Position numbers and translations under genes: made by a program. The notes beneath the pieces were generated by a model. That model saw only the letters and a program-made list of their open reading frames with translations, was not told where the DNA came from and made no database searches. Shown here in pieces: positions 1 to 64,000 of a stretch of 64,000 nt of DNA; within the stretch, counting starts at the first letter, position 1; every line of letters starts with the position of its first letter. The stretch is taken from NCBI RefSeq assembly GCF_002076895.1, contig NZ_CP020465.1, positions 1,364,001 to 1,428,000 on the forward strand, in the 5' to 3' direction. Source of the DNA: Cognaticolwellia beringensis. Lineage in GTDB: Bacteria; Pseudomonadota; Gammaproteobacteria; Enterobacterales; Alteromonadaceae.

Positions 1-493
1 CATCTAATAATATAGCTTTAGGTTGACTTAATAACACCCTTAAAAGTGCCACTCGTGCTTGTTGTCCGCCTGATAAACTGTCGGGATGACGATGATCTAA
101 ACCTGCTAAACCAACTTCAGCGAGGGCGAAGCTAATTTTTGTTGCCCTAGCTTTTTTATCACCTTTTGGCATGGCAAAAGCAATGTTATCAGCAACTGAT
201 AAATGCGGAAACAACAATGCGTCTTGATACAGCAAACCCATATGGCGTTGATAACTTGCTGTGTGGGTAATATTAGCGCCATTTAAATGTACATTACCAT
301 CGGCATTAAATCCTTTAGGTAACATACCCGTTAGCCAGTTCAATAAAGTTGACTTACCACTGCCAGAAGGGCCCATAATGGTTAACACCTCACCACCTTT
401 TATTGTTTCATTAAGTGATAATAGCGGGGCTTTATCTCGTGATATGGTTAAATTTTCTATCTGTAAACTGTTGTTCTCGCCAGTGGGGTTCAT
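1..493 (-). CDS. ynjD: YnjD-like ABC transporter ATPase (partial, runs off left edge)
   Basis: This is the N-terminal 164 residues of an ABC ATPase, read from the ATG at 493-491. It shows Walker A (GPSGSGKS, about residues 42-49), the Q-loop region (LLYQDALLFPHLS), the signature LSGGQ and the start of Walker B (AILLD) at the window edge; the rest lies outside. Its start overlaps the stop of the permease gene in an ATGA junction, so the two are translationally coupled. The neighbours (fused permease, periplasmic binding protein) match E. coli ynjBCD, whose substrate is not firmly known; the family is related to thiamine and metal importers. The N-terminus and coupling are clear; the substrate is not. 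Confidence 0.88.
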   Translation of the reverse strand, partial: MNPTGENNSLQIENLTISRDKAPLLSLNETIKGGEVLTIMGPSGSGKSTLLNWLTGMLPKGFNADGNVHLNGANITHTASYQRHMGLLYQDALLFPHLSVADNIAFAMPKGDKKARATKISFALAEVGLAGLDHRHPDSLSGGQQARVALLRVLLSQPKAILLD

Positions 494-2253
494 AAGGTAA
501 CCTCGGTTTTCATCTGTTGCGCTCTTTGTTTGTTTTGTCGTGTCGATACTAGCCATATCATGGAAAAAGCAATAGCAGGTAATAGCATTTGTATGAGTGC
601 GTATACGGCACTGGTGCGACGACTAGCGCCATTGGCTAAGCTTACCGCTTCAGTAGTGACAGTATTCAATCGACCACCGCCAACAAGTATCGTAGGTAAG
701 TATTGACTAAAGCTAATAGCAAGCCCTAAAGCACTGGCCATTAAAATAGGCATAAGTAGTTGCGGTAAACTCACCTGTAAAAATATCTTTAAAGGTGAGG
801 CGCCTAGGCTTGCTGCAACTTGGGCATACCGAGGATCCAGTTTACGGTAACTAGTTGCTAAAGATAAAAATACGTAGGGTAAAACAAACAATAGATGTGC
901 CAAAGCGACATTTATAAAGGTTGTTTTACTGTGCAGGGCTTCTTGTAACCAAACTAAACCAAATAAAAAAGCAATGGAGGGGATCATCAGCGGTAAATAA
1001 ATAATCAAACTACTGTAATTTGAAAGTTGAGCACCATTTTGTTTTTCAAACTCTAAGGTTAGTAAAGTTAAAATGACCGCAACACTTGTTGACACTAAAC
1101 CGATACTGAGTGAGTTTATGATGGGGGTTTGTACTTGTATCAGTGCAGACTTCCAATGCAGAAGCACCCATTGCTCAGGTAAGGCTAACGGAAACTGCCA
1201 GTAGCCAGCAAACGACCAAAACACCATGCCAAGTAATGCTAGCGCAATAGAGCTGATCAACAAAACGGTAAAAATACTGATGACTTTAGCCCACAAAATA
1301 TCGCCGTACTGGCGTTGACCATTGCTGAGGCTTTTGCAGGTTATAGCCAGTGTTAACTTTTCTAATATCCACCATGTAATGAGAACTGCAACGGTAATCA
1401 GTAGCTGTAATAAGGCTCCTGCAGATGCTTTTATTCGCAAACTTAAATCAACATCATGAAACCAATTCATTATCGCCACGGCTAATGTCGGTGGTGTATT
1501 TGGACCTAGTATTAATGGCATTTCTACACTAGCACTCGCGTAGGCGAGTATGGCTAATATGGGTAAGCGCATTAATGGATATATGTTTGGCAATACCGCT
1601 TTGAAAAAGGCGGTCATTGGGTAATAACCTAAGCTAAGGGCGAGACGATATTGAGCGCGCAACTTAATATTGAGCGCTGGTTGAGCAATAGCACTTAACG
1701 TCATCAGTAATAGAAAGGGCAGTTCTTTTAGCGTTAACCCCATGATAATGCTTATACCGTATGGGTCGTGAGGTAGAAGCCAGTCAATTGGGCTTTGCCA
1801 CCCGGTTATCCATGGTGATAGTAAACGGGCGATCATACCCGACGGCGTAATTAAAAATGCAATGGCAATTGCGGCTGCCGCATGTGGAATAACTAAAATG
1901 GGCCCTAGTAAACGCTGGATGCGCGCTAACCAAGGGCTGTCGAAATATGTTGCGATTAATAATAATGTGATAATAAACGCTAGCAAGCCACTGACAATGC
2001 TGGTGAAAAAGCTCAAACCTATCATCTGCGCTATACCGGGTGTTTGCATTAATTGCTCAAACCCTTGCAAGTTAAACTGGGTTTTATCTAAGGCCGGAAG
2101 CCAGCCAAACGCGGGTAATATTACGCCAAGTAAGCCACCAAGTACTGGCAAAATTAATATGGTCATTAACAGTTTAGGGCTAATGTTAACTATCGTGCTA
2201 AAAAAGCTATCACGCGTTTTAGTTTTAGTTTTAGTGATCAATGAATTGCTCAT
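490..2253 (-). CDS. ynjC: YnjC-like ABC transporter permease (fused double permease)
   Basis: Inner-membrane permease of 587 residues, about twice the length of a single BPD-type permease, with two homologous halves of roughly six helices each. EAA-type loops appear in the first half (around LRAQYRLALSLGYYP) and in the second half (YAQVAASLGASPLK), where the ATPase docks. A cytoplasmic Lys/Thr-rich N-terminus precedes the first helix. This fused layout is typical of YnjC and of the thiamine and Fe3+ permeases ThiP and FbpB. It sits 3 bp after the binding-protein gene and overlaps the ATPase start by 4 bp. The family call is solid; the transported compound is not determined by sequence. Confidence 0.88.
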   Translation of the reverse strand: MSNSLITKTKTKTRDSFFSTIVNISPKLLMTILILPVLGGLLGVILPAFGWLPALDKTQFNLQGFEQLMQTPGIAQMIGLSFFTSIVSGLLAFIITLLLIATYFDSPWLARIQRLLGPILVIPHAAAAIAIAFLITPSGMIARLLSPWITGWQSPIDWLLPHDPYGISIIMGLTLKELPFLLLMTLSAIAQPALNIKLRAQYRLALSLGYYPMTAFFKAVLPNIYPLMRLPILAILAYASASVEMPLILGPNTPPTLAVAIMNWFHDVDLSLRIKASAGALLQLLITVAVLITWWILEKLTLAITCKSLSNGQRQYGDILWAKVISIFTVLLISSIALALLGMVFWSFAGYWQFPLALPEQWVLLHWKSALIQVQTPIINSLSIGLVSTSVAVILTLLTLEFEKQNGAQLSNYSSLIIYLPLMIPSIAFLFGLVWLQEALHSKTTFINVALAHLLFVLPYVFLSLATSYRKLDPRYAQVAASLGASPLKIFLQVSLPQLLMPILMASALGLAISFSQYLPTILVGGGRLNTVTTEAVSLANGASRRTSAVYALIQMLLPAIAFSMIWLVSTRQNKQRAQQMKTEVTL

Positions 2254-2256
2254 AAA

Positions 2257-3777
2257 TTATTGCGCCCCATAGCGTTTCAGCCATTCACGGCTGATGAGTT
2301 TAGACCAGCTAGGGTGAGGTTCACTTAATGCTTTTATTTTACTGCTGATCGGTAATGCACTTGGAGACTGCTTATTTGTACTAAACAATAATTGTTGCGG
2401 TGACGGTAATTGTGAAACATCGATAACGGTACTATCACCCCAAACTTCAGCTTGTTGTTTTTTTGCTTGTGCTTCAACGCTGAGCATAAAATTAGCAACT
2501 ACTTTTGCTGAGTTACTATTCGCCGCATTATAAGGAATAGCAACAAAATGTATATTACTTAAGCTGCCATCTTGCATAACAAAACTTCGGGTGTTTTCGG
2601 GTAAGTTATATCGCGCGACAGACGCTGGAATTTGCGCCGCAGAAAAGGTGAAACCAAGATTTATTTCACCGTCACCCACTAGCCTTTGCAGTGCAGTGCC
2701 ACTGGCAACAAAGTATTGTCCTTGGTGCCATAAGTTAGGGTGTAACTTATCTAAGTAGCGCCATAAAACGGGTAACAACGCAGCTTGGCTTAGTGGTGTT
2801 ACTGCTTGATACAAACCTGATTTTATTTGCTCTGTTTGAAATTGGTTTAATGCGATAAGCGCATATTTAAGAAAACTTAACGATAAGAAATCAGGCGGTT
2901 TGGGGTAAGTAAAACGCCCAGGGTTTTGCTCAGCCCAAGTGAGTAGTTGCTGAACATCTTTAGGCGCATGTTGAATACTCTCTTGATAGCTATGCTGTGC
3001 AAAATTAAATTCATTGCTTTGATGCGTCGGCGTGTAATAAAAAGTCAGCGACGCTTGCCCCCAAGGAGCTTCCATGCCTTGTGTTGGCAGACCGAAATCA
3101 CGGGTCATGGCCTCATTCTCACTAGGGTTAGTCAACGAAAAATTAGGTAATTGCGCAACCCAGCCTTTAGCTAAAAGTTGATATTGAGCCATAGATGCAA
3201 AGTTTTCGCCGTTAATCCAGACTAAATCAACTTGCCCTTGCTGATGGTTCTCTGCCGACTTTTCTGCTAATACACGGCTAACAGCTTCACTGGTGTCGGT
3301 TAATTTTACATGGTGTAAGTCGATATTATGTAATTGTTTTACTCGCTTTGCTAACCACTGAATATAACTATTAATTTGTGGGTCACCGCCCCAAGCATGA
3401 AAGTATACGGAGTGATTTTTACCTGATGCTTCAATGGTATTCCAACGAGTTTTTAAGGTTGTTTTTTGGGTTAATACTTCAGGCGATTTTGCTGCTGATG
3501 TTTCACCAGATTTTTTACCAGATAATTCATCTGATATGGCGGTTTGATCAGTGATTACAGCTGAAGAAAGTTCGGCATAACTTAATGATGATAAGGGTAG
3601 TAGGGCGACTGATATAATGGTTAACTGCCAAAATTTCTCAATAAAGGCTGTTACTTTTGAGGTTGTAGGACGTTGTGCTTTTAAGTCAGATGTTTGCTTA
3701 CTGGATAATGAAATAATAAATTTATTCAGACAAACATAAGTAAAAAGAGTCGTTAAACGACTCTTTTTACTACTCAT
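2257..3777 (-). CDS. ynjB: YnjB-like ABC transporter substrate-binding protein
   Basis: Periplasmic solute-binding protein of the YnjB/COG4134 type (for example the stretch WGGDPQINSYIQWL and the later VDLVWINGENFASM). The start is uncertain. In-frame ATGs lie at 3819, 3804 and 3777, and none has a well-spaced ribosome site. The hydrophobic export segment (around FWQLTIISVALLPLSSLSYA) begins only about 50 residues after the 3777 ATG, which is unusually late, and no ATG, GTG or TTG lies between. A perfect 13-bp hairpin with a T-rich flank (3740-3770) falls in this leader. Mature length from the export site is about 440 residues, somewhat longer than E. coli YnjB. It delivers substrate to the YnjC/YnjD-like genes. 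Confidence 0.8.
   Translation of the reverse strand: MSSKKSRLTTLFTYVCLNKFIISLSSKQTSDLKAQRPTTSKVTAFIEKFWQLTIISVALLPLSSLSYAELSSAVITDQTAISDELSGKKSGETSAAKSPEVLTQKTTLKTRWNTIEASGKNHSVYFHAWGGDPQINSYIQWLAKRVKQLHNIDLHHVKLTDTSEAVSRVLAEKSAENHQQGQVDLVWINGENFASMAQYQLLAKGWVAQLPNFSLTNPSENEAMTRDFGLPTQGMEAPWGQASLTFYYTPTHQSNEFNFAQHSYQESIQHAPKDVQQLLTWAEQNPGRFTYPKPPDFLSLSFLKYALIALNQFQTEQIKSGLYQAVTPLSQAALLPVLWRYLDKLHPNLWHQGQYFVASGTALQRLVGDGEINLGFTFSAAQIPASVARYNLPENTRSFVMQDGSLSNIHFVAIPYNAANSNSAKVVANFMLSVEAQAKKQQAEVWGDSTVIDVSQLPSPQQLLFSTNKQSPSALPISSKIKALSEPHPSWSKLISREWLKRYGAQ
3740..3770 (-). terminator. Terminator-like hairpin between DUF547 gene and ynjB
   Basis: A perfect inverted repeat: 13-bp arms (GTAAAAAGAGTCG and its complement) around a 5-base loop, with the T-tract on the 3' side, on either strand. 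It is just downstream of the DUF547 stop codon at 3791 and inside the extended reading frame of ynjB. It looks like an intrinsic terminator or attenuator that would reduce read-through from the receptor/reductase genes into ynjBCD. Confidence 0.6.
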
Positions 3778-3790
3778 TAGATGCTGAAGC

Positions 3791-4624
3791 TTACCTCGCA
3801 GCATTGAGTGCCCAATCATAATTTAAAAATTTATTATCCATTTTTTCAGACTTTAATAATGCTAGTTGAGCGGGTGTTAAATTTAATGCTTCATGATAAA
3901 GCAATATAAAAGCAGGTAAAGAATTACTGCCACGAAAGCCTAAAGCGAAGTCATCACCATACCATTTAAAAATAGCAGAAAGCTCCATTGAACTGTCGTT
4001 AAAACGGTTACGGCTTGTATCTGTTAAAAAACGCACCGTTTGTTCGTTTAACTGTTGCTCTAATTTTTCTGCACTATAAGCTTCTTCACGCAAAGCAGGG
4101 CAACCAATACTGGCACAATTAACGGCAAAATGAATACGTGGGTCACCATATTTATTATCGCCACGAATTAATTGGTGTTCAATATTATCTAAGCTGCGTG
4201 TTTCGCCGAGTAATGGAATAAATTTTTTACTCCATGGCGAACTAAAAAAGCTACCCAAATCTTTAATTGATGCTAAATCTGGATATGCGGTTAAAATAAA
4301 CTCAACGGTCCAAGCATTATAAGCGTTGATTAAAAAAGCCAATTGCTTAGGTGCTGGCCATTGAGCAAACACGTCTTTATCAACTGAACCAAGTGCAGCT
4401 AAATAAGCTTTTAACTGCGCTCGTTCCATTTTCATGCCCGCGTAATCTACTTGGCTTGAATGACCATTATTTATCGGCTTTACATGCTGAGCTAATAACG
4501 TTTGCCATGGTTGATGCAAGGTTTCTTGCGCCACACTAATGGCGCTATAAACTGTACTTAACACTAACAATAAAGCTAACGGTAAAGATTTAGCCCTTAA
4601 TAGGGCTTTGTTTAAGTTAACCAT
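3791..4624 (-). CDS. DUF547 domain protein, exported
   Basis: The ATG at 4624 is chosen because GAGG lies 9 bases upstream; an ATG at 4645 would start inside the previous gene. The product is 277 residues with a cleavable-looking signal peptide (hydrophobic run LPLALLLVLSTVYSA). The body is DUF547: the conserved block HFAVNCASIGCPALREEAY holds two cysteines and a histidine, and LINAYNAWTV is the other signature. DUF547 has no settled function; a papain-like or transglutaminase-like fold has been suggested. The gene follows the reductase fusion with a small overlap-scale gap and is presumably cotranscribed, suggesting a periplasmic role linked to that enzyme or its transporter. Confidence 0.82.
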   Translation of the reverse strand: MVNLNKALLRAKSLPLALLLVLSTVYSAISVAQETLHQPWQTLLAQHVKPINNGHSSQVDYAGMKMERAQLKAYLAALGSVDKDVFAQWPAPKQLAFLINAYNAWTVEFILTAYPDLASIKDLGSFFSSPWSKKFIPLLGETRSLDNIEHQLIRGDNKYGDPRIHFAVNCASIGCPALREEAYSAEKLEQQLNEQTVRFLTDTSRNRFNDSSMELSAIFKWYGDDFALGFRGSNSLPAFILLYHEALNLTPAQLALLKSEKMDNKFLNYDWALNAAR

Positions 4625-4629
4625 GAGTA

Positions 4630-6807
4630 TTAACCTCTTCTCCACGTATGGAACTTCTCTAACCAGCTTAAAACGGTTTCAGGTGCATGGTTACGTTTCC
4701 ATTCGCCAGCGGCGTATTTATTACCTTCAGCCCATGTTGGGTAACTGTGAATTGTGCCTAATATTTTGTTTAATCCTAAACCATGTTTCATCGCTAAAAC
4801 AAATTCTGCAATTAAATCACCGGCATGTTCAGAAACAATAGTGACGCCGAGTATTTTATCTTTGCCTTTTGGCGTGATCACTTTGATAAAACCGTTAGCA
4901 GCACTGTCAGTAATAGCTCGGTCTAACTCTTCAAAGTCAAAGCGGGTTATTTCGTAGTCAATGCCTTGCTCTATCGCTTCTTGCTCATTAATACCAACAC
5001 GCGCTACTTCTGGGTCAATAAATGTCGCCCATGGGATAACACGATAATCGACTTTAAACTTCTTAAAAGTGCCAAACAATGCATTAACTGCAGCATACCA
5101 ACCCTGATGAGCGGCAACATGAGTAAACTGATAAGGACCAACAATATCGCCCGCCGCAAATATATTAGGGTATAACGTTTCTAAGTAGTCATTAGTTTGA
5201 ATAGTACGATTAGTTTCGATACCTAATTCTTCAAGACCGTAACCTTTCAAGCGGGCAGAGCGGCCAACAGCACACAATAACTCGTCGTATTCGATAGCCA
5301 TTTCTTCTTCTTGCTCTGAACCTTGCTCGTGCTTAAGGTTTTTAACAATGATGAATTTTTTACCATCGCGTTGCTCACAACGTAAAGCTTGATGTGAGGT
5401 CAGGATATTAACACCACTTTTTTGTAAAGACTGACTGGCAAATTCAGAGACTTCCAAGTCTTCTCTGATCATAATGCGCTCAGCCATTTCAATTTGTATG
5501 ACTTGTGAACCTAAACGAGCGAAACTTTGTGCAAGTTCACTGCCTATAGGTCCGCCGCCTAATACGACTAATTTTTTCGGCGCAGTATCGAGTTTGGCAA
5601 ATTCTGTCCATAAAGTATCACTGGTAACGTAACCACTGTCTTCAATACCCGGTAATGGCGGTACAAATGGACGAGCGCCGGTTGCAATAACAATACTGCG
5701 AGCGGTGAGTGTTTGCATGGTGCCATCGTTAAGTTTAATTTCTACCGTCCATGGGTTAATTAACTTTCCGTAGCCTTTAATAACTTCTACACCTAAGTCA
5801 GTGTAGCGTTCAACACTGTCATGCGGGGCAATATCAGCGATAACTTGATGAACACGAGCCATGACTTTCTTGAAGGAAAATTGTGGTGTAGCGTTTTCTA
5901 AACCGTAGTGTTCGCCATGTTTAATTTGATCGACAATTTTTGCACTTTTAATGATCGCTTTACTGGGTACACAGCCATAGTTTAAGCAGTCGCCACCCAT
6001 CTCACCCGCTTCAATTAACGTAACTTTCGCTTTTACTGCTGCTGCAATATAACTCGTTACTAAACCACCAGCACCCGCACCGATAACTAATAAATTACGG
6101 TCAAAACTTTTTGGTTTTTGCCATTTTTTATAAACTTTACGTTGCTTTATTTTATTAACAATTGCTTTGCCAATTAAAGGTAAGAGCCCTAATAAAACAA
6201 AAGAGAAGATAAGCTTAGGCGATAATATACCTGACAAGCTTTCTATGTCAGCTAGCTGTGTGCCGGCGTTAACATAAACTACAGTTCCGGCAAGCATACC
6301 TAGTTGGCTTACCCAATAAAACGTCCAAGCTTTTATGCCAGTAACGCCCATTAATAAATTGACTAAAAAGAACGGAAAAACAGGTACTAAGCGCAATGTA
6401 AATAAATAAAACGCGCCTTCTCTTTGAACACCTTCATCAATAGCTTTTAAGCGTTCAGGAAACTTCTTTTTAATGCTTTCACGTAATAAATAGCGTGAGA
6501 CTAAAAAGGCTAATAGTGCGCCAATGCTTGAGGCAAATGAAACAATAATAAAGCCTTCAACTAAACCAAATAAAGCACCAGCAGCCAAGGTTAAAATGGC
6601 CGCGCCAGGTAACGAAAGTGCAGCGACTAAAACGTACAAGGCAAAGAAACCACCGATGATTAATATTGGTGATTGTTCACGCCACTCGCCAAATTGATCC
6701 ATTGATCCTTTCAGACCTTCTAGCGTAAGTAATTGGTTTAAATCGTAATGAAAAAACAATGCTACTAGCGTAATAGCAATAACTAATAATAAGACTTTCT
6801 TAAACAT
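4630..6807 (-). CDS. TVP38/DedA-like membrane domain fused to FAD-dependent disulfide reductase (MerA/Lpd type)
   Basis: This 725-residue fusion has residues 1-230 as a TVP38/TMEM64-type (SNARE-associated, DedA-like) membrane region of about six hydrophobic segments. Residues 237-725 are a class I pyridine-nucleotide-disulfide oxidoreductase: FAD-binding GAGAGG at 243-248, redox pair Cys274/Cys279 in GGDCLNYGCVPSK, an NAD(P)-binding glycine motif (GGGPIGSE), and the FAD motif with AAGDI. Near the C-terminus the dihydrolipoamide-dehydrogenase signature HxHPTxxE reads HSYPTWAE, so the catalytic His is Tyr, as in mercuric-reductase-like members. It likely reduces a substrate at the cytoplasmic face of the membrane. 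The substrate is unknown, and no MerR or MerT gene is present nearby. Confidence 0.88.
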   Translation of the reverse strand: MFKKVLLLVIAITLVALFFHYDLNQLLTLEGLKGSMDQFGEWREQSPILIIGGFFALYVLVAALSLPGAAILTLAAGALFGLVEGFIIVSFASSIGALLAFLVSRYLLRESIKKKFPERLKAIDEGVQREGAFYLFTLRLVPVFPFFLVNLLMGVTGIKAWTFYWVSQLGMLAGTVVYVNAGTQLADIESLSGILSPKLIFSFVLLGLLPLIGKAIVNKIKQRKVYKKWQKPKSFDRNLLVIGAGAGGLVTSYIAAAVKAKVTLIEAGEMGGDCLNYGCVPSKAIIKSAKIVDQIKHGEHYGLENATPQFSFKKVMARVHQVIADIAPHDSVERYTDLGVEVIKGYGKLINPWTVEIKLNDGTMQTLTARSIVIATGARPFVPPLPGIEDSGYVTSDTLWTEFAKLDTAPKKLVVLGGGPIGSELAQSFARLGSQVIQIEMAERIMIREDLEVSEFASQSLQKSGVNILTSHQALRCEQRDGKKFIIVKNLKHEQGSEQEEEMAIEYDELLCAVGRSARLKGYGLEELGIETNRTIQTNDYLETLYPNIFAAGDIVGPYQFTHVAAHQGWYAAVNALFGTFKKFKVDYRVIPWATFIDPEVARVGINEQEAIEQGIDYEITRFDFEELDRAITDSAANGFIKVITPKGKDKILGVTIVSEHAGDLIAEFVLAMKHGLGLNKILGTIHSYPTWAEGNKYAAGEWKRNHAPETVLSWLEKFHTWRRG

Positions 6808-6818
6808 GAAATGTGTCC

Positions 6819-9173
6819 TTAAAAACTGTGCGTTAAAGTGAGTTTGGCATTGATAGGCAATTCAGGGAAAACTAATGTTGAGCCAAAATATCCCCCTTCA
6901 AACACGGGGCGCCAATTTTTTTGATTAGTGACGTTATTAATATCGAAACGCACTTTAGTGTTTTCGGCTATGGTATAACTGGTATTAAGACCTAAGGTGT
7001 ATTGATCGCGTATGTTCACCGTTGCCAAATAATCTAGCGGGTAACTAGAAGTATATAAAGCGGCAAAACCTGCTTGCCAATATTCGCTTAGATAAATGCC
7101 ACCATTAACACTTAAAGATTGCTCTGGAATACCTTGAACACGTCGAGTAGATGGCGCAAATGCAGTAAAGCTTGGCGCACCAACACTGGACCCTTGAATA
7201 ATATCAGGGCGTGAATTATCAAAGGCATCGGCTATTTGTGATGAGCTTTGACTGCTAGCTGAGTTATCATATCGAGCATCAAGGTAGCTGTAACTAACGT
7301 TAAACCAGTAAGGTGCAGCGTCATAAAAAACTTGCAGTTCAACACCTTTGGTTTTTATACCTGTGTTACTACCGTCGCGATTACGTAAACTACGACGTTG
7401 ATTAAATATTGAACCATCAAGATACCAAGCACTATTGTCTGGGATATATTTAATACCGACTTCATTGAGGGTGTTTTCAGTGGCAAAGTTCTGTTCACTG
7501 ATCAAATTGTCACCGCCTAGTGAATTACCACCGGCCATACTGTTTGATGTTGCTTCGTTGTAGCTTGTTGCCGCATAAATGGTTAAATCAGTATCAAGCT
7601 TATAATTAATACTAGCTTGTCCTGAGTGTAATATTTTATTAATGCTATCTTGCGCTGCTACTTGACCTACAGGTGCAATAGGATCTCTGGCTTCTACGTC
7701 ATAAAAGTCGATACGGTAACCAAAGTTTGTTCTTAAACGTTCGCTCCATTGACTATCTTGTTGAATAGCAAAGCCTGTCTGCCAGCTAGTAGAGTCGGTA
7801 GTATCAGATAATGAAAAATCACCCACGTTGTCATTATTTATATCATATTGTCCACCGGGTGAAACAAACACACCGGGGCTGAGTTCTACAAGTCTAGCTT
7901 GTTGTTCAAGTGTAAGTGGAATGCGTCGATTTTCAATGGGCCCTGTTAAATCGATAGGGTCGTCAGCCTCGGTAGTAAATTGGCTATAACCGCGTACTTT
8001 ATTGTAACGAACATCAAAGGCGAAAATGGTTTGTTGTTGGTTGTTCCAATCATGACTTAGTTCTAGTCTATTTTGTGCCGTATCTGCGGCATCTATAATT
8101 TCCACAAAGCTATTTTGAGCAATTTCATCACGAGTTAAATGCTGATAATAAGTGCTGTTTTTTAGTCGTGTTTGTCCACTTAATTCGCGCGTATATATAC
8201 TGTGAAGTAAAAATGTTTCGGCTTCGTTTGCGTTATCAGGGTCGGTTAATACAGTACTGCGGCTGATTTGAACCTGTCCAGTAGGTGATATGATGGCACC
8301 AGCACCAGGTATAAGGCTGCCATTAGGCTGTACGCCTTGGCCCGTTATATATAAGCCATGATCGATCAGTGCTTGCGTAGGTCGGTTGATACCGGCATTG
8401 TCAGTAAATTCAACTTGGTAAAATTCAACGTTTATATCCCAAGTGCTTTTCTCATCTGGCAGGAAGCTAAATGCGGCATAAAGGCTGTCACTTTCGAAAC
8501 TTGAATGATCGTAAAAGCTGCCATTATCAATATGCTCAGCGCTGATCCTAAAGCCACTTTCACCTTTAACTATAGGAGCCGATATATCAAGTTGTGCACT
8601 GTATTGATCCCAACGACCAGCAGTAAACTTTACTTTTGCTGCACTTTCTTGCGTTGAAGCACGTTTAGATTGTAAATTAACAAAACCGCCGTTACGTTGG
8701 CTACTACCAAATAACACGGGTGGCGCACCTTTTATAACATCAAGCTGCTCAACAGAATTAAAAGAAAGTGGCACACCAAAGCCATTATTACCCGCTTGAC
8801 GACGCATTCCATCTTGAAACAGTTCGCCAAGTTGCCCACGTAACGTTGGTAGGCTTGGTGCACCAAAACCACTTGCTGAATAACTGCTTGGTGAGATAGC
8901 TAAAATATCTTGTAAGTCAGTTATGTTTAATTGTTCCATCATGGCACTAGTAATGGGTGTCATAGAACGTGCAATGTCAGCTAATGCTAAATCATCGCCA
9001 AAGGGACCACTTATTTTAGTGTTTTTAGGTGAAAAACCATGATTAATAATACGTTGACCGGCTACTTCAATAACTTCAATACCTGTTGCTTCAGTTTCTG
9101 CTACTGCTTGAGCATTCGCTACTTGAGCTTGAAAAACGATATGAATGCTAAGAGCGATTAAACTGTATTTCAT
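6819..9173 (-). CDS. TonB-dependent outer-membrane receptor
   Basis: 784 residues: a signal peptide (cut near ANAQA), a plug domain (residues about 60-190, with LPTLRGQLGELFQDGMRRQ and the GAPPVLFGSSQRNGGFVNL block), then a 22-strand barrel ending in the terminal aromatic motif LTLTHSF needed for BAM recognition. The plug and barrel resemble the siderophore/FhuA-like class. The likely TonB-box region is around EVIEVAG. It is the first gene of the run leading to the reductase fusion 11 bp downstream and then to the YnjBCD importer, so it is the plausible outer-membrane gate for the same substrate. I see no Fur-box-like sequence upstream. Confidence 0.9.
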   Translation of the reverse strand: MKYSLIALSIHIVFQAQVANAQAVAETEATGIEVIEVAGQRIINHGFSPKNTKISGPFGDDLALADIARSMTPITSAMMEQLNITDLQDILAISPSSYSASGFGAPSLPTLRGQLGELFQDGMRRQAGNNGFGVPLSFNSVEQLDVIKGAPPVLFGSSQRNGGFVNLQSKRASTQESAAKVKFTAGRWDQYSAQLDISAPIVKGESGFRISAEHIDNGSFYDHSSFESDSLYAAFSFLPDEKSTWDINVEFYQVEFTDNAGINRPTQALIDHGLYITGQGVQPNGSLIPGAGAIISPTGQVQISRSTVLTDPDNANEAETFLLHSIYTRELSGQTRLKNSTYYQHLTRDEIAQNSFVEIIDAADTAQNRLELSHDWNNQQQTIFAFDVRYNKVRGYSQFTTEADDPIDLTGPIENRRIPLTLEQQARLVELSPGVFVSPGGQYDINNDNVGDFSLSDTTDSTSWQTGFAIQQDSQWSERLRTNFGYRIDFYDVEARDPIAPVGQVAAQDSINKILHSGQASINYKLDTDLTIYAATSYNEATSNSMAGGNSLGGDNLISEQNFATENTLNEVGIKYIPDNSAWYLDGSIFNQRRSLRNRDGSNTGIKTKGVELQVFYDAAPYWFNVSYSYLDARYDNSASSQSSSQIADAFDNSRPDIIQGSSVGAPSFTAFAPSTRRVQGIPEQSLSVNGGIYLSEYWQAGFAALYTSSYPLDYLATVNIRDQYTLGLNTSYTIAENTKVRFDINNVTNQKNWRPVFEGGYFGSTLVFPELPINAKLTLTHSF

Positions 9174-9546
9174 TTATTAGTACCTATTTTTTTATTATTA
9201 ATCATGGATTGAATATTACTTATTTAAAATGCTATGAGGGACTAGACCCCTCTTAAAAGTAAAAAATTTCAAAGACTGTAATTTACACTACGTTTATTTT
9301 TAGAATTAGTTCATAAAGCTACTTGTAAAGTCGTTGATCTACTAATTAAAATGTACGTGAACACGCATTATCAGTGTATTAATGAAGTTAAAAGGCGTTT
9401 AAAAATATTGAAATTTTACGTAGAGAGCTTTTAATCGTTTAGATTAGCTAAAATGAAGTTGAGTTAATCTTGTGGCATTTACTGTATTTAAATATAGCAA
9501 AATGTAAGCCAATAACCGTTAGTGTTCGCGATTAATAATTATTGTC
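9174..9546. other. Intergenic region upstream of the TonB receptor
   Basis: About 370 AT-rich bases between the receptor start and the small gene at 9547. A short hairpin (GAGGG, 7-base loop, CCCTC; 9236-9252) lies about 65 bases before the receptor start. I see no TPP or cobalamin riboswitch hallmarks and no Fur-type palindrome. The receptor promoter must lie here but I cannot place it. Confidence 0.4.
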
Positions 9547-9741
9547 TTAAGCAGTTTTGAGAATAGGTGAGCTAGTAGCTGTGGAAGATGGCTTAGGTGT
9601 GGTTGCATTAGGTGTGGCTATATCTTGCAGCGTTATTTTTATGTCTGGTTGTTTACGTACTGGATATGACGATGCTTGAGCATTGGTGTTAATGTTTTTG
9701 TTAATAAAGTCTAAGGTAGACTTGCTCATTTTTCTCATCAT
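9547..9741 (-). CDS. Small hypothetical protein, Pro/Thr/Ser-rich C-terminus
   Basis: Possible 64-residue protein with an AAGG ribosome site a few bases before a doubled ATG. It has a basic N-terminus (MMRKMSKSTLDF), a polar middle and a low-complexity tail (TPNATTPKPSSTATSSP). There is no membrane segment and no recognisable domain. It lies between the receptor and the OprF-like porin, on the same strand as both. I do not recognise a family. Composition and ribosome site favour a real gene, but a chance frame cannot be excluded. Confidence 0.4.
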   Translation of the reverse strand: MMRKMSKSTLDFINKNINTNAQASSYPVRKQPDIKITLQDIATPNATTPKPSSTATSSPILKTA

Positions 9742-9892
9742 ATGCCCTTAATATTAATAAAAATGTACCTAAACCGTTCCAAGCTGAAATATTTTACTTG
9801 TTAAATGGCTTAGGCACAGCGCTATATTTTGCAGTTGAATTGAGAACGAAGTATTAAAAACAACCTCGTTCTCGATAACCAACTAATAGTAA

Positions 9893-10933
9893 TTACTTAG
9901 TTACTATTTTTTTCGCACTTGTTGCTATTTTAGCTACAACACGACGGTTTAACTGATTAGCAGTACGAGTTGTCTCTGTTGATAATAACTGAGACTCGCC
10001 GTAGCCTTTTGAAGTTAGGCGACTAGCTTCAATGTTGAATTTATTGATAAGAATGCTTTTCACTGCGTCTGCACGTTTTTGTGAAAGCATTAAGTTATAG
10101 TCAGCAGGACCGGTAGCTGAACTATGTCCTTCAATTTCAACTGATGTCGCTGTATATTCCTTCATGAAATCAGCTAAACGTCTGATATCATCAACTAATG
10201 CTGGTTGAACAATCGAGCTGTTATTAGCGAAAGCTATGTTTAGCTTAATTTCAACGGCATGTTCTGAATATAAAGTACAACCTTTAGAATCTACTTTAAC
10301 TGTTGCTGGTGTATTAGCACAACGGTCAACACCATCTGCAACACCATCGTTGTCACTGTCTAAAACTTTAGCAACTACAGGTTGTACAGCAGGCGTAGGC
10401 TTAGCAATAACAGGAGCTTGCTCAACATCGCCAAATGCATATTTAAGACCAAGCTTTACACCTTGGTCGATAAAACCATAGTCAACATCTTTATAAATAG
10501 CGGCTTCAGTGTAAAAAGATAAACGGTCGCTAACTTGAAAGTTATAACCAGCACCAATATTTACAGCATTGTAGCTTTTAACGTTGTTAAAACGTTTAAC
10601 ACCAGCAAATACATATAAGTCGCTATCTTCTAATTTGTAAATAGCGTCTATACCTGCACGTGTGCCGTAATCTTTGTCATTTCCGTTGATTACATCATAG
10701 CGAGTTTTTGCAAGTTCAATGCGCACATCCCAGTAGTCGTTAATGATTTTCTGTAAATCAATACCGATAGATTTTCCGGCTTCAATTTGGCTCCAATCAG
10801 CTTTTGCATCTTTATTGGTGCTCGACTTTATATAGTCGCCAAACACGCCTAATTCCCATGTTTTATCGATATTTTCAGCAGCTAGTGGTGAACTGATAAG
10901 GGCTGCAAGAAGAGTTATTTTAAATGTTTTCAT
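9893..10933 (-). CDS. OmpA/OprF-family outer-membrane porin
   Basis: 346 residues: signal peptide (cut after SPLAAE region), an 8-strand OmpA-like barrel to about residue 165, a Pro/Val linker, one thrombospondin-3-type calcium repeat (SDNDGVADGVDRCANTP) and a C-terminal OmpA peptidoglycan-binding domain (about 230-340, with EIEGHSSATGPADYNLMLSQ and NRRVVAKI). The TSP3 repeat and layout resemble Pseudomonas OprF more than E. coli OmpA. It anchors the outer membrane to peptidoglycan and may act as a slow porin. It is divergent from the crfX-cmpX-sigX-like genes, matching the genomic association of oprF with sigX in Pseudomonas. Confidence 0.88.
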   Translation of the reverse strand: MKTFKITLLAALISSPLAAENIDKTWELGVFGDYIKSSTNKDAKADWSQIEAGKSIGIDLQKIINDYWDVRIELAKTRYDVINGNDKDYGTRAGIDAIYKLEDSDLYVFAGVKRFNNVKSYNAVNIGAGYNFQVSDRLSFYTEAAIYKDVDYGFIDQGVKLGLKYAFGDVEQAPVIAKPTPAVQPVVAKVLDSDNDGVADGVDRCANTPATVKVDSKGCTLYSEHAVEIKLNIAFANNSSIVQPALVDDIRRLADFMKEYTATSVEIEGHSSATGPADYNLMLSQKRADAVKSILINKFNIEASRLTSKGYGESQLLSTETTRTANQLNRRVVAKIATSAKKIVTK

Positions 10934-11276
10934 TTGGTAATTCCTTTTTAGGTCTAAATAATTTAATAATTTCTATCTTGTATAACGAAGATGAATATAG
11001 AAAGTCACAAATTAATTTTTTTAATTAAATTATGCATCTATATTTTGACGATTATTTGCTTAAAGCGCCACACAATACGGCGCTTATTTTGATAAAGATC
11101 ACTAATAATTAAAATATTTTAAATAATTTGTGACAAACCTTTTCATAACTAGCGTAAAATTCACCACAATACTGATACTGCTAAGTTTTTGTCACTAATA
11201 TAAATAAAATTATTGTGACTTTTTAGATTAAAAATCGTTGTTATTAAAGAGTAGAAAATTATAGCTAGGGGGAACA
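10934..11276. promoter_or_regulatory. Divergent promoter region between OprF-like gene and crfX-cmpX-sigX-like operon
   Basis: 343 AT-rich bases that must carry promoters for both directions. A GC hairpin (AAGCGCC, 9-base loop, GGCGCTT; 11063-11085) stands out. GTGAC/GTCAC half-sites recur near 11140, 11190 and 11215. An ECF-type promoter recognised by the adjacent sigma factor is expected by analogy with Pseudomonas, but I could not place a convincing -35/-10 pair. Confidence 0.4.
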
Positions 11277-11522
11277 ATGAATATTATAGAGCAAAGTTTA
11301 ATAGAGGAACTTGAGCGTGAAGATGAAGTTGCTTTCATTGCATCAGATGAAGAATTATTCAAACGTGCTGAAAACACCGCTAACGTGCAACAAGGTAGTA
11401 AAGATTTAATTTCGCTAGGTATGGCCTCAATTTGGGTGGTATTTGCGGGTTTGTTTATCAATGTTTTAAAGCCAACATTTAAAAATATGGCTGATAATAG
11501 TAGGAAGAATAATGAACACTGA
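11277..11522 (+). CDS. crfX: CrfX-like small membrane protein
   Basis: 81 residues with a strong ribosome site (AGGGGG, six bases before ATG). The N-terminal half is acidic (IEELEREDEVAFIASDEELF), followed by one hydrophobic segment at about residues 46-62 (LGMASIWVVFAGLFINV) and a short basic tail. It overlaps the channel gene by 11 bp. In Pseudomonas aeruginosa a small protein, CrfX, precedes CmpX and SigX in the same order; length and position match, so I assign it by context rather than strong sequence recall. Its topology, with a soluble domain plus one helix, would also suit a small regulator of the sigma factor, which is inference. Confidence 0.62.
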   Translation: MNIIEQSLIEELEREDEVAFIASDEELFKRAENTANVQQGSKDLISLGMASIWVVFAGLFINVLKPTFKNMADNSRKNNEH

Positions 11523-12336
11523 AAATATTACGGATAAAACCTATAACGGACTTCTCGCTATTTGGCATAAAGTGGTTACCTTTATGCCTGACTTAATTGT
11601 TGCGTTACTGTTTTTACTTGCTGGTTGGGTTATTTCAAGTTTAATTAAACGTCTGCTTAATAAATCGTTAATAAAAATAGGCTTTAATACATTCTTAGAT
11701 AAGCTTGGTTTAGACACCTTGCTGAAAAAAATGGACTTAAAAGTTAAAGGCAGCCAAATAGTCGCAAGTATTATTTCGGTTTTCATCTTTTTAATATTTT
11801 TATTAGCAGCGTTAGATATTGTTGGACTTGATATGTTGTCAGGCTTGATTGACACAGTCGTCCTTTTCTTGCCTAAATTACTTGCTGCACTGGCAGTATT
11901 ACTTTGTGGTTTTTTTGTTGCGCAAATTGTTTTTAACGCTGTGAAAATAGCGTCAAAAAATACTGGCGTCGATTATGGCCGATCTGTGGCAGAGGTTTGT
12001 CGTGGCATTATTATCATTATTACGGTTTCGCTTTCTATCACTCAGCTTGATATTGATGTGTGGCTGCTCAATAGTATTATTTCAGTGGTTATTGCTAGTG
12101 TTGGCCTTGCCGCGGCTATTTCTTTAGGCATAGGTACAAAGTCGATGGCACAAGAAATTGTTGCGGGTGTTTACCTCAGAGAAATGTATCAAACGGGTGA
12201 CAACATTGAAGTACAAGAAGTTAAAGGTGCACTTGTTTCAATAGGTAGCGTTGCGACTAAAGTTATAGGTGAAAAAGAAGCAATAATTACCGTACCTAAT
12301 ACCTTTTTGTTAGCGAATAAAGTCACTAAGCAGTAG
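11512..12336 (+). CDS. cmpX: CmpX-like mechanosensitive-type channel protein
   Basis: 274 residues, the same length as I recall for Pseudomonas CmpX. It has about five hydrophobic segments (around residues 20-40, 85-110, 118-140, 160-180, 190-210), including conserved TM-helix repeats (LIVALLFLLAGWVISSLIKRLL and its echo LLAALAVLLCGFFVAQIVF, here listed only as landmarks). A short MscS-like beta region follows (GDNIEVQEVKGALVSIG, then EKEAIITVPNTFLLANKVTKQ). It lacks the long C-terminal domain of classic MscS. It sits between the small membrane protein and the ECF sigma gene (12-bp gap). In Pseudomonas, CmpX affects SigX activity in response to envelope state. Confidence 0.8.
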   Translation: MNTENITDKTYNGLLAIWHKVVTFMPDLIVALLFLLAGWVISSLIKRLLNKSLIKIGFNTFLDKLGLDTLLKKMDLKVKGSQIVASIISVFIFLIFLLAALDIVGLDMLSGLIDTVVLFLPKLLAALAVLLCGFFVAQIVFNAVKIASKNTGVDYGRSVAEVCRGIIIIITVSLSITQLDIDVWLLNSIISVVIASVGLAAAISLGIGTKSMAQEIVAGVYLREMYQTGDNIEVQEVKGALVSIGSVATKVIGEKEAIITVPNTFLLANKVTKQ

Positions 12337-12348
12337 GCTACTTTTCAC

Positions 12349-12885
12349 TTGAATTCGTTTAGCGAACGCCAACTCGTTGCCTTAGTGCAAGAGGGCTTAC
12401 CTTATGATACGCGCTTTTTTCAGCAGCTGATCACCCCATACTTGCCTAAATTAAAAGGCTATTGTGTCAAAGTGCTTGGTAACCAGTCTGACGCTGAAGA
12501 GGCGGTGCAAGAAACTATCATTAAAGCCCTGACAAATTTGCAAAGCTTTAAGTGGGTGGTATCATTTAAGTCTTGGTTATTTAAAATAGCACACCATGAA
12601 TGCATTAATAAAATTAGGGAGCGTCGTTGGGATATAATGCGATACGATGATGATTACCTTGATACCCTTGAAGCTAAATTACCTGAAGAAGAGGATATAG
12701 CTATGTTGATTTCAACAATGCTTGAGAGCTTATCTTTTGATGATCGTAATATCATGCTGTTGCGCTACCGTACAGGATTAGATTTTCAGGAAATTGCAGA
12801 TATTTGTGAAATGAAACTTTCAGCAGTAAAAATGAGGCACAAAAGGGTACTTGAATTTTTGGCTTGTCAAATAGACCCAAAATAA
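12349..12885 (+). CDS. sigX: ECF sigma factor, SigX-like
   Basis: 178 residues starting at TTG (12349); no ATG is available before the conserved core, and the gene is 12 bp behind cmpX so coupling is likely. Region 2 covers about residues 20-95 (core-binding DAEEAVQETIIKALTNL, then FKSWLFKIAHHECINKIR for the -10 element). Region 4 covers about 120-175 (LLRYRTGLDFQEIADICEMK, helix-turn-helix for -35). No conventional anti-sigma with a zinc motif is adjacent. Order and neighbours equal the P. aeruginosa crfX-cmpX-sigX locus, where SigX controls envelope and oprF expression. Confidence 0.8.
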   Translation: MNSFSERQLVALVQEGLPYDTRFFQQLITPYLPKLKGYCVKVLGNQSDAEEAVQETIIKALTNLQSFKWVVSFKSWLFKIAHHECINKIRERRWDIMRYDDDYLDTLEAKLPEEEDIAMLISTMLESLSFDDRNIMLLRYRTGLDFQEIADICEMKLSAVKMRHKRVLEFLACQIDPK

Positions 12886-12906
12886 AAATAAAAATAAAGA
12901 TAAAAA

Positions 12907-12940
12907 TAAGCCCCTAATAACTTTAGTTATTAGGGGCTTA
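12907..12940. terminator. Bidirectional intrinsic terminator between sigX-like gene and ydbL
   Basis: A perfect 15-bp stem (TAAGCCCCTAATAAC and complement) with a TTTA loop. On the minus strand it is followed by a T-rich run, made by the AAAATA repeats at 12886-12906, so it fits best as the end of the ydbH-ynbE-ydbL transcript. It also closes the sigma-factor operon. Confidence 0.75.
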
Positions 12941-12981
12941 TGCTAATTCAAAGCGAATAATTTATCACTCCGATGATATTG

Positions 12982-13350
12982 TTATTGTTTCTTTACCCAG
13001 TTTCCGGCCGCATCTTGAATAAAATGACCAGACTGCGTTTTGCTGAAGGCCTTTTCACCGGCTAGCGCTGTGACTTGTGCCATGGTGATTTTATTTTTAC
13101 GCGCTAAATTAAGATAAATGTTTTTACGCTTTTCGTTAACATTCTCTACCAAACTTTGCGCTTCAGGACTATCTACCACAACACCTAAGTAACCATTTTG
13201 CATTTCACCAATTAAGCCTTGTTGTTTCGCATCGTCAAGCGAAATAGCCCATGCGGAAAATGCCATAGTGGTAGCAAATAGCGCAAAAGTAAATTTTTTG
13301 ACTATGTTTTGGGCTATGCTATTGGTAATGTTTTTTGTAAGTTTATTCAT
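12982..13350 (-). CDS. ydbL: YdbL family periplasmic protein (DUF1318)
   Basis: 122 residues with a signal peptide (basic N-terminus, then FALFATTMAFSAWA) and the DUF1318 body (LDDAKQQGLIGEMQNGYLG, then NEKRKNIYLNLARKN and a QVTALAGEKA segment). In E. coli YdbL is encoded after YdbH and YnbE and appears to modulate their assembly into an intermembrane phospholipid bridge. It is the last gene of the same three-gene order here, 9 bp after ynbE. Confidence 0.85.
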   Translation of the reverse strand: MNKLTKNITNSIAQNIVKKFTFALFATTMAFSAWAISLDDAKQQGLIGEMQNGYLGVVVDSPEAQSLVENVNEKRKNIYLNLARKNKITMAQVTALAGEKAFSKTQSGHFIQDAAGNWVKKQ

Positions 13351-13359
13351 AATTACTCC

Positions 13360-13542
13360 CTAAAATACGTCGCTATCGTCACTAAATATGTCATCAAGTT
13401 GTCTGTCGACTTTTACTTTGATTTCATGATCAATTTTTAAATTTAAATTAATCGTGATGGGCTCTTTGGCGCTAACTTCTACCCGATGTGTACAGCCACT
13501 TATTATAAAAATAGCTAACACTGTGGTTAGTATTTTATTCAT
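13360..13542 (-). CDS. ynbE: YnbE family outer-membrane lipoprotein
   Basis: 60 residues with a lipobox (ISGC, Cys17) after a short hydrophobic signal, then a beta-forming segment (VEVSAKEPITINLNLKIDH) and an acidic tail. In E. coli YnbE is a small lipoprotein that stacks by beta-strand addition onto the C-terminal end of YdbH, completing the bridge to the outer membrane. It lies 9 bp downstream of ydbH and 9 bp upstream of ydbL. Confidence 0.85.
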   Translation of the reverse strand: MNKILTTVLAIFIISGCTHRVEVSAKEPITINLNLKIDHEIKVKVDRQLDDIFSDDSDVF

Positions 13543-13551
13543 ACATACTCC

Positions 13552-16362
13552 TTAATGTTTTTGTAAACCTTTGATAATACGTTCTTCAAATTGCTCGGTA
13601 ATTGACATTGATTCAAGCAAGCCTAATAAGTCATAGCTTAAGTTTAAGTTAAGATTTACATCGTTGTCGATGTCTGGGTTTCGGCCTTTGATTACCGTCT
13701 GCAATAACATATAGCCGTCGTCTGCCATTGAAACATCAGAGGACAGTTGATGATAGTGTAAGTTTTGCAGTGCATCAAACGCTAACTTTAGTTGTGTGTT
13801 ACTGGCTTTAAGCTTATCTACCGCGGGGTTATTTATCACTTGAATTAGGCCGTTACTAACATTATGTAATTCGCCTTTTTCCATAGTATATTTTTCACCA
13901 TCATATCGAATAGGTAACTGCCCTGATATATCACCGGTAACCACAATACCTTGCTTCTTGTCTAACGCCAACACTTGCTCTAAGTCTATACGAGTAAGCT
14001 GAACGTCAACTGAATGATCTTGATCTAGCGGCCATTGTATTTTTGGAATGGCGAAGCTGCCACCTAAAATATTACCTTTCAGTTTTGTTGCTGAAAACGT
14101 AAAGTCTTTTTGATAACGCCAACGGGTGTTAATTGAAAATTTTGTTATTGGCGTAGGGGTATCGATCAGTGCCACCGTTAGGTTCCCTGATGAGTTTTCT
14201 GTTGCATAATTCAACGTACTAAACTCATTATTTGAAAATTGAAAGTTTTGCTGCCAATTTAACTCTTGTATCCAAATATCGTCTATTTCTCCACTCAGTG
14301 ATGTTATAGCGACGGATAATGCTAAGGGAGTATTCTGAATATTTTTAAAATCAGTGACTTGGCCTTTTATACTGTAACTTAGCTTACCGTCAACTAAATC
14401 AACTTTTTTGGGTAATTTAATATTTAACGAGAGCAGTTCAGTGAGTTGTAAACTATTAGCTGTTAAGGCGAAATGGGGTTTATCTATTGCTCCTGATATC
14501 GCTAAGTTTCCAAGCAGAAGATTATCGGCAGTGGCAGTGGCATTCAATTTAATATCATCTAAATTACCCGTAACGCCAGTATTTATAGCCAATGTTTTGA
14601 TTTCAATAACCTTGCCAGCACGTAACTTTTGAGCCTGACTATTTAGATTTAAATTCAAGGTAATGCTTGGCTTTTCTTTTATTTGAGCCATATTTTTAAC
14701 TTGCATACGACTTTGTATTTCTACATTACCTTGTATTTGCGTTGAAAACTTTTTAATCGATAATAGCTTTTTATCAGCTGTTTTTTGTTTTGATAATATT
14801 GCGATAGAGTTGCTAGTCAAAGATGAGTTTTCAAAAAAGCTTATAGTTGTTTTTTCGTGGTTTTGGCTTATGGAGCCTTGTAGTTTTATTTCTATAGGGG
14901 AGTGAGTAAAGTTATCCATTGCTGATAATTTCAATGGGCTATCAAGCTGAAAGTCTAACTCAGCAAGCTGCTCGGGGATGTTTTGTGCATTTACTTTCAC
15001 TGTTTTTAATTCTAGCAGAGTAGTACTGACGTTGTTCTCGTTTTGGTGAGTACTTTCAGCATTAATAATTTCAGTGTTACGGCTGTCAGTGATAGTACTT
15101 TCAATCTGCGAAGGCAGATGATTTTCGTCAATAGTAAGATCGGAACTTAGATAATGACTCAGGTCTAATGCGATATTATTTAAGTCCAGTTGATGCACTA
15201 GCAGATCGATTTTTGCCTTTAAGCTTAGGGCTGATAAAGAAATTTTCTGGTTGTTCAGGTTATAAGTTAACTGGCCTTTTGGGCTGAATGTTAATTGATC
15301 AACTGGGTTGTCTGTTAGTAGCTTAATAATATCAGCAGAAATAGCGTTCTGGCTTAAATAGTCAATCAAATATTGATGACTAAATTGTAGCTGTAAAATG
15401 TTATCTTTTTGAAACTCAAGATCAATACTGTTAATTGCTTGGTTATCTGCTGATTTTTCATCTGGCGCGAGATTAACTTGGCTGTGCAGATTAAGCGCCC
15501 CAGTCAGCGTAAATGGACCACTGCCTTCAATACTTTTAGTCGTTTCGATTAATAAATCTTTCAATTGGCTAGCTAAAGTTAATTGACCTGCTTGATAATT
15601 TACTACGCTTTGAAAATTGCCGCTGGCTGCAACCGTTTCTAAAATTTCTAGTATTGCTGGCGATACAGGGAGTTTATGAGTGAATAAAAAGCGCTTTAAA
15701 GGTTTTAACTGGCCAGAAAACTCAGCTGACAATTGATGCTCTGTTGGTTTTTTAGCAGAAAAGTTAGCGGTAAGAAAGCTAGTACCTTGGAGATTATTTA
15801 ATGAAAACGCTACCGTATTTTGTACTACTGAAAATTGGCCAGAATAGCTCGTTGTTTTTGTTGTATTGTTAGCCGTTATTTTTTTGCTACTTTCAAGTGA
15901 GAAAGGCGAATAGCGTACATCTGCAACATTCATGTTAAAAGGTAAATTCACTTGTGAAAGTTGCGTTAAATAATGGTCGAGTTGCTGTGCTAACGTTCCA
16001 TCTTTACTGTCTTGTGGGCTGGTGTTGAGTTCTGTGAATAGCTCAGCTGTTCCTTTTACTATTGCAGTTGTAATATCAATACGTTTAATTTTTTGCTTAG
16101 CAGCTAAGTCTAACGTTATGGTCATAGCTTCAATGTTAATATCTGCTTGCGGGGTTTGCAGGCATAAGCGACTAACTTCAATTTTCAAATCAAAGGTAAT
16201 GTTAAAGTCTAAACAGCTTATTTTAGCTTGATACAGCGCAAGCTGTTCTTCACTAATATCCTTTACAAGAGCAACGCGGGCAAGATAAAGCCAAAAGATG
16301 GCAATTAATATTGTACTTAGCAGTATGGCAACAGTAAGTAAGCTTTTTTTTGCGAATGTCAT
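13552..16362 (-). CDS. ydbH: YdbH family AsmA-like intermembrane phospholipid transport protein
   Basis: 936 residues: one N-terminal membrane anchor (LLTVAILLSTILIAIFWLYL region, residues 8-28) and a long periplasmic beta-rich body with repeating hydrophobic/polar strand pattern. The C-terminal YdbH/DctA-YdbH segment includes GDISGQLPIRYDGEKYTMEKG and IQVINNPAVDKL. YdbH, TamB and YhdP are the redundant AsmA-like proteins that carry phospholipids between the membranes in E. coli. The length is close to the family norm of about 880. The conserved ydbH-ynbE-ydbL order supports the call. Confidence 0.87.
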   Translation of the reverse strand: MTFAKKSLLTVAILLSTILIAIFWLYLARVALVKDISEEQLALYQAKISCLDFNITFDLKIEVSRLCLQTPQADINIEAMTITLDLAAKQKIKRIDITTAIVKGTAELFTELNTSPQDSKDGTLAQQLDHYLTQLSQVNLPFNMNVADVRYSPFSLESSKKITANNTTKTTSYSGQFSVVQNTVAFSLNNLQGTSFLTANFSAKKPTEHQLSAEFSGQLKPLKRFLFTHKLPVSPAILEILETVAASGNFQSVVNYQAGQLTLASQLKDLLIETTKSIEGSGPFTLTGALNLHSQVNLAPDEKSADNQAINSIDLEFQKDNILQLQFSHQYLIDYLSQNAISADIIKLLTDNPVDQLTFSPKGQLTYNLNNQKISLSALSLKAKIDLLVHQLDLNNIALDLSHYLSSDLTIDENHLPSQIESTITDSRNTEIINAESTHQNENNVSTTLLELKTVKVNAQNIPEQLAELDFQLDSPLKLSAMDNFTHSPIEIKLQGSISQNHEKTTISFFENSSLTSNSIAILSKQKTADKKLLSIKKFSTQIQGNVEIQSRMQVKNMAQIKEKPSITLNLNLNSQAQKLRAGKVIEIKTLAINTGVTGNLDDIKLNATATADNLLLGNLAISGAIDKPHFALTANSLQLTELLSLNIKLPKKVDLVDGKLSYSIKGQVTDFKNIQNTPLALSVAITSLSGEIDDIWIQELNWQQNFQFSNNEFSTLNYATENSSGNLTVALIDTPTPITKFSINTRWRYQKDFTFSATKLKGNILGGSFAIPKIQWPLDQDHSVDVQLTRIDLEQVLALDKKQGIVVTGDISGQLPIRYDGEKYTMEKGELHNVSNGLIQVINNPAVDKLKASNTQLKLAFDALQNLHYHQLSSDVSMADDGYMLLQTVIKGRNPDIDNDVNLNLNLSYDLLGLLESMSITEQFEERIIKGLQKH

Positions 16363-16590
16363 TGGCTTGTTTTCATTCCTTCATCCATGGTTAATGCCGT
16401 TTTTAATCCGTTTAAGATAAGCTACGTTATTGTTGTACCATAATATCAATCAAAATCGTTGATTTAAATACACTGCTAGAAATAGCACAAGACAAGAATA
16501 TAATTTCTCCTGCATGAGTATATTTTAATTAATCAGTAGAAGCGGTATGATATCGGCATTTTTTACTGTAACCATTATAAAGAGAGAAGC

Positions 16591-17268
16591 ATGTCTGCTG
16601 CCCCATTAGAACGAATTACTATCGAACCTACATCATCTGCCACCGCCTGTGTTATTTGGTTACATGGCTTAGGAGACTCTGGCGCAGGATTTTCACCCAT
16701 AGTGCCAGAATTAGGTTTACCTAAAAACCATAGCGTACGTTTTATATTTCCTCATGCACCTGAGCAACCTGTAACGATTAACCAAGGATATGTTATGCGT
16801 TCATGGTATGACATTAAAAGTATGGATTTGCATAATCGTGCTGATATGGATGGTGTGCTTGAATCTGAAGTTAAAGTGCGAGCATTAATTTCTGAGCAAA
16901 TTTCAGCAGGCATTCCAGCTAGCAATATAATTTTAGCTGGCTTTAGCCAAGGTGGTGTTGTGGGTATGTTTACGGGGTTACGATTCCCTGAAAAGCTTGC
17001 GGGTATTATGGCGTTGTCGTGTTACTTACCTAATGCTGATGCACTTCCTGAGCAACTTAGTGCGGCTAACAGCGACACTCATATTTTACAACTTCATGGT
17101 GATAATGACGATGTAGTGCAATTAAGTGCCGGTAAAATGGCTAATAAATTACTTAATGAGAAAGGTTATCCGGTTACATGGAAAACTTATCCTATGGCGC
17201 ACAGTGTACATCCAACTGAAATTCGAGACATTGCTGCGTGGTTGGTTGCACGTTTAAACCTTGCATAA
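16591..17268 (+). CDS. Carboxylesterase / acyl-protein-thioesterase-like alpha/beta hydrolase
   Basis: 225 residues, the usual length of the phospholipase/carboxylesterase (EstB, APT) family, with an AGAGAG ribosome site. The oxyanion motif HGLGDSG is at residues 25-31. The catalytic triad is Ser119 in GFSQGG, Asp174 in GDNDDVV and His204 in MAHSVHP. There is no signal peptide, so it is cytoplasmic. It likely hydrolyses short-chain carboxyl esters; the physiological substrate is unknown. A 56-residue gene follows after about 50 bp in the same direction. Confidence 0.87.
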   Translation: MSAAPLERITIEPTSSATACVIWLHGLGDSGAGFSPIVPELGLPKNHSVRFIFPHAPEQPVTINQGYVMRSWYDIKSMDLHNRADMDGVLESEVKVRALISEQISAGIPASNIILAGFSQGGVVGMFTGLRFPEKLAGIMALSCYLPNADALPEQLSAANSDTHILQLHGDNDDVVQLSAGKMANKLLNEKGYPVTWKTYPMAHSVHPTEIRDIAAWLVARLNLA

Positions 17269-17320
17269 CACTGACTTTGTTTAATACCGAAAAGATAGAA
17301 AAATAGTATAGGAAAAATAA

Positions 17321-17491
17321 ATGCCAGAAGTTAACGTGAAACTCGTTTTTGAAAAAGAAAACAAAAATAGCATCCGTTTTAAAGAAGTCCCTGAACCCGG
17401 AAAAGCAGAGGCTGTGGGTAGCATATATTTACAGAAGTGGCTTGCGGGTGATGCTAAGTCGATTGAGATTTCAGTAAAAGTGCCGGATTAG
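17321..17491 (+). CDS. Small conserved-looking protein (56 aa)
   Basis: An ATG at 17321 preceded by AGGAAAAATAA opens a 56-residue frame ending at TAG 17489-17491. The product alternates strands and turns: VNVKLVFEKENKNSIRFKEV, a Pro/Gly turn, GSIYLQKWLAG, then SIEISVKVPD. It looks like a single small beta sheet. I recall similar 55-60 residue proteins of unknown function in bacteria but cannot name the family. It probably shares the esterase transcript and the terminator at 17608. Confidence 0.72.
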   Translation: MPEVNVKLVFEKENKNSIRFKEVPEPGKAEAVGSIYLQKWLAGDAKSIEISVKVPD

Positions 17492-17514
17492 TCGTTTTTA
17501 GTCAATCGATTTAA

Positions 17515-17554
17515 GTCTGTCTGTGCCGTCTGTGCCGTCTGTGCCTGTCTGTAC
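17515..17554. repeat. Short tandem repeat, about three copies of GTCTGTGCC
   Basis: A 9-base unit GTCTGTGCC is repeated three times with partial GTCTGT units at both ends, in the 3' untranslated stretch after the 56-residue gene. No frame runs through it. Confidence 0.8.
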
Positions 17555-17607
17555 ATAGTTAACTCAATTGTTATCTGATATAACACGGCTTAGTTATCAA
17601 ATATGAC

Positions 17608-17644
17608 AATGCGCTAGTTTTACTATTAGCGCATTTTGCTTTTC
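17608..17644 (+). terminator. Probable terminator after the esterase/small-protein unit
   Basis: A 9-bp stem AATGCGCTA and its complement with a 10-base loop, followed by TTGCTTTT on the plus strand. It lies between convergent genes. Confidence 0.55.
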
Positions 17645-17685
17645 TGCAGTGAGATTTTTGTCAATATAATATCCATTGGTAGGAC

Positions 17686-18279
17686 TTAATCTATCTTTCT
17701 AAATTCCAGTAAACGATTATTGGCAGGCATTTCGTGATCGTGTTCCAGAGTTAACCCCGCCTTTTCAGCTAATGCTATTATGGCTTCAATATCGCGAATC
17801 GCACTTTGGCTATCACGCTCTTTAAGCCATATATCAAAACCGGCATTACTTTCACTGCTGTATTTACCTTGATAATTAAAGGGTCCATAAATACACAGTT
17901 TTCCTTGTTGGTTTAAATGTTGTGATACGCCACTAAAAAAGGCTTGTACTAATGGCCAGCTAACAATGTGTAAGGTATTGGCAGTGTAAATAGCGTCAAC
18001 TTTTTCAATTGGCCATGGGTGGTTAAGATCAAGCTCAATCGGATATAGTAAGTTCCCCGCAGGATATTCCTGCAACCATTGGCTGATGCCTTGATGATTT
18101 AAAAGCATATCACTGGTTTGCCAACTTAACCACGTCATGTGTGGCGCAAAAAATACCGCGTGTTGCCCCGTGCCCGAGCCAACTTCTAAAACGCTTTTAC
18201 TGTTGCTAAAAGCTTCTGCTAATAAGGCTAGAATAGGTAACTTATTATTTTCACATGCTTGGGAAAATGGTTTATTCAT
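17686..18279 (-). CDS. DUF938 class I SAM-dependent methyltransferase
   Basis: 197 residues, the standard length of DUF938 proteins. The SAM-binding motif I is VLEVGSGTGQHAVFF (about residues 30-44), preceded by the family N-terminus FSQACENNKLPIL. The motif around DAIYTANTLHIVSW and the GPFNYQGKYSSESNAGFD block are characteristic. The substrate of this family is unknown. It is cytoplasmic and lies 67 bp downstream of the COG3146 gene on the same strand, so the two may be cotranscribed. Confidence 0.87.
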   Translation of the reverse strand: MNKPFSQACENNKLPILALLAEAFSNSKSVLEVGSGTGQHAVFFAPHMTWLSWQTSDMLLNHQGISQWLQEYPAGNLLYPIELDLNHPWPIEKVDAIYTANTLHIVSWPLVQAFFSGVSQHLNQQGKLCIYGPFNYQGKYSSESNAGFDIWLKERDSQSAIRDIEAIIALAEKAGLTLEHDHEMPANNRLLEFRKID

Positions 18280-18346
18280 GATTTATTACTCAAGTGTTTA
18301 CTTTAAATGAAGGCTAAAATTCTTATTCATATTATGCCTGATGTAG

Positions 18347-19474
18347 TTAACGGTTTTCATCGTTTGAATTAAAAGGTAATAATTGCTGGCACTGGGCTTG
18401 ATAAGTGCGCATTTGTTGTTGCTCTTGCAAACAAAATGCTTTAATGGCGGGTCTAAAACCTGCATGTTTAATCCAATGATATGAGGTGGTAAGCTTAGGT
18501 TCAAACCCGCGTTGTATTTTATGTTCGCCTTGCGTACCGGGATGAAATAAGCACAACTTATTTTCAATACAAAACTCTATACCTTGGTAGTAGCACAATT
18601 CAAAATGCAAATTATTGTACGACTTTGTGCAGCCCCAAAAGCGACCATATAAATGTTTATCGTCAAAAAAGTACCAAGCACAGGCGACATCTTCACCATT
18701 ACAGCTAGCGATGATAAGCAGAATATGTTCGGGTAGTTTTTGTACTATGGATTGAAAAAATTCGAACGATAAATGTGGTGTATGCCCGCGCTTTAAATAC
18801 GTTAGCTGATAAGTTAAATAGAAAAATGTTAATTCTGCTTCACTGATATCTTTGCCGATTATGCGCCTAACATCGATGTTTTGTTGTGTTATTGAAAGTC
18901 GCTCTTTGCGAGTGTTTTTTCTTTTTCTTGCGGTAAAGCGGGAAAGAAAATCTTCAAAATCTCGGTAGTTATAATTAAGCCAATGAAATTGAACTGTGTT
19001 GCGTTGATAAACATCTTCAGCTTCATGCTCTGTTGGCGAGCAATATAATAAATGCCAACTATTTAACTGTTGATGTTGGCAATGGTGAGTTAATATTTCA
19101 AAAACGTCAGTAAATGCAACATTTTTGGACAGAAGTTTATGACTAGTTACTGGCGTAAATGGCGTGGTAGCGACTAATTTAGGGTAGTAAGGAATATTAT
19201 GTTGTTGGTACGCATCGGCCCAAGCCCAATCGAAAACATATTCTCCCCATGAATGTGATTTAACGTACATGGGTAATATCGCGTTAATTTCACTGCTATC
19301 GTTATTACGTAATTGTAAATGATGAGGTTGCCAACCTTGATCATTAGAAACCGAGCCGCTGCTTTCCAAACTCTGAAAAAATTGATAATTGGAAAATACC
19401 GAAGGATCACAGTTTAAGCGCTGCCAGTCATGTTCAGTAATATCTGAAATACTCTTTACAATCTCAATTTTCAA
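18347..19474 (-). CDS. DUF482/COG3146 GNAT-fold acyltransferase
   Basis: 375 residues of the DUF482 family (COG3146, annotated as GNAT or peptidogalycan biosynthesis protein). Landmarks are the basic FTARKRKNTRKERLSI segment, the RGHTPHLSFEFF block, CAWYFFDDKHLYGRFWGC in the GNAT core and the C-terminal HPGTQGEHKIQRGFEP motif. The fold is a double GNAT similar to FemX-type aminoacyl transferases; the acceptor is unknown. There is no signal peptide. It precedes the DUF938 methyltransferase. Confidence 0.85.
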   Translation of the reverse strand: MKIEIVKSISDITEHDWQRLNCDPSVFSNYQFFQSLESSGSVSNDQGWQPHHLQLRNNDSSEINAILPMYVKSHSWGEYVFDWAWADAYQQHNIPYYPKLVATTPFTPVTSHKLLSKNVAFTDVFEILTHHCQHQQLNSWHLLYCSPTEHEAEDVYQRNTVQFHWLNYNYRDFEDFLSRFTARKRKNTRKERLSITQQNIDVRRIIGKDISEAELTFFYLTYQLTYLKRGHTPHLSFEFFQSIVQKLPEHILLIIASCNGEDVACAWYFFDDKHLYGRFWGCTKSYNNLHFELCYYQGIEFCIENKLCLFHPGTQGEHKIQRGFEPKLTTSYHWIKHAGFRPAIKAFCLQEQQQMRTYQAQCQQLLPFNSNDENR

Positions 19475-19660
19475 TGATTATTCTGTTACTTATATATGAT
19501 TAACTGCAGCTTAACAGAAGGTTAAATTAATAGGTATACCTGCTCCACTTCATTATGCAGCTTTGTTTAGGTTTAATTTTGAAACTTGAAGTTACTATTA
19601 AGGGGATATTAGATGATAATATTCATCTATCGCTTAAGTAGCAAAGACCAGGATAAAAGC

Positions 19661-20239
19661 ATGTGTGGCAGACTTAGTATTATTGACTATCCGTTATGTA
19701 AAATTGTAAGTGAAACGACAGGTGTTAACTTTAATAGCGAAAGTAATGACAATTTGTGTCCAAGTGAATCCGTATCTACCATTGTGCAGTCACACGAGCA
19801 ACTCACCCAAGTTAATATGCAATGGGGAATTCAACCGTCTTGGTCGAAACGTTTGCTGATTAATGCCCAAAGTGAAACTGTTGACATTAAGCCTACGTTT
19901 GCCCAAGCATTTGCCTCTCATCGGTGTTTAATACCGTGTAGTGGTTGGTATGAATGGCGAAAAGAGGGCAGTAAAAAGCAAAAATATTATTTTAGTCATG
20001 CACAAGAACAGCCATTATACATGGCTGGGGTAAGCTATTATGGTGTTAACACCCAACCGCAAGTGGTGATATTAACCACCAAGCCAAACAGCTTATGCGA
20101 ACAATATCATCATCGTATGCCAGTGTTGATTTTGCCTGAAAATATTAATGTTTGGTTGCAGCCCACAAGTCCAAGCTCCAATTTATCACCATTAATGTCT
20201 GCAATTCCTGAGCAACACTTACAAGTAATAACAAATTAA
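19661..20239 (+). CDS. yedK: SOS-response-associated peptidase YedK (SRAP/HMCES-like)
   Basis: The start is set at 19661 because the product must begin Met-Cys: after Met removal Cys2 (MCGRLS) is the nucleophile that forms a thiazolidine link with abasic sites in single-stranded DNA. AGGA lies 7 bases upstream. An ATG at 19613 also has a good ribosome site but would bury Cys2. Other catalytic landmarks are SGWYEW (Glu) and HHRMPV (His). The product has 192 residues, slightly short of E. coli YedK at 222. It protects abasic sites during replication. Confidence 0.88.
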   Translation: MCGRLSIIDYPLCKIVSETTGVNFNSESNDNLCPSESVSTIVQSHEQLTQVNMQWGIQPSWSKRLLINAQSETVDIKPTFAQAFASHRCLIPCSGWYEWRKEGSKKQKYYFSHAQEQPLYMAGVSYYGVNTQPQVVILTTKPNSLCEQYHHRMPVLILPENINVWLQPTSPSSNLSPLMSAIPEQHLQVITN

Positions 20240-20257
20240 TATCCTCTGATTTAATTC

Positions 20258-20270
20258 AATTGGTATAATA
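20258..20270 (+). promoter_or_regulatory. Extended -10 promoter for the DUF2750 gene
   Basis: TGGTATAAT (20261-20269) is a perfect extended -10 element about 30 bases before the gene start. No good -35 is visible, as usual for extended -10 promoters. The same TGGTATAAT occurs before the M14 peptidase gene. Confidence 0.5.
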
Positions 20271-20299
20271 TAAAAAACGTTCTTAAGGTAATAAAACAA

Positions 20300-20656
20300 A
20301 TGAGCACTGAAACAACATTGAAGTCATTTTTAAATCAAGTTAAAGACACCCAAACTCTTTGGGCGTTACAAGATAAAAACAGCGAAGACTGGGTAGTACT
20401 AGATTCAGTAAATTTTGAAAATACGGAAGTCATGCCGCTTTGGTCAACCGAGGCACTTGCTATAAGCCATTGTGTTGAAGAATGGGCTGACTATAAACCC
20501 GCTGCTATTAAGATTGCAGATTGGATGGAGTTTTGGGTTGAAGACTTACTAGAAGATGGCGTTATTATCGGCCTCGACTGGCAGGAAAATGAAGCCTGTT
20601 TTGAATTAGAACTAGCTGAATTTACTCAAGCATTAGCGGAAGTTGAAACGTTATAA
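20300..20656 (+). CDS. DUF2750 domain protein
   Basis: 118 residues matching the short DUF2750 family: an N-terminal helix, WALQDKNSEDWVVLDS, a PLWSTEALAISHC segment and the C-terminal MEFWVEDLLEDGVIIGLDW block. It is acidic and cytoplasmic with no membrane segment. The function is unknown. It has its own extended -10 promoter and appears monocistronic. Confidence 0.82.
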   Translation: MSTETTLKSFLNQVKDTQTLWALQDKNSEDWVVLDSVNFENTEVMPLWSTEALAISHCVEEWADYKPAAIKIADWMEFWVEDLLEDGVIIGLDWQENEACFELELAEFTQALAEVETL

Positions 20657-20816
20657 TAATGTTGTTCGCTTTAAAGAGATAAGCTTTATTTATAGCTAAA
20701 TGACTTATTAAACAGCCTTAATGTGTATTTTATCGACAAATTTTGAAATTGCTCAGTCACTTATCGGGTCAAATAAAATAGTTCCCCATAAACAACTAAA
20801 GCAAATAGGAATAAAC

Positions 20817-21419
20817 ATGGTAAAAGCACTATTGAATAAAGGTTACTGTCTATTAAATTCAACGAGAAAGTTGGATTTTCTTGCCCCGTTACTATTACGT
20901 TTATATTTAGTACCTATTTTTTGGATGGCGGGCACGACTAAAATAGACGGTTTTGACAATATAGTGCAATGGTTTGGTAATGATAATTGGGGCTTAGGAT
21001 TACCGTTTCCGTATATTCTGGCTATTTTAGCCGTTGGTGCTGAGGTTATTGGTGCCATTGCATTATTATTAGGCTTAGGCGTACGTTTAATGGCTGTTCC
21101 TTTGATGTTTACCATGTTCATTGCTATGACTTCAGTTCACGGACAATATGGTTGGCAAGCGATTGCAGATGCCAATGCCCCCTTCGCTAATGAGCGAGTA
21201 GAGGCGTCGGTTGAGAAAAAAGAAGTAATTATTTCTATTTTGCAGGAGCATGGTAACTACGAATGGCTTACCAGTAGCGGCAACATTACTATTTTAAATA
21301 ACGGTATTGAATTCGCAGCGACATATTTTATTATGCTATTGGCATTGTTTTTTATCGGCGGCGGGCGCTATGTCAGCCTTGATTATTGGTTTAAACGCAG
21401 TTTTATATCAGTAACTTAG
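20817..21419 (+). CDS. DoxX family membrane protein
   Basis: The ATG at 20817 is preferred because AGGAATAAAC precedes it; an ATG at 20721 has no ribosome site. The 200-residue product has four membrane helices of the DoxX type: LLLRLYLVPIFWMAGTTKI at the start with the family Gly/Lys pattern, ILAILAVGAEVIGAIALLLG, LMAVPLMFTMFIAMT and the last near IMLLALFFIGGG. Between helices 3 and 4 there is an extra loop of about 60 residues, longer than in minimal DoxX proteins. The function of DoxX proteins is poorly defined; some act in redox or in copper-binding peptide maturation. No such partner is nearby. Confidence 0.8.
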   Translation: MVKALLNKGYCLLNSTRKLDFLAPLLLRLYLVPIFWMAGTTKIDGFDNIVQWFGNDNWGLGLPFPYILAILAVGAEVIGAIALLLGLGVRLMAVPLMFTMFIAMTSVHGQYGWQAIADANAPFANERVEASVEKKEVIISILQEHGNYEWLTSSGNITILNNGIEFAATYFIMLLALFFIGGGRYVSLDYWFKRSFISVT

Positions 21420-21428
21420 CGCATAAGA

Positions 21429-21491
21429 AATAGATTAAAACTAGATTAAAAAACAGATTAAAAAACAGATTAAAAAAAGATTAAAAGATAG
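21429..21491. repeat. AT-rich tandem repeat of an AGATTAAAA unit
   Basis: AGATTAAAA recurs five or six times at 11-13 base spacing (AACAGATTAAAA is the clearest unit) directly after the DoxX stop codon. It is non-coding on both strands. Confidence 0.8.
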
Positions 21492-21814
21492 ATATAACCT
21501 GAACACTGGAGAATCTTTAAGCTCTTATTAATACTGAACTTTACAAGCGTCAATAGCGTTTATTGGTAACCATTTCATTAAACGCTATTACATGAATAAA
21601 TAACAATATGTTGTTCCATCAAAAATACGTTATGTCATTTATTGCGCAGTTCGCCGCCAAATATAGTTTTCTTACATTTTTCATTAAAGTAAGTATTGCT
21701 ACTCGTCTTAAATAAGCTTACTTTTATCAATAGTTAAAAAATCGAAAATTTTTTTATTTATTTATAAAAAGATAATTAAGCGCAGTAAAATTTTTATGGA
21801 AATAAATTAACTTA
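21492..21814. other. Intergenic leader upstream of the lipoprotein cluster
   Basis: About 320 AT-rich bases with no reading frame of interest. It must contain the promoter of the COG3014-ycfL-lpoB unit; several TATAAT-like sixmers occur so I cannot choose one. Confidence 0.35.
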
Positions 21815-23239
21815 ATGTTTAAGTCTTTTTCTAATCGTGTCGTTGTCATCGCAATTATTATCTCCGTGCTATCTGGTTGCGCAACCTTTCAACTTTCTGA
21901 TCTCTTTCAAGGTTACAATAGCCAAATGCAACCGGTGAAATTGGCACAGCGACAAGGCGACTTTCTTAAAGCGCAAAACCTGCTGGGTGAACGTGACCAA
22001 AGCAATAATACTTATGTATTAAGCTTGCTAGAAAGAGGGCGCTTACAGTTTTTAGCCGCTGATTGGCCAACTAGCCAAAAAACCTTTGCTCAAGCCTATG
22101 TTCAAGTTGAAGAGCAACGTAACAAAGCGAAAATTCAAATCAGTAAAGGTATCGAAAAGTTAGGTGCTGTGGTCAGTAATGATAATGCGACGTCTTATGA
22201 AGTACCTTATTATGAACAAAGCATGCTTCATAGTTATCAAGCGTTAAATTATCTATTTCAGAATGACTTATCCGGTGCGTTAGTTGAGATACGTCGTGCG
22301 AATTTAGTTCAAGAGGCCGCACTTAAAGCTTATAAGGATGAAATATATAAAGCACAAAATGAGCTTCATAACTCGGGCATGAGTACCGATAGTTTGCAAG
22401 GTGGCTACCCAAGTATGGATAGTGCCATTGGCAAAGTGAAAAATGGCTTTCAAAATGCTTTTACCTTTTATCTTTCTGGTGTTTTATATGAAGCCAGTGG
22501 CGAATTAAATGATGCTTACATCGATTTTAAGCGAGCGATCGAAATATACCCAGAAAATCATTATTTGCAACAAGATGTTTTACGGCTGGCAAGCAAGTTA
22601 GGTATGCAAGATGATTTAGTCAGTTTCCAACAACGCTTTGGTAAATATCAAGCTCGAGAATCTAAAGGTAAAGGGCAAGTGGTTGTGCTTGTCGAGCGAG
22701 GTATTGTTAACAGTAAGCAAGATATTGGTTTAAACCTGCCAGTAGGTCGAAGCAATAACGGGTTTAAATTTTTCAGTTTTTCTTTACCTGTTTATGAAGG
22801 AGCTTTGCCACAGCATAATAAGCTTATCTTTAACAGTGCGGGTGAAAGTTATCAATCGAATGAAATTGTGCGAATTCAATCGTTAGCGGCGAAAGATTTA
22901 AAAGATCAACTACCGATACTTCTCACCAGGCAAGTAGTGCGAGTTGTTGCCAAAGAGCAAGTACGACAAAAGCTTAGCCGAGAAGCCGGTGATGTCGGTA
23001 ATATTTTAGCCAGTATTTATAATATTGCTTCTGAAAAGGCTGATACTCGCAGTTGGTCTACATTACCAGATCAAGTTGATATAGTGCGTATGGATGTACC
23101 GGTAGGTAAGCAAATATTGCAAGTGCAGGTTAATGGACAACAAAAAAATATTGAAGTAGATGTACTACCCAATAGAATTACCTTGATTAATTTTTCAGTT
23201 ATCGGTAGCTATACTGGTCATCAAGCGATTAACCTATAA
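21815..23239 (+). CDS. COG3014 family lipoprotein
   Basis: 474 residues with a lipobox (LSGC, Cys22). An alpha-helical TPR-like N-terminal half follows (repeats around residues 40-240, ending ASGELNDAYIDFKRAIEIYPENH), then a beta-rich C-terminal half with GQVVVLVERG. COG3014 proteins commonly precede YcfL and LpoB homologues in Vibrio and Alteromonadales, as here. The role is unknown; the linkage to LpoB suggests an outer-membrane part in regulating peptidoglycan synthesis. It is the first gene of a three-gene unit with short gaps. Confidence 0.82.
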   Translation: MFKSFSNRVVVIAIIISVLSGCATFQLSDLFQGYNSQMQPVKLAQRQGDFLKAQNLLGERDQSNNTYVLSLLERGRLQFLAADWPTSQKTFAQAYVQVEEQRNKAKIQISKGIEKLGAVVSNDNATSYEVPYYEQSMLHSYQALNYLFQNDLSGALVEIRRANLVQEAALKAYKDEIYKAQNELHNSGMSTDSLQGGYPSMDSAIGKVKNGFQNAFTFYLSGVLYEASGELNDAYIDFKRAIEIYPENHYLQQDVLRLASKLGMQDDLVSFQQRFGKYQARESKGKGQVVVLVERGIVNSKQDIGLNLPVGRSNNGFKFFSFSLPVYEGALPQHNKLIFNSAGESYQSNEIVRIQSLAAKDLKDQLPILLTRQVVRVVAKEQVRQKLSREAGDVGNILASIYNIASEKADTRSWSTLPDQVDIVRMDVPVGKQILQVQVNGQQKNIEVDVLPNRITLINFSVIGSYTGHQAINL

Positions 23240-23274
23240 AATAATGTTAAATGAATAATGAATCAGGAGGAAAT

Positions 23275-23751
23275 ATGTTAAATAGCAAAAACACGCTCAA
23301 TACTCGTCAAAAAATCATTGGCAGTGTAGCGGTAATATTAGTCAGTGCTATTGTTACTGCTGGGTGCGCAAATAAAAAGCCTCCTGTAACCTCAGGCACA
23401 GGCACTAGTGCGATGACGCAAGGCGATGACTTTAGTAAACACCTTGAAGTTCATAACAAAGCTTTAGCGAAGCGATTATTTATTAGTGATGTTAAATCAC
23501 GTAAAAGTAATGACTTACTGGAAATAAATTTAACCTTGACCAGTCGTTATGATAAATCGCAAAAATTACAATATCATTTTAATTGGTTTGACGAAGCTGG
23601 CTTTGTTATTGAAGCCGGAAAAACACCTTGGGTTCCTTTAGAATTACACGGTAAACAATCAACAACTTTACGAGGATTAGCGCCGAACATTAATGTCAGC
23701 ACTTTTAGTGTTTATGTCCGCGAAATCCCTGAAAAAGCATACAAATATTAA
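23275..23751 (+). CDS. ycfL: YcfL family lipoprotein (DUF1425)
   Basis: The start at 23275 is fixed by a near-perfect AGGAGGAAAT ribosome site; an upstream in-frame ATG at 23251 has none. It has 158 residues with a lipobox (TAGC) after a hydrophobic signal, then the DUF1425 beta-sandwich (EINLTLTSRYDKSQKLQYHF, FNWFDEAGFVIE, and VPLELHGKQSTTLRGLAPN). YcfL is adjacent to lpoB in E. coli as well. The molecular function is not known. It is followed after 18 bp by lpoB. Confidence 0.85.
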   Translation: MLNSKNTLNTRQKIIGSVAVILVSAIVTAGCANKKPPVTSGTGTSAMTQGDDFSKHLEVHNKALAKRLFISDVKSRKSNDLLEINLTLTSRYDKSQKLQYHFNWFDEAGFVIEAGKTPWVPLELHGKQSTTLRGLAPNINVSTFSVYVREIPEKAYKY

Positions 23752-23769
23752 TTGTTAAGGAAAAGCATT

Positions 23770-24372
23770 ATGAATAAATTAGCACTGGTAACAACACTCG
23801 GCTTAACCCTAGTAATTGCAGCGGGTTGTGCTAATAAATCAGTGGTTCGCTATGGTGATGCCACCGCGGTAGAAACGACTGATATTAACTTTGGCTCAAC
23901 CGATTTACAAAAAGTTGCCGCCCAAATGACCGACTCGTTATTATTATCACCCGTTGTTGGCACATTAACGCAAAACACGCGTCCAGTAATGTTTGTGGAA
24001 CGTTTAAAAAATAAAACCAGTGAGCATATTGATACTGAGTCAATAACTGACTCAATTTCTACTAAGCTTTTGCGTTCAGGCAAGTTCCGCTTTGTTGATA
24101 TGGGCAGAGTAGAAGCAGCACGTGAACAACTTAAATTTCAACATGACGGTGGTATGGTTGACGCAAGTAAAGCGACTCAGTTTGGCCGCCAAATCGGCGC
24201 GCAATATATGTTATACGGTAACTTATCGAGTATCGTAAAAAGTAACCAAGATAAGTCAGACGTTTATTACAAGTTTACCCTGCGTTTAATGGATCTTGAA
24301 AGTGGTTTAGTTGAGTGGGCAGATGAAACTGAAATTCGTAAAACTAAAGCAAAAGAATCAGTAGGTTGGTAA
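23770..24372 (+). CDS. lpoB: Penicillin-binding-protein activator LpoB
   Basis: 200 residues from the ATG at 23770 (AAGGAAAAGC upstream), with lipobox AAGC and a short linker. The LpoB fold then follows (VMFVERLKNKTSEHIDTESI, ISTKLLRSGKFRFVD, QFGRQIGAQYMLYGNLSSIV, KFTLRLMDLESGLVEWADE). LpoB is an outer-membrane lipoprotein that reaches through the peptidoglycan to activate PBP1b. The linker is short compared with E. coli LpoB. It closes the COG3014-ycfL-lpoB unit. Confidence 0.87.
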   Translation: MNKLALVTTLGLTLVIAAGCANKSVVRYGDATAVETTDINFGSTDLQKVAAQMTDSLLLSPVVGTLTQNTRPVMFVERLKNKTSEHIDTESITDSISTKLLRSGKFRFVDMGRVEAAREQLKFQHDGGMVDASKATQFGRQIGAQYMLYGNLSSIVKSNQDKSDVYYKFTLRLMDLESGLVEWADETEIRKTKAKESVGW

Positions 24373-24490
24373 GTTTAAAGCTAGATAGATAATTGATATT
24401 TCCGTTGAAAATTAGTTAGCTACTTCTACAAAATATTTATTTTTAAGTCGCTGACTAAGGATGTTGTTTATCAAATAAAAGGTGGGCAAA

Positions 24491-24958
24491 ATGAAGACAA
24501 TCTATATAACGTTAATTTGTTGGTTGGCACTAATCCCCTTTGCAAATGCTGAATATGAGCGAAATAAAGCTGTGCCAGTTGAAAAAGTGCTGTTTGGTCA
24601 AGTAATGTCAGTACGTAATATTACTGAACAGGAGCTGATACAAGATAAAAATGCTGGCTGGAAAACCTTTGGCGGTGCGCTGATTGGTGGCGCGATAGGC
24701 AATCAATTTGGTAGCGGCAGTGGCCGAGGTGTCGCCACGGTATTAGGCGCAATTATTGGTGGTTCAATAGCCCATGATAGAAACCCTAAATATCATGAAA
24801 AAACGTTATTGCTAGTTGAGCTAATGATTAAAGTTGAAAATGGTGATGAATATATGGTGATACAAGACTTAGATCACCGTATGCTATTTCAACAAAAAGA
24901 TGATATTCGTATGATTTATCTCGCCAATGGTACTGTGCGTATTGATAAGCAAATGTGA
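24491..24958 (+). CDS. Exported glycine-zipper protein
   Basis: 155 residues with a signal peptide (cut after FANA). In the middle is a glycine-zipper 2TM domain (GALIGGAIGNQFGSGSG, then VATVLGAIIGGSIAHD). A beta-rich C-terminal part (LLLVELMIKVENGDEYMVI) ends at about residue 150. It resembles outer-membrane glycine-zipper proteins such as SlyB or Rcs-related YmgD-like types, but no lipobox cysteine is present. An ATG at 24491 with GGTGG upstream is preferred over a GTG at 24482. It may be transcribed from its own promoter in the preceding 110 bp. Confidence 0.7.
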   Translation: MKTIYITLICWLALIPFANAEYERNKAVPVEKVLFGQVMSVRNITEQELIQDKNAGWKTFGGALIGGAIGNQFGSGSGRGVATVLGAIIGGSIAHDRNPKYHEKTLLLVELMIKVENGDEYMVIQDLDHRMLFQQKDDIRMIYLANGTVRIDKQM

Positions 24959-24979
24959 TTTTTTCTTTCAAAATTCAAA

Positions 24980-25015
24980 AATGGCTGAGTAGTGATACTA
25001 AGCCATTATTTTATT
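24980..25015. terminator. Bidirectional-looking terminator after the glycine-zipper gene
   Basis: AATGGCT and its complement (7 bp, possibly extended by a TAGT/ACTA pair inside the loop) followed by ATTTTATTAATTTT on the plus strand. It separates convergent genes. Confidence 0.6.
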
Positions 25016-25024
25016 AATTTTGAT

Positions 25025-25327
25025 TCATTTTGCCAATCTTTGTTCTGTTAGGCTTAATCGTTTTTGCGAACTATACACATGCTGTTTTTCATGACCTTTG
25101 ATCAGAAACGCTTCCATTTCCACAGAGATTAACGCTGATTTGGGAAAAACTTCTAGAATACCGAGTTCACCAAGCTTCGCAGAGAGAAGTGCGGTTTTAC
25201 CATTAGCGAGAAAACTAGTGTCTTGATCTCTACAATCACCGTCGATATAAAGTTTTGTACCACGTGACCATGAATTTACAATTTTAACTTTATGATCTTT
25301 TACTGTAAATTCGAATTCTTTTCTCAT
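25025..25327 (-). CDS. Hypothetical protein (100 aa)
   Basis: A 100-residue basic protein with no signal peptide or membrane segment. The N-terminal half reads as a small beta sheet (KEFEFTVKDHKVKIVNSW, TKLYIDGDCRDQD) and the second half is LGILEVFPKSALISVEMEAF. I do not recognise a domain. The spacing to the next gene (about 100 bp with a hairpin) suggests its own transcript. It is likely real, given coding-like composition and a ribosome site before the start (GGAG in the leader). Confidence 0.62.
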   Translation of the reverse strand: MRKEFEFTVKDHKVKIVNSWSRGTKLYIDGDCRDQDTSFLANGKTALLSAKLGELGILEVFPKSALISVEMEAFLIKGHEKQHVYSSQKRLSLTEQRLAK

Positions 25328-25392
25328 ATTGAAACTCCGTTTAAAAAAATAGTGAAACGCCTAAAATAGACCCAACAAGCCAGTGATGCGAT

Positions 25393-25423
25393 AACCTTTG
25401 CTTTTTATTCATTAGCAAAGGTT
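25393..25423 (-). terminator. Hairpin after the RDD gene
   Basis: A perfect 10-bp stem (AACCTTTGCT and complement) with an 11-base loop, directly after the RDD stop codon at 25426. There is no T-tract on the minus strand, so termination is only likely rather than clear. Confidence 0.42.
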
Positions 25424-25425
25424 TG

Positions 25426-26025
25426 TTATGTATCGGTATAGCTAACTTTTGTTTTGGCTACATAGTCGTGTAAGCAACGTCTTTGCTTACCAAAAATAAA
25501 TAATGGGTTTACGATACCTGAAATAAATTGGCCTACCGATGGTACAAACCCAATTAATTGCATTGGCAGCATGCGTTTGAGATAAATAGTCGATAAAGTC
25601 GCTTTGCTACCATCTAAGTTCTCAATTCGAATAGACATATAATGTTTGCCTATGGTTTGTCCATAATAATACAAAAGGTAACCATGAAAAATTAAGGTAG
25701 TTAGTAGGCCATAGAAAAACACAGCGCCAATGAAAGTTATGGTTGGTTCAGTGAATGCATCAAGTCCAACAAAATAAAATATAGGGATTAATGAGATAAC
25801 AGCAATAGCTAAGTCAATCAATGAAGCAACCAACCGATCAAATTTTGATGCTTTATCTCCTGCTTGTTTTGTTTTATTAATTTCTTCAGGACATTCAGTT
25901 TCTTTCTGACGAATTATGTCATCTATTTCTTTTGCTCTTTGAGGATATAAATCTCGATCAATAGACTCAGCGCAAGTATAAAGTTCGTCTAGAGAATACG
26001 AAGAAAAGTTAATTTTAGCATCCAT
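25426..26025 (-). CDS. RDD family membrane protein
   Basis: 199 residues from the ATG at 26025, which has AGGAG 11 bases upstream; a GTG at 26037 is too close to that site. A cytoplasmic N-terminus of about 65 residues is rich in Glu and Lys. An RDD domain follows with Arg and Asp in the first helix region (KFDRLVASLIDLAIAVISL), Gly-Lys-His in GQTIGKHYMSIRIENLDG, and hydrophobic helices to the end. RDD proteins are membrane proteins of unclear transport function; some have been linked to ion transport. It is monocistronic. Confidence 0.8.
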   Translation of the reverse strand: MDAKINFSSYSLDELYTCAESIDRDLYPQRAKEIDDIIRQKETECPEEINKTKQAGDKASKFDRLVASLIDLAIAVISLIPIFYFVGLDAFTEPTITFIGAVFFYGLLTTLIFHGYLLYYYGQTIGKHYMSIRIENLDGSKATLSTIYLKRMLPMQLIGFVPSVGQFISGIVNPLFIFGKQRRCLHDYVAKTKVSYTDT

Positions 26026-26190
26026 GTTTTTTAGCACTCCTTGTTGTATAACATCATATTCGCAAACGAATAAGAAACTCCTATTTACATAGTTATCTTT
26101 TAATTTAGAACAAGCTTCTGATATTTCAAGTTTTAATTTATAAAGCTGAAATTATTTTATAAAAAGAGTATAAATTTTAATTGCTTAATC

Positions 26191-27273
26191 CTATTCAGCA
26201 GGCGTTGGTACATCATTTTTACTGACTTGTTTTTGATTTGTGATCTCTTCAGACCATTTTTCTTCTTCTGCTTCGGCTTTTATACCTTCTTGGTCACTGC
26301 CGTGTGGGAAAGTAAATACTAGTCTAGTTAGCAAAGGGAAATGATCTGAATCAATAGACGGTAAGCGTTGTATATCACGTAGTGTAAAATGCGAGCTGTG
26401 AAATAAATGATCTAATGGCCAACGGGCAATTGGGTAATCTACGTGAAAAGTGTTAAAGGCGCCGCGGCCGACACGAGGATCTAACAAACCACTAATTTTA
26501 CGGAACAATCGAGTGGTTGCAGACCAAGCAACGTCATTAAGATCGCCGGTTACAATCACCGGTTGCTTGCTCTTTGCAACGCTTTTCGCCACCATAATTA
26601 ATTCTGCATCACGCTCAGCCGATTCAGGGTTTTCTGTTGGACTAGGTGGCGCTGGATGAAGAAAATGGGCACGCACTTTATCGCCGGTTCGTAATGTTAA
26701 GCACACATGTATCGACGGCACATCTTGCTCAACTAAGTAACATAATTCTTGCTCGTCTAGCGGCAGCCTTGAATAAACATGCATGCCATAAAGGTTATCG
26801 AGCGGGCATTTAATGCTGTAAGGCATATCAGTTTCAATCACTTTAAGCTGGTCTTGCCACCATTGGTCGGACTCAAGAGTCACTAACACGTCAGGCTTAT
26901 GCTGTTTAACTAAACTGATTAAGGCTTTAGCGTTACGATTAGGGGTGAATACATTCGATGTCAATATACTCAGTTGCTTTTCAGCGGTGTTATCATTTGA
27001 TGTTGCTACCTCTTTACGCCATAAAAGAGTAAAAGGTAATATCCACCATAATTGCCATATTAAACATGTCGTAGTGGCAAAAATTAATGTCTGTACGACT
27101 ATTGTTTCTCGATCTAACAATAGCAGTTGGGCAATTAATAACGCAGCGGCAAATATCATAAATTGCAAACGCGGAAAGTCCATACCTCTGATCAGCCAAT
27201 GTGGGTGTCGCCATAAAGGCAGTAAGGTAAAAATGAGAATGAGCAGTGTGCAAAGGCTGAGTATTTGTAACAT
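26191..27273 (-). CDS. Endonuclease/exonuclease/phosphatase family protein, membrane anchored
   Basis: 360 residues. There are three N-terminal helices (to about residue 90), then an EEP domain facing the periplasm. Landmarks are ILTSNVF with the first Asn, LVTLESDQWW (metal-binding Glu), VIVTGDLNDVAWS (Asp/Asn pair) and the final SDHFPLLTRLVF (catalytic Asp-His). A charged tail rich in Glu follows. Such proteins resemble bacterial DNase-I-like phosphodiesterases; the substrate (nucleic acid, phosphoinositide-like or lipid) is not known. It is a single gene. Confidence 0.82.
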   Translation of the reverse strand: MLQILSLCTLLILIFTLLPLWRHPHWLIRGMDFPRLQFMIFAAALLIAQLLLLDRETIVVQTLIFATTTCLIWQLWWILPFTLLWRKEVATSNDNTAEKQLSILTSNVFTPNRNAKALISLVKQHKPDVLVTLESDQWWQDQLKVIETDMPYSIKCPLDNLYGMHVYSRLPLDEQELCYLVEQDVPSIHVCLTLRTGDKVRAHFLHPAPPSPTENPESAERDAELIMVAKSVAKSKQPVIVTGDLNDVAWSATTRLFRKISGLLDPRVGRGAFNTFHVDYPIARWPLDHLFHSSHFTLRDIQRLPSIDSDHFPLLTRLVFTFPHGSDQEGIKAEAEEEKWSEEITNQKQVSKNDVPTPAE

Positions 27274-27538
27274 ATAGACTTTTCTTTAATCGTTAGTTTT
27301 ATATTATATCAATAGGGCTAAATAATTGTTCAATTTGGATTAATTAATATCTTGCTCGAAGCAATGGGCAAATTAATTGTATATTTTCGCTTTCACCATG
27401 ACGTATCAATAAAGATACGGCTTTTTATCGACTAAGAATAGCGCTAATTCTTTGTTTATTTAAAAAGTATTATAAATAAAAACCAAAATACCTTTTACAT
27501 CGTATAATCGTCATTAACTCACCAACTGGTAATTAATT

Positions 27539-27718
27539 ATGTTTTCAATATTTAAGTCAGACCCACTAAAAAAGTTAAATAAGCGCTATGAAGCCAAGCT
27601 TGAGCTCGCTATGCATGCCCAAAGAAATGGCGATATTAAAGGCTATGCCATGATTACTGCTGAAGCTGAAAAAATAGCAGTTCAAATAAAAGCGTTAGAA
27701 ATATCATCTAATAGCTGA
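27539..27718 (+). CDS. Small Lacal_2735/DUF6435-like protein (copy 1)
   Basis: A 59-residue protein from the ATG at 27539, too short for routine calling. It begins MFSIFKSDPLKKLNKRYEAK, continues with a helix (KLELAMHAQRNGDIKGYAM) and ends with an amphipathic helix (AEAEKIAVQIKALE). This is the Lacal_2735/DUF6435 pattern, of unknown function. A second copy with the same length lies at 28858-29037 on the other strand, with the MscS gene between. Sharing of the MFS-F and KKLNKRYE motifs between the copies supports both being real. Confidence 0.75.
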   Translation: MFSIFKSDPLKKLNKRYEAKLELAMHAQRNGDIKGYAMITAEAEKIAVQIKALEISSNS

Positions 27719-27862
27719 TTAAATCACAAGGGCTATATTATGCTAAAGTCAGAATTTATCATTAGATTATGTGCTAAAGCAGCTGTAAATAAATGATATT
27801 ACTTCATCATAAGATTTGTTTATATTAAATTAATATCGTTGATTACATATTACCAAGATTAA

Positions 27863-28744
27863 TTATTCAGATGATTTATCTTGCTGTTTATCCGTGTTAA
27901 CACTAATGGGTTGATTAAAAGTAAGCGTACGATAAGGGAAAGGTATTTCGATACCCGATTTATCAAGCGCAGATTTTACTGCAGCCACAACTTCATCTCG
28001 AGACTCTCGAATGTCTAGGGGCTTAGAGCCTGTCCACCAAGTCACTTCAAAATTTATTGATGAGTCTGCAAACTCGTTGGCAAATATTTGTACGGGTCGA
28101 GAATCACTAATAACAGTTTTACAGTCGGTTACAGCTTGTTTTATAACTGCTCTTGCCTCATCTACATTTTCGCCATAGCCTACGCCACAAACAATGGTTG
28201 TTCTTCGCTGGTCAAGATCTGTTCGTATCGTGAGTGGGTTCTTAAATAATATACTATTAGGCAGTATTACTAATTCACCATCGGGTTGACGAATATGTGT
28301 TTCACGCACGAGTATTGTTTCAACGGTGCCTTCATAACCCTCACAGGCAATAAAGTCATTAATGCGCATTTCTTTACGAATCAAAATGATAATGCCGGCT
28401 AAAAAATTTTCAAATATATCTTTAAATGCAAAACCAATAGCAACAGAGCCGATACCTAAACCGGCAAGCATTTTGGTTGGGGTTAGACCTGGGAAAGCGA
28501 TAATGGCGGCAATCATGATACCAATAATCCAAATTGCTATCGAAGAAAATAGAATCAGTAAATTGATTAAGCTCTTACGTAATTTTGTTTTTTTAAGAAT
28601 ACGTTGTGCTATGTTTTTTGCTAATTTAGCGAAAGCGTAAGTTAACAATATTATGACTAATGCAATCAATAATTGCGGCATAACTTCAATAGCACCTCGG
28701 GCAATATCGCGAAGTTGCGCAACCAAAATATTAATAGGTTCCAT
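27863..28744 (-). CDS. Small-conductance mechanosensitive channel, MscS family
   Basis: 293 residues, the length of E. coli MscS (286). Three N-terminal helices (around 20-40, 58-88, 92-125) end with the Gly/Ala-rich pore helix LAGLGIGSVAIGFAFKDI. The beta domain (CEGYEGTVETILVRETHI, VILPNSILFKNPLT) and the C-terminal alpha/beta domain follow. It opens on membrane tension to release osmolytes. Two small homologous proteins flank it, one on each side (27539 and 28858), reading away from or toward it in opposite orientation. Confidence 0.9.
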   Translation of the reverse strand: MEPINILVAQLRDIARGAIEVMPQLLIALVIILLTYAFAKLAKNIAQRILKKTKLRKSLINLLILFSSIAIWIIGIMIAAIIAFPGLTPTKMLAGLGIGSVAIGFAFKDIFENFLAGIIILIRKEMRINDFIACEGYEGTVETILVRETHIRQPDGELVILPNSILFKNPLTIRTDLDQRRTTIVCGVGYGENVDEARAVIKQAVTDCKTVISDSRPVQIFANEFADSSINFEVTWWTGSKPLDIRESRDEVVAAVKSALDKSGIEIPFPYRTLTFNQPISVNTDKQQDKSSE

Positions 28745-28857
28745 CTTTAATTCCTTTTAGCTTCATTAGGACTGAGTTATGAAAACATTTAGTGCCTGAT
28801 ATAAAGTCGCTAAATTGTAGCTAGTTTAATTATATTATTTTAGCTTAGAAGTTAACG

Positions 28858-29037
28858 TTATGCTTTTGTGGGTTTTTCTAATGCTTGTATTTTTTGTCTA
28901 ATTATAAGTGCTTCTTCAGCGAACATTGAAAAAGCACTTATATCACCGTGTTTTTGCGCACAGATAGCTTTTGCAAGTTTTTCCTCATAACGTTTGTTTA
29001 ATTTTTTAGTTTCGTGCTTTATAAATAATGAAAACAT
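28858..29037 (-). CDS. Small Lacal_2735/DUF6435-like protein (copy 2)
   Basis: A 59-residue protein read from the ATG at 29037: MFSLFIKHETKKLNKRYEEK, then AICAQKHGDISAFSMFAEEA and QKIQALEKPTKA. It aligns without gaps to the copy at 27539; the MFS-F, KKLNKRYE and AQ-GDI positions and the IQALE/IKALE end match, with the rest diverged. GAG lies 10 bases before the ATG. Such proteins are short, charged and helical; the function is unknown. Both copies have a conserved start and length, so neither is a degraded remnant. Confidence 0.75.
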   Translation of the reverse strand: MFSLFIKHETKKLNKRYEEKLAKAICAQKHGDISAFSMFAEEALIIRQKIQALEKPTKA

Positions 29038-29402
29038 ATAAATATCTCGTGAGTTACTTATAAGTCTACATACGGCTACAAATAGCTTTTGGTTTTCTTT
29101 TTATAAATTAAATCATAACTTTCGATCAGTTGAGCTGATCAATAAACCCATTTTAAAATATTATTGGAAGGCTAGACTACTCGATGTAGTTGTCTGTAAG
29201 ATTAGCTTTTTGCAAGCTGATATATAGTTGAAGTACGAGTAATTCATTGATATTGATGTTTTTTACGGTTTTATTTATGTTTTAATAGCGTTAAAACCAA
29301 CTGTCGTTTGGCTTGTTCAATGTAAACAGTTGTTATAAATTTTGATGAAATAACGCGATGTGCGGCAGGTTTTACCAAAGGCCGCACATACCTTAAATGC
29401 TA
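29038..29402. other. Intergenic region with two inverted repeats
   Basis: About 365 AT-rich bases. GATCAG-5-CTGATC lies at 29124-29140. A 9-bp stem ATGTGCGGC/GCCGCACAT lies at 29358-29389, 13 bases downstream of the S9 peptidase stop. The second is a probable transcript end for the peptidase gene, though it lacks a T-tract. Confidence 0.45.
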
Positions 29403-31490
29403 TTAATCTTGCTTCGCTACTTTGTCCTGCTGATCTGCTTTTGCTACATCATATTTAGCAAACCAGCCCATAATGTTATCGGTTTTAGCAATTAAACGGC
29501 TAGGGCGTGACGCAATATAATGCGGTGCGCTGGGCACTCTGATCAGTGCCGTATCAACACCTAACATTTTAAGTGCAGTATAAAACTGCTCAGCCTCCCA
29601 TGCAGGCGTTCGATAATCTTCTTCCCCCACCATCATCAAAGTTGGAGTTTTAACTTTATCAACATAGCGAATAGGGGAAAACTTTAGGAATGCTTCAGGG
29701 TTAGACCAAGGGTCTTCACGTATCCAATGTCGTCTAACATAAGGGGCAATATCACCGGCCAATGCCATTGTCATCCAGTTAATTACCGGTTTTATTGACG
29801 CCGCAGCAGCAAACCTTTGGGTTTTAGTTACAATCCAAGCGGTTAAAATTCCGCCGCCAGAGCCACCGGTGACAAATAAACGTTTATCGTCGACATACTG
29901 ACGAGCCACTATTTCATCCACTACACTCATTAAATCATGGTAATCATTACCAGGGTAAGCGCGATCAATTTCTAGCGCAAAGTCTTCACCATAACCTGTT
30001 GAGCCGCGAGGATTAGCCCAAACAGTGACATAACCTTCAGCAGCGTAACGTTGCATTTCGCTAGCAAAGTAAGGACCGTACATAGTGTAAGGACCACCAT
30101 GTATCTCTAAAATCATAGGAAAGCTACCATCGGCTTTAAAATCAGGTGGAAAAGCCACCCAAGCTTCAATTTCTTTACCATCATGACTGGATTTAACTTT
30201 GATCTCTTCAACTGTTGCCATCTCAAGATAAGGCAGTAAATCATCATTCAGTTTGGTTAAAATCTGTTGTTTCTTACCTTTATAATCGCTCAAGCCAACT
30301 TCGGCTGGACGATCAGAAAATCCTGCCATATAGGCAATTTTAGGTTTACTTTGGTTACTGATGGAGAAACTACCATTGGCATAGGGGCGGCCGATAGAAC
30401 CACCACCAATTCCAGTCAATATTTTTGAAATATTATCTTTTAAGTCAGTACGATACAGGCTAATTACGCCGTGATCCTCAGATGAAAAATACAATGATTT
30501 ACTTGTCGAATGCCATTTTATTTGTCCAATGCTACCAGAGAAGTCAGCGGCTATTTCTCGAGCATTAGTGCCATCTGCGTTCATGATATATAAATTACTT
30601 TGTTGATAGGACAGCACCTTGTCGTCATAACCAATATAGGCGATATATTTGCCATTAGGCGAAACCGTTGCACCAGCATCTGGACCGTCACGCTTAGTTA
30701 ATGCTGTTATCGACAAATCCTGCAATTCAATGGCATATATCTCGCTTTCAATGAAGTCCATGTCGCGGTCTTCTGCTGAATTACCCGTAACTAGTAGTGT
30801 ATCTTTGTCTAACCAAGCTGAAGTATTCATATCAGCATCGCCATGAGTTAATTGGCGTACAGAGCCGCCTTCAATCGGTATCGTAAACACTTGCGTGGTA
30901 CCTTCATCTAAATAGCCTCTTCCATCAAATCGAAATGTAAGATCGTCATATACCTTCATTGCATCATTCCATTGTGCACCTTCGGGCTTATCAACAGCTG
31001 GGGCAAAGCTTGGACTTTTACCTTTGACAAACATATTGAAAGCTATGTGTTTGCCATCAGGAGACCAGATGGCGCGTGACGGAGCGCTGGCAAATTGAGC
31101 TAAGGCAATATGTCGGTCTGATTGCACATATAACAACCTTAATTCAGGCTTACCGTCAGTTGCGCTAACAAAAACTAATGTTTTTCCATCTGGTGACCAT
31201 CGAGGAGAATGAGAAGGCGCTTCGCCATCAATTAATGGTAGGTGCGTGCCTTTAGCAATATCGAGCAACCAAATGTGGCTTTGGTCATTATCACTCATTC
31301 TGTCCATAGAGTGGCGCACATAAGTAATGTGCTTACCGTCAGGTGAAATCTGAGGGTCGGTGGCATATTCCATATCAAACACTCGCATCGCGGTAAAACG
31401 TTTTGATGGAGTGTTGTTGTCAGCCGCTAAACTGCTAGTTAACGTAAATAATGAACATAAAAAAATGAAACCTAGATGACTGTAGCGCAT
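29403..31490 (-). CDS. S9 family prolyl-oligopeptidase-like peptidase
   Basis: 695 residues with a signal peptide (cut after SSLAAD region). The N-terminal beta-propeller has repeated blade motifs SPDGKHITYVRH, SPRWSPDGKTLVFVS, AIWSPDGKHIAFN and TVSPNGKYIAYIG (to about residue 400). The C-terminal alpha/beta hydrolase has Ser544 in GGSGGG, Asp625 in GEEDYRT and His657 in APHYI. This is an S9C-type acylaminoacyl or dipeptidyl peptidase acting in the periplasm on peptides. It is a single gene, common in marine gammaproteobacteria that grow on protein. Confidence 0.88.
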   Translation of the reverse strand: MRYSHLGFIFLCSLFTLTSSLAADNNTPSKRFTAMRVFDMEYATDPQISPDGKHITYVRHSMDRMSDNDQSHIWLLDIAKGTHLPLIDGEAPSHSPRWSPDGKTLVFVSATDGKPELRLLYVQSDRHIALAQFASAPSRAIWSPDGKHIAFNMFVKGKSPSFAPAVDKPEGAQWNDAMKVYDDLTFRFDGRGYLDEGTTQVFTIPIEGGSVRQLTHGDADMNTSAWLDKDTLLVTGNSAEDRDMDFIESEIYAIELQDLSITALTKRDGPDAGATVSPNGKYIAYIGYDDKVLSYQQSNLYIMNADGTNAREIAADFSGSIGQIKWHSTSKSLYFSSEDHGVISLYRTDLKDNISKILTGIGGGSIGRPYANGSFSISNQSKPKIAYMAGFSDRPAEVGLSDYKGKKQQILTKLNDDLLPYLEMATVEEIKVKSSHDGKEIEAWVAFPPDFKADGSFPMILEIHGGPYTMYGPYFASEMQRYAAEGYVTVWANPRGSTGYGEDFALEIDRAYPGNDYHDLMSVVDEIVARQYVDDKRLFVTGGSGGGILTAWIVTKTQRFAAAASIKPVINWMTMALAGDIAPYVRRHWIREDPWSNPEAFLKFSPIRYVDKVKTPTLMMVGEEDYRTPAWEAEQFYTALKMLGVDTALIRVPSAPHYIASRPSRLIAKTDNIMGWFAKYDVAKADQQDKVAKQD

Positions 31491-31823
31491 TTTCTATCCC
31501 TGTTATTTATTCTTAGTTTAAGGTTTATATGCATTGCATTGACTTGCACAGGTTTGGTAAGGATAGCTTAGAAACAAGCATTTAACCAAACCTAGCAGTG
31601 TATACCTCTAGCATGTAAATGTTTTGAAAGATAAGCAGTGCTTTGGCATTGCGACCCGCAGCAGAAAAGCACCCACTTGATAAAATAGCAGGTTGATTTA
31701 GTTATTTTAACGTACTAATAAAGCCCCGCTATTCGATGTTAATGTATCTGGTATAAAACTATGAGATAATTTCATTTATTGAATTTTTATGTTCCATACT
31801 TATTAATTACTGAGGAAACGTTA
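31491..31823. promoter_or_regulatory. Divergent intergenic region with an extended -10 element
   Basis: About 330 bases between the S9 peptidase start (minus) and the exonuclease start (plus). TGGTATAAA near 31750 is an extended -10-like element about 70 bases before the exonuclease start. Nothing else is recognisable. Confidence 0.4.
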
Positions 31824-32447
31824 GTGTTAGCTAACTCGATAGTCGTACTGGATTTTGAAACAACAGGTTTATCACCTGATCAAGGGGATCGCGCCATTGA
31901 AATTGGTGCAGTTAAACTTGAAAACGGCATTGTAACTGACAGATTTCAAGCCTTGATGAATCCAGGGCGACGCATCAATAGTTTTATTGAAAACTATACC
32001 GGTATTAGTAATACCATGTTGGCTACAGCACTTCCGTGTGCAGAGGTTATGACCGACTTTGCTGACTTTATAGGCGAAAGCAATTTACTCGCGCACAATG
32101 CCTCTTTTGACTCTCGTTTTCTTACGGCTGAGTTTTCAAACTTGGGGCGTCAGGTTTTAGGCGAATTTACTTGTTCATTATTAGTGTCGCGACGTATTTA
32201 TCAAGATGCACCAAATCATAAGTTAGGCACGTTAATTAATTATAAAAACATCGCCGCCGATGGCAGTTTTCATCGAGCGTTATTTGATGCAGAAATGACC
32301 GCTGAATTATGGTTAATTATGTTAAAGGATATTAGCGAGCGCTATGGTTTAGAGAATATACCTTTTAGCTTAATCAAGCGACTGACCAGAACCCCAAAAG
32401 CTCAAATAGCTAAACTACTTACAAATTATGCTGCTAAAGTGCTTTAA
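31824..32447 (+). CDS. DnaQ-like 3'-5' exonuclease
   Basis: The GTG at 31824 is chosen because GAGGAAACGTTA is directly upstream; TTG at 31779 is the far alternative. It has 207 residues. The RNase T/DnaQ motifs are Exo I LDFETTGLSPDQGD (Asp-Glu), Exo II NLLAHNASFDSRF (Asp) and Exo III HRALFDAEMTAELW (His-4-Asp, the DEDDh type). It may trim single-stranded DNA or RNA ends. It differs from the polymerase III epsilon subunit, since no beta-clamp-binding or DnaE tail is evident. It is monocistronic. Confidence 0.85.
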   Translation: MLANSIVVLDFETTGLSPDQGDRAIEIGAVKLENGIVTDRFQALMNPGRRINSFIENYTGISNTMLATALPCAEVMTDFADFIGESNLLAHNASFDSRFLTAEFSNLGRQVLGEFTCSLLVSRRIYQDAPNHKLGTLINYKNIAADGSFHRALFDAEMTAELWLIMLKDISERYGLENIPFSLIKRLTRTPKAQIAKLLTNYAAKVL

Positions 32448-33052
32448 CTGAATAAGTTACACTGAAAATTTATCTATTCTAAACTCAAGTCATAGTTAAT
32501 TATAAACTGGGATTATTAGTAATATAATACCTCCAATAGATGCTTTATAGCTATAAGCATTAAAGCATCTATAAAACACTTTGATGACGTGAATAAAGCG
32601 ACAACAACGCTGAAAAAATTTCGCTATAGTGTTAACGGCCGAAAGTTGGAGCTTGATCACGTCATTATTGAACAACCCCTACAAATACGATTGCTGTGGC
32701 AAGCACAAGACTGCACTTAACTACAAAGCAAAGTGGATTCATTTGTAAAACGTTGATTGGCGTTTGTGACCATTGCAGGATAAATATTAATAATTTAAAC
32801 AACTTAATTGATTTTAAAAGCTAAAAAATCAGCATACCCCAGCTGATATAAATAATAATTACTTTAACTTGAGCTTATTATATCCGCAGTAACCATCTAA
32901 TAATTCATAATATTGGTATTAACACTATCTCCCATTTAAAAAACTGTAGAGTTTGCATGCACGCTAATTGTGTTCATTATATACTTAAGCCATTTGTCAG
33001 TTAGCTTTTCTCAGGTATGCTGTTTATATCATGAAAATAAGAGGAGTTAACA
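32448..33052. other. Gene-poor region with a probable fdhD relic
   Basis: About 600 bases between the exonuclease and the oxidoreductase genes. It contains the truncated fdhD-like fragment at 32589-32720, a weak hairpin (ATCAGC/GCTGAT, 32828-32847) and AT-rich sequence. I see no insertion-sequence end. Confidence 0.5.
32589..32720 (+). pseudogene. Probable truncated FdhD (formate dehydrogenase accessory sulfurtransferase) remnant
   Basis: A 43-codon frame, possibly from the GTG at 32589, encodes NKATTTLKKFRYSVNGRKLE and then LDHVIIEQPLQIRLLWQAQ before a stop. The ExPLxIRL pattern resembles the start of FdhD proteins (the EEPLEIRL-type motif) that precede the catalytic Cys region. Nothing recognisable as the remaining roughly 220 residues follows. 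It reads as a decayed N-terminus. The match rests on one motif and may be coincidence. Confidence 0.35.
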
Positions 33053-34096
33053 TTGACAGACAATATGTTCAAAACGGTTAAAGGTTTCGCTTTGGTTCTA
33101 AGTGATGAAAATGAGCTAAAACCTTCGCAAAGAATAAAGCGCATTGAAAAAACATTACCTGAGCTTAAGCCTGGGCAAGTATTAGTTAAAATGTTGGCCA
33201 CACCCGTTAATCCCTCTGATTTAATGTATTTGCTAGGTAAATATGGTCTAGCAGCACAAGATGGTGCCTTTGTTGGCTTTGAAGGTTGTGGCATTGTAGT
33301 CGAAGCTAATGCTGGGCTTTACGGCCGGTGGTTAAAGGGCAAGCGCGTAGCTCTATCAGCACAACCCGGTATTGATGGCGTATGGGCTGAATATGCTATT
33401 ACAAAAATAAATTTTTGTTTACCGGTGCGAAAAGAATTAAGTGATGACCAAGCGGCAACGATTATCGTTAACCCATGTACATCTGTTTGCTTAGTAGAGC
33501 GGGCCATAGCTCTTGGCAGTAAAGCCATCGTTATTAATGCAGGGGCAAGTCAAGTAGGTAAGGGGGTTATCCGTTATGCAAAGCTTAAAGGTATTAAAAC
33601 TATAGCGACTGTTCGTAGTGAAGCGAATGTTGAGGTTTTGCAAGCTTTAGGAGCCGATTGTGTCTTACTAACTTCACATGAAAATTTTGATGAATCATTA
33701 AAGCATTGGGCGAAAAAACTCAACGCTAAAGTTTTATTAGATGCTGTTGCAGCTAACGATACCCCTAGAGTTTTAAAAGCGATGCCCAATAGTTCTACAG
33801 CCATAGTTTATGGTCGTTTAACTGAAACTCATGATGCGCTTGGTGGTTTATTTAGCGTTGCTGATGTCATATTTCGTGATATCAAAGTAGAAGGTTTTTG
33901 GTTGGCAAAATACATTGGTGATGCCTCTGTATTACAGGTATTATCACTAAGTTCTAAAGTGCAAAAACTGTTTGCTCAAGACGTTTTTAAGACAGATATT
34001 TATGCCAGCGTGGGCTTTGATGATTTTTCCGAAGCATTAGATCACTACGCGAAACATAAAAGTGATGGTAAAGTGATATTAATGCCTAATAATTAA
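33053..34096 (+). CDS. Zinc-free medium-chain reductase (quinone/enoyl-CoA reductase-like)
   Basis: 347 residues from TTG 33053, preceded by AGAGGAGTTAACA; an ATG at 33065 is the alternative. It has the MDR fold: a GroES-like N-domain (KPGQVLVKMLATPVNPSDLMYLLGKYG) and a Rossmann domain with INAGASQVGKGVIRYAKLKG and a Val-Arg pair after the third strand, suggesting NADPH. The catalytic zinc Cys/His ligands are absent, as in quinone oxidoreductase and mitochondrial enoyl-CoA reductase types. The substrate is unknown. The gene ends four bases into the convergent 34093 gene. Confidence 0.84.
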   Translation: MTDNMFKTVKGFALVLSDENELKPSQRIKRIEKTLPELKPGQVLVKMLATPVNPSDLMYLLGKYGLAAQDGAFVGFEGCGIVVEANAGLYGRWLKGKRVALSAQPGIDGVWAEYAITKINFCLPVRKELSDDQAATIIVNPCTSVCLVERAIALGSKAIVINAGASQVGKGVIRYAKLKGIKTIATVRSEANVEVLQALGADCVLLTSHENFDESLKHWAKKLNAKVLLDAVAANDTPRVLKAMPNSSTAIVYGRLTETHDALGGLFSVADVIFRDIKVEGFWLAKYIGDASVLQVLSLSSKVQKLFAQDVFKTDIYASVGFDDFSEALDHYAKHKSDGKVILMPNN

Positions 34097-34821
34097 AAAT
34101 TATATTTTTCAATGATATTTTGATATTTATTGCTCGCTTTAAAGGTTTTTAAAGCAGAGTTAAATACTTCGACATCTCCACTATTTTTAAATGCTACCTG
34201 ATACGGACTTAACGGAAAAATATGGTGAATTTGAATATCACTTTGTTTTACCGTTTTACTGAGTTTATTCAAAAAGTGTAAAAATATTTTAGTATCCATT
34301 ACGATGATATCTACTCGACCTAGCAGCAGCAACTCAACTTGTTTTTCTTGATTGGCGACTTGAATATAAATCGAACTATTAGTAACTGCTGCGGAAAATT
34401 CTGCTCCCAATGCTTTGTGGGCTAACTGGAATGCTGCAATAGAATAATCGGCTAATTCCGCAACATTATTGAGTGATATCGCATTTTTTTTCATGGATAT
34501 AGCCACATTTTCATAGCTAATGTAACTTTTGCTTAGGTACTGACTATTCGGAAATATTTTCTCATTCACTGTCAATACAGCATCAATATCTGGTAATGCG
34601 AGCATTTTCTCGGAACGACCATAAGGGATGAAAATAAATTCTGGCTCTTTGCCAATCAAGGTTAATAATTGCTGAATTAACTCTAATTCAAAACCAGTTT
34701 GACTTTCTTCAATAACATAAGGAGGTTTTGATAACCCCACCACGACCTTATAGGATTGGTTTGCCATGCTATTTGTCGAAAGTAAGAAGATAAAGATAAA
34801 CAAAATAATATTTATTGGCAT
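34093..34821 (-). CDS. Periplasmic family-3 solute-binding protein-like protein
   Basis: 242 residues with a signal peptide (INIILFIFIFLLSTNSMA) and a SBP_bac_3 fold: PYVIEESQTGFELELIQQLL near the start and DAVLTVNEK later. Such single-copy proteins in Alteromonadales are often orphan sensors or solute-binders without an adjacent permease. None is next to it here, so the substrate (amino acid or similar) and partner are unknown. The gene tails into the convergent oxidoreductase gene by 4 bp. Confidence 0.78.
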   Translation of the reverse strand: MPINIILFIFIFLLSTNSMANQSYKVVVGLSKPPYVIEESQTGFELELIQQLLTLIGKEPEFIFIPYGRSEKMLALPDIDAVLTVNEKIFPNSQYLSKSYISYENVAISMKKNAISLNNVAELADYSIAAFQLAHKALGAEFSAAVTNSSIYIQVANQEKQVELLLLGRVDIIVMDTKIFLHFLNKLSKTVKQSDIQIHHIFPLSPYQVAFKNSGDVEVFNSALKTFKASNKYQNIIEKYNF

Positions 34822-34873
34822 ATCAACTCCTAGCTATTAACTCTTAAGGTTACGTAATTAAGCTTAGTATATA

Positions 34874-35344
34874 TTACTCGCTGCTTATATCAGCATAAAT
34901 AGCTTGCAGCGATAGTACAAGGTTTTCTGGCGGTAACTCTATTTCTAAACCGCGCTTACCACCACTAACAAAAACGGTATTTAACACTTCTGCACTTTTA
35001 TCTAATACGGTTACTAAGGTTTTTTTTTGCCCTAATGGACTAACCCCGCCTAGTACATAGCCAGTTGAGTTTTGTACTTTATTTGCATCTGCCATTTTAA
35101 TTTTTTTAGCGAGAAGAACTTTGGCTAACTTCTTTAAACTGAGTTGTTTTATCACCGGGATTATAGCAACCGCTAAATAACGACTATCAACTTCAACAAC
35201 CAAGGTTTTGAAAACGGTTTCAGCACTGACGTTTAGTTTCTCAGCTGCTTCTAGACCGTATGATTTACAATTAACATCATGCTGATATTGATGTAGCTTA
35301 TACGCTATAGCTAATTTTTTTAATTGCTTAACACCAGGTGTCAT
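34874..35344 (-). CDS. ybaK: Cys-tRNA(Pro)/Cys-tRNA(Cys) deacylase YbaK
   Basis: 156 residues of the YbaK/EbsC family, the usual length. The conserved lysine lies in ETVFKTLVVEVD; GYVLGGVSPLGQKK is the glycine-rich loop and GGKRGLEIELPPENL is near the C-terminus. It removes mischarged cysteine from tRNA-Pro in trans. It is cytoplasmic, 21 bp downstream of pqiC on the same strand, so probably the last gene of that transcript. Confidence 0.88.
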   Translation of the reverse strand: MTPGVKQLKKLAIAYKLHQYQHDVNCKSYGLEAAEKLNVSAETVFKTLVVEVDSRYLAVAIIPVIKQLSLKKLAKVLLAKKIKMADANKVQNSTGYVLGGVSPLGQKKTLVTVLDKSAEVLNTVFVSGGKRGLEIELPPENLVLSLQAIYADISSE

Positions 35345-35365
35345 ATTGATAATTCCCTTTAATGT

Positions 35366-35956
35366 TTACTCAACTGCGAGGGTATTTGCTATTTTTTTAG
35401 CTAATTGACCAACGCTTTTTCGCATCTGCTCTACGGCGTGCTCATAGCCATCTTGGTTTAGCGCTACTGTTAGATTAAAGTTATGCTCAGCTATTTCGCC
35501 TTTAAAGTCTTTATCTTGCAGCCAAAAAGTTCCGGTAAGTATGGCTTGAGATTGGTGAGTAGCATGAAATGCACTTACTTTAACGAATACGACATCGGTT
35601 GATGTTTCATGGTTTGAAGCTTCGGTGCTAATATAATTTACGCGACTATTTATATCATTTAAATCTTGCGATAAAGCTTCTAGAAAACTGCTCTGTAGAG
35701 GCTCAGCCCACATATGAAAGTGCGAGTAGTGCAGTTGATGACTGGAAAGCTGTAAAACTAAACTTGGTTGCTTTAAATAATCAGGTAGTTCTATTAGTGT
35801 AATGGCTATGTTTTGATTGTTTTTATTATGAATAGGGGCAGTGCTAGTGCTCGTTGGACTATTAAGTAAATAATATTGTGTTTTTTGTGGAGTATTAGCA
35901 CTACAAGCAGTGAGCAGTATAATTGACACAATAGAGGCTATTAATATCGGTTTCAT
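35366..35956 (-). CDS. pqiC: PqiC-family lipoprotein (ABC transport auxiliary)
   Basis: 196 residues with a lipobox (LTAC) near residue 17. A DUF330 domain follows: QYYLLNSP near the start, the IAITLIELPDYLKQPSLVLQ strand, and a central helical SSFLEALSQDLND. In E. coli PqiC is an outer-membrane lipoprotein that binds PqiB and completes the PqiABC bridge. The start codon shares one base with the pqiB stop (TAATG), so the genes are translationally coupled. Confidence 0.87.
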   Translation of the reverse strand: MKPILIASIVSIILLTACSANTPQKTQYYLLNSPTSTSTAPIHNKNNQNIAITLIELPDYLKQPSLVLQLSSHQLHYSHFHMWAEPLQSSFLEALSQDLNDINSRVNYISTEASNHETSTDVVFVKVSAFHATHQSQAILTGTFWLQDKDFKGEIAEHNFNLTVALNQDGYEHAVEQMRKSVGQLAKKIANTLAVE

Positions 35957-37611
35957 TATTGTGATCCATTTATTTTTGTTGGTATTGGCTCAGAACCTTC
36001 ACCACTATTAAATATTAAGCTATTAGGTTTGTGCTTTAGCTGATTAAGTAGAGGCTTTAATTCGTTCATTGTCGCCGTTAGGGTATGTAATGTGCTGCGC
36101 AGTTCTTCATACCCTTGAGAGCCAGATGATAAGTCTTTAGCTAATGTGGTAATGCCTTGCAAGGTTTTACTCAGTTCGCTGCTGATTTTTTGTTGCTCAA
36201 CTTGACCGAGTAATTTATCAATACTTTGGCCTACCTTTTGAATTTCATGTGCTGTTTGAGTGATTTCGAGCATTAATTGATTGGCATTTTTACTCATACT
36301 CTTGAGCGGGATATTGTTTAAGTTATCTATAAATTGTTCAGCTTTTGCTGTGATTTGTGAAAATTCATCGCCATTGGTTGGTATGATAGAATAGTCACCA
36401 TATTTTGCAATTTCATTGATCGGTTGGCCTTTATTATGCTGTAGATCAACGAATAGGCTACCGGTTAAGATATTACCTGTTCGAAGTACCGCTTTTAAGC
36501 CATTTTCAATCCAATAAACGTTTTGCTCAATCATCAAATTTTCGCCTACCTCATTATCAGGCAGTCCAACTCGACCAGGCTGTAAGCTGATGAGCACAGG
36601 AATTTTAAAATCTTCTTCTATTAACTGTGCTTGCTGACGCGAGCGGATTAAATTTGTTGACAGTACTTTACCTATTTGTACTCCTTTATACTCGACTGGA
36701 GCGCCAACTGACAGGCCTCTAATAGAGTCATTAACCAGTATTACAAACTCGATTGAGCGGCGATATCGTTCATCGTCAGCTTCCTCATAACTTGCGTAAA
36801 TATCATAATATGAGCGTTCGCCAATTTTCTCACCAATAGCCATACCTTTAGGTATACCGAATGTTACCCCATTGGTTAACATAGTCTCAAAATTCCCCGT
36901 TTTAACTGAAATACCATCGGCATTTAAATCGAACTGCAGACCACTAACATCCCAAAACTTGGTATTACTGGTAATAAGCTGATGATAAGGTGATTTAATA
37001 AAGACATTGTAATAAACAACACGCTCTTCAAAATTGAAATAGATATCTTCAAATTGTCCGACGGTTAAGCCTTTATAGATAATAGGGTCACCTTTCTTGT
37101 AAGCAAATTGGTCGTTGCTATTCAGGGTGATGTGTAGACCAGGGGTGCCCGCTGGTGTTAGCGGAGGTGAGTCTAAAGCATCAAATAAATGACGCTCGCT
37201 TTCACTTTTTCCTGGTGATATTTCAATGTAAACACCTGAAATTAAAGTACTTAGTCCCGAAATTCCGGCATGTGATATTTGTGGTGAAACTACCCAAAAC
37301 ATACTGTCGGTAACTAAGAATTGTTCTGCTGATTTTTTTATTTGTGCTTTTACAATTACGCCATTACCATTTTTATTGAGCTCAATTTTGATCACTTCAC
37401 CGATATCTACATTACGTGACTTAATTTTAGTTTTTCCTGCTTCCATGCCCTCTGCGGTCGGGAAATTGATGGTAATCGTTGAGCCTTCATTGCTCCATTG
37501 ATAATAAATCATCCAGCAGCCAATTAAGACCGCGATAACAGGAATAAACCAGATTGTAGATACGGTTTTAATTGGCTTTATTTTCGCGTCTGGTGTGTGT
37601 GTATCATTCAT
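35956..37611 (-). CDS. pqiB: PqiB-family MCE protein
   Basis: The ATG at 37611 gives an N-terminus of 18 residues before the membrane anchor (STIWFIPVIAVLIGCWMIYY), as in E. coli PqiB; an ATG at 37626 is possible. The 551-residue product carries three MCE domains (starting near NFPTAEGMEAGKTKIKSRN, TLNSNDQFAYKKGDPIIYKG and FVILVNDSIRGLSVGAPVEYKG), then a C-terminal coiled coil (about 430-540). MCE rings and the coiled coil form the lipid-conducting tube. It overlaps pqiA by 8 bp and touches pqiC. Confidence 0.88.
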   Translation of the reverse strand: MNDTHTPDAKIKPIKTVSTIWFIPVIAVLIGCWMIYYQWSNEGSTITINFPTAEGMEAGKTKIKSRNVDIGEVIKIELNKNGNGVIVKAQIKKSAEQFLVTDSMFWVVSPQISHAGISGLSTLISGVYIEISPGKSESERHLFDALDSPPLTPAGTPGLHITLNSNDQFAYKKGDPIIYKGLTVGQFEDIYFNFEERVVYYNVFIKSPYHQLITSNTKFWDVSGLQFDLNADGISVKTGNFETMLTNGVTFGIPKGMAIGEKIGERSYYDIYASYEEADDERYRRSIEFVILVNDSIRGLSVGAPVEYKGVQIGKVLSTNLIRSRQQAQLIEEDFKIPVLISLQPGRVGLPDNEVGENLMIEQNVYWIENGLKAVLRTGNILTGSLFVDLQHNKGQPINEIAKYGDYSIIPTNGDEFSQITAKAEQFIDNLNNIPLKSMSKNANQLMLEITQTAHEIQKVGQSIDKLLGQVEQQKISSELSKTLQGITTLAKDLSSGSQGYEELRSTLHTLTATMNELKPLLNQLKHKPNSLIFNSGEGSEPIPTKINGSQ

Positions 37612-38794
37612 ATTTTTTTCTATCATTCCAAATCAATTGAGGTTCAAAACTCATGGCCGCCAGCATGGTGACAATAACTAAGCCTGAAAATGCTAATGTA
37701 GCAGCACCGGGTGTAATGCTCATAGTCGGTCCAAGTTGAATTAAACTCGCTAGAATAATAACCACAAAAACATCGATCATTGACCAGCGACCAACGAATT
37801 CAGCCATCCGATACAATTTAACTCTTTGTAAGCTTAATCTATGACTTTGTTTTTGAACACTATAATTTAACCAAGCCAGCACTAATATTTTAGCTACGGG
37901 TATAACAACACTGGCAAAAAATACAATCGCAGCAATAGGGTAAGAGCCTCCTTTCCAGAGTAAAATAACCCCTCCAATAATGGTGCTAGGATCGTTTTGA
38001 CCTAAAAAGTGTGTTGTCATGATCGGGAGTGTATTTGCTGGTATGTATAATATTACCGCGGTAATAAGTAGCGCCCATGTCTTTTGCACACTCAGTGCAT
38101 GGGTTATTGGGTTTTCTTGAGCGACTTTAGACTGACTTTGTTGTATTTCTATTTTATGTGCTTTTTCAACTTTAGCTAATAATTGGTAAAGCTCACGTTT
38201 ATCAATATGCAAAATCACTATTGTCATTGAAAGCGCAAATAAAATAAAAGCATAAAATGATAACCCTAGTTCTATTTCTGCCATTGAAATAATTTTAATT
38301 AAACTAACCAAGGCGCCGATTAGAAATATTTCTACCATGCTCCAAGGTAATAATTTAAAAACCATCGCTAATACTTTTCGGCCGTGCTTGGGGTATAAAC
38401 CTTTATTCATCGGGATAAGTAAATAAATAACTGATAATAAAACAACGGTGGGGATGGCAAAAATAGTAAGAAATTCAATCAGTGCTAAAAGTTGGTAATT
38501 ATTGTCGATTAACACAAAAAAACTTGTGATGGCGTCAAAATGATTTTCTAAACCATTTGCACTAAAAGACAAAAATTTAAAAGGTAATGACGCGATTAAA
38601 AATATTAATGCAGTAATGGCGAAAGCGACAATTCTTTCATTAGCATTACGATGAATTGCACTTAAGGTATAGCCGCAACGGGGGCATTGTGCTTTTTGAC
38701 TTTCTTTTAATATGGGTAAGTTTACAGTCAATGCACATTCGTAGCACTGAACTTCAACGGTATATATTTCCGTGGTTTGCAAGTTTTCTGGCAT
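37604..38794 (-). CDS. pqiA: PqiA-family membrane protein
   Basis: The ATG at 38794 gives MPENLQTTEIYTVEVQCYEC; earlier ATGs at 38812 and 38860 are possible. Two zinc-ribbon-like cysteine pairs (CYEC and CPRC) are followed by the first PqiA domain of four helices. A second, homologous four-helix domain follows (QKTWALLITAVILYIPANTLP). PqiA is the inner-membrane partner of PqiB. The tetra-Cys motif of the first half is present, but I see no corresponding CxxC pair before the second half, as far as I can read. Stress-induced in E. coli via SoxS. Confidence 0.86.
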   Translation of the reverse strand: MPENLQTTEIYTVEVQCYECALTVNLPILKESQKAQCPRCGYTLSAIHRNANERIVAFAITALIFLIASLPFKFLSFSANGLENHFDAITSFFVLIDNNYQLLALIEFLTIFAIPTVVLLSVIYLLIPMNKGLYPKHGRKVLAMVFKLLPWSMVEIFLIGALVSLIKIISMAEIELGLSFYAFILFALSMTIVILHIDKRELYQLLAKVEKAHKIEIQQSQSKVAQENPITHALSVQKTWALLITAVILYIPANTLPIMTTHFLGQNDPSTIIGGVILLWKGGSYPIAAIVFFASVVIPVAKILVLAWLNYSVQKQSHRLSLQRVKLYRMAEFVGRWSMIDVFVVIILASLIQLGPTMSITPGAATLAFSGLVIVTMLAAMSFEPQLIWNDRKKYE

Positions 38795-38934
38795 TATAAA
38801 TGCCGTCCTCATTTTAAATACTTTGTCATAGTTTAAATTAGCATAAAATAGACACATCAAACTAAATTATTTTAACTAAAAGATAGTATTACGGGTAATA
38901 TTGACCAGTATTCAAGCTTTTTATCTCTTTAGCT

Positions 38935-39609
38935 TTATTTATTAGTATTAAGTACTTTTATAAGCGCTTTAATATGAGCTTGTAATTCAGGCACTACCTT
39001 GTCTTCAAACCAAGGGTTTTTCTTTAACCAAATATTATTTCGTGGACTAGGGTGCGGTATAGGCATAATTGCAGGGCAAGTACTACGATAATATTTTTGC
39101 CAATTTTTTACCGTTGCTGTTAATGTTTGCTCATTATTATCGGGCAGGTGCCAATGTTGAGCATAACTGCCAATGGCAACAATTAACTCTAGTTGAGGTA
39201 ATTGTTGGAGTAATTTATCACGCCATTTTAGTGCGCATTCAGATCGTGGGGCTAAGTCTCCTGATTTTGCTTTTCCAGGATAACAAAATGCCATGGGCAA
39301 AATGGCAAAAATATCAGCATTGTAAAAAAGCGCAGAATCAACACCTAACCACTGCCTAAGTCGTTCGCCGCTTTTATCATCAAAAGGTATGCTTGATTGA
39401 TGTGCTTTAAGTCCCGGTGCTTGGCCCGCAATAAGAACTTTAGCCGATGGCGATATTTGTAATACTGGATTTACCCCTAGAGGTAAAAAATCCTGACAAA
39501 GGGTGCATTGATGAATATCATCAATTAATCGGATAAACAAATCAGACACTGGAGTGAACCTTGCGTTGTTGGTATTTTTATATCTAGATAATAAGTTTAA
39601 ATATAGCAA
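38935..39609 (-). CDS. Uracil-DNA glycosylase family protein with 4Fe-4S ligands
   Basis: 224 residues. Motif A is AGQAPGLKAHQSSIPFDDKSG (in two parts), and the C-terminal active-site motif is HPSPRN. Four cysteines, Cys35-x2-Cys38 and Cys109-x15-Cys125, are spaced as in family-4-type 4Fe-4S uracil-DNA glycosylases. The GQAPG and HPSPRN sequences differ from the classic UngA GQDPYH and HPSPLS. It is likely a base-excision enzyme of unknown lesion range. A GTG at 39549 could be the real start, since the first 20 residues are not conserved-looking. An inverted repeat lies 20 bases upstream. Confidence 0.82.
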   Translation of the reverse strand: MLYLNLLSRYKNTNNARFTPVSDLFIRLIDDIHQCTLCQDFLPLGVNPVLQISPSAKVLIAGQAPGLKAHQSSIPFDDKSGERLRQWLGVDSALFYNADIFAILPMAFCYPGKAKSGDLAPRSECALKWRDKLLQQLPQLELIVAIGSYAQHWHLPDNNEQTLTATVKNWQKYYRSTCPAIMPIPHPSPRNNIWLKKNPWFEDKVVPELQAHIKALIKVLNTNK

Positions 39610-39627
39610 TCACTCCCTTCAGTGAAA

Positions 39628-39672
39628 ACGATACTAGTCAATAATATCGCTTTTATTTTTGACTAGTGTCGT
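39628..39672. repeat. Imperfect inverted repeat upstream of the UDG-like gene
   Basis: ACGATACTAGTCAA and its reverse complement with one mismatch (14-base arms) around a 17-base spacer, just upstream of the UDG start. It may be an operator, or a terminator-like structure in the divergent region. No known regulator site matches. Confidence 0.5.
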
Positions 39673-39837
39673 ATTATGCCAATTTCACTCACTATTTGAT
39701 CATGATTGTTGTCAGGCAATTATGCTGCTTACTCGGTAATACAGCGGTCCTTTGTCTTGAACAACGAGTTGTTAACATAAATGCTTTATATTTGGCTATT
39801 TTTCAGGGTATAAAGTAGACCAACTAATTAATGAATT

Positions 39838-39846
39838 TGGTATAAT
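39838..39846 (+). promoter_or_regulatory. Extended -10 promoter for the M14 peptidase gene
   Basis: TGGTATAAT, identical to the element before the DUF2750 gene at 20261, lies about 50 bases before the start at 39897. The -35 region is poor, as is usual with a TGn extension. Confidence 0.5.
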
Positions 39847-39896
39847 ATAATTTATAACCGTGAAAAACGTAGTAATAAAACTTATTAGGTAACTAT

Positions 39897-40814
39897 ATGA
39901 ATACAGAAGCAGCATACCCTATTGGTGAGTTAGGTAAAAAATGGACTGATGGTGATAAGGAAATATGGTTTCAACAACAACAAAAAAAACGTAGTTACTT
40001 TGACGAAGTTGTCACTAAATTAGATAGTTTAAATGAGCATTTTATTATTGAACAGTATGGCAGCTTGCTCTACGACGCCGAAAACTATCCATTATATGCT
40101 TTAAAATCCTTAAATTGGTTAGAAGATAAGCCCACTATTTTAATTACTGGTGGCGTACACGGTTATGAAACAAGTGGTGTTCAGGGCGCTATTCGGTTTC
40201 TACAAACAGCTGCTCAGCCATTTCAAGAAGCGTTCAACTTTGTGGTTTTACCCTGTATTAGTCCGTGGGGTTATGAAACAATTAACCGTTGGAACCCGCT
40301 AAGTATCGATCCTAATCGCTCATTTTATGAAAATAGTCCAGCACAAGAATCATTAGCTGTTATGCAGTTTATGAAAACATTGGGTCTTGAGTTCATGGCG
40401 CATATTGATCTACATGAGACCACCGATTCCGATAATAGTGAGTTTAGACCAGCACTTGCCGCCAGAGATGCTATTGAACAGAAAAGCTGGAATATACCTG
40501 ACGGTTTTTATTTGGTAGGTGATAGCGCTAAACCCCAAGCCTTGTTTCAAAAAGCGATTATTGCTTCAGTAGAAAAAATCACTCATATTGCTCCTGCTGA
40601 TAATGACGATAAATTGATCGGCGTGCCTTTAGCCCAAGTTGGTGTGATTAACTATGCTGCTCGTGAATTAGGTTTATGTATGGGCTTGACTGAAGCACCA
40701 TATGTTACAACTACTGAAGTTTACCCAGATAGCCCAAGCGCCGATGATGAAACTTGTATTCTTGCTCAAGTAGCTGTTATTACTGGAGCATTAAACTATT
40801 TAATAACGCTTTAA
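39897..40814 (+). CDS. M14-family zinc metallopeptidase (carboxypeptidase-like)
   Basis: 305 residues. Zinc ligands are His88 and Glu91 in GGVHGYETSG, and His173 in HIDLHETTD. The substrate-carboxylate Arg is in DPNRSF (residues 138-142), and the likely general base is Glu in TEAPY near residue 273. There is no signal peptide, so it acts in the cytoplasm. It resembles the M14 succinylglutamate-desuccinylase/deacylase-like branch rather than secreted carboxypeptidase A. The substrate is unknown. Confidence 0.83.
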   Translation: MNTEAAYPIGELGKKWTDGDKEIWFQQQQKKRSYFDEVVTKLDSLNEHFIIEQYGSLLYDAENYPLYALKSLNWLEDKPTILITGGVHGYETSGVQGAIRFLQTAAQPFQEAFNFVVLPCISPWGYETINRWNPLSIDPNRSFYENSPAQESLAVMQFMKTLGLEFMAHIDLHETTDSDNSEFRPALAARDAIEQKSWNIPDGFYLVGDSAKPQALFQKAIIASVEKITHIAPADNDDKLIGVPLAQVGVINYAARELGLCMGLTEAPYVTTTEVYPDSPSADDETCILAQVAVITGALNYLITL

Positions 40815-40897
40815 CCAAGGGATTTAAGAGATATTACCTTGCATAATAAGTAATTCATGTTATTTTTCTTTGATAAATTAATTTAGGATGGTTTTTC

Positions 40898-41470
40898 ATG
40901 CCAAAAGCTAGTGATATAAAAAAGAATGCCGCGATAGAATATAACGGTAAAGTAATGATTATTAGAGATATTGAACGTTCAGTACCGCAAGGTCGAGCCG
41001 GCGGTAGTTTATACAGAATGCGTATGTATGATGTAGTGACTGGCGGTAAAGTTGATGAAACGTTTAAAGCTGACGATATGCTCAATTTTGCTGACTTAAC
41101 ACGTCGTCCAGCAATGTTTTCTTATATTGACGGTGAAGAATATGTCTTTATGGATAACGAAGATTACACGCCATATAATTTGAATGAATCTTCAGTCGCG
41201 GATGAAATATTATTCATTAATGAAGAGACTCAAGGTTTACAAGTGATTATTGTTGACGGTGTACCGGTTGCTATTGATTTACCGTCAAGTGTTGAATTAG
41301 TGATCACTGAAACAGACCCTTCAATTAAAGGGGGTTCGGCTACTGCTCGAACTAAGCCAGCTATTTTATCAACGGGCTTAACGGTGCAAGTGCCTGAGCA
41401 TATTTCAATCGGCGATAAAATTAAAATCAATACAGAAGAGCGTAAATTTATGGGCCGAGCTGATAAATAA
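40898..41470 (+). CDS. yeiP: EF-P-like protein YeiP/EfpL
   Basis: 190 residues of the YeiP (EfpL) subfamily: three beta-barrel domains, with the loop at residues 29-37 (RSVPQGRAG) that carries the Arg tip in place of the modified Lys of [18 protein letters not shown] follows. It binds the ribosomal E site and relieves stalling on polyproline and other motifs. A strong terminator lies about 70 bp downstream. Confidence 0.9.
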
Positions 41471-41536
41471 CGCTTTGCGGTTAAATTTCGGCATCACCTA
41501 AGTATGCTTCTGGTGATGTTGGCTAAGTAATATATT

Positions 41537-41568
41537 AAAAAACCAGTTAATTCGTTAACTGGTTTTTT
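41537..41568 (+). terminator. Strong intrinsic terminator after yeiP
   Basis: A stem of AAAAAACCAGTTAA and complement with a TTCG loop, ending in TTTTTT and then AATTTTT. Textbook bidirectional intrinsic terminator. Confidence 0.85.
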
Positions 41569-41622
41569 AATTTTTAGGTGACCCTTTAAATATTCACGAA
41601 ATAACGGTTATGAGTAATAGAT

Positions 41623-42174
41623 ATGAGCATAAAATTTAGTCCGCTTAGCAAATATGACGTTAACTATTCAAATGTTATAGAACTTTATAAGGAAGCATTC
41701 ACGACAGTTAGACGTGTACCATCATGGATCCTTAAATACATGATGAGAAATGGAAAAATAGGTTTTAGCGTGCTTTATGAAAATGATACTTGGATAGGTT
41801 TAATCTATATAACTGAGTATAAAGATATTATTTTTGTCCATTTTTTTGCAATATCTGCATCTCAGCGTTCAACGGGTTATGGCAGCAAAGTAGTCGATGC
41901 AATGAAAGAGATATATTCTGATCACAGAATTGTACTTAATATTGAAGAGCTTGAAGAACAGTCAGAAAACTACCCGCAGCGGTTGAAGCGAAAGGCGTTT
42001 TATGAAAAGAATGGCTTCAGTTCTTCAGGGTATATTGTTAAAGAGCCAGAAGAGCGGCTTGAGATGCTTATACTCGGTGGATTTATCAGTAAAGAAGAGA
42101 TAGAGGCAATGTATAAAAATCTTTTCGGGGGAGTTCTTGGTTTCCTATATCGGCCTAAAGTAATAAAGCTCTGA
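41623..42174 (+). CDS. GNAT family N-acetyltransferase
   Basis: 183 residues of one GNAT domain: the acetyl-CoA P-loop is around SASQRSTGYGSKVVDAMKE (residues about 83-101). A preceding beta strand is FVHFFAI, and the later FYEKNGFSSSG is the canonical final loop. The substrate is unknown. It sits alone between the yeiP terminator and a gene-poor stretch. Base composition is ordinary. Confidence 0.82.
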   Translation: MSIKFSPLSKYDVNYSNVIELYKEAFTTVRRVPSWILKYMMRNGKIGFSVLYENDTWIGLIYITEYKDIIFVHFFAISASQRSTGYGSKVVDAMKEIYSDHRIVLNIEELEEQSENYPQRLKRKAFYEKNGFSSSGYIVKEPEERLEMLILGGFISKEEIEAMYKNLFGGVLGFLYRPKVIKL

Positions 42175-42828
42175 TAAATAATTTATGTCTCTGCCAAAAG
42201 CAATACGCTCAAGGGGATGAATTATCTATTGCGATCCTGTTGACCTTTAATTCGAACGTTTGCGACTGTCACCTCTTGGCATATAGAAGCCCCTTTTGAT
42301 ACAGGTTTATATTCTTGGAAAAGCGCCCGAATATGTCGTGAGCAATACTTCGGATTAAATTTAGTATCGATAACGCCATGTTAAGCGACCAAACTGTTGG
42401 CGGACATTATTCTTGTAGTGAAATAGCCAACTTATCTTTCCGTTATAGTCACTGTTAGTAAACTCTAAGTAAAGGTTTTGATATTTAGCAAGTGATTGAC
42501 GCTGCAACTGCTCCTGTTATTGCTCTGAATAATAAGATGTAAATTCGGGTGGTATTGCTTGAAACATTTAATGGCATAGGTGCTGATTATGTTGAAAATT
42601 AATTGAGTGTGTTTAGGTTTATGGAGGATATTAAATAATAGTCGCATCAAAGGAGGCGTTATAATTTTAAATTTCAAGTCCTCAAACCAAAAGGCAGCAT
42701 AAACATCGATTTTGTAAAGAGTTATAGGTGATTAAACTTACTTTGTCAGCTAAGTTTATTTTGATACTCATTGAAATATAAAGCGCTAGAAAAAGGGTCT
42801 TGGTCTCAGCGCTACACTCAGTTATATT
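42175..42828. other. Gene-poor region between GNAT and chemotaxis receptor genes
   Basis: About 650 bases with no gene I can support. Around 42240-42380 a frame reads FATVTSWHIEAPFDTG and then LYSWKSARICREQYFG before stopping, which looks like decayed coding sequence of unknown origin. A minus-strand open frame (42465-42677) has no ribosome site. Confidence 0.35.
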
Positions 42829-44820
42829 ATGGCTACATTTACGACCATTAAACGATTTGCTATGAATATTCGCTCTAAACTAACGTTAAGTTTTGCAGCT
42901 ACAGTTATTGTGCCTATTATTGCTATTGCGATTGTCAGCATATCAATGACGATCTCTAAATCTTCAACAAGCTTTGTCGAACGCACTCAAGATGAGTTAA
43001 GACAAGTAGACAACGGCTTTCAACTGTTTTTTCAACAAATAAAAGCTAATGTAAAATTTTTAGCTGAAAATACGCTAACAGCTCAACTTCCTGATAATAC
43101 TCATACCTATATTGGCGCTGATCATATGATGGTGCCGAAAAATGACTCTGTCGAAGAATTAGATTTATATAAGCTTTATGAAGACTTTGGTACATCCCAC
43201 CCTGATTTACTCTATGTATACACAGGCACCAAAGACGGTGGTTTTGTTCAATATCCATTAGAAGAGCTTGGAGGTTATGATCCAAGAGAACGTCCTTGGT
43301 ATAAACAAGCACTAGCTTCTCCTAATGCTCCAATTATTACCGAAGCATATCAGGATGTCATAGGAAAACCCGTAGTAACTTCTGCTTTAGTGGTTAAAAA
43401 TAAGCAAGGCGATATCGTCGGTGTACAAGGCCTAGATGTTACCCTTTCAACCTTAACGGATATATTGAGTAATACAAAACTAGGTGAAAGCGGTTACCTC
43501 ATTCTAATTGATGATTCAGGTACGGTATTAGCTGATGCAAAAACACCAGAGAATAACTTCAAAAATCTTAAAGATCTTTCATCGCCATTATTTTCTATAT
43601 TACAAAAAGCACCTAATCAACAGCATTTTTCTACCGAGCATTTAGGTGAAAGTGTTAATGTTGCAAGTTATTATTCCAAAGAATTAAAGTGGCGTTTTGT
43701 TGGTGTTATTCATAGTGATGAAATTTTAGCGCCTGCATATAGTATGAGTATGACCATTACCGTGATTGCCTTAATCATGGTGACATTATTTATTGCTATA
43801 GGGTTTTGGTTAGCCAATCGTATTGTTCAACCGATAAATCGTGTCGCCGAAGGTTTACGTGATATTGCGCAAGGTGAGGGAAATTTAACTAAGCGACTAG
43901 ACATTATTGGTCAAGATGAAGTAAGTGAGTTAGCTCAATGGTTTAATCAATTCTTAGATTCAATTCATCAGCTTGTTGTGGATATTAAAGCCTGTGCATC
44001 GACATTAAATGTGGCGGCTAATGAATCAGGCTTACAAATCGCTGATGTAAAAGCTGTCAGCCATCAACAAGAACAATCTATAGATAATGTGAATAATCTT
44101 ATTGCAACCATGACAGATATAGCGCATCAAACTTCAAGTGATTGCCAAGAAAGTTCTACGACTATAATGAAAACTGAAGAGTATTCAAAAAAGGGAACTG
44201 CATTAATTTCTGTCACGGTAAGTGAAGTGAGTTCATTAAATCAATCGTTAAGTGAATCATCTCAATCGATGAAGTCACTTGAAATGGAAAGCGAAAATAT
44301 TACAAAAATATTAGATGTTATTAGGAGCATAGCTGAGCAAACTAACCTGTTAGCACTTAATGCGGCTATTGAAGCGGCAAGAGCTGGTGAACAAGGGCGA
44401 GGTTTTGCTGTAGTCGCAGATGAAGTAAGAACATTAGCGCAACGCTCGCGAAGCGCTACCGAAGAAATTGATACGGTATTGATGAACTTGCTGGATAAAA
44501 CACGTGTTGTTTCTCAACAAATGGGCGTGAATGTCAAACAATCGACACAGACTATTGAAAAGATTGAACAAGCGAACCAATCATTTAACGAAATCAGTTC
44601 TTTGGTTGGACAAGTGAAGGAAAATATTTCACGTATTACTCACGCCGCTGATCAACAACGCAGTTCATCAGACTTGATTAATGACAATATTAGTGGGATT
44701 AATCAATCGGCAAAAGGCATTGTTGATACCGCTGATACACTGGCCGATGGATCGAATGATTTACTCGTGGTATCAAAAGACTTAACAAATTTAGTGGGTC
44801 GCTTTAAAGTCAGTAATTAA
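42829..44820 (+). CDS. Methyl-accepting chemotaxis protein with dCache sensor
   Basis: 663 residues (an ATG at 42862 would start at [11 protein letters not shown] and fits the family better). TM1 is at about 20-42, then a periplasmic double-Cache domain (about 45-300, with [14 protein letters not shown] and the KPVVTSALV strand). TM2 is at about 308-330, HAMP at 330-385, and the signalling hairpin tip at [20 protein letters not shown]. No C-terminal CheR pentapeptide is seen. The dCache group often senses amino acids or small organic acids; the ligand here is unknown. Confidence 0.9.
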
Positions 44821-44845
44821 CACGTAATATTAGTACTAAGTGATA

Positions 44846-44885
44846 AGCCAGTATATTTTAACCATTTATACTGGTTTTATTTTAA
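44846..44885 (+). terminator. Terminator after the chemotaxis receptor gene
   Basis: CCAGTATA and complement (8 bp) with an 11-base loop and a TTTTATTTT tail, about 30 bases after the stop. Confidence 0.7.
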
Positions 44886-44973
44886 GTGATAAATCTTCGG
44901 TATTTCGGTTAATTATTGGCACAAAGGTGTCAAAGATACTGTAAATACGTCATTAAATAATAAAGACATTACT

Positions 44974-45489
44974 TTAAATTAATTCAGCAACGATACGTTT
45001 TAACAAGAATGTTTCACGTTCAATCGACAAGCCTTTTTTCTCACTGTTTTTTATCACATATTCATTATGATTGATGGCCTCGTGAATATTCATCCAAAGT
45101 GCTTGCATACCATTTCGTAATTCATGGGCTTCAAATTCTGGTGCTAGTAGCTCCTGATCAATTTCGCAGGTATAACAATAAGAAAGCATATGCATTACAT
45201 CAAAATCTGCTTTATACCAATTACGATACTCCTCATAACAGCCAAATGCTTGCACGTTGGTGACGTTTTGCGCACCGGTTTCTTCGCGTAATTCACGTAT
45301 TAAGCCAGTAATATTATCTTCGCCATCGTCAATACCGCCTCCAGGTAAGCTGTAATCGTGATATCGCTTGGTATAAAGCAGGAGGATATTCTCACCTTTT
45401 AATACAATGGCGCGCGTTGCTTTACGTGTAAATTGGTGATTAATATTTGGATGTAAATCGGATACTTGTGTTGATTTTAATAGACGCAT
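44974..45489 (-). CDS. NUDIX hydrolase
   Basis: 171 residues. A complete Nudix box, GGIDDGEDNITGLIRELREE followed by TG, gives G-x5-E-x7-RE-x2-EE-x-G, so the metal-binding Glu residues are present. The preceding strand VLKGENILLLYTKRYHDYSLPGG resembles 8-oxo-dGTPase/MutT-like and ADP-ribose-type NUDIX enzymes (listed here in parts). The substrate cannot be read from sequence. It is cytoplasmic and monocistronic. Confidence 0.86.
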   Translation of the reverse strand: MRLLKSTQVSDLHPNINHQFTRKATRAIVLKGENILLLYTKRYHDYSLPGGGIDDGEDNITGLIRELREETGAQNVTNVQAFGCYEEYRNWYKADFDVMHMLSYCYTCEIDQELLAPEFEAHELRNGMQALWMNIHEAINHNEYVIKNSEKKGLSIERETFLLKRIVAELI

Positions 45490-45784
45490 AGATAATTTTA
45501 TTTATTAATGTTGTTCATTTATGGGGATGGTTATTAGCTAATTCAATAGAAAGTTGATTAGTGTTTATAAAACACAAATGGAAGTAGCTATAAAAGCTTT
45601 TAATAAGTGTGCTTTTGTAGAGGTCTCTGGATATATTTGTTTCAATTTTTGATTAATTGGTTTCGTTTAAGTTATGTTTTAGTGTTTTTATGTTTCGTTC
45701 TGTAATTTATTTTGAATTTCACCGTGTAAAATGAAAGTTAGTATGTAATAATACAGGGGTGGTAACGTTAATCAGGAGAGCATT
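45490..45784. promoter_or_regulatory. Divergent region upstream of the 49-residue gene
   Basis: About 295 AT-rich bases between the NUDIX gene start and the small gene. TATGTAATAAT around 45741-45752 is a candidate -10 and TTGAAT near 45710 a candidate -35, but this is a weak guess. Confidence 0.35.
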
Positions 45785-45934
45785 ATGGCTCACGAAGAAA
45801 CAGTGAATGTAATAGAACCTAGCGAAAACGCTAATGGCATGTTAAAAACTATTGATCAGCAATTAACTGACGCTAATGCAGAAATTGAAGATCTTAGAAT
45901 GCAAATTGCTTGGTTAGAACGCTCTTACGAATAG
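45785..45934 (+). CDS. Small coiled-coil protein (49 aa)
   Basis: Too short for routine calling. The ATG at 45785 has an excellent ribosome site (AGGAGA 7 bases before). The product is acidic, with a SENANGMLKTIDQQLTDANA helix and an EIEDLRMQIAWLERSYE end, a heptad-like coiled coil reminiscent of SlyX. A perfect terminator follows immediately, so it is a clean single-gene transcript. The function is unknown; the closest visible style is SlyX-like. Confidence 0.78.
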   Translation: MAHEETVNVIEPSENANGMLKTIDQQLTDANAEIEDLRMQIAWLERSYE

Positions 45935-45948
45935 AAAATATTATTCTG

Positions 45949-45985
45949 AAAAGGCCAGTATGAATTTCATACTGGCCTTTTTTTT
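45949..45985 (+). terminator. Strong terminator after the 49-residue gene
   Basis: AAAGGCCAGTATG and complement (13 bp), short loop, then eight T residues. A textbook intrinsic terminator, 15 bases after the stop. Confidence 0.9.
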
Positions 45986-46202
45986 ACCTAAAATTTGATC
46001 AGATAAATACACTTTTTAAAAGTGAGCCGTTTCAATATTCGTTTTTACAAATTAATGACGGAGAAAAAAATTAAATTTTTTATGAATTCGTATGCAGTTG
46101 GTCAGAATGCAATTTAATGTGTACTCTCGAAATATTGTCTTTGTTGTTGCCTTATTTCTGAGATTGAATTTAATGGGCAGCATTAATATTTAAGGTTATA
46201 AA

Positions 46203-48158
46203 ATGCGTCGTTGTGTATCAAATATTACCCATTTCGGTAGACTAAAAATTGTGGCTTCAAGTTTAATCTTAGCCAGTTTTTTACCCGGTTGTACAATTGA
46301 AGATGGAGAGTCGATGAACTTAAATGATTTAAGTAACGTACCGGAAGTTGCAACTAGTAATGAACATACTGAACAAGGTAAGCCTGTTGTTTATCAAGTG
46401 TTCACTCGGTTATTTGGTAATAAAAATACGACAAATAAACCTTGGGGAACGATAGATGAAAACGGTGTGGGTAAATTTAGTGACTTTACTAATACGGCAT
46501 TACTGGGCATTAAAGAGTTAGGTGTTAGTCATATTTGGTACACAGGCGTTCCACACCATGCCTTGATTGGTGACTATACAAAATTCGGTATTAATAATGA
46601 CGACCCAGATGTAGTAAAAGGTCGCGCAGGCTCGCCTTATTCTGTTAAAGATTACTACAGTGTTAATCCAGACTTAGCCGATAACCCAGCTAAGCGCTTA
46701 GAAGAATTTGAAGCCTTAATTGCCAGAACGCATCAACAAGGCATGAAAGTGATTATTGATATTGTGCCAAATCATATTGCACGCGACTATCAATCGTTAG
46801 GTAAACCTGAGGGGGTACGTGACTTTGGCGCTGACGATGACAAAACGGTTGAATTCTCAGCGGATAATGACTTTTATTATGTTGTGGGTGAAGACTTTAA
46901 AGTACCTAAATCTAATGATGGTTATGCTCCATTAGGTGGTGAAAAACATCCGTTAGCTGATGGGATATTTAACGAGTCACCTGCAAAGTGGACTGGCAAT
47001 GGTTCACAAGCGGCGCAACCTAGCATTAACGACTGGTATGAAACCGTAAAAGTGAACTATGGTGTTAAGCCTGACGGCAGTTATACCTTCGCAAGGTTAC
47101 CTGAAGCATACCGTTTTAAAAGTTATCAAGCGCATAGTGAATTTTGGCGTCATAAAAAAGTGCCTAATTCTTGGATGAAATTTCGTGATATTACACAATT
47201 TTGGCTGGATAAAGGCGTAGATGGCTTTCGCTACGATATGGCTGAAATGGTACCCGTTGAGTTTTGGAGTTATTTAAACTCAGCCATAAAAATGACCAAT
47301 AAAGATGCTTTTATATTGGCAGAAGTTTACAACCCCAAACAATATAGAAACTATATTCAGCTAGGAAAAATGGATTACTTGTATGACAAAGTCGATTTTT
47401 ATGATCGCCTGAAAGATATTATGCAAGGTCACGGCAATACCGCTGATTTAGCTAATATTGCGCAGCGTTACAGTGATATTGAACAACACTTATTACATTT
47501 TTTAGAAAATCATGATGAGCAGCGTATTGCCAGTCCTGACTTTGCCGGCAGCGCCGAAAAAGCAAAGCCTGCCATGGTGGTTTCCGCGCTAATTAGCCGT
47601 TCACCCACCATGATTTATTTTGGCCAAGAAGTTGGTGAAGATGGCAGTGAAGAAACAGGCTTTGGCGACCCAACGCGTACCACTATTTTTGATTATGCTG
47701 GCGTACCTGCGCATCAACGTTGGATGAATGGCGGTAAGTTCGATGGTGGCCTGTTGTCTGATAAAGAGAAAAACTTGCGTGACTTTTATCAACGCTTGAT
47801 GACCATTTCAGCGCAAAATAGCGCAATGTTAGGGAGTTACCAAAGCTTACATGAAAATAACCGTAAAGCGTTAAGTACTTATAATCATCTGCAATTTGCA
47901 TTTGTTCGTTGGCAAGCACATGAAAGGTTAGTTGTTGTTAGCAACTTCGATAGTGAAAATAGCTATCAATATAATTTGCAAATACCGAGCAATTTAGTGA
48001 ATCAATGGCAATTACCTGCGGGTGAATACCCGCTAGTAGATTTACTTTATGGCAGTTCAAATATCCTAACGGTTCACGCTGATAAAACCGCCACGGTTAA
48101 CGTGACTATGTTGCCATTAAGCTCTTTTGTTTATCAACTGCAGGCAGCTAAGTCATGA
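46203..48158 (+). CDS. GH13 alpha-amylase-family lipoprotein
   Basis: 651 residues with lipobox LPGC (Cys30), so it is membrane-anchored outside the cytoplasm. GH13 catalytic residues are the nucleophile Asp345 (GFRYDMAEM), acid/base Glu374 (ILAEVYNP) and Asp438 (LENHDEQR); DIVPNHIARDYQ is region I. A large insert (GAGDDDK-like region, about 195-260) precedes the barrel core. It likely cleaves alpha-1,4-glucans at the cell surface or in the periplasm. It overlaps the GH31 gene by 4 bp (ATGATG/TGA), so the two are coupled. Confidence 0.87.
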   Translation: MRRCVSNITHFGRLKIVASSLILASFLPGCTIEDGESMNLNDLSNVPEVATSNEHTEQGKPVVYQVFTRLFGNKNTTNKPWGTIDENGVGKFSDFTNTALLGIKELGVSHIWYTGVPHHALIGDYTKFGINNDDPDVVKGRAGSPYSVKDYYSVNPDLADNPAKRLEEFEALIARTHQQGMKVIIDIVPNHIARDYQSLGKPEGVRDFGADDDKTVEFSADNDFYYVVGEDFKVPKSNDGYAPLGGEKHPLADGIFNESPAKWTGNGSQAAQPSINDWYETVKVNYGVKPDGSYTFARLPEAYRFKSYQAHSEFWRHKKVPNSWMKFRDITQFWLDKGVDGFRYDMAEMVPVEFWSYLNSAIKMTNKDAFILAEVYNPKQYRNYIQLGKMDYLYDKVDFYDRLKDIMQGHGNTADLANIAQRYSDIEQHLLHFLENHDEQRIASPDFAGSAEKAKPAMVVSALISRSPTMIYFGQEVGEDGSEETGFGDPTRTTIFDYAGVPAHQRWMNGGKFDGGLLSDKEKNLRDFYQRLMTISAQNSAMLGSYQSLHENNRKALSTYNHLQFAFVRWQAHERLVVVSNFDSENSYQYNLQIPSNLVNQWQLPAGEYPLVDLLYGSSNILTVHADKTATVNVTMLPLSSFVYQLQAAKS

Positions 48159-50740
48159 TGAAAAAATCTTTATTTGAATCTAAAACCGTGATGATATCTA
48201 CCGTTATATATCTTATTACTTTGATATTAATATCTATTAGCTGGCAAGGCTTTACTCGTGATTATATTGCTTATCAATTATCAGGTAGCACCTTAGAAGT
48301 CACTACTAGCGATGGCAAAGTTGAAATTAATGCGCTCAATCAATCTGCGTTCGAAGTGCATTATCAACCGTTTGGCTTTAAGCAATTGCCGTCATTTGCT
48401 ATCGACAACGCGAGCACTTTAAACAAGAAAGATAACAGAAACTTAACGGTTGTAGATTCTGCGAAAGCGTTAACCTTGAGCAGTAAAACCTTGGTGGCCA
48501 TCATCAATAAATCACCTTTTAGTATTCGTTATACCAAACCCAATGGCGAGTATATCGCCGCTGAAGAGCTTGGGCTTTTTACTCAGAAACCTCAAGCTGT
48601 AATGCCAAAAGTCACTGTAAAAACTGACGAAAATACACTTGCCGTTGACAACGAAGTTATTGAAGTAGCAGACTTAAATGCAGCGCCTCCGATTGAATTT
48701 ACTTTAGGGTTTCGTTTTAAATTACAACCTCAAGAGAAAATTTTAGGTGGTGGTCAACGGGTGTTAGGCATGGATCGTCGTGGTCACAAAATGCCACTAT
48801 ACAACCGTGCTCATTACGGATACGAGGCTCACTCAAACCAAATGTACTATGGTTTGTCGGCTATTATGTCGAGTAACAAATATATTATTGTCTTTGATAA
48901 TTCGGCGAACGGAGAACTTGATATTGGCCATGACGAAGCCGATATATTGCAGTTTAGTGCCATTGGCGGTCGCACGTCTTACCTTATTATTGCCGGTGAT
49001 AGTTATCCCAAATTAATTGAAAACTTAGTTGATGTTACCGGTAAACAACCATTACCTCCACGTTGGAGTTTAGGTAATATTGCCAGCCGTTTTGGCTACC
49101 ATAGCGAGCAAGAAGCGCGTGCTGTGGTACAAAAATATCATGATGAAGACTTTCCGCTTGACGCTATTGTGTTTGATTTATATTGGTTCGGTCCTGATAT
49201 AAAAGGCCATATGGGCAATTTAAATTGGGACAAAAAGGCATTTCCAACGCCAGTTGATATGATCAAAGACTTTAAAGCCAAAGGTGTTAATACCATTATG
49301 ATCACGGAGCCCTTTATTTTAACTTCTTCAAGTCAATGGCAAAGTGCGGTTGAAAATAGCGCCTTAATGAAAAACGCCCAGGGGCAACCTGAAAAGTTTG
49401 ACTTCTATTTCGGCAATACGGGTTTAGTCGATGTTTTTGATGAAAACAGTCAAGACTGGTTTTGGCAATATTATCAAAACCTCGCCGAGCAAGGTGTTGC
49501 AGGATGGTGGGGTGACTTAGGCGAACCTGAAGTGCATCCTGCGAATGGATTGCATAACTTTGCTGGAGGTAAAATTACCGGTGATGAAGTGCATAATGCT
49601 TATGGTCATAAATGGGCTGAAATGGTTTTTAAAAGGTTACAGAAATTTCAACCTGAAACACGGCCATTTATCTTAATGCGTTCAGGTTTCATTGGTTCAC
49701 AACGTTACGGCATGGTGCCATGGACAGGTGATGTCAGTCGCAGTTGGGGTGGTTTTAAACCACAAGTAGAATTAGCACTTCAAATGAGCGTGCTCGGTTT
49801 AAGTTATATCCATTCAGATTTAGGTGGCTTTGCTGGCGATGGCCCGATAGATAAAGAACTTTATATCCGTTGGTTACAATACGGTGTTTTTCAGCCCGTT
49901 TATCGCCCACACGCTCAAGAAAATGCCAAGCCAGAGCCGATATTTCATGACACTGAAACTAAAGATATTTTGCGTGAATACGTTAAGTTACGTTATCAGT
50001 TGATGCCTTACATTTACTCGTTAAGCATTGAAAATGGCTTAACAGGTATGCCGATCATGCGTCCGATGTTTTTTGAAGATGAAACAAAGCTAAGTCTTAT
50101 TGATGAAAAGGACAATTACTTTTATGGCAATGCCTTACTGGTAACGCCCGTTACTGAACAAGGTGCCCGTAGTGTCGAGGTGAACTTGCCAACAGGTGTT
50201 TGGTTTAACTTTTGGAATGATAAACGTTATTCAGGCAACCAAAAAGTGACTATAGCTGCACCGCTAGATCAAACGCCGGTTTTAGTACGAGGTGGCGCTT
50301 TTATTCCTATGGTTGAAGCGGTGCAATCAACTAAAGACTACAACACTAAAAATTTAATCTTACATTACTACGCTGACGCATCGGTAAAATCATCTTCTGC
50401 AATGATGTATAACGATGACGGTAAAGATCCTAATTCGCTCGCTAACGGTGATTATGAAACACTGACCTTTAATGCCGAACAACAAGGCAATAACTTGTCG
50501 TTTAACTTGCAACAAGCGGGCGACTTTTCAGGAATGCCTGCATCACGTAAATTGAGTGTAATGATCCATAATTTTGAAAGTACTCCTGTGAAGATAAAAG
50601 TTAACAATAAGGCGATAAAACTAGTAGCGAATCAACAGCAGTTCACTGATCACGCTATTGCTGCTTGGTATGATAGCCATACTAAGCAACTGCAAATTAA
50701 AGCTGAGTGGAATAAGACGGTGAATATAACTATAAATTAA
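48155..50740 (+). CDS. GH31 alpha-glucosidase-family protein
   Basis: 861 residues. An N-terminal hydrophobic segment (TVMISTVIYLITLILISIS) anchors it or serves as a signal. The beta-sandwich N-domain is followed by the GH31 barrel with nucleophile Asp454 (GWWGDLGEPE) and acid/base Asp526 (PWTGDVSRSW). C-terminal beta domains follow. It probably releases glucose or a related sugar from the ends of alpha-glucan oligosaccharides made by the GH13 partner. Cotranslated with it. No sugar transporter or regulator is adjacent. Confidence 0.88.
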   Translation: MMKKSLFESKTVMISTVIYLITLILISISWQGFTRDYIAYQLSGSTLEVTTSDGKVEINALNQSAFEVHYQPFGFKQLPSFAIDNASTLNKKDNRNLTVVDSAKALTLSSKTLVAIINKSPFSIRYTKPNGEYIAAEELGLFTQKPQAVMPKVTVKTDENTLAVDNEVIEVADLNAAPPIEFTLGFRFKLQPQEKILGGGQRVLGMDRRGHKMPLYNRAHYGYEAHSNQMYYGLSAIMSSNKYIIVFDNSANGELDIGHDEADILQFSAIGGRTSYLIIAGDSYPKLIENLVDVTGKQPLPPRWSLGNIASRFGYHSEQEARAVVQKYHDEDFPLDAIVFDLYWFGPDIKGHMGNLNWDKKAFPTPVDMIKDFKAKGVNTIMITEPFILTSSSQWQSAVENSALMKNAQGQPEKFDFYFGNTGLVDVFDENSQDWFWQYYQNLAEQGVAGWWGDLGEPEVHPANGLHNFAGGKITGDEVHNAYGHKWAEMVFKRLQKFQPETRPFILMRSGFIGSQRYGMVPWTGDVSRSWGGFKPQVELALQMSVLGLSYIHSDLGGFAGDGPIDKELYIRWLQYGVFQPVYRPHAQENAKPEPIFHDTETKDILREYVKLRYQLMPYIYSLSIENGLTGMPIMRPMFFEDETKLSLIDEKDNYFYGNALLVTPVTEQGARSVEVNLPTGVWFNFWNDKRYSGNQKVTIAAPLDQTPVLVRGGAFIPMVEAVQSTKDYNTKNLILHYYADASVKSSSAMMYNDDGKDPNSLANGDYETLTFNAEQQGNNLSFNLQQAGDFSGMPASRKLSVMIHNFESTPVKIKVNNKAIKLVANQQQFTDHAIAAWYDSHTKQLQIKAEWNKTVNITIN

Positions 50741-50748
50741 ATGAGTTC

Positions 50749-50776
50749 ATGAGCATTAACTTTGTTTAGTGCTCAT
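50749..50776 (+). terminator. Weak hairpin after the GH31 gene
   Basis: ATGAGCA and complement with an inner A/T-rich continuation, and a later TTTTTT (about 50790-50796). A plausible but weak transcript end. Confidence 0.4.
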
Positions 50777-51005
50777 AGTTTACTGCTAATTTTTTCGATG
50801 TATCGGCTGCTTTTTAATACAAATATATACTGTTGATTTGTATTGAAATGTTACTGCTTTTTTATGTAATATCGAGCTCTCCTTGAAGGTTACACAATTT
50901 TTTAACCACTTAAACCAAAATACAATAAGCGGTTGAACACTCATAGGTTGAAGCCCACTATTAATTAACTTACACTGCTGTTTCGTTGTTAAGAGAACTA
51001 AAGCT

Positions 51006-51377
51006 GTGTTTAATCGTCTGTTAATTATAATGTTTGCTCTTTTGTTTGCTGGTCAAACAATTGCGTCTGCTTTTGATTTACACAGCAGCCATCAAGATAC
51101 TGATTCAACACAAAACTTGTCTCATCGTAACTTAGATGAATCACATAAATCTCATCAAGAAGGCGCGTTAGCTAATACGCTTAATAATGCTGATGTCGGT
51201 GAGCAAGACCCATACGACTGTCATCATTGCTGCCATTGTCATGCGCCATCCGTTGTTTATATTACTTGTACTATCGCAACAAGTTTTATGCACAAAAGTA
51301 ATGATAATATTTCGACCAGAAAAGTGGCCTTAGTGTCACTTTGGATAACACCCGAACATCGCCCACCCATAGTTTAA
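51006..51377 (+). CDS. Small exported Cys/His-rich protein in metal-efflux locus
   Basis: 123 residues from GTG at 51006 (AAGAGA upstream). It has a signal peptide (LLIIMFALLFAGQTIA), then a His-rich stretch (HSSHQDTDSTQNLSHRNLDE) and the cluster CHHCCHCHAP around residue 75. It resembles DUF2946-type or CopZ/CzcE-like periplasmic metal-binding proteins in style, but I cannot name the family. It lies upstream of the RND adaptor and pump, and probably binds the metal they export. Confidence 0.65.
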   Translation: MFNRLLIIMFALLFAGQTIASAFDLHSSHQDTDSTQNLSHRNLDESHKSHQEGALANTLNNADVGEQDPYDCHHCCHCHAPSVVYITCTIATSFMHKSNDNISTRKVALVSLWITPEHRPPIV

Positions 51378-51588
51378 AACTTACCGCTACTTTATCTGAA
51401 CAAGCAACACGCTGGTTTGGATATTTATGCTTTGTTAATCGATAGTGTTTGTTTTTTTAACGACATTCAGCTGAGTTACTTGCTTCATGCGAGTCAGCAC
51501 TGTTTGATGTGTTTTAGTCAATCAAGTCAATAAACCTCGATTTTCAATCTTAAAAGTAATCTTAAAAAATAAAATTAAGAGTATCACT

Positions 51589-53061
51589 ATGAGTAAGTTT
51601 CACCTTAGAAGCCTTAATATGGCTGCGCTATTTATACGGTATATTTCAGGTTCTTCAAATCTAAATTCTCTAGCAAAGTTCGCTGTTTTACCATGCATGT
51701 TCACTTTCAGGAGAGGAGCAGGTTTATTAATACCTTTAACCTTAACTATGGTGTTTAGTACTTCAGTAATGGCACTGGTAGCCGGTTCGACAGCCGAAGA
51801 ATCATCTGCAATACCTGCAACATTATTAGAAAACCATGCCAGTCATGCTCACAAAGAAAGTGAAACAACTGAGCAAAAAACACATAAAACTAAAGCAGCT
51901 CCGCACCAGCATGGCGAAGACGTTGGTGAAGCAGTTCATGTGAATGAAGGCGATAAAAATGACCTTAGCCAAAACTTTTCTCAAAGCGCTTTACAAGCTT
52001 TATCAACGGGTAATGAATCTGCAGAAGATAACCATCAAGACGGTGTAAGTTTCAGTGCTGAAAAAATGGCACTTGCCGGTATTGAAGTTTCAGCAATATC
52101 AGCAAAAACATTTGCCAGTCATGTTTATGCACCAGGTGAAATTAAAGCCAATGGCTATAAAAGCTATATTGTTTCTCCGCGCACTGAATCTGTTGTGGTT
52201 TCTCGCCATGCCACATTAGGGCAACATGTTGAAAAGGGCGATGCTTTAGTCACTCTGTTCAGTGAATCGGTTGCCGAAGCACAAGCGAAATACCGTGTTG
52301 CCTATAATGACTGGCAACGAAATAAAAAACTCGGCAAAGAAACCGTGAGTGAAAGCCAGTTATTAAGCGCAGAAACCGATTATATTGCCGCCTACAGTCG
52401 TTTGAAAGCCTTTGGCTTAACTGAAACTGCTATTGCACAAGTTGTTAAAGGTAACTTATTAAATGCTTATGTAGAGGAGTTAGGCGAATACACCTTAATT
52501 GCACAGCGAGCAGGAGCGGTACTCAGTGATGATTTCTCGCAAGGGCAAAGGCTATCAGCTGGAGACGCCATTATGGTGTTAGCTGATGAAAGTGAGCTTT
52601 GGGTTGAAGCGCGCGTTTCGCCAAATAAGCAATTGAATTTACCCAAAGGCACGCAAGCGGTTATTGAAATTTCTGATCAATACTTTGTCGCCACTGTCAT
52701 TCAAGAGGCACATACCATAGACCCAAAAACGCGTACCCGTATCGTACGCTTGGCGGTTAAAAATGATCACGACCGTCTCCATCCTGGCATGTTCGTTAAT
52801 GTAAATTTTAGCTTTGAAACTAACGCGGCAGTAATGGCGGTACCCGAATCAGCACTTATGCGTTCAAGTGATGGCGATTGGACGGTATTTGTTGAAGGAC
52901 ATCCTGGTGAGTTTTCTGCGGTTGAAGTGATATTAGGTCGTTCGTTAGGACGTTTTCGTGAAATCTCAGGCCTAGCTTCACAAACTCGTATTGTAACAAA
53001 AGGTGCATTTTTTGTGGCTTCTGAAATAGCTAAAGGCGGCTTTGACCCGCATAACCATTAA
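51589..53061 (+). CDS. RND efflux periplasmic adaptor (CzcB/CusB-type)
   Basis: 490 residues. The N-terminal 65 residues look too long for a signal peptide; the export segment is LLIPLTLTMVFSTSVMALVAG, so a later start such as the ATG at 51697 is possible. A His-rich linker (HASHAHKESETTEQKTHKTK, HQHGEDVGEAVHV) follows the signal. Then come the membrane-fusion hairpin and barrel-sandwich (AKYRVAYNDWQRNKKLGKET), and beta-barrel domains. Its C-terminus ends GGFDPHNH. It bridges the RND pump to an outer-membrane channel not encoded here. Confidence 0.85.
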   Translation: MSKFHLRSLNMAALFIRYISGSSNLNSLAKFAVLPCMFTFRRGAGLLIPLTLTMVFSTSVMALVAGSTAEESSAIPATLLENHASHAHKESETTEQKTHKTKAAPHQHGEDVGEAVHVNEGDKNDLSQNFSQSALQALSTGNESAEDNHQDGVSFSAEKMALAGIEVSAISAKTFASHVYAPGEIKANGYKSYIVSPRTESVVVSRHATLGQHVEKGDALVTLFSESVAEAQAKYRVAYNDWQRNKKLGKETVSESQLLSAETDYIAAYSRLKAFGLTETAIAQVVKGNLLNAYVEELGEYTLIAQRAGAVLSDDFSQGQRLSAGDAIMVLADESELWVEARVSPNKQLNLPKGTQAVIEISDQYFVATVIQEAHTIDPKTRTRIVRLAVKNDHDRLHPGMFVNVNFSFETNAAVMAVPESALMRSSDGDWTVFVEGHPGEFSAVEVILGRSLGRFREISGLASQTRIVTKGAFFVASEIAKGGFDPHNH

Positions 53062-53095
53062 TTCATCGATAGCGAAGAAGTAGGAGCAGAATATT

Positions 53096-56000
53096 ATGTT
53101 TAATAAAATGATCGATTTTTCTGTCAATAATCGACTATTGGTGATGTTGATGTTAGTGGCAACACTGGTTGGCTCAGTGTTTATTATTCCGCAATTAAAT
53201 TTGGATGCTTTCCCTGATGTGACTAACGTACAAGTCGCCGTAAATACAGAGGCACCAGGCTTAGCGGCTGAGGAAGTAGAGCAACTTATTACTTACCCTA
53301 TTGAAGCGGTAATGTATGCCATGCCTGATGTTGAGCAAGTGCGCTCAATTTCAAAAACTGGTTTGTCGGGTGTTACCGTGGTTTTTAAGGAAGGCACGGA
53401 TATTTACTTTGCCCGTCAATTAGTATTTGAACGTTTACAAGCGGCAAAAGAATTAATACCACAAGGTGTAGGTACGCCAGAAATGGGGCCAAATACCTCA
53501 GGATTAGGGCAAGTATTTCAATACTTACTGATTGCTGATGAAGATGCCGGATATGACGCGATGGCGCTACGAAGCCTTAACGATTGGATTGTTAAGTTAT
53601 TGCTGATGCCGGTCGATGGCGTGACCGACGTATTATCGTTCGGCGGTAATGTTCGTCAATACCAAGTGAATATTGAACCGAGTAAATTACTCTCTTATGA
53701 GCTGAGTCAAAGCGATATTGTTAGCGCGCTAGAAAATAACAATAGCAATGTCGGTGGTTGGTACATGAATCGCGGGCAAGAGCAATTAGTGGTGCGCGGA
53801 ACTGGTTGGTTTAGTGGTGGTGCAGCGGGTTTGACTGATATTCAGCAAGTACCCGTTAAAACGGTAGCTGGTACAGTCATTACAGTTGCGGATGTCGCCA
53901 CCGTTGTACTTGGCAGTGAAATTCGCCAAGGTGCGGCCACTATGACTAGACGTGGCAAAAATGGTGAAATTGAAAGCCTTGGTGAAGTGGTTTCGGGTAT
54001 CGTACTTAAGCGTATGGGCGCAAATACAAAATCGACCATTGATGGTATTAATGCGCGCTTACCTTTAATTGAACAAGCACTGCCAAAAGGTGTGCGTTTT
54101 GAAGCTTTTTACGATCAGTCTGACTTAATCGTGAAAGCGGTTAACACTGTTGTTGAGTCACTTATTCTTGCGTTTATTTTTATCGCCATTGTACTAGCTT
54201 TGTTTTTAATGAACTTGCGTGCAACCTTTCTAGTATTAATATCCATTCCTATTTCAATAGCGATAACGTTAATGATCATGTCGTACTTGGGCTTATCGGC
54301 CAATTTAATGTCTCTTGGTGGAATAGCCGTGGCTATTGGCATGTTGGTTGATGGCTCAGTAGTGATGGTTGAAAACATGTTTAGGCATCTTAATCGCCCT
54401 GATGAAACACATTTAAGTCGCGCGATTGCTCGCAATGAAAGTGTGGGCTTAATTACTGCTCCAAAAGTAAGTGATAAAGAATCGAATAATAGCGCGCTGA
54501 GTGAGCGTAAAGCTGCTGACCCTGACCCGCATGATGTGGTGCACGATGACAGTAGCGGAATACCATTAAGATTAAAGCAAGCAGGTAAAGCGGTTTCTCG
54601 GCCAATATTTTTTGCGGCGTCAATTATTTTAGTGGTATTTATGCCGCTATTTAGCTTTGAGGGTGTTGAAGCTAAATTGTTTCAACCTATGGCGATAAGT
54701 ATTATTTTAGCGGTAATTTCGGCTATTTTTGTCGCTTTGATTGTTGTGCCTGCACTGGCAACATATATGTTTAAAAAAGGTGTTAAAGCGCGTGAAAGTA
54801 TTATTTTACGCCCACTTGAACGCTGGTATCGCAAAAGTTTAGCTCTCGCGATGCATCAGACCAAAGTGGTTATGGGTATCTCATTGATATTGCTGTTTAG
54901 TGCCATGGCTATAGTGCCGCAAATAGGTACTGAGTTTGTGCCCGAATTAGAAGAGGGGACGATTAACCTGCGCGCTACATTGGCCCCTTCTTCAAGCTTA
55001 GCTACCGCATTGCAAGTAGCCCCCATATTAGAGGAAAAGTTAATGGCTTTTCCTGAGGTTGACTATGCCCTTAGCCGCATGGGAAGAGCTGAAATTGGCG
55101 GTGATCCTGAACCTGTAAACAACATTGAGATTTATATTGGTTTGAAACCGGTTAGTGAGTGGACAAGTGCGAGCGACCGTTACGAACTTCAGCGGTTAAT
55201 GGCAATAGAGTTAGAACAATTTCCTGGCCTGTTGCTTAATTTTTCACAGCCTATTGCTACCCGTGTAGATGAATTATTGTCGGGGGTAAAAGCGCAATTA
55301 GCGATTAAACTTTTTGGACCTGATTTAACGATTCTCGCATTAAAAGGGCAAGAGATTGAAAGCGCTATTAAATCGGTAGAGGGTGCTCGCGATGTTGCTA
55401 TGGAGCAAATTGTTGGTGAAGCGCAGTTAGTGATTAAGCCTAATAGGCAACAGTTGTCTCGCTTTGGCTTTTCTGTTGGCGACGTAATGTCATTGGTGCA
55501 AAATGGTATTGGCGGTATCACCGCAGGGCAAGTTATTAATGGTAACGAGCGTTATGATATTTATGTGCGCTTACAGGAGAAGAGTCGGAATAGCCGCGAT
55601 GCCATTGCGGAGATACGTCTGCAATCGCCTACGGGTGCTTGGGTGCGTTTAGGCGACATTGCCGATATTTCGCTTGAATCTGGGCCACCACAAGTGCGTA
55701 GAGATGATGTGCAACGCCGAGTGGTTATTCAAGCCAATGTGCAAGACCGAGACATGGGTAGTGTTGTAGCTGATATTCGTGCGGTTATTGCCGCCAATGT
55801 GGATTTACCTGCGGGCTATTCAGTCGCTATTGGTGGTCAATTTGAAAATCAGCAGCGCGCGCAGGCAAGACTCGCTATAGTTTTACCTGTGTCATTAGCT
55901 TTAATAGCATTATTGCTATATTTTGCTTTTGGCTCAATCGGGCAAGCTATGCTGATTTTGGTGAATGTACCATTAGCTATTATCGGTGGTGTGTTTTCAT

Positions 56001-56371
56001 TATATCTTTCAGGGCAATATTTATCGGTACCTAGCTCTGTAGGTTTTATTACATTGTTTGGTGTGGCGGTATTAAATGGTGTGGTAATGGTGGAAAGTAT
56101 AAACCAAAGAATTCAAGGCGGCTCAGTGGCCTCAAAAGCCGTATTTGAAGGCGCAACTTCACGTTTACGACCGGTACTGATGACGGCGATAACTTCTGCA
56201 TTAGGTTTAATTCCTATGTTAATGTCTAATGGTGTAGGAGCAGAAATACAAAGGCCTTTAGCTAGCGTTATTGTGGGTGGGCTAGTAACGGCAACTTTGC
56301 TAACATTATTTGTATTACCGGTGCTTTTTAGTTGGTTTTCGAAGGCTAAAATAATGGAATTGAAACGTTAA
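53096..56371 (+). CDS. Heavy-metal efflux RND transporter (CusA/CzcA family)
   Basis: 1091 residues, about the family length of 1040-1060 plus an insert. It has 12 predicted helices in two RND halves. In TM4, GGIAVAIGMLVDGSVVMVEN lacks the first Asp of the CzcA DFGxxVD motif but keeps the VDG and Glu, as in Cus-type pumps. A charged insertion of about 40 residues (KESNNSALSERKAADPDPHD and neighbours, 54460-54560) sits in the loop before the second half. Without the substrate-site residues checked, copper/silver or zinc/cobalt cannot be decided. Confidence 0.87.
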   Translation: MFNKMIDFSVNNRLLVMLMLVATLVGSVFIIPQLNLDAFPDVTNVQVAVNTEAPGLAAEEVEQLITYPIEAVMYAMPDVEQVRSISKTGLSGVTVVFKEGTDIYFARQLVFERLQAAKELIPQGVGTPEMGPNTSGLGQVFQYLLIADEDAGYDAMALRSLNDWIVKLLLMPVDGVTDVLSFGGNVRQYQVNIEPSKLLSYELSQSDIVSALENNNSNVGGWYMNRGQEQLVVRGTGWFSGGAAGLTDIQQVPVKTVAGTVITVADVATVVLGSEIRQGAATMTRRGKNGEIESLGEVVSGIVLKRMGANTKSTIDGINARLPLIEQALPKGVRFEAFYDQSDLIVKAVNTVVESLILAFIFIAIVLALFLMNLRATFLVLISIPISIAITLMIMSYLGLSANLMSLGGIAVAIGMLVDGSVVMVENMFRHLNRPDETHLSRAIARNESVGLITAPKVSDKESNNSALSERKAADPDPHDVVHDDSSGIPLRLKQAGKAVSRPIFFAASIILVVFMPLFSFEGVEAKLFQPMAISIILAVISAIFVALIVVPALATYMFKKGVKARESIILRPLERWYRKSLALAMHQTKVVMGISLILLFSAMAIVPQIGTEFVPELEEGTINLRATLAPSSSLATALQVAPILEEKLMAFPEVDYALSRMGRAEIGGDPEPVNNIEIYIGLKPVSEWTSASDRYELQRLMAIELEQFPGLLLNFSQPIATRVDELLSGVKAQLAIKLFGPDLTILALKGQEIESAIKSVEGARDVAMEQIVGEAQLVIKPNRQQLSRFGFSVGDVMSLVQNGIGGITAGQVINGNERYDIYVRLQEKSRNSRDAIAEIRLQSPTGAWVRLGDIADISLESGPPQVRRDDVQRRVVIQANVQDRDMGSVVADIRAVIAANVDLPAGYSVAIGGQFENQQRAQARLAIVLPVSLALIALLLYFAFGSIGQAMLILVNVPLAIIGGVFSLYLSGQYLSVPSSVGFITLFGVAVLNGVVMVESINQRIQGGSVASKAVFEGATSRLRPVLMTAITSALGLIPMLMSNGVGAEIQRPLASVIVGGLVTATLLTLFVLPVLFSWFSKAKIMELKR

Positions 56372-56402
56372 TATAGCGAATGAAAGCTAGCGTTTAGATG
56401 GT

Positions 56403-56447
56403 GCATGAATAAGGTCAATGTCGGCTTATTCATGCTGTTTTTATTAT
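56403..56447 (+). terminator. Terminator between RND pump and CDF carrier genes
   Basis: GCATGAATAAG and complement (11 bp) with an 11-base loop, followed by TGTTTTTATT. It separates the CDF gene from the RND operon, so the two are transcribed separately or with partial read-through. Confidence 0.75.
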
Positions 56448-56468
56448 TAGTACTACCAAGAGGTAACT

Positions 56469-57407
56469 ATGTCTGGTAATCATTCTACATCTCGTAATCA
56501 CTTAAATAACCAGTCACATAACCATTCTCATCGTCACTCTCATGGCCACTCAGGCAACGGGAAATTGACTGTTGCCGTATTGATTAATATTTTACTCACC
56601 GTTGTTCAAATTATTGGTGGTGTGCTATCGGGTAGTTTATCTTTGATCGCCGACGCCTTGCATAACTTAAGTGATGCCGGCGCGATTTTAATTGCTATTT
56701 TCGCTCGTAAAATTTCGGCTAAGCAAGCGGATGAAAAGATGACATTTGGTTATCAAAGAGCCGAAATCATAGGTACGCTGATCAATAGCATTACGCTGAT
56801 TATTGTTGGCCTTTATCTAATTTATGAAGCGATCAGTAAATACTTTAATCCAACTGAAATCGATGGCTGGATAGTGATTTATATCGCCGGTATTGCTTTG
56901 GTTATTGATATTGCCACTGCAGTATTAACTTATATGTCAGGCGCAAAAAGTAGCATGAACTTGCGCGCTGCGTTTATTCATAATGTTTCTGATGCTATGG
57001 CGTCTGTTGCGGTAATTATTGCCGGCGTTTTGATTATATTTTATCAGTGGTATGTAGTTGATATCATTGCGACGATATTAATTTCAATCTATGTGCTTTA
57101 TCACGGTGGTTTACTAGCGCTTGAAAGTATTAAAATATTGATGCAAGCAGTGCCAGAAACATGTGAAATCAGTGAGCTTAAGGCGGATATTGAATTAATT
57201 AAAGGTGTGAGTGCAGCTATAGATATTCATGTTTGGCAACTCGATGAACATAAATTGTTTTTAGAATGTAAGGTAGCGTCTGTAACAAACAAGGTTTCCA
57301 TAGATTTAGCTGAGATTAAAGCGATGTTAGCAAAAAAATATGGTATTAAACATTCAACCATTGAAGTTAACCAATCAGGTAAGGCGATAGAATCTAGTTG
57401 TTATTAA
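56469..57407 (+). CDS. Cation diffusion facilitator (zinc exporter type)
   Basis: 312 residues. An N-terminal His-rich arm (NHSHRHSHGHSG) is followed by six helices. The HxxxD metal motifs are in TM2 (ADALHNLSDA) and TM5 (AAFIHNVSDAMAS). A C-terminal cytoplasmic ferredoxin-like domain (SAAIDIHVWQLDEHKLFLECKV) closes it. It is a CzcD/ZitB-type proton-coupled exporter, most probably for zinc. It is transcribed in the same direction as, and just after, the RND unit. Confidence 0.88.
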   Translation: MSGNHSTSRNHLNNQSHNHSHRHSHGHSGNGKLTVAVLINILLTVVQIIGGVLSGSLSLIADALHNLSDAGAILIAIFARKISAKQADEKMTFGYQRAEIIGTLINSITLIIVGLYLIYEAISKYFNPTEIDGWIVIYIAGIALVIDIATAVLTYMSGAKSSMNLRAAFIHNVSDAMASVAVIIAGVLIIFYQWYVVDIIATILISIYVLYHGGLLALESIKILMQAVPETCEISELKADIELIKGVSAAIDIHVWQLDEHKLFLECKVASVTNKVSIDLAEIKAMLAKKYGIKHSTIEVNQSGKAIESSCY

Positions 57408-57544
57408 AGCGTAATTTTTAATAGCGCTAATAATTAACTTTAAAATTTGCTAAGGTAGAATACTTTCTTAAATTTCATCAATAAATCAATTGATTGCTTT
57501 ATTATAACCGCATGTAACAACATGGCTAATGGGGATCTGTAATA

Positions 57545-58984
57545 ATGAATTTCGAACAAATTGTATCGAGTATTAACAATGTTTTATGGGGCGAAGGGCA
57601 AGTACTCATTTATGTGTTGTTATTCGCAGGTTTTTGGTTTTCTTATAAGCTGAAATTTGTTCAAATCCTCAACTTTCGTCACATGTTTTCAGTGATGAAA
57701 AATAGTAGCAAGAATGATGAAAACTCTACTGAAAGTTCAGGTATTAGTTCGCTACAAGCACTTTTTATTGGCTTGTCTGCGCGGGTAGGTACCGGTAATT
57801 TAGCTGGGGTTGCTGTTGCCATTTCACTCGGAGGCAGTGGCGCGATATTTTGGATGTGGGTTATTGCGTTGCTAGGCATGGCTACTGGCTTTGCTGAAAG
57901 TGTTTTAGGGCAACTCTATAAAGTTAGCGACGACCATAAAGAATATCGAGGTGGGCCAGCCTACTATATTCAAAAAGGCCTAAACCAACGTTGGTTAGCC
58001 ATATTATTTTCATTGTGTTTATTCTTAGGTTATGGCTTTAGTTTTAGTGCGATGCAAGCCAATACTATTGCAGATTCATTAAATCATGCGTTTAATATTC
58101 CTAGTTTGTACACCGGAATGGTTATCACTATTCTTGCTGGCGCTATTGTGCTCGGTGGCTTAAAACGTATTGCTCGATTTGCCGAGCTGATTGTGCCTTT
58201 TATGGGCATTGCCTTTATTTTGGTAGCGGTAAGTATCACCTTAATGAACATTAGCGCTGTACCTGCAATGTTATACGATATTATTACCTCAGCTTTTGGC
58301 TTACAAGAAGCAGGTGCTGGTATGTTAGGGGCTGCCATTAAAAATGGTATTCAGCGCGGTTTATACTCTAATGAGGCGGGTGCTGGTAGTGTACCCCATG
58401 CTGCAGCGAGTGCCAGACCTGTGCCTAATCATCCTGTTACACAAGGCTATGTCCAGATGTTAGGCGTTTTTCTTGACACTATGGTGTTATGTACTTGTAC
58501 CGCGTTTATTATTTTACTGGCTGATATAAACTTTACCGGCGAAATGGAAGGTATTCGAGTGACACAAAGTGCTATTACTCATCATTTAGGAGAAAACGGG
58601 GTTTATTTTGTGTCTGCCGCGATTAGTTTATTTGCCTTTACATCAGTGGTCGCAAACTATGCTTATGCGGAAAGTAATTTACATTTTTTCAAACTCGACA
58701 ATAAAGTCGGTCGAACTATCTACACGTCGATGTATTTGGCAATGGTATTTTGGGGCTCAAGTGCTAGTTTAAAACAAGTATGGAGTATGGCCGATGTAGC
58801 TTTAGGGTTAATGACTTTAGTGAACGTTATCGCAATTGTGCAACTTACGCCGACTATAGTGGCATTAACTAAAGATTATAATGCCAAACGAAAAATTGAA
58901 AATGTTAGTGATGCTGATATGGAATTTAAAGAAGCAGACATTGAATTTCAAGGTAAAGTTGAAGCCGGTATTTGGCATAAATAG
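57545..58984 (+). CDS. Alanine or glycine:cation symporter (AGCS family)
   Basis: 479 residues with about 11 helices. The family signature region is LSARVGTGNLAGVAVAISLG, and GLYSNEAGAGSVPHAAASA is the second signature near residue 275. It imports alanine or glycine with sodium (or proton), typical of marine bacteria. It is monocistronic, with a hairpin downstream. Confidence 0.9.
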   Translation: MNFEQIVSSINNVLWGEGQVLIYVLLFAGFWFSYKLKFVQILNFRHMFSVMKNSSKNDENSTESSGISSLQALFIGLSARVGTGNLAGVAVAISLGGSGAIFWMWVIALLGMATGFAESVLGQLYKVSDDHKEYRGGPAYYIQKGLNQRWLAILFSLCLFLGYGFSFSAMQANTIADSLNHAFNIPSLYTGMVITILAGAIVLGGLKRIARFAELIVPFMGIAFILVAVSITLMNISAVPAMLYDIITSAFGLQEAGAGMLGAAIKNGIQRGLYSNEAGAGSVPHAAASARPVPNHPVTQGYVQMLGVFLDTMVLCTCTAFIILLADINFTGEMEGIRVTQSAITHHLGENGVYFVSAAISLFAFTSVVANYAYAESNLHFFKLDNKVGRTIYTSMYLAMVFWGSSASLKQVWSMADVALGLMTLVNVIAIVQLTPTIVALTKDYNAKRKIENVSDADMEFKEADIEFQGKVEAGIWHK

Positions 58985-59030
58985 CTTATGGTTAATTAAT
59001 CGTTTAATCGTAACTTTAGTGACTAAGTTT

Positions 59031-59057
59031 ATGCTTTATAAGACAGTTATAAAGCAT
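59031..59057 (+). terminator. Hairpin after the AGCS symporter gene
   Basis: A perfect 11-bp stem (ATGCTTTATAA and complement) with a 5-base loop, about 45 bases after the stop. The tail (ACTTCTT) is weak. Confidence 0.5.
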
Positions 59058-59447
59058 ACTTCTTAATATCCATGTATTTAACGAGCTTATTTTGACCATA
59101 GACGTTATCAAAAATGTAGTTGAAAAGTCACCTTGTTGATCGATAGAATAAGGTGACTGAAAGAGCTACCCATAGCTTAAAACAATCATGAGCTATTGCT
59201 GAACTGGTTTAATCTACTCCCTTCGTTCGAGCATCTACCTAAAAAAATTGGCGTTGAATCGCGCTATTTAGACACTGTTTTGATATACTATTTACCCATA
59301 TTTCATATGGTTAGCTTTATTCTGAGGCTCTATTTTTTTAGTGAATAACTGAATTTGAAAAATATAGTAAACATCATTCTATCAATTTCAGTTAGATGCT
59401 GATTGTTACTTGTTACTTGTTAGTTGTTACTCAATTGACTCTATTTA
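59058..59447. other. Intergenic region with a small TTGTTACT tandem repeat
   Basis: About 390 AT-rich bases without genes. Near 59403-59432 the 8-base unit TTGTTACT occurs about four times. No function is seen. Confidence 0.5.
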
Positions 59448-59975
59448 TTATTTTGTACGTTCAATTAAACGACGCTTTTCTCTTGCCAACGGTGTTATGT
59501 CTGTAGCAAGGCTTTTCTCTAACCCCAGAGCAAAATAAACTTCAGCCATTAAAAATAAAGGGCCAATTGCTAAGCCCATAATATCATCTAAGAAGGCGGG
59601 TTTAGCTTTTTCATAAATATGACCAATAAATTGAATAATCCAACCGACAACAAATGCGATTATAGCTATCCATAATGCACTCTCCATATTTGACACTAAG
59701 CTTGCAAGATAAATGTTTATTGCAATATATAGCAGCATACCTAAGGCTAGCTTCAAATGTAACTTTAAATAATAGAGCATTACAATAGTGAAAAATATTG
59801 CTGAAGGTGTGTAACTTAATGTTTTGCTACCTATTTCAATAGTAAAGGTATGTAAGCTTAACAATACGGTAATAGCCCAAACAATGAGCGGAACTCCTAC
59901 AAAGTGGGTTATTATATTGTGTTTATTAAAGTGCACACTCTTGTAATTAGATAATTGTTCTTCAACTGTTTTCAT
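59448..59975 (-). CDS. DUF962 (Mpo1-like) membrane protein
   Basis: 175 residues. The DUF962 opening, YKSVHFNKHNIITHFVGVPLI, has the His-x-Asn-x-x-x-His (HNIITH) motif, and IQFIGHIYEKAKPAFLD is the second conserved His motif. There are four or so hydrophobic helices. Eukaryotic relatives (yeast Mpo1) are Fe-dependent dioxygenases of 2-hydroxy fatty acid alpha-oxidation; in bacteria the function is not known. The gene is divergent from yajD. Confidence 0.86.
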   Translation of the reverse strand: MKTVEEQLSNYKSVHFNKHNIITHFVGVPLIVWAITVLLSLHTFTIEIGSKTLSYTPSAIFFTIVMLYYLKLHLKLALGMLLYIAINIYLASLVSNMESALWIAIIAFVVGWIIQFIGHIYEKAKPAFLDDIMGLAIGPLFLMAEVYFALGLEKSLATDITPLAREKRRLIERTK

Positions 59976-60197
59976 GCCAGTTCCTTATTCAACTATAGTT
60001 AAATATCATGGCAAGTAATTGTTTAGAAGTAAAGAGAGCAGACCAGAGTAGCATGACAAAGTTTACCGTATTAGAAGTGATGATTAAAACATTGCTCTAC
60101 GTTCGACAGCCGTTTATAAATGATTATAACGACCGTATTGCAGTTGTGTTGTCTTACTCATACAATAACCGTATTAGTTACTAAAAAAGTTAATAGT

Positions 60198-60542
60198 ATG
60201 TCCTCAGATAGATTAGGCTCCAGCCTTAATTATAAACGCCAAGAGCAAGGTTATCGCGATCGCGCATTGAAGCTATATCCTTGGGTTTGTGGTCGTTGTG
60301 CTCGAGCGTTTGAATATTCAAATATTAGAGAGTTAACGGTTCATCATATGGATCATGATCATACAAATAACCCAAATGACGGCAGTAATTGGGAGCTACT
60401 TTGTATTTACTGCCACGATAATGAACATGCGAAATACACTGATCATGCCAATTATCACACGGAAGTTAAAGCGGGTGACACCAATCAAGACACCGCTACA
60501 TATAACCCGTTTGCAGACTTAAAATCACTGTTAAAAAAATAA
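60198..60542 (+). CDS. yajD: YajD family HNH nuclease
   Basis: The ATG at 60198 is chosen from homology: 114 residues, starting [17 protein letters not shown], against 115 for E. coli YajD. The HNH core is [12 protein letters not shown] (first Cys pair), the [16 protein letters not shown] block and the second pair [11 protein letters not shown]; it ends with the [11 protein letters not shown] motif. It is a presumed DNA/RNA-binding nuclease of unknown target. It is 43 bp upstream of yedI. Confidence 0.88.
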
Positions 60543-60585
60543 CGTTTTACTAACACCTAACGATATTAATGTAAGGAAATTGAAA

Positions 60586-61536
60586 GTGGCAGGTTCAAGT
60601 TTATTAACCTTACTTGACGATATCGCAACGGTACTAGATGACGTTGCCATCTTATCGAAAGTGGCTGTGAAAAAAACAGCGGGTGTGCTTGGTGATGATT
60701 TAGCCCTTAATGCAGAACAAGTGTCGGGTGTAAAAGCGAATAGAGAGCTGCCGGTTGTTTGGGCTGTTGCCAAAGGCTCATTTCTCAACAAGTTAATTTT
60801 AGTCCCTTCAGCTTTGTTAATTAGTGCATTTTTACCGCCACTGATCACCATTTTATTAGTTCTCGGTGGTTTGTTTCTCTGCTTTGAAGGTTTTGAAAAA
60901 GTTTCTCATAAATTTTTTCATAGTAAGAAAGATTTAACTACTGAGCATCAAGCAGTACTTGAAGCGGTTAGCGATGAAAATATTGACATTGCCGCTTTCG
61001 AAAAAGAAAAAATAAAAGGCGCTATTCGTACCGACTTTATTCTTTCTGCAGAAATTGTAGTTATTGTATTAGGCTCAGTTCAAGATGCACCATTTCAAAC
61101 ACAAGTACTGGTTGTTTCGGCATTGGCTATAGCGATTACCGTTGGCGTATATGGGCTTGTTGCCGGCATTGTAAAGTTAGATGACTTAGGACTATATTTG
61201 CTACGAAAATCAGTGTCAGGACGTTTTAATACCTTACAAAGATCTGTTGGCAGAGGTTTATTAATTTTTGCACCGTTTTTAATGAAGCTATTAACCATAG
61301 TCGGCACTATTGCTATGTTCCTTGTTGGCGGCGGCATTATTGTTCATAGTTTTTCATGGCTTAACCGCCAATTTCATCATATTGAACAATGGGTAGGGCA
61401 ATATCTTGGAACATTTCTTGAAAGTATTTTATCTATTTTACTTGATGGCATTATCGGAATTATTGCAGGTGGTCTAGTATTGGCTATTGTTAGTCTAGTA
61501 TCTAGATTAAAAAAGCATCAAGCTGTTGTTAAGTAG
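60586..61536 (+). CDS. yedI: YedI/DUF808 family membrane protein
   Basis: The start is set at GTG 60586, because AAGGAAATTGAAA precedes it and the protein then begins [19 protein letters not shown], as in E. coli YedI. It has 316 residues and about 5-7 hydrophobic helices; the conserved block [20 protein letters not shown] is near residue 29. The function is unknown. It follows yajD closely and may be cotranscribed. Confidence 0.87.
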
Positions 61537-61615
61537 ATATATGTTTAAGCTGATTTTTATTAACAATTTCAATTGTATAGTATGTAGATTACAAAATACT
61601 TCATTTTAGCTATTG

Positions 61616-61662
61616 TTTTTTGTTGTCTTCGCCCTGAGTATATAATTGAAGACAACAAAAAA
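61616..61662. promoter_or_regulatory. 15-bp perfect palindrome immediately before hpf
   Basis: TTTTTTGTTGTCTTC, a 17-base spacer, and the exact complement GAAGACAACAAAAAA. The right arm ends in the AAGG that serves as the hpf ribosome site (ATG at 61672). The spacer contains TATAAT (61641-61646), a good -10. So either it is a symmetric operator bracketing the promoter, or, if transcription starts further upstream, an RNA hairpin that masks the ribosome site. It is not a terminator since the A-run is on the 3' side of both strands. Confidence 0.75.
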
Positions 61663-61671
61663 GGTAGCAAT

Positions 61672-62007
61672 ATGAAAATAATCATTTCCGGACATCACGT
61701 TGAAATTACCGAAGGTATAAACGTAGCAATTGAAAATAAATTTGCCAAAGTTGCTAAGCATTTCCCAAGCCTAATGACCTTAGAGGCCATTATTACCGTA
61801 GAGCCGCATCAACAGAAATTAGAAGTATCTACCATTTATGAGGGCGCGACTGTTTCAGTTAACGCTACCGATAAAGAATTATATGCCGCAATAGCTAGTG
61901 CCGCGAGTAAGCTTGAAGCCGCTTTAGCACATCGCAAAGGTGTATTGTCAGCTAAGCAGAAAAAGAAGTTTGAAGTAGAGCAATCAAACGCATTTGAGAG
62001 TCCTTAA
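61672..62007 (+). CDS. hpf: Ribosome hibernation promoting factor (short HPF)
   Basis: 111 residues, the short HPF form (E. coli HPF is 95). The fold is beta-alpha-beta-beta-beta-alpha: MKIIISGHHVEITEGINVAI, the EAIITVEPHQQKLEVSTIY strand pair, ATDKELYAAIASAASKLEAAL helix (given in part) and a short basic tail. It binds the 30S decoding centre and promotes 100S dimers in stationary phase. Its leader contains the long palindrome at 61616-61662. Confidence 0.9.
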   Translation: MKIIISGHHVEITEGINVAIENKFAKVAKHFPSLMTLEAIITVEPHQQKLEVSTIYEGATVSVNATDKELYAAIASAASKLEAALAHRKGVLSAKQKKKFEVEQSNAFESP

Positions 62008-62037
62008 ACCTAGCTGGTAAGCATGAATTAAAAACTC

Positions 62038-62066
62038 AAAGGCCGTTATTAAACGGCCTTTTTATA
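62038..62066 (+). terminator. Strong terminator after hpf
   Basis: AAAGGCCGTT and complement with an ATTA loop, ending in TTTTTATA. A textbook intrinsic terminator. Confidence 0.85.
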
Positions 62067-62463
62067 TTTAATATGAATGGTATGACGCGATCAAACAGAT
62101 GTGAAAGAATGGCGATAGCAGATCTCACTAGCTCATCCTTGCTATCTTCGCTTTAGAACACTTCCATAACATCCCTAGCATAATCCTAGTCACTCCCTTT
62201 TTAATACAAAACTAGCCGTTATTTTGACATGAAGATAAAAGTTGATGAACCTTATCGATTAAATCTTTATTCACTTACTCAAACATTGAAAAACGGTGGG
62301 GTAATCAACTAAAGTATAAATTCTAAATATACGGTGAGGTTATTTAACTAACAATTAGATGAAGTATGGCTATTACGTAAATGTTTACGTAAAATAGCGA
62401 CATTGGCTTTATATGAAAAAAAATTTACTATAAAGCGTACTTTTATTTGCTCCAAGGAATTCC
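62067..62463. other. Intergenic region between hpf and DUF6172 genes
   Basis: About 400 bases with no recognisable gene. TTACGTAAATGTTTACGTAA at about 62374-62393 is a near-perfect palindrome; it may be a binding site. Confidence 0.4.
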
Positions 62464-62760
62464 ATGAAAAAAACATTCGAGTTAACTCACCCAAAAATCA
62501 AACTCGCTAGAATGATTGAGTCAGCGAAACACGAAGTTAAAAAATATTTAAAACGTGAACGTAATAAAACGCTACCTGAAGGTGCTGATTATTGGGATTT
62601 TGATTGTAAAATTGGTAAAACTGAGCAAACGGCTGATGTTATTCATGTCACGACGATTAGCCAGGAAATTGATACGATTTTAGCAGAAGATACGACTTCA
62701 TTTTATCTTGAAATTTTAGTTAAACCTGCCACTCGTTCATTTGAAGAAAAAGAGCTTTAA
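62464..62760 (+). CDS. DUF6172 family protein
   Basis: 98 residues with the family opening MKKTFELTHPKIKLARMIES, then HEVKKYLKRERNKTLPEGAD, and YWDFDCKIG in the middle. It is basic in the first half and acidic later, with no membrane segment. Function unknown. CAAGGAATTCC before the ATG supplies an AAGGA ribosome site. Single gene. Confidence 0.82.
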   Translation: MKKTFELTHPKIKLARMIESAKHEVKKYLKRERNKTLPEGADYWDFDCKIGKTEQTADVIHVTTISQEIDTILAEDTTSFYLEILVKPATRSFEEKEL

Positions 62761-62958
62761 AATTTATTAATTCAATAGTCGTAAGTTTATTGTGCGTTTA
62801 AAGTAAAGTTTTATAAACGCACAACATTATCGTTCAAGCTTCCTTCCACAACATAATCTATTATCTTTTCAGTTCATTCGCTATTCAGCGCTAATTAACT
62901 ATACTTCTCCTGTCGATTTTTTGGCAAACATTTTTCGGTAAACAATGGAGAGTATAAA

Positions 62959-63408
62959 ATGAAACATATCGTCAAGTTTTTTGGATTATGTTGCATACTC
63001 TTTGCCTTTTCTTCTCAAGCAGAACTTGAGATTTATAAAGACTATGATCTTGGTAGTGAAATTATTTCAATGACCACCGTGCGTATTGACCCCAATATGG
63101 AGGATATTTATTTAGCAGGACTTCGAGAAAGTTGGGTGAAAGCGGTCCGCATGCAAAAAAAATTAGGCTACATTAAAGACTGGAAAATATATGGCAGTGA
63201 GCTGCCACAAAGTGGTGACTTTAATATGGTGTTAATGGTTATTTTTGAGAAAAGTAGTGATTTAGAACCAAATCAAGAAAAATACAATACCTTTATGAAA
63301 AGTTGGGGTAATGCCAATAAAGAAAATTCTCGAGAAATAACGAAAACCTATCCAAATGTAAGAACCTTAACGGGTGAATATCGATTAAGAGAAATTATGA
63401 TCAAGTAG
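62959..63408 (+). CDS. Exported hypothetical protein
   Basis: 149 residues with a signal peptide (cut after SSQA). The mature part begins with a strand (ELEIYKDYDLGSEIISMTTV) and two amphipathic helices (MEDIYLAGLRESWVKAVRMQ), then a long helix (KYNTFMKSWGNANKENSREI). It looks like a small periplasmic alpha/beta, possibly dimeric-barrel, protein. I do not recognise the family. Single gene with GGAG upstream. Confidence 0.6.
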   Translation: MKHIVKFFGLCCILFAFSSQAELEIYKDYDLGSEIISMTTVRIDPNMEDIYLAGLRESWVKAVRMQKKLGYIKDWKIYGSELPQSGDFNMVLMVIFEKSSDLEPNQEKYNTFMKSWGNANKENSREITKTYPNVRTLTGEYRLREIMIK

Positions 63409-63520
63409 CTTAGGCATTAAGCTGTTCTATACCTAAAGCCAATGCTTTAGGTATAGTTATACTCAACTCAACTTTATAGCCAGGTGAATCTATTAATTTG
63501 ATGCCAGTATTTTATACATG

Positions 63521-64000
63521 TTAATAGCCGATTAATCCATTTATATGCGCTACAGCACTTCTTCCTAAAGCGTTGAGGGCATAGCCACCTTCAAGCACAG
63601 ACACAATCCGACCATGAGCATATTTATCGGCAATATCTTTAAGTTGGTCAGTTACCCAACGATAATCTTCATCTACTAAACACACTTGTGACATTTCGTC
63701 TTCTATATGCGCGTCGAAGCCTGCTGAAATAAATATTATTTGCGGCTTAAATTTCTTTAATGCGGGTAACCAATGATCGAGAATCGCTTCTCTAAAGTCA
63801 TTACTTTTTGTTGTTGCCGCTAATGGTGTATTAATGATTGGCGGTTTAGTACTTTCTTGCACTTCAAATGGATAAAATGGATATTGATAAGTAGAACAAA
63901 ATAAATAGCCTTTTTTACCTTTTATAATATTTTCTGTACCGTTGCCGTGATGAACGTCAAAATCAACAATAGCGACGCGCTTTAATTTATATTTTTCTTT
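63521..64000 (-). CDS. Histone-deacetylase-family protein (partial, runs off right edge)
   Basis: The C-terminal roughly 159 residues of an arginase/HDAC-fold deacetylase (acetoin-utilisation type) are present; the N-terminus lies beyond 64000. VDFDVHHGNGTENII holds the zinc-site Asp/His and the catalytic neighbourhood. PQIIFISAGFDAHIEDEMSQ supplies the later zinc Asp, and the C-terminal gly-rich SVLEGGYAL loop ends the core. It probably removes acetyl groups from polyamines, acetoin-like compounds or protein lysines. An internal Met at about 63862 is not the start. Confidence 0.88.
   Translation of the reverse strand, partial: KEKYKLKRVAIVDFDVHHGNGTENIIKGKKGYLFCSTYQYPFYPFEVQESTKPPIINTPLAATTKSNDFREAILDHWLPALKKFKPQIIFISAGFDAHIEDEMSQVCLVDEDYRWVTDQLKDIADKYAHGRIVSVLEGGYALNALGRSAVAHINGLIGY

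Follow-up and report, generated by a model that had tools for sequence, protein, structure and literature searches.

What do a TonB-dependent receptor, a membrane-anchored flavin reductase and a YnjBCD-type importer accomplish together when they are encoded side by side? The question is raised by a locus of Cognaticolwellia beringensis at the start of the 64,000-nucleotide stretch of DNA analysed here (the window). The earlier note had described six same-strand genes running from receptor to ABC ATPase, and all six are present, on the minus strand. The run in fact comprises eight genes, because a transferase and a hydroxylase continue it past the window. The features are as follows.

9243..9271, minus strand: candidate ECF-type promoter motif TGAAATTT-N15-GGTCTA, 69 bp before the receptor ATG, from an upstream-region alignment
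6819..9173, minus strand: TonB-dependent receptor, 784 aa, plug and barrel (PF07715, PF00593)
4630..6807, minus strand: fusion of a VTT (DedA-type) membrane domain and a pyridine nucleotide-disulfide oxidoreductase, 725 aa (PF09335, PF07992, PF02852)
3791..4645, minus strand: DUF547 protein (PF04784)
2257..3819, minus strand: YnjB-family solute-binding protein (NF008633, 456 bits, cut-off 203)
490..2253, minus strand: YnjC-like permease (PF00528)
1..493, minus strand: YnjD-like ABC ATPase that begins at 493 and is truncated at the window edge (44% identity to E. coli YnjD over 207 aa)
G000:C1:1363077-1363754, minus strand, outside the window: CDP-alcohol phosphatidyltransferase (YnjF-like)
G000:C1:1362288-1363076, minus strand, outside the window: fatty-acid-hydroxylase-family protein (OlsE-like)

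With the longest ORF starts, the junctions from receptor to YnjC are +11, -16, -29 and +3 bp. The gaps of 0-20 bp described earlier thus hold at two junctions, and the other two are overlaps. The ATGA coupling placed at the end of the run is seen at the YnjC/YnjD junction. The transferase starts 88 bp after the ATPase and the hydroxylase 0 bp after the transferase, both on the same strand.

The reading that we prefer, and hold tentatively, is that these genes form a stress-induced envelope operon, the eight products of which would take up a polar compound and build it into a modified membrane phospholipid.

Gene order and its conservation

The order receptor, VTT/reductase, DUF547, YnjB, YnjC, YnjD, YnjF, hydroxylase also occurs in Colwellia, Pseudocolwellia, Pseudoalteromonas and Psychrosphaera. 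Its recurrence in relatives means that the gene order is not due to chance, and it agrees with the earlier proposal of one functional unit; the lack of conservation that had been named as evidence against that proposal was therefore not found. Among 147 genomes of the family, 38 encode a full-length fusion (matches of at least 55% identity) and 38 encode YnjB (matches at E 1e-15 or better); 37 encode both and 39 either (Fisher p 1.8e-32, a value that ignores shared ancestry). The two genes lie at most 3 kb apart in 36 of the 37 genomes that have both. In one genome (G102) the unit is split, yet both halves remain.

Not all parts are constant. No TonB receptor lies beside the reductase in any of the nine named Psychromonas loci, and several loci have no DUF547 gene (L053, L064 and seven family loci). 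These absences, and the two lipid-enzyme-like genes beyond the window, speak against the claim that the six genes make up a complete route. The named set omits L083 (29% identity, not a fusion).

Mapping the joint presence of YnjB and YnjC on a quick tree of 150 reductases yields nine gains or losses, at least seven of them by well-supported branches, which suggests that the pairing of the fusion with YnjB/YnjC may have arisen in separate lineages. The tree leaves out duplicate 5-kb loci (L009-L037, L093-L122), L080, L082 and L193, rows covering less than 85%, L143 (internal stop), and L001 and L008 (replaced by the window). For a wider view, we chose 100 loci from 183 rows, mostly full-length and high-scoring. 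Partner genes cluster at the reductase in these loci (0.266 per kb within 1.5 kb, 0.000 per kb at 7.5-9 kb), and none of the tested partners is nearby in 41, which weighs against the reading that we prefer. Elsewhere the neighbours are YnjBCD/YnjF or genes annotated as arsenosugar biosynthesis.

The reductase fusion, the importer and the lipid-enzyme-like genes

Active-site motifs are intact in the reductase, the CDP-alcohol transferase and the hydroxylase. The fusion has CxxxxC at 274/279 and conserved His687 and Glu694, the combination that identifies class I disulfide reductases of the lipoamide dehydrogenase/glutathione reductase type. The redox-active CxxxxC occurs in 149 of 150 homologues and His687 is retained in 148. 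Mercuric reductase (MerA), in contrast, carries a C-terminal vicinal Cys pair and no longer has the His that serves catalysis in disulfide reductases; the two MerA chains examined lack this His. The C-terminal Cys pair was found in none of the 150 homologues, each read to its stop codon. Thus, the earlier description of the enzyme as MerA-like finds no support in a functional sense. That the reductase is a membrane-anchored MerA serving in mercury detoxification would fit its score of 373 bits with TIGR02053 and the name mercuric reductase borne by its best-scoring solved relative by sequence. However, the score is below the MerA cut-off of 454.45, and because the protein keeps the disulfide-reductase Cys and His-Glu residues and lacks the C-terminal pair, we consider a mercury role very unlikely indeed.

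The VTT domain is confidently assigned (PF09335, 93.7 bits, cut-off 33.9), and the alignment of homologues shows no conserved Cys within it that could carry electrons across the membrane. In passages of PMC10127716, the commonest fusion of COG0398 DedA proteins is to a pyridine nucleotide-disulfide oxidoreductase, exactly the type seen here, and COG0398 proteins are proposed as putative phospholipid flippases; the gene neighbourhood and the role of the fusion are not treated in these passages. Our placement of the fusion in COG0398 follows that published statement. The flavin reductase would be held at the inner membrane by this lipid-flippase-family domain, where it may act on a membrane-borne substrate, with NADH as the electron donor for reduction of an oxidised group (disulfide-like or metalloid).

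The only solved relatives of the receptor by sequence are weak ones, the ferripyoverdine and ferripyochelin receptors (44 and 37 bits), and its score with the siderophore-receptor model TIGR01783 (102.3 bits) is below the cut-off of 223.5. YnjB and YnjC are 38% and 37% identical to their E. coli namesakes (over 398 and 203 aa), and the adjacency of YnjC and YnjD to a YnjB-family protein identifies a YnjBCD importer. The predicted YnjB structure (pLDDT 50.7) is too poor for use. Receptor and importer together may bring in one polar compound. The DUF547 protein has a hydrophobic, signal-like N-terminal segment and a NCAS-x-GCPALR motif that is invariant in an alignment of 10; a search for a fold match found none.

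The transferase shares 58% identity with E. coli YnjF across 202 aa (E 5e-71), and the CDP-alcohol motif is present in it and in four related transferases. The hydroxylase has the His boxes and matches OlsE best (95 bits). Scores fall well below the cut-offs of the named families (66 of 180 bits for the transferase, 95 of 475 for the hydroxylase), so that any lipid product named here is guesswork. Among loci that have both YnjB and YnjC, the transferase almost always lies beside the reductase, with counts of 34 of 34 (named loci), 7 of 10 (wider loci) and 6 of 6 (plasmid loci). It also accompanies the reductase where NupC replaces YnjBCD (L087, L218, L220). In the scheme that we favour, the YnjF-like enzyme would join an alcohol to CDP-diacylglycerol and the OlsE-like enzyme would hydroxylate the resulting lipid, so that the imported compound, or something made from it, would end in a modified membrane phospholipid.

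A promoter motif shared with stress-type genes

A shared ECF-type promoter motif before the receptor is new in the present analysis. In stretches from 300 bp before to 60 bp into mechanically called ORFs, the relaxed motif was found before 24 of 26 receptor genes of related loci, before 17 of 22 DoxX-like genes and before no other ORF (0 of 634); this comparison is partly circular because the motif was derived from those same promoters. A fairer test is that on 20 more distant loci, where the motif with at most one mismatch was found at 4 of 16 receptors, 4 of 6 DoxX-like genes and 3 of 288 others. The remaining 12 receptor promoters have two or more mismatches. Among 15 loci without a receptor, the motif was seen in just one.

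The whole genome has four exact sites, three of which precede the operon, a DoxX-like gene and a gene for a Cys-rich EGKCG-repeat protein. The MsrA gene carries the relaxed pattern. Genome-wide enrichment is weak, with 4 exact and 10 relaxed sites versus 1 and 6 for the reversed pattern in the same genome, and 22 versus 16 in seven relatives. Several motif sites fall inside genes.

By inference, the motif would be an ECF promoter and the genes behind it would be co-regulated. Five weak ECF hits were identified in the genome, with a looser motif only inside or on the opposite strand of two; no motif was found at the window's own ECF gene, and no cognate sigma factor among these weak hits. Sharing of the promoter motif with DoxX-like, EGKCG-repeat and MsrA genes points to envelope redox or metal stress as a possible trigger, and an ECF-sigma-type promoter would drive the operon as part of a small redox/metal-stress regulon. 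The operon thus seems to be under the type of promoter that envelope-stress genes have, and not to be a simple nutrient or mercury system.

This motif also bears on the earlier idea of an uptake-and-reduction route for a nutrient, in which a metal chelate or cofactor would enter via the TonB receptor and YnjBCD and be reduced at the inner membrane, with the lipid-like genes as passengers. The parts for such a route (a receptor, an ABC importer and an inner-membrane redox enzyme) are present in the sequence. YnjB belongs to a solute-binding family, receptor and importer share one operon, and the receptor is weakly similar to ferric siderophore receptors. However, the promoter motif is common to stress-type genes, the transferase is too regular a companion of YnjB and YnjC for a passenger, and the receptor is missing from the Psychromonas loci. 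We therefore regard a nutrient route as somewhat unlikely.

Alternatively, the operon could serve only in thiol or oxidant defence, the reductase and DUF547 protein acting as a redox pair in envelope repair and the importer bringing in a low-molecular thiol or disulfide. Both proteins have conserved Cys, their genes adjoin even where YnjBCD is absent (13 rows of the tree set), and MsrA and DoxX-like genes share the promoter motif. We judge this explanation unlikely, given that it leaves transferase and hydroxylase unexplained, that DUF547 is not constant and that the VTT domain has no conserved Cys for electron transfer across the membrane.

Arsenosugar-annotated neighbours and likeness to known systems

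Within the 100 wider loci, the reductase occurs with ArsS in 23 and with a distant ArsS-like radical SAM gene in 5; when every arsenosugar-annotated family is counted, the number is 35, these gene names being annotations only. Such contexts raise the possibility of a role with organo-arsenic (arsenosugar-like) or related compounds, which the unit would import or process, reduce and attach to lipid. In three loci, all from one family (L141, L156, L162), YnjB-YnjC occurs together with both arsenosugar-annotated glycosyltransferases. An Acinetobacter portensis plasmid encodes arsS, reductase, DUF547, glycosyltransferases and a methyltransferase in a row, with a nearby sterol desaturase that is 52% identical to the operon hydroxylase, and three plasmid carriers were isolated from macroalgae. 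Against this, just 4 of 45 named loci have any such family, and ArsS (TIGR04167) scores over its cut-off in none of 98 genomes of the window's family, C. beringensis included. Furthermore, E. coli has YnjBCD/YnjF and separate DedA proteins with no such genes annotated in the surrounding 16 kb. Organometalloid handling by this unit seems to us quite improbable. We give slight weight to the broader speculation that reductase fusion, YnjBCD (or NupC) and YnjF transferase constitute an unrecognised organometalloid pathway, by which arsenosugar-like compounds of algal origin would enter the cell, undergo reduction at the membrane and be attached to phospholipid, and of which E. coli YnjBCD/YnjF would be an arsenic-free cousin making a related head group.

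A conjugative Citrobacter plasmid carries a cassette in which, as in the operon, the genes for reductase fusion, YnjB-C-D and CDP-alcohol transferase follow one another; unlike the operon, it adds a FAD oxidoreductase of the SelD-associated type, adjoins a bufferin-type operon and, over the stretch covered, includes neither receptor nor DUF547. Matches to the reductase (alone compared) occur on plasmids of Klebsiella, Salmonella, Providencia and E. coli. Presence of these parts on a conjugative plasmid suggests that cells may gain enough from the function for it to spread.

The importer and transferase scheme that we prefer resembles choline import coupled to phosphatidylcholine synthase, where an ABC importer supplies the alcohol that a CDP-alcohol transferase joins to lipid, although models of phosphatidylcholine synthase give the operon transferase no more than 23 bits.

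With regard to its promoter, the motif set resembles published ECF stress regulons in its DoxX-like and MsrA genes. In passages of PMC2893595 and PMC3511200, Neisseria sigma E has a small regulon that includes a DoxX-like protein and MsrA/MsrB (-35 GTMAGBWTT, -10 CGTCTAAH), and Caulobacter sigma F controls DUF2282-DUF692-DUF2063 operons and DoxX under chromium and cadmium, with msrA homologues unchanged. The -35 and the spacing of the promoters described there differ from those of the operon motif. Unlike these regulons, the C. beringensis genome lacks NrsF and has no match to the MNIO enzyme (PF05114) that would mature an EGKCG peptide. The likeness to bufferin/captophorin clusters is thus limited to the EGKCG-repeat protein that shares the promoter motif.

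The closest known counterpart is the orphan E. coli locus ydjXYZ-ynjABCD(E) with ynjF, which likewise combines VTT/DedA proteins, the order YnjB-YnjC-YnjD and a YnjF transferase. The E. coli locus differs in that its DedA proteins are separate and have no reductase domain, YdjY, YnjA and YnjE are extra, ynjF is on the other strand, and TonB receptor, DUF547 and hydroxylase are absent from the stretch. In 214 reductase loci, tblastn at 1e-10 matched neither YdjY nor YnjE at a distance of up to 9 kb from the reductase. Passages of PMC3688515 describe ydjXYZ-ynjABCD as one operon, its products predicted only, that is directly activated by FNR without oxygen; this FNR control does not suggest oxidant defence, which counts against the reading that we prefer, and it contrasts with the ECF-type motif of C. 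beringensis. BaeR weakly changes ynjA and ynjB in the portion of PMC2731931 that covers them, and a genetic-interaction screen groups ynjABCDEFI with Suf genes, according to passages of PMC3930520. In the best-studied bacterium, YnjBCD and YnjF are orphans. Their association with a membrane-anchored reductase in several separate lineages, and in marine bacteria their place behind a stress-type promoter motif, leads to a testable proposal for the orphan importer, one that directs attention to lipids and to metal or oxidant stress, beyond nutrients alone. The C. beringensis unit is a variant, not described before, of the E. coli ydjXYZ-ynjABCD(EF) locus.

Operon structure and conservation

The operon and a nearby SigX-type trio are placed as follows.

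1364001-1428000 of contig C1, within the 4.66 Mb own genome (G000): the window
Minus strand: TonB receptor, VTT domain fused to a pyridine nucleotide-disulfide oxidoreductase (VTT-reductase fusion), DUF547 protein, and YnjB-, YnjC- and YnjD-like proteins
9893-12885 (window numbering): OmpA-like gene (minus strand), mechanosensitive-channel gene and ECF sigma factor

The window edge truncates the gene for the YnjD-like ATPase; past the edge, on the same strand, are genes for a CDP-alcohol phosphatidyltransferase and then a fatty-acid-hydroxylase-family protein. Thus, the six same-strand genes and ATGA coupling described in the earlier note stand, in a run of eight. The reported gaps of 0-20 bp do not, as distances from receptor to hydroxylase are +11, -16 and -29 (the last two overlaps), +3, an ATGA overlap, 88 and 0. 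The ECF sigma factor near the operon scores 212.6 bits with the SigX model, above its cut-off of 194. The trio, which we take to resemble a Pseudomonas cmpX-sigX-oprF arrangement, is also next to the operon at L039 and L040, both named Colwellia loci.

Among 45 named homologous loci (L038-L082), the closest, from Colwellia and Cognaticolwellia, encode a 97% identical reductase. YnjB, YnjC and the transferase together adjoin the reductase in 34 of the 45, DUF547 in 39, the hydroxylase in 33 and the receptor in 24. The proposed conservation of gene order in relatives held in four genera (Colwellia, Pseudocolwellia, Pseudoalteromonas and Psychrosphaera), with one Psychrosphaera locus lacking DUF547 in an otherwise maintained order. 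At all nine named Psychromonas loci the receptor is missing beside the reductase, and by our reading of the sequence an nrdA-like gene lies upstream. There (L046, L058-L062, L069, L075, L077) the unit directly follows this apparent ribonucleotide reductase alpha subunit gene; at L075 reductase and DUF547 alone remain of it.

Across 147 family genomes, the full-length fusion occurs in 38, YnjB in 38 and both in 37 (Fisher p = 1.8e-32, ignoring shared ancestry), adjacent in 36 of the 37. The exceptions are a genome with the reductase and no YnjB (G010), one with YnjB and no reductase (G047), and one in which receptor-reductase is separated from YnjBCD-transferase (G102).

The reductase and its partners

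The CxxxxC motif is conserved in 149 of 150 reductase homologues, His687 in 148 and Glu694 in all 150. No conserved Cys was found in the VTT domain of the 150 aligned homologues, nor a C-terminal Cys pair among those read through to the stop codon. In the alignments compared, the catalytic His is missing from MerA chains and present in lipoamide dehydrogenases, and the reductase scores under the MerA model cut-off. Judged by its residues, this is a predicted disulfide-reductase-type enzyme. A Glu that follows the second strand of the Rossmann fold presumably confers a preference for NADH. The VTT-oxidoreductase fusion is already published, reported to be the most frequent fusion within COG0398 (PMC10127716).

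The operon's transferase and E. coli YnjF share 58% identity. The CDP-alcohol motif is intact in the operon's copy and in four relatives; a stricter pattern matched the operon's copy alone. The best family models, archaetidylinositol phosphate synthase for the transferase (66 of 180 bits) and OlsE for the hydroxylase (95 of 475 bits), may serve as leads rather than assignments.

Partners vary among 100 wider loci picked from class- and phylum-wide searches. YnjB and YnjC occur at 10 (seven also with the transferase), the transferase at 12, DUF547 at 18, ArsS at 23, a distant ArsS-like radical SAM gene at five, and at least one arsenosugar-annotated family at 35. Both kinds of partner are present at three, and none of the tested families lies near the reductase at 41. 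Partner-gene density is 0.266 per kb close to the reductase and drops with distance to 0.000. At three loci, all of one family, the reductase is found together with YnjB, YnjC and both types of glycosyltransferase. A quick tree of 150 reductases requires 9 gains or losses of the YnjB+YnjC label (given to 48 rows, three mixed loci left out), at least seven by well-supported branches, with gains and losses indistinguishable. That the reductase and YnjB/YnjC are paired in separate branches speaks for a functional link between them.

Two layouts occur on plasmids. In one, the reductase accompanies YnjBCD and the transferase; the other is an Acinetobacter arsS cluster that includes the reductase and DUF547, a sterol desaturase close by. 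On a Citrobacter conjugative plasmid (L089) the reductase-YnjBCD-transferase cassette adjoins a bufferin-type operon. Klebsiella, Salmonella, Providencia and E. coli plasmids carry related reductases, several with milk, veal or cattle as listed source. At L087, L218 and L220 a NupC-type nucleoside transporter replaces YnjBCD upstream of the CDP-alcohol transferase. A TIGR03169-type FAD oxidoreductase (named for a SelD fusion) is found repeatedly next to the reductase (L162, L089, L068, L169 and others), at 15 of the 100 wider loci, scoring above cut-off in L162 and under it in L089.

A putative ECF-type promoter motif

Aligned upstream regions yielded the motif TGAAANTT-N15-GGTCTW. A relaxed pattern (TGAAANWW-N14-16-GGTCTW) precedes the receptor at 24 of 26 loci; at 17 of 22 it precedes a DoxX-like gene that is divergent or close by, and none of 634 other ORFs in those loci has it. 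Since the pattern was derived from them, 20 more distant family loci are a fairer test: matches with at most one mismatch precede 4/16 receptors, 4/6 DoxX-like genes and 3/288 other ORFs.

The own genome has four strict sites (one for the reversed control), of which one is intragenic and the others precede the operon, a Cys-rich EGKCG-repeat protein and a DoxX-like gene elsewhere. It has ten relaxed sites (six for the control); of the six extra, one precedes an MsrA whose N-terminus is signal-like, and the rest are intragenic or before unrelated genes. Seven relatives have 22 strict sites versus 16 for the control; the operon carries one in five of these genomes, and EGKCG-repeat proteins do so in three. 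Genome-wide, then, the signal is weak, yet the same targets recur.

No sigma factor for the motif was found in the own genome, where NrsF and an MNIO enzyme are also absent. L258 encodes an ECF sigma factor followed by an HxxxCxxC protein, which we take to resemble a ChrR-type zinc anti-sigma factor. At L245 (1588-2046) an EGKCG-repeat protein with a signal-like N-terminus, no Pfam match and the motif upstream occurs in a genome that lacks an MNIO enzyme. EGKCG peptides are connected with copper in PMC12452194 and PMC13097082.

Comparison with known systems

We favor a reading in which stress would induce uptake of a polar compound that may then become part of a membrane lipid; an NADH-type reductase anchored at the membrane would act alongside. 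Its rivals are a nutrient route, thiol defence and organometalloid handling. The motif and its targets have parallels in the sigma E regulon of Neisseria and the sigma F regulon of Caulobacter, although neither matches fully: the former showed no response to the oxidants tried, and the Caulobacter msrA homologues were unchanged (PMC2893595, PMC3511200).

The E. coli K-12 order is ydjX-ydjY-ydjZ-ynjA-ynjB-ynjC-ynjD-ynjE, with ynjF on the opposite strand. Direct activation of ydjXYZ-ynjABCD by FNR is published, its products described as predicted only (PMC3688515). Judging by gene content, the window's operon is a variant of the ydj-ynj locus, in which, unlike in E. coli, the DedA part is fused to the reductase and the receptor, DUF547 and hydroxylase are additions.
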